From Bacteroidota bacterium (GTDB lineage Bacteria > Bacteroidota > Kryptoniia > Kryptoniales > JAKASW01), in assembly GCA_021796055.1 (NCBI GenBank), contig JAJYOS010000415.1, positions 1-6,253 of the forward strand: DNA of 6,253 nt, in the 5' to 3' direction. How positions within the stretch are numbered: position 1 is the first letter of the stretch; every line of letters starts with the position of its first letter. The position numbers and the translations under genes were made by a program. The notes under the pieces are model-generated. The model had not been told where the DNA came from, did no database searches, and saw only the letters and a program-made list of their open reading frames with translations. Below are positions 1 to 6,253 of the stretch, in pieces.

Positions 1-42
1 TGGTTACATACAGCAGGTGAAGGAGACGCACGACGCTTTAGT

Positions 43-159
43 TTATCTGGCTACCGTCCAGATTGTATCCTTCTTGTTGTAGCTGTACTTAACTTGTCTA
101 TCCGCTATCTTCAAAATTTTCACCCCTTGCAGCGTGTCCCTTTCCGAGACGAAGAAAGG
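43..159 (-). pseudogene. possible 3' remnant of an unidentified gene
   Basis: The last ~38 codons of a reading frame ending in TAA at 43-45 read like real protein. They contain a short beta-rich stretch (DTLQGVKILKIADRQVKYSY) followed by a TIWTV end. This pattern, 'set the effect, then strands ending in a Trp/Val tail', vaguely recalls the C-terminal domains of GspC/PilP-type proteins, but the resemblance is too weak to name a family. The frame stays open upstream to about 291, yet there it runs through the hairpin-rich segment 121-260, and all three minus-strand frames are open over part of that segment, so those codons are not convincing. No ribosome binding site or sensible N-terminus is seen. 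It may equally be chance. Bases 1-42 show nothing recognisable. Confidence 0.22.
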
Positions 160-260
160 TGTCCTTTTTTCTGCGAACGAAGATGCTGGCAGTCCCGAAG
201 GGACTCGTTCGAGCAATCCGAGAAAAACCCCTCGTTTGTGCGTAGCCATGGAACATGGCG
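121..260. repeat. hairpin-rich noncoding segment, possible interspersed repeat
   Basis: Several short perfect inverted repeats are packed into 140 bases. AGTCCCGAAGGGACT (191-205) and GCCATGGAACATGGC (245-259) have the same design, a 6-bp perfect stem closed on a GAA triloop on the + strand (TTC on the minus strand). CTCGTTCGAG (204-213) abuts the first of these. A 6-bp stem CCTTTC/GAAAGG with a 9-base loop lies at 139-159, flanked by GTGTCC direct repeats (134-139 and 159-164). No run of T follows any stem, so these are not obvious intrinsic terminators. Dense small palindromes next to a decayed gene suggest an interspersed palindromic (REP-like) or miniature mobile repeat, but copy number in the genome cannot be seen here. 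Confidence 0.35.
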
Positions 261-320
261 CATTGAGACAAAGAGGCGTACAACGAAACTTTCAGCAGAT
301 GGACGGGGTGAATCCCAATC

Positions 321-891
321 TTATCGGGAGAGGGAGATTATTTCTCGGACCAAAACCATTCCGGCATTGATATCCCCGTTTTGGACGTTTGCCTTGAGAT
401 CACCTACAATGCCTGTCGCATTAACCGTACCGTTGACCGTCTAAACATTGGCATCATTCCTGATGTTTGTCACTGTAGCTGCACCGTTCACGATGGCGAT
501 CATTACGCTCAGGGAACTCGGATTTCGTAGTCTACCTCGTAGCTTCTATCCCCCGCGTTGTTCGGTTGCCGCGTGATTATCGAGAAAGTGTTTCCCGTAG
601 AATCAATTTCGATGCTGATGTCGCCTATGTGGTCTTCTGCTTAGGCGGTGGTTACATCTTTAATTTTCTTTACCGCCGTCAGCTGGATGCTGTTCAAAGA
701 GTCAACGCCGACAATTTCGACCGTCCCATTAAGATTGTTGACGGATCCTTGAATGATGAATCGGATTGGGAGTATTGGAAGCTTTCGCTGTATTCTGCTG
801 ACGGACTGCTGTTATCAACGGTAATGCTGCAACCTCCAAGAAACAGGCAAGCTAAGATCAGAACGGTGTGATGTCTAATTCCTTCTTCCAT
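321..891 (-). pseudogene. decayed lipoprotein with DUF4097-like beta-repeat domain
   Basis: The N-terminus is a classic lipoprotein signal starting at ATG 889-891: a hydrophobic stretch (TVLILACLFLGGC) with lipobox LGGC, Cys at residue 21, then a Ser/Asp-rich linker. That frame stops at TGA 694-696. Around 755-770 the sensible reading moves to another frame, which continues as NLNGTVEIVGVDSLNSIQLT, is broken by TAA (641-643), resumes as AEDHIGDISIEID, and ends at TGA (509-511) after EIRVP. A further shift restores VNGAATVTNI, followed by TAG (441-443), then TVNGTVNATGIVGDLKAN and NGDINAG. The spaced VNG / NGDI repeats and the 'IRVP..' lead-in are the hallmarks of DUF4097-type beta-strand repeat proteins, putative surface or envelope proteins of unknown role. 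At least two frameshifts and two nonsense codons show a dead gene. The frame finally closes at TAA 321-323, and the C-terminal third of the family domain is not recognisable. Confidence 0.72.
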
Positions 892-910
892 GATTTCATC
901 TTCCTATCTT

Positions 911-926
911 GAGCCGAGTATGGCTC
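911..926 (-). terminator. weak hairpin after the ABC transporter gene
   Basis: A GAGCC/GGCTC inverted repeat (5 GC-rich pairs, 6-base loop) lies 44 bases past the exporter stop codon. The bases after it in the direction of transcription are AAGATAGGAAG, with no T-run, so a Rho-independent terminator is doubtful. It is noted because it is the only stem in the 78-base gap (892-969) where the operon could end. Confidence 0.2.
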
Positions 927-969
927 CAACATCTTGATAGATTAATCGATTGTGAAGCACACAAACCAT

Positions 970-2733
970 TCAAGATAAGCTTCCCTCATAAAGGTCCGTG
1001 TATTGTTTGTTGAAGTTATACAATTCATCATGCTTTCCGCTAACTATGATCTTTCCGTTGTCCATTAATACCATCTTGTCAACACTCGTTATGGACGATA
1101 GTCGGTGACTGATAATTATCGTGGTTTTGTTCTCCATGATTTTTTCTGTGGCATCCCTGATCAGGCTTTCAGACTGGAGATCAATTGATGATGTAGCTTC
1201 ATCCAGTACAAGTATCTTCGGATCGAGCAAAAAAACCCTCGCAATCGAAATCATTTGTTTCTGTCCGCCAGACAGTTGAAAGCCTCTCTCGCCCACTATG
1301 GTGTTATAGCCATCGGGCAGGTTGCGGATAAAATTGTCTGCATATGACGCTCTGGCAGCTTCGCGCATTTCTTCGTCGCTGGCTTCAAGATTCGCATACC
1401 TGATGTTTTCAGCTATAGTTCCACTGAAAACATACGTCTCCTGGGGCACTATCCCTATTAACCTCCTAAGATCAGTGAGAGAATATTCCCGTATATCTTT
1501 ACCATCAAGACAGATCCTCCCGCCTTGTGGCTCGTACAACCTCAATAGCAGGTAGCCCAAAGTCGTCTTGCCAGACCCGGTTCTGCCAACTATCCCGATT
1601 CTGTCGCCGGGCCCAATGTGCAGGCTGAGATGTGCTATTCGAAAGTTGGCATCTTCTCCTCGATAGCAGAAACTAACATCCTGAAAGAGTACGTCCCCTT
1701 TGAACTTATCAGTTGCGCCTACAGTCAGAAGATGGCCTGGGTCGCCCTCAGCTTGTTGATCCAGTATGTCATATATTCTATCAATCGAGACGATGGCTGA
1801 CTGAAGATTAGTCAGATATCCAAAGAGCTGAGTCGAAGGGCTGTACAGCAGACTTAAGTATCCCACGAATCCGACCAATTGACCGGTTGTCATCCTTCCC
1901 GTGATTATGAAATACCCCGCGATTGAAAGAATCGCTATCGGTGCGAGGCTTTGAACAAATCCGTTGGCTGAACCAGCATAAGTGGATAGGAGCCAATTCT
2001 TCTTCGTAAGTTCAATCGCAGCAATTGACTTATCATTGAATCTTGTGATTTCGTAGTCCTCTTTTCGATAGGCCTTGATGCTCATAACCCCGCTGAGCAT
2101 TTCTTGTAAGAATCCGCCTACCTTTGACCATTCCTCTTTCCTTGCATTATTCACTTTCCTTATTTTGTAGTTAAACAATTTCTGGCTGACCAGGTAGAAC
2201 GGAATGATTGCAAGAGCGATTGCGGCCAGCGTTCCATTGATCAGGAAAATCAGAGTTATCCCGAAAATCAAACTCAATAAGCTCTGTACCACGTTCAACG
2301 ATGAAGTCCCCAATATTGAAACTGCGTCTTCGACGTCTTGAGAAACTCGAGAAATGAGGTACCCAGTTTGCTTATCCGAGTAGTAACTAAGTGGAACATG
2401 CAACAAATGATTGAACATTCTGGCGCGGAGGGATAGCACTGAATACAATTGGAAATTGTTAAGGAAGAAATTCTGGATAAAGCTCGAGAAGGTCTTAAGG
2501 AGGATAATTGCTGCCCAAGCAGCGATCAAAACGAAGAACAACTTAGCATCTCTAGCGGCTAGTGCTTTGTCCACAACCAACATGCTTAGCCATGGCATTG
2601 GAAGAGTGAGCAATAGGGAAAAGAGCATAAAGAAACCAGCCAGAAGAAAGTCTCTTTTCCTGTCCTTAAGAAATTTGACGAAGTTTCTGATTTTTCCCAG
2701 CTGTTTACCGTCCAATACATATTCAAAAAACAT
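970..2733 (-). CDS. ABC exporter, fused membrane and ATPase domains (MsbA-like, no peptidase)
   Basis: A 587-residue half-transporter of the type-IV ABC exporter fold that would work as a homodimer in the inner membrane, using ATP to export a substrate. The transmembrane domain spans about residues 30-320, with hydrophobic helices near 30-55, 65-90, 148-180 and 260-290. The ATPase follows with Walker A GRTGSGKT (383-390), Q-loop Gln431, signature LSGGQ (487-491), Walker B ILVLDE (507-512), D-loop SSID, and switch His543. All catalytic residues are present, so it should be active. It lacks the N-terminal C39 Cys-protease of peptide-processing exporters (PCAT) and starts directly with an ordinary cytoplasmic segment. 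Its ATG lies 9 bases after the receptor stop with AGGAG at 2740-2744. Context makes the modified Cys-rich peptide the likely cargo (inference). A lipid or drug exporter of the MsbA group is the alternative, because sequence alone does not give the substrate. Confidence 0.95.
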   Translation of the reverse strand: MFFEYVLDGKQLGKIRNFVKFLKDRKRDFLLAGFFMLFSLLLTLPMPWLSMLVVDKALAARDAKLFFVLIAAWAAIILLKTFSSFIQNFFLNNFQLYSVLSLRARMFNHLLHVPLSYYSDKQTGYLISRVSQDVEDAVSILGTSSLNVVQSLLSLIFGITLIFLINGTLAAIALAIIPFYLVSQKLFNYKIRKVNNARKEEWSKVGGFLQEMLSGVMSIKAYRKEDYEITRFNDKSIAAIELTKKNWLLSTYAGSANGFVQSLAPIAILSIAGYFIITGRMTTGQLVGFVGYLSLLYSPSTQLFGYLTNLQSAIVSIDRIYDILDQQAEGDPGHLLTVGATDKFKGDVLFQDVSFCYRGEDANFRIAHLSLHIGPGDRIGIVGRTGSGKTTLGYLLLRLYEPQGGRICLDGKDIREYSLTDLRRLIGIVPQETYVFSGTIAENIRYANLEASDEEMREAARASYADNFIRNLPDGYNTIVGERGFQLSGGQKQMISIARVFLLDPKILVLDEATSSIDLQSESLIRDATEKIMENKTTIIISHRLSSITSVDKMVLMDNGKIIVSGKHDELYNFNKQYTDLYEGSLS

Positions 2734-2739
2734 TATCCA

Positions 2740-2744
2740 CTCCT
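2740..2744 (-). promoter_or_regulatory. ribosome binding site of the ABC exporter, overlapping the upstream stop
   Basis: AGGAG sits 6 bases before the exporter ATG (2731-2733) and shares bases with the TAG stop of the receptor gene (2743-2745). A ribosome finishing the receptor would be placed directly on this site, so the two membrane proteins are probably translationally coupled. Confidence 0.75.
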
Positions 2745-5241
2745 AGAAGGAATAACTCACACCTAGCGTAGGAATTAGGCCGTAAAGCAAGTTAGCCCTT
2801 CTCATTGGCCTCCCGTTGGCGTCATAGGTGTAAGTGTACGACAGAACGTTGCGCCTGTTGAACAGGTTCATCACATCAAGATAGATTTGTAGCGGCTTAT
2901 GGAACAGAGAATAGCCTTTTGCAATTTTTAAATCAACTCTTTCATACGGGGGGTAATGGCTGGCATTTTTATTCCCCGCAACCCACAAGTACATCATTGC
3001 AGTTGAATCATAATGGCTCACATAGGGAGTGTATGCATAGCCGCTTCCATAGAAGAATCTAACGTCCAAAGACCATTTGTTTCCCAAATCAGAAATCACG
3101 GCAAGGGAAAGAGTGTGTGTTTGATCTGTGTACCGCGGATAATAACCTTCTTTGCTGTCGAGCAATTTTTCTCGCGCAACCAAATAACTGTAGCTCAACA
3201 ACAAATCTGTGTTGCCCAATGTTTCGTTGTACATTAGATCCATACCTGTCGCATATCCCTTGGCGTCATTTTGCCTCGTGCCGTATGCCAATTCACCGTC
3301 CGAAAGTCTGATCGTTGGAATCATGCTCGAATAATCTTTATAGTAGAACTCGCATCTGAGATCCATACCTCCTTCAATTTTCTTTTCAAATCCCAGGATG
3401 TACTGCACTGCTTTTTCGAAGGCCGTGTTAGTATCAGAGGCGACTGAGGACCTTAGTTGTTTGTATGTGGGAGGTTCATAATAGATCCCCCACGCAGCAC
3501 GGATTGTAACTCCGAATGGCCCGGCGTACGACAAACTTGTTCGCGGCGCAAACCTAGTTTCTTTGTCCATGTCGAAGTAATCTAACCTTATTCCTGCATT
3601 AAACATTAGATTGCTTCCTATCTGCGACGTTTGTTGAAAGTACGCTGCTAAACTGTATGTCGAAGCATTTGTTATCACGGTGTCGTTATATGTCGGATCG
3701 GGAGGATAAAGCATGGTTGTTGTATCGGGGAAAAGCGTCACGTTTGTGGCCAGTATCTGGACTCCGTGCATATTCGGCGCGTCGTCATACAGTATTTTCT
3801 TTAGGGTGAATCCCCCGTCGAAATCGAGAAATTGTGACGATTGGAAATTCAAGTCCTGGTCAAGACAGATCGTTTTTATCGAGAGGTCATCGATCAAGTT
3901 TCTATTATTTGATTGGTATGACCAAAATTGGGGGAATCCGCTGTATGTGAGGCTGGTGCTATCCATCAGAATCGCGTGCTCATGTTCGACTTCATTGTAA
4001 TATGAGGCCGTAGTCAGGGAAAGCAATTTGTCCGACAGCATATTGCTGGACCTGATCGACACCAAAGAATTCGTATAATTTGCAAGGAAGCTGGAATTGT
4101 GTACGGTGGTCTGAGATACGAGCGTCTGCTGTCCATAATAGTTCCAGTAGTACCCCAACCGGCTATAGCTATTTGAAGGAGATTGGTTAGCGTTGTCTCT
4201 TGAGAAAATCACATCTACCTTCAGCTTGTTTAAGTCGCTCAGATTGTAGTCCATCTGTCCTTGAACATCGTAGTAGTCCAAACTTATAGCAGAAGAGACG
4301 CTTAACATTCGCATCAGATAGTCAAGGTAACTTTGCCTAACACCTATGATAAACGAACCGTTGCGGCTAACAGGTCCCTCAACCAAAACCGAGAAATCTA
4401 TTAAGCTCAGATCGACCTTACCTTGGTAATTGTTCCTGTCACCGTCTTTGTAATCAATCTTCATCATGGAGCTCAGAGCATCTCCGTATTTGACGCTGAA
4501 CCCTCCCGAACTGAAATCGATACTCTTAACCATGTCAATGTTAAAAATCGACATGCTCCCACCTGCCAGTTCTTTTAAATGATCCGGGTTATAAACCTCG
4601 ACTCCGTTTATCAAAATCAGGTTCTCGTCGGATGTCCCTCCGCGCACATTTATCTTATTGCTTACTTCGTTGTCAACGCTTACCCCGGGCAATAACTGCA
4701 CTGCACGTAGAGGATCTTTCGTCAAACCTGCTAGATCTCTAATCTGTTGGTTTTTGATTTCAGCCGAGCTTATTCTTCTGGGGTTTGCTTGCTCTGCATA
4801 AACGCTTACCTCCTGAAGCAAGAACCCAACAGGGGTCAGTTTAACAACTACGGTAGAATCGTTTTTGTGAACGTCGAGCCTTTCTGTCCGGTAGCCGATA
4901 TACGAGACCAACAGTGTAACTTCTTCATCAGGTAAGGAAATTCTAAACTCACCTCTCTCATTTGTTTGAATCACTTTCTTGAAATTCTGAACTGTAACGG
5001 TTGCATAGACCAAACTCTGATTTGTCGTGGCATCGATCACTCTACCACTGAGAACATGACTTGCTCCTTTACATAACCCTGGATTCAGAAAAAACAAAAT
5101 GGAAACGACGAACATTCCGCCGCTAAAGAGATATGAAAAGAGCAATCCGAGAATTCTGTATTCCTCCGTGGTCTTATAAGATATTGAGGGGTTGATCACG
5201 TGTATTACGCGTTTCACAGTAGAACCCGTAAGATCCTGCAT
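2743..5241 (-). CDS. TonB-dependent outer-membrane receptor with carboxypeptidase-regulatory-like N-domain
   Basis: About 832 residues from the ATG at 5239-5241. A long hydrophobic segment at about 30-53 (ILGLLFSYLFSGG onward) serves as the export signal. Then comes a CarboxypepD_reg-like beta domain at about 64-137 (LSGRVIDATTNQSLVYATV, then NERGEFRISLP and YIGYRTERL). A linker, LQEVSVYAE, lies where these receptors carry a TonB-box-like segment. The plug at about 152-270 contains DPLRAVQLLPGV, NVRGG (RGG at 200-202) and LILINGVEVYNP. The remainder is a beta-barrel of alternating aromatic strands ending in GVSYSF, with the terminal Phe expected of outer-membrane barrels. The family imports metal complexes, cofactors or peptides using TonB energy. 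No STN domain and no neighbouring SusD partner is seen, which argues against glycan uptake. The start is uncertain: an in-frame TTG at 5278-5280 lacks any ribosome site, the chosen ATG has only a close AAAGGTG, and a GGAGG near 5185 has only a non-standard start at good spacing. Its place between precursor and exporter suggests a ligand made by this operon. Confidence 0.93.
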   Translation of the reverse strand: MQDLTGSTVKRVIHVINPSISYKTTEEYRILGLLFSYLFSGGMFVVSILFFLNPGLCKGASHVLSGRVIDATTNQSLVYATVTVQNFKKVIQTNERGEFRISLPDEEVTLLVSYIGYRTERLDVHKNDSTVVVKLTPVGFLLQEVSVYAEQANPRRISSAEIKNQQIRDLAGLTKDPLRAVQLLPGVSVDNEVSNKINVRGGTSDENLILINGVEVYNPDHLKELAGGSMSIFNIDMVKSIDFSSGGFSVKYGDALSSMMKIDYKDGDRNNYQGKVDLSLIDFSVLVEGPVSRNGSFIIGVRQSYLDYLMRMLSVSSAISLDYYDVQGQMDYNLSDLNKLKVDVIFSRDNANQSPSNSYSRLGYYWNYYGQQTLVSQTTVHNSSFLANYTNSLVSIRSSNMLSDKLLSLTTASYYNEVEHEHAILMDSTSLTYSGFPQFWSYQSNNRNLIDDLSIKTICLDQDLNFQSSQFLDFDGGFTLKKILYDDAPNMHGVQILATNVTLFPDTTTMLYPPDPTYNDTVITNASTYSLAAYFQQTSQIGSNLMFNAGIRLDYFDMDKETRFAPRTSLSYAGPFGVTIRAAWGIYYEPPTYKQLRSSVASDTNTAFEKAVQYILGFEKKIEGGMDLRCEFYYKDYSSMIPTIRLSDGELAYGTRQNDAKGYATGMDLMYNETLGNTDLLLSYSYLVAREKLLDSKEGYYPRYTDQTHTLSLAVISDLGNKWSLDVRFFYGSGYAYTPYVSHYDSTAMMYLWVAGNKNASHYPPYERVDLKIAKGYSLFHKPLQIYLDVMNLFNRRNVLSYTYTYDANGRPMRRANLLYGLIPTLGVSYSF

Positions 5242-5303
5242 ACACCTTTGAAGTTCATTTTTGAATAAGCAGATCCGCAAGGTTGGATTCGAATGTCGTT
5301 ACT

Positions 5304-5534
5304 TTATCCGAAATTGATATAGCCGCATTCGCATCCCTGGCATATGTTGCATGTGTCGCATGCTAAGCCAACGTTACCGCAGCTGCAGGAAACGTTAGCA
5401 GCTCCACAGACGTACGTTTGGCATGTGCAACCGCCGCCACCACCAGTATCACTATTACAAGTGTTGCAGCACGGTGTCGTTGTGAATGTCTCAAGATAAC
5501 TTACGTCATCATTTAACAATTCAATGCGTTTCAT
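5304..5534 (-). CDS. 13-cysteine RiPP-type precursor peptide, probable radical SAM substrate
   Basis: A 76-residue peptide that divides cleanly into a leader-like part (1-21: no Cys; contains ELLNDDVSYLE and then TFTTTP) and a cysteine-rich part holding all 13 Cys, at 22, 23, 26, 36, 38, 43, 50, 52, 59, 62, 65, 68 and 70. Five glycines (31-35) separate a small CCxxC group from the rest. The C-terminal part has a regular CxxCxxCxxCxC lattice (59-70), and CxC occurs three times (36/38, 50/52, 68/70). After Lys2-Arg3 there is no Lys, Arg, His or Met at all. It lies downstream of a SPASM radical SAM gene and has an excellent ribosome site, the normal setting of a modified-peptide precursor. Known analogues are thioether-forming Cys-rich substrates (ranthipeptides, SCIFF), but the spacing here matches none I recognise. 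A metallothionein-like metal-binding peptide is the alternative, and both could be true. The maturation product, cleavage site and activity are not knowable from sequence. Confidence 0.85.
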   Translation of the reverse strand: MKRIELLNDDVSYLETFTTTPCCNTCNSDTGGGGGCTCQTYVCGAANVSCSCGNVGLACDTCNICQGCECGYINFG

Positions 5535-5539
5535 ACCTT

Positions 5540-5549
5540 CACCTCCTTT
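5540..5549 (-). promoter_or_regulatory. near-perfect Shine-Dalgarno of the precursor gene
   Basis: AAAGGAGGTG, extending to AAGGAGGTGA, precedes the ATG at 5532-5534, with 7 bases between GGAGG and the ATG. It pairs with about ten bases of the 16S rRNA 3' end. It is much stronger than the sites of the receptor or exporter, which fixes this start codon and predicts that the peptide is translated in large excess over its neighbours. Confidence 0.9.
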
Positions 5550-5555
5550 CGTAAC

Positions 5556-5571
5556 CCAACTTTTTTGTTGG
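5556..5571 (-). promoter_or_regulatory. small inverted repeat just upstream of the precursor ribosome site
   Basis: CCAAC and GTTGG flank six A residues on the coding strand, 7 bases before the Shine-Dalgarno. The 5-bp stem is short. It could stabilise the 5' end of a processed precursor mRNA or be an operator half-site pair. The A/T tract is in the loop and not after the stem, so it is not an intrinsic terminator. It may also be chance. Confidence 0.25.
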
Positions 5572-5589
5572 TCATTTTTGGATAGTGGT

Positions 5590-5778
5590 TCATCCCTGCG
5601 GATCTACAACATGATTAATAAACGGAAACCGAAAACGAAACCTGCACACTTCATGAATCCCTGACGGTGTCACCACCAACACAAGCGTGGGCCGGATATA
5701 AATGGTTACTGCAATTGCACGTGGCCCTCGACACTCAGTGCCACGGACCTTTCGAGATATCTTGTCGGTGTGTTTCAT
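5590..5778 (-). CDS. possible 62-residue small protein of unknown function
   Basis: ATG at 5776-5778, stop TGA at 5590-5592. It fills the gap between the radical SAM enzyme (33 bases upstream) and the precursor (55 bases downstream), as a genuine operon member would. An AGAGGA (5789-5794) lies 10 bases before the ATG. The product begins with a basic stretch (MKHTDKISRKVRG) and then alternates hydrophobic and polar residues (AIAVTIYI, TLVLVV, EVCRFRFRFPF), suggesting a small beta-sheet protein. It has two Cys and no signal peptide. I do not recognise a family. A small RiPP partner such as a recognition or chaperone protein is only a guess from position. Against it: the length is short enough to arise by chance, and another frame here starts at an ATG overlapping the radical SAM stop but is cut by TGA after 26 codons. 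Confidence 0.4.
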   Translation of the reverse strand: MKHTDKISRKVRGTECRGPRAIAVTIYIRPTLVLVVTPSGIHEVCRFRFRFPFINHVVDPQG

Positions 5779-5811
5779 TATTCAATCGTCCTCTCACACA
5801 ATTTTCATTTG

Positions 5812-6253
5812 TCATATTTGGCGCTCAGTTGGTATTTCCTTTCTTCCCCTTTTGTAAAAATGATAAAGGTTTTCGATTTCCGGTTTACTTGACTTAGCGA
5901 TACTTGAATACACCATGATTGCTGTTTCAATAACGTGCTTAATCAATTCACATCTCATGGGATTAGGAGTAGTCACGTCTTTGTAATAATCTTCGCTCAC
6001 TGCGATGCAATCCCCGCCACAAAGAAACCTTGCCCAACACGAATTGCAAGGAACCCGAGAAAACACGTTTGTATTCACGTGTATTTCTTTTTCCCACCGT
6101 CGGTCGAAGGTTCCCGCCATAACATTTCCCATCCTGTAAGTACTATTGACAAAGCGATGACAGGGGAAAATGTCACCGTTCGCTCCCACCGCTACATAGC
6201 CCCTTCCCGCTGCGCAGGAATAGAAATTCTTCCCATTCGTCAAATTTCTTAAG
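5812..6253 (-). CDS. radical SAM/SPASM peptide maturase, C-terminal part (cut by window edge)
   Basis: The frame is open to the right end of the window, so the start and the AdoMet-binding CxxxCxxC core lie outside it. The visible ~146 residues are a complete SPASM domain. Counting from the in-frame TTG at 6241-6243, Cys10 and Cys28 form C-x12-GxxxxC (CAAGRGYVAVGANGDIFPC), and CNSCWARFLCGGDC gives CX2CX5CX3C (Cys66, 69, 75, 79), followed by Cys98. This is the full seven-Cys signature that binds two auxiliary iron-sulfur clusters. The PCHR and CWARxLCGGxC wording is typical of peptide maturases in the SCIFF-maturase/QhpD-like neighbourhood, many of which form thioether links to Cys in a precursor. 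The tail (about 100-143) is charged and unremarkable. It ends in TGA at 5812-5814, upstream of the Cys-rich precursor in the same operon. The exact bond it makes cannot be inferred from this half. The TTG is an internal codon, not the start. Confidence 0.92.
   Translation of the reverse strand, partial: LRNLTNGKNFYSCAAGRGYVAVGANGDIFPCHRFVNSTYRMGNVMAGTFDRRWEKEIHVNTNVFSRVPCNSCWARFLCGGDCIAVSEDYYKDVTTPNPMRCELIKHVIETAIMVYSSIAKSSKPEIENLYHFYKRGRKEIPTERQI

Follow-up and report, generated by a model that had tools for sequence, protein, structure and literature searches.

A candidate RiPP operon with a radical SAM/SPASM maturase, a cysteine-rich precursor, a TonB-dependent receptor, an ABC exporter and terpene-type genes

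SPASM proteins lacking a radical SAM domain occur in grasp-with-spasm systems. In Bacteroides thetaiotaomicron, the ItfA-F system comprises a precursor, a radical SAM enzyme, an ABC transporter and a TonB-dependent transporter, according to the available part of PMC11002830. The first-pass annotation of the locus described here did not recognize its gene combination as a named one, which is half right, the set of precursor, radical SAM enzyme, ABC transporter and TonB transporter having this precedent in ItfA-F. For prenyltransferases of the isoprenyl-diphosphate-synthase fold, the available text of a 2026 review (PMC13290415) states that all characterized members use Trp as the acceptor. A search confined to the open-licence literature, with subscription papers outside its scope, found no Cys-rich radical SAM RiPP with a TonB-dependent receptor, no combination of SCIFF, SPASM and TonB, and no combination of RiPP, SPASM and terpene cyclase.

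Gene layout and components of the window

The window (the whole stretch of DNA analyzed, 6,253 nucleotides) carries four genes on its minus strand, in the transcription order maturase C-terminus (6253..5812), precursor (5534..5304), TonB-dependent receptor (5280..2743) and ABC exporter (2733..970), at the positions first assigned to them. The gaps between these genes, all initially described as short, are so between precursor and receptor (23 nt) and between receptor and exporter (9 nt), but the maturase and precursor are separated by 277 nt. A small ORF proposed in this interval (5778..5590) was rejected as a gene: it matched no family, and there is no room for it at the corresponding locus of a second genome (L046), where the maturase and precursor lie 17–23 nt apart. 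At the end of the window, 14 bases (6240–6253) deviate from the genome assembly, as does one more base at position 1120; the segment 6236–6253 is an inverted copy of 2665–2682 and is probably an assembly artefact. Rfam searches of the window and of L004 gave no match. A scan of L004 4400–5100 detected no promoter of the sigma-70 type, the only type sought, and one terminator-like site, on the opposite strand.

The window encodes the C-terminal 146 of 480 maturase residues, with a SPASM domain (Pfam, 1.1e-6). The gene had been annotated as a SPASM radical SAM enzyme; the SPASM part is present in the window, whereas the radical SAM part lies outside it, in the whole gene (G000:C4:111680-113122, 480 aa), which matched Pfam Radical_SAM (3.7e-15) and carries the CxxxCxxC motif at residue 107 (CNMRCVYC). 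This maturase, with CxxxCxxC and SPASM and adjoining a Cys-rich precursor, fits the arrangement of the ranthipeptide type. The maturase fell below all NCBIfam equivalog cut-offs, and membership of SCIFF was rejected, since the maturase scored 311.4 bits against TIGR03974 (cut-off 425) and the precursor matched no peptide model. The best solved relative of the maturase was 5wgg, which we take to be CteB.

The precursor is a peptide of 76 residues with 13 Cys, no Trp and a leader-like MKRIELLNDDVSYLE. Read from the sequence, a strong ribosome-binding site, AAAGGAGGTG (5540..5549, minus strand), precedes it, in the arrangement AAAGGAGGTGAAGGT-ATG. The peptide matched no Pfam or NCBIfam family, with no NCBIfam family up to an E-value of 5. 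Leader and Cys are conserved in its homologues, P0006 (68% identity) and the L046 precursor. A search with the precursor matched one of 100 genomes, its own, and query A1 had no match in a scan of genome contigs. Plasmid or viral cargo was rejected as an origin: tblastn found no precursor in plasmids, and query A1 had no match in viral contigs, phage records being outside the scope of this search.

The receptor, of 845 residues from a TTG start (the true start is unsure), consists of a carboxypeptidase-regulatory-like domain (Pfam CarbopepD_reg_2, 2.3e-15), a plug (1.2e-10) and a barrel (1.7e-17). Its family is general, since a paralogue in the same genome (47% identity) and relatives elsewhere in the class (34–42% among the matches listed, best two candidates per genome) lie outside the operon. 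No maturase-like or exporter-like ORF was present at 20 loci of receptor relatives (of 23 listed, with some contigs ending nearby), and an operon-specific receptor family was therefore rejected. The exporter has a membrane part (Pfam ABC_membrane, 4.1e-41) and an ATPase (ABC_tran, 1.4e-30), without a C39 peptidase domain.

Recurrence of the four-gene order

A UBA10030 MAG (L046) has the four genes in the same order, with identities of 47% for the maturase, about 52–53% for the precursor (L046 7177-7380), 39% for the receptor and 44% for the exporter. Because the same order is retained at 39–53% identity, the linkage of the four genes is real and more than chance, and the module of SPASM radical SAM maturase, Cys-rich peptide, receptor and exporter, first proposed from the window, is borne out in a second genome. 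The precursor–receptor gap is 297 nt in L046 compared with 23 nt in the window, and the L046 contig ends within the maturase gene. The first-pass annotation had suggested looking for the receptor and exporter near homologous precursors; both were present at 2/2 readable loci (the window and L046), the third homologous precursor, P0006, being known as a protein only. A maturase scan of genome contigs gave 32 loci, most labelled Bacillota; an ABC-like match was present at six of the 32, and a receptor or a precursor homologue only at L074, which lies on the contig of L046. The relatives of the maturase in G399 and G614 were rejected as the same system, their neighbours being unrelated.

Upstream of the window, the operon extends into genes for a cyclase-like protein and for two SPASM fusions, one with a prenyl-synthase-fold domain and one with a peptidase-like domain, and the window may tentatively be regarded as the downstream half of an operon for a RiPP. 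Alternatively, the maturase, peptide, receptor and exporter alone could form an Itf-like system, with the upstream genes as mere neighbours. L046 shows the four-gene module only (its 69%-complete assembly gave no match for the SPASM/peptidase protein), the 277-nt gap lies ahead of the precursor, and Itf itself, as presented in the accessible text of PMC11002830, has a precursor, radical SAM, ABC and TonB transporter. We consider this explanation quite improbable, as the upstream genes abut the maturase gene or overlap with it, and the 9,275-base contig listed for a homologous precursor is also the one listed for homologues of both fusions.

Upstream terpene-type genes and the proposed product

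In the first fusion, an isoprenyl-diphosphate-synthase-fold domain is joined to SPASM, and this SPASM is related to that of the maturase. In both fusion families, the SPASM cysteines are kept and the radical SAM motif is absent (8/8 sequences). The prenyl domain has an isoprenoid-synthase fold and Asp-rich motifs, as in trans-IDS-like enzymes, and the Asp of both motifs are invariant (5/5). GGKxxR and the RR after the first Asp motif bind IPP for chain building, and the loss of these motifs was a criterion set for this analysis: RR is absent in 5/5 sequences and GGKxxR in the four rows covering it, and the canonical L133 has them. By sequence, the N-domain matched prenyl synthases only below threshold (Pfam polyprenyl_synt, 0.076; NCBIfam, 0.05; L047 homologue, 0.0036), so that the fold assignment rests on the structure search; the best E-value of the N-domain profile against the PDB was 0.57. 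The full-length model of 749 residues was too poor for use (pLDDT 42), and a prenyl-domain tree, in which the window, L047, canonical and fusion rows were not separated, was left out of the argument. Because Trp is absent from all three precursors, the domain appears to work like a trans-IDS-like peptide prenyltransferase (ComQ, PalQ, the ChrPC P domain) rather than to be one.

The cyclase-like protein (321 aa) is of the DxDTT class II type; its DLDTT aligns with the known cyclase 9mhs and with DSDD/DTDD of L126 and L127, as in a class II beta-domain. The match is limited to the C-terminal half of 9mhs, and the HAD fusion of drimenol synthases was not found. A search with this protein matched one of 109 genomes, its own. 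L126 and L127, from two other genomes of the class, are prenyl/cyclase fusions beside radical SAM genes. L128 was not counted as such a fusion: it matched in the genome search (1.2e-11) and BLASTP (5e-5), the local HMM search had no match, and Pfam found no cyclase in it. In the second fusion, a 610-residue protein, SPASM is joined to a signal-peptidase-like domain (28.1 bits against TIGR02228, cut-off 51.85); its S432, H470 and D489, which we take to be the catalytic boxes of an S26B-type signal peptidase, are invariant (4/4).

Because prenyl-transfer-like and terpene-cyclase-like enzymes are encoded in the operon, its product may be a terpene-bearing peptide. We tentatively propose a thioether-crosslinked, probably terpenylated RiPP that would be exported and perhaps taken back. 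What is observed is the order of the genes, their domains, folds and motifs, and the return of the four-gene module in L046; the chemistry of each step, the residue accepting the prenyl chain and the way in which the receptor transports are inferred. The radical SAM/SPASM enzyme would bind the leader and crosslink core cysteines, most likely through ranthipeptide-type thioethers; the prenyl-synthase-fold domain, carried on a SPASM without a radical SAM site, would attach a prenyl chain to the peptide; and that chain would be folded into a terpenoid, before or after transfer, by the separate DxDTT cyclase. The SPASM/signal-peptidase-like protein would then cut off the leader, the ABC protein would export the product, and the receptor could perhaps bind and recapture it, ligand-loaded or as a signal. 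The Trp-free precursors count against terpenylation, as does the finding that terpene genes and the receptor/exporter pair occur together only in the window's genome; the general receptor family, the sub-threshold N-domain matches and the poor 749-residue model weigh further against the proposal. A fuller version, in which the Trp-free core is terpenylated on Cys or Tyr by the prenyl-synthase-fold enzyme, the radical-SAM-less SPASM acts as a portable docking module that also steers the leader protease, and the crosslinked product leaves through the ABC protein and returns through a TonB receptor of its own, seems somewhat unlikely.

The 13 Cys in 76 residues and the adjacent receptor and exporter at both readable loci would also suit an exported metallophore, a crosslinked chelator whose metal complex the receptor retrieves and for which the terpene-type domains are docking scaffolds without terpenylation; methanobactin offers a precedent, with complex retrieval proposed in the available portion of PMC3621798. 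We judge this unlikely: catalysis better fits the invariant Asp of both prenyl motifs (5/5) and the intact DxDTT, and Pfam recognized no metal-handling gene among the operon proteins. A prenyl synthase fold and a class II cyclase could in principle yield a free terpenoid, so that the operon would make two products, with the peptide only crosslinked. This is very unlikely, given that the prenyl domain has as its fusion partner a SPASM related to that of the maturase and lacks the IPP-binding motifs required for chain building, and that the L126 and L127 fusions likewise lie beside radical SAM genes.

If the terpenylated-RiPP proposal is true, one short operon equips a peptide with both thioether crosslinks and an attached terpenoid. 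It would contain a prenyl-synthase-fold peptide prenyltransferase with a non-Trp acceptor, contrary to what the text seen of PMC13290415 states for all characterized members, and intact SPASM domains that, without radical SAM chemistry, apparently provide docking for a transferase and for a protease. The receptor–exporter pair would be a handle for asking about the extracellular role of such peptides.

Comparison with known systems

Itf shares with the window operon the precursor, radical SAM enzyme, ABC and TonB transporter, but also includes a YcaO-type protein, and its transporter carries a C39 peptidase (PMC11002830, as far as its available text goes), neither of which Pfam detected in the scanned operon proteins. 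In methanobactin operons, a RiPP is likewise accompanied by an exporter and by a TonB transporter for which retrieval of the RiPP has been proposed; in the excerpt of PMC3621798 they have other modifying enzymes and a MATE exporter, where the window operon has radical SAM and ABC proteins and no MATE-type Pfam match among its proteins. ChrPC and NctPC, from the description in the consulted part of PMC13290415, similarly bring a prenyl-transfer domain (trans-IDS-like in ChrPC) and a class II cyclase into a RiPP pathway. They are single polypeptides, whereas the prenyl and cyclase proteins of the window operon are separate (fused in L126 and L127), its prenyl domain is carried on SPASM, and its precursor is Trp-free; ChrPC was compared by description. 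Drimenol synthases share the class II beta-domain with DxDTT (PMC9128629, in its available text), from which the window cyclase differs in its length of 321 residues and in having no HAD domain match.

Ranthipeptide (CteB, PapB) and SCIFF systems have a maturase of the same radical SAM/SPASM group and an adjoining Cys-rich precursor; the window operon differs from them in having a receptor, terpene-type genes and additional SPASM fusions, and in a precursor matching no model. Like grasp-with-spasm systems, the window operon apparently uses SPASM without radical SAM chemistry, but here one SPASM domain is joined to a prenyl-synthase-fold domain and another to a domain resembling a signal peptidase.

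Gene order of the operon and its maturase

The window corresponds to G000:C4:105869-112121 in its own genome (4.97 Mb). The genes share one strand, as the first-pass annotation had proposed: the minus strand encodes the SPASM-bearing end of the maturase (last 146 aa), the 76-aa peptide with 13 Cys, the TonB-dependent receptor and the ABC exporter. The short gaps ascribed to these genes were confirmed between peptide and receptor (23 nt) and between receptor and exporter (9 nt), but 277 nt separate maturase and peptide. The small ORF placed in this interval did not hold up: it matched no family, and L046, a locus with the same four-gene order, leaves no room for such an ORF. The peptide gene is preceded by a strong ribosome-binding site. 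With the upstream flank included, the transcription order is a LuxR-type regulator with a GerE domain (C4:118252-118887), a 321-aa protein (C4:117144-118109), a 749-aa protein (C4:114949-117147, taking the shorter start), a 610-aa protein (C4:113110-114942), the 480-aa radical SAM/SPASM maturase (C4:111680-113122), peptide, receptor and exporter. The regulator and the 321-aa gene are 142 nt apart, and the middle genes are tightly packed, with, in order, a 4-nt overlap (assuming the start codon as in P0007), a 6-nt gap and a 13-nt overlap.

The maturase carries CxxxCxxC and the SPASM motif. Its best NCBIfam match was TIGR03974 (311 bits against a cut-off of 425), and further matches, to the not_ScfB, nif11-peptide, QhpD and PapB models, all fell under cut-off; the closest solved structure was 5wgg (2.9e-75), which we take to be CteB. 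Because of these matches, the maturase by sequence belongs with ranthipeptide-type enzymes, outside any named equivalog. It is rare, detected at E 1e-40 in 4 of 391 genomes of the class, its own included. Among 32 maturase-like loci in named genomes (mostly Bacillota by title), a receptor was present only on the L046 contig.

Several other features were observed. A group II intron-type reverse transcriptase/maturase lies upstream of the operon (L003 9312-10790). Two further contigs of the genome carry a 42-base stretch (window 299-340) at 98% identity, which may mark a small repeat family. The minus-strand ORF at window 694-891 (65 aa) begins like a lipoprotein and may be a remnant; its one NCBIfam match, below threshold, was a lipoprotein model (E 0.097). 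The last 18 bases (window 6236-6253) are an inverted copy of 2665-2682 within the exporter gene, and bases 6240-6253 do not agree with the assembled genome; the probable cause is an artefact of assembly where the record ends.

Cyclase-like and SPASM-fusion proteins upstream

The 321-aa protein is similar to drimenol synthase 9mhs over the latter's C-terminal half (2.2e-6), with DLDTT aligned to DLDTT, and also gave weak squalene-hopene-cyclase matches; drimenol synthases are described as using DxDTT as their cyclisation motif (PMC9128629). The 610-aa protein joins a SPASM domain to a signal-peptidase-like domain on its C-terminal side (TIGR02228, 28 bits, under cut-off), whose Ser, His and Asp positions are invariant in all four sequences. 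Both SPASM-fusion families, the 610-aa type and the 749-aa prenyl-synthase-fold type, keep CxxCx5CxxxC (8/8 sequences), and CxxxCxxC was found in none of the eight. These fusions look like maturase relatives that have lost the radical SAM site and gained another catalytic domain. No C39 peptidase domain was found in the exporter using Pfam, and the 610-aa fusion is therefore a candidate for leader removal.

A collection of 5.8 billion proteins yielded, own copies counted, four proteins each for the 610-aa and 749-aa types (scoring only the approximately 8,000 candidates with most shared words) and two for the peptide. A 9,275-base contig is listed for each of the fusion homologues P0003 and P0009 and the peptide P0006, and a 4,529,109-base contig for both P0002 and P0008; each set would thus share one contig. 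Since P0003, P0009 and P0006 each list the 9,275-base contig, a second source probably also has the peptide linked to both fusions.

The receptor and exporter pair

L046, identical to DMMN01000236.1 (Bacteroidetes bacterium UBA10030), repeats the order maturase, peptide, receptor and exporter, with identities to the window of 47, 53, 39 and 44% and gaps of 297 nt (peptide-receptor) and 12 nt (receptor-exporter). Its contig stops within the maturase gene, so the upstream genes fall outside it; a search of that assembly (69% complete) did not recover the 610-aa protein. In a class search scoring two candidates per genome, the receptor's best other match lies in its own genome, a paralogue of 47% identity; the L046 receptor was just one among many at 34-42%. 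The paralogue (L097 8891-11431; G000:C18:17495-19918) has no maturase or exporter close by. Maturase-like or exporter-like ORFs (BLASTP 1e-4) were found near receptor relatives at 0 of 20 loci, several cut by contig ends, these being 20 of the 23 non-operon receptor loci at that identity level. Judged by these relatives, the receptor family is general, and the specific arrangement is its position next to the exporter, seen at the two peptide loci. Substrate and transport direction of the receptor are inferred.

Prenyl and cyclase genes in the class and comparison with known systems

Searching 79 genomes of family f10 with a prenyl-domain alignment gave nine matched genomes, including G378, itself an alignment member. 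L126 (7429-13752) and L127 (958-7196) each encode a prenyl-domain/class II cyclase fusion (SQHop_cyclase_C, 4.1e-13 and 3.6e-17; motifs DSDD and DTDD, respectively), a radical SAM/SPASM protein, an M50-peptidase-like protein and a candidate precursor containing Cys and Trp behind a LEERLE-type leader. The fusions match ChrPC and NctPC as described in a review (PMC13290415), which prenylate Trp and cyclise the prenyl group, and the two loci are apparently a ChrPC-like radical SAM RiPP family within the class. The operon's 321-aa cyclase-like protein also has matches in the cyclase halves of these fusions, at 4e-7 for L127 and 6e-5 for L126.

The remaining loci differ in content. At L128 (7382-11860), the neighbours of a 651-aa prenyl-domain protein, itself with no Pfam cyclase match, are an M50-like protein and a small Trp-containing ORF whose leader is related; the contig showed no radical SAM gene. 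L129-L132 encode standalone prenyl-domain proteins away from radical SAM genes; these prenyl-synthase-fold proteins (L129 9596-10528, L130 9831-10781, L131 7575-8531, L132 9889-10821) lack IPP-binding motifs and lie downstream of apparent serine/threonine kinase genes, judged by eye. L133 is a canonical synthase. L047 (6971-15708), in G378, has in a row a radical SAM gene, a 57-aa ORF, a PQQ/FG-GAP-like protein, a standalone prenyl-synthase-fold protein, ABC genes and a Rce1-like CAAX protease.

The simplest reading of the operon is probably a RiPP that is crosslinked, terpenylated, cut, exported and receptor-bound: the maturase would crosslink the peptide, the split prenyl/cyclase pair (749-aa and 321-aa) would terpenylate it, the 610-aa protein would cut it, and the product would be exported and then bound by the operon's receptor. 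Two observations count against this reading. According to the review (PMC13290415), all characterised enzymes of this prenyl-synthase fold use Trp, and none of the three homologous precursors contains Trp, so the acceptor would have to be Cys or Tyr. Moreover, terpene-type genes were seen together with the receptor and exporter only in the window's genome. In the open-licence papers searched, none described a terpene cyclase or a TonB receptor alongside a SPASM RiPP. The Itf cluster of Bacteroides thetaiotaomicron is described as having a precursor, radical SAM enzyme, ABC protein and TonB transporter, like this operon (PMC11002830), and TonB retrieval of a RiPP has been proposed for methanobactin (PMC3621798).
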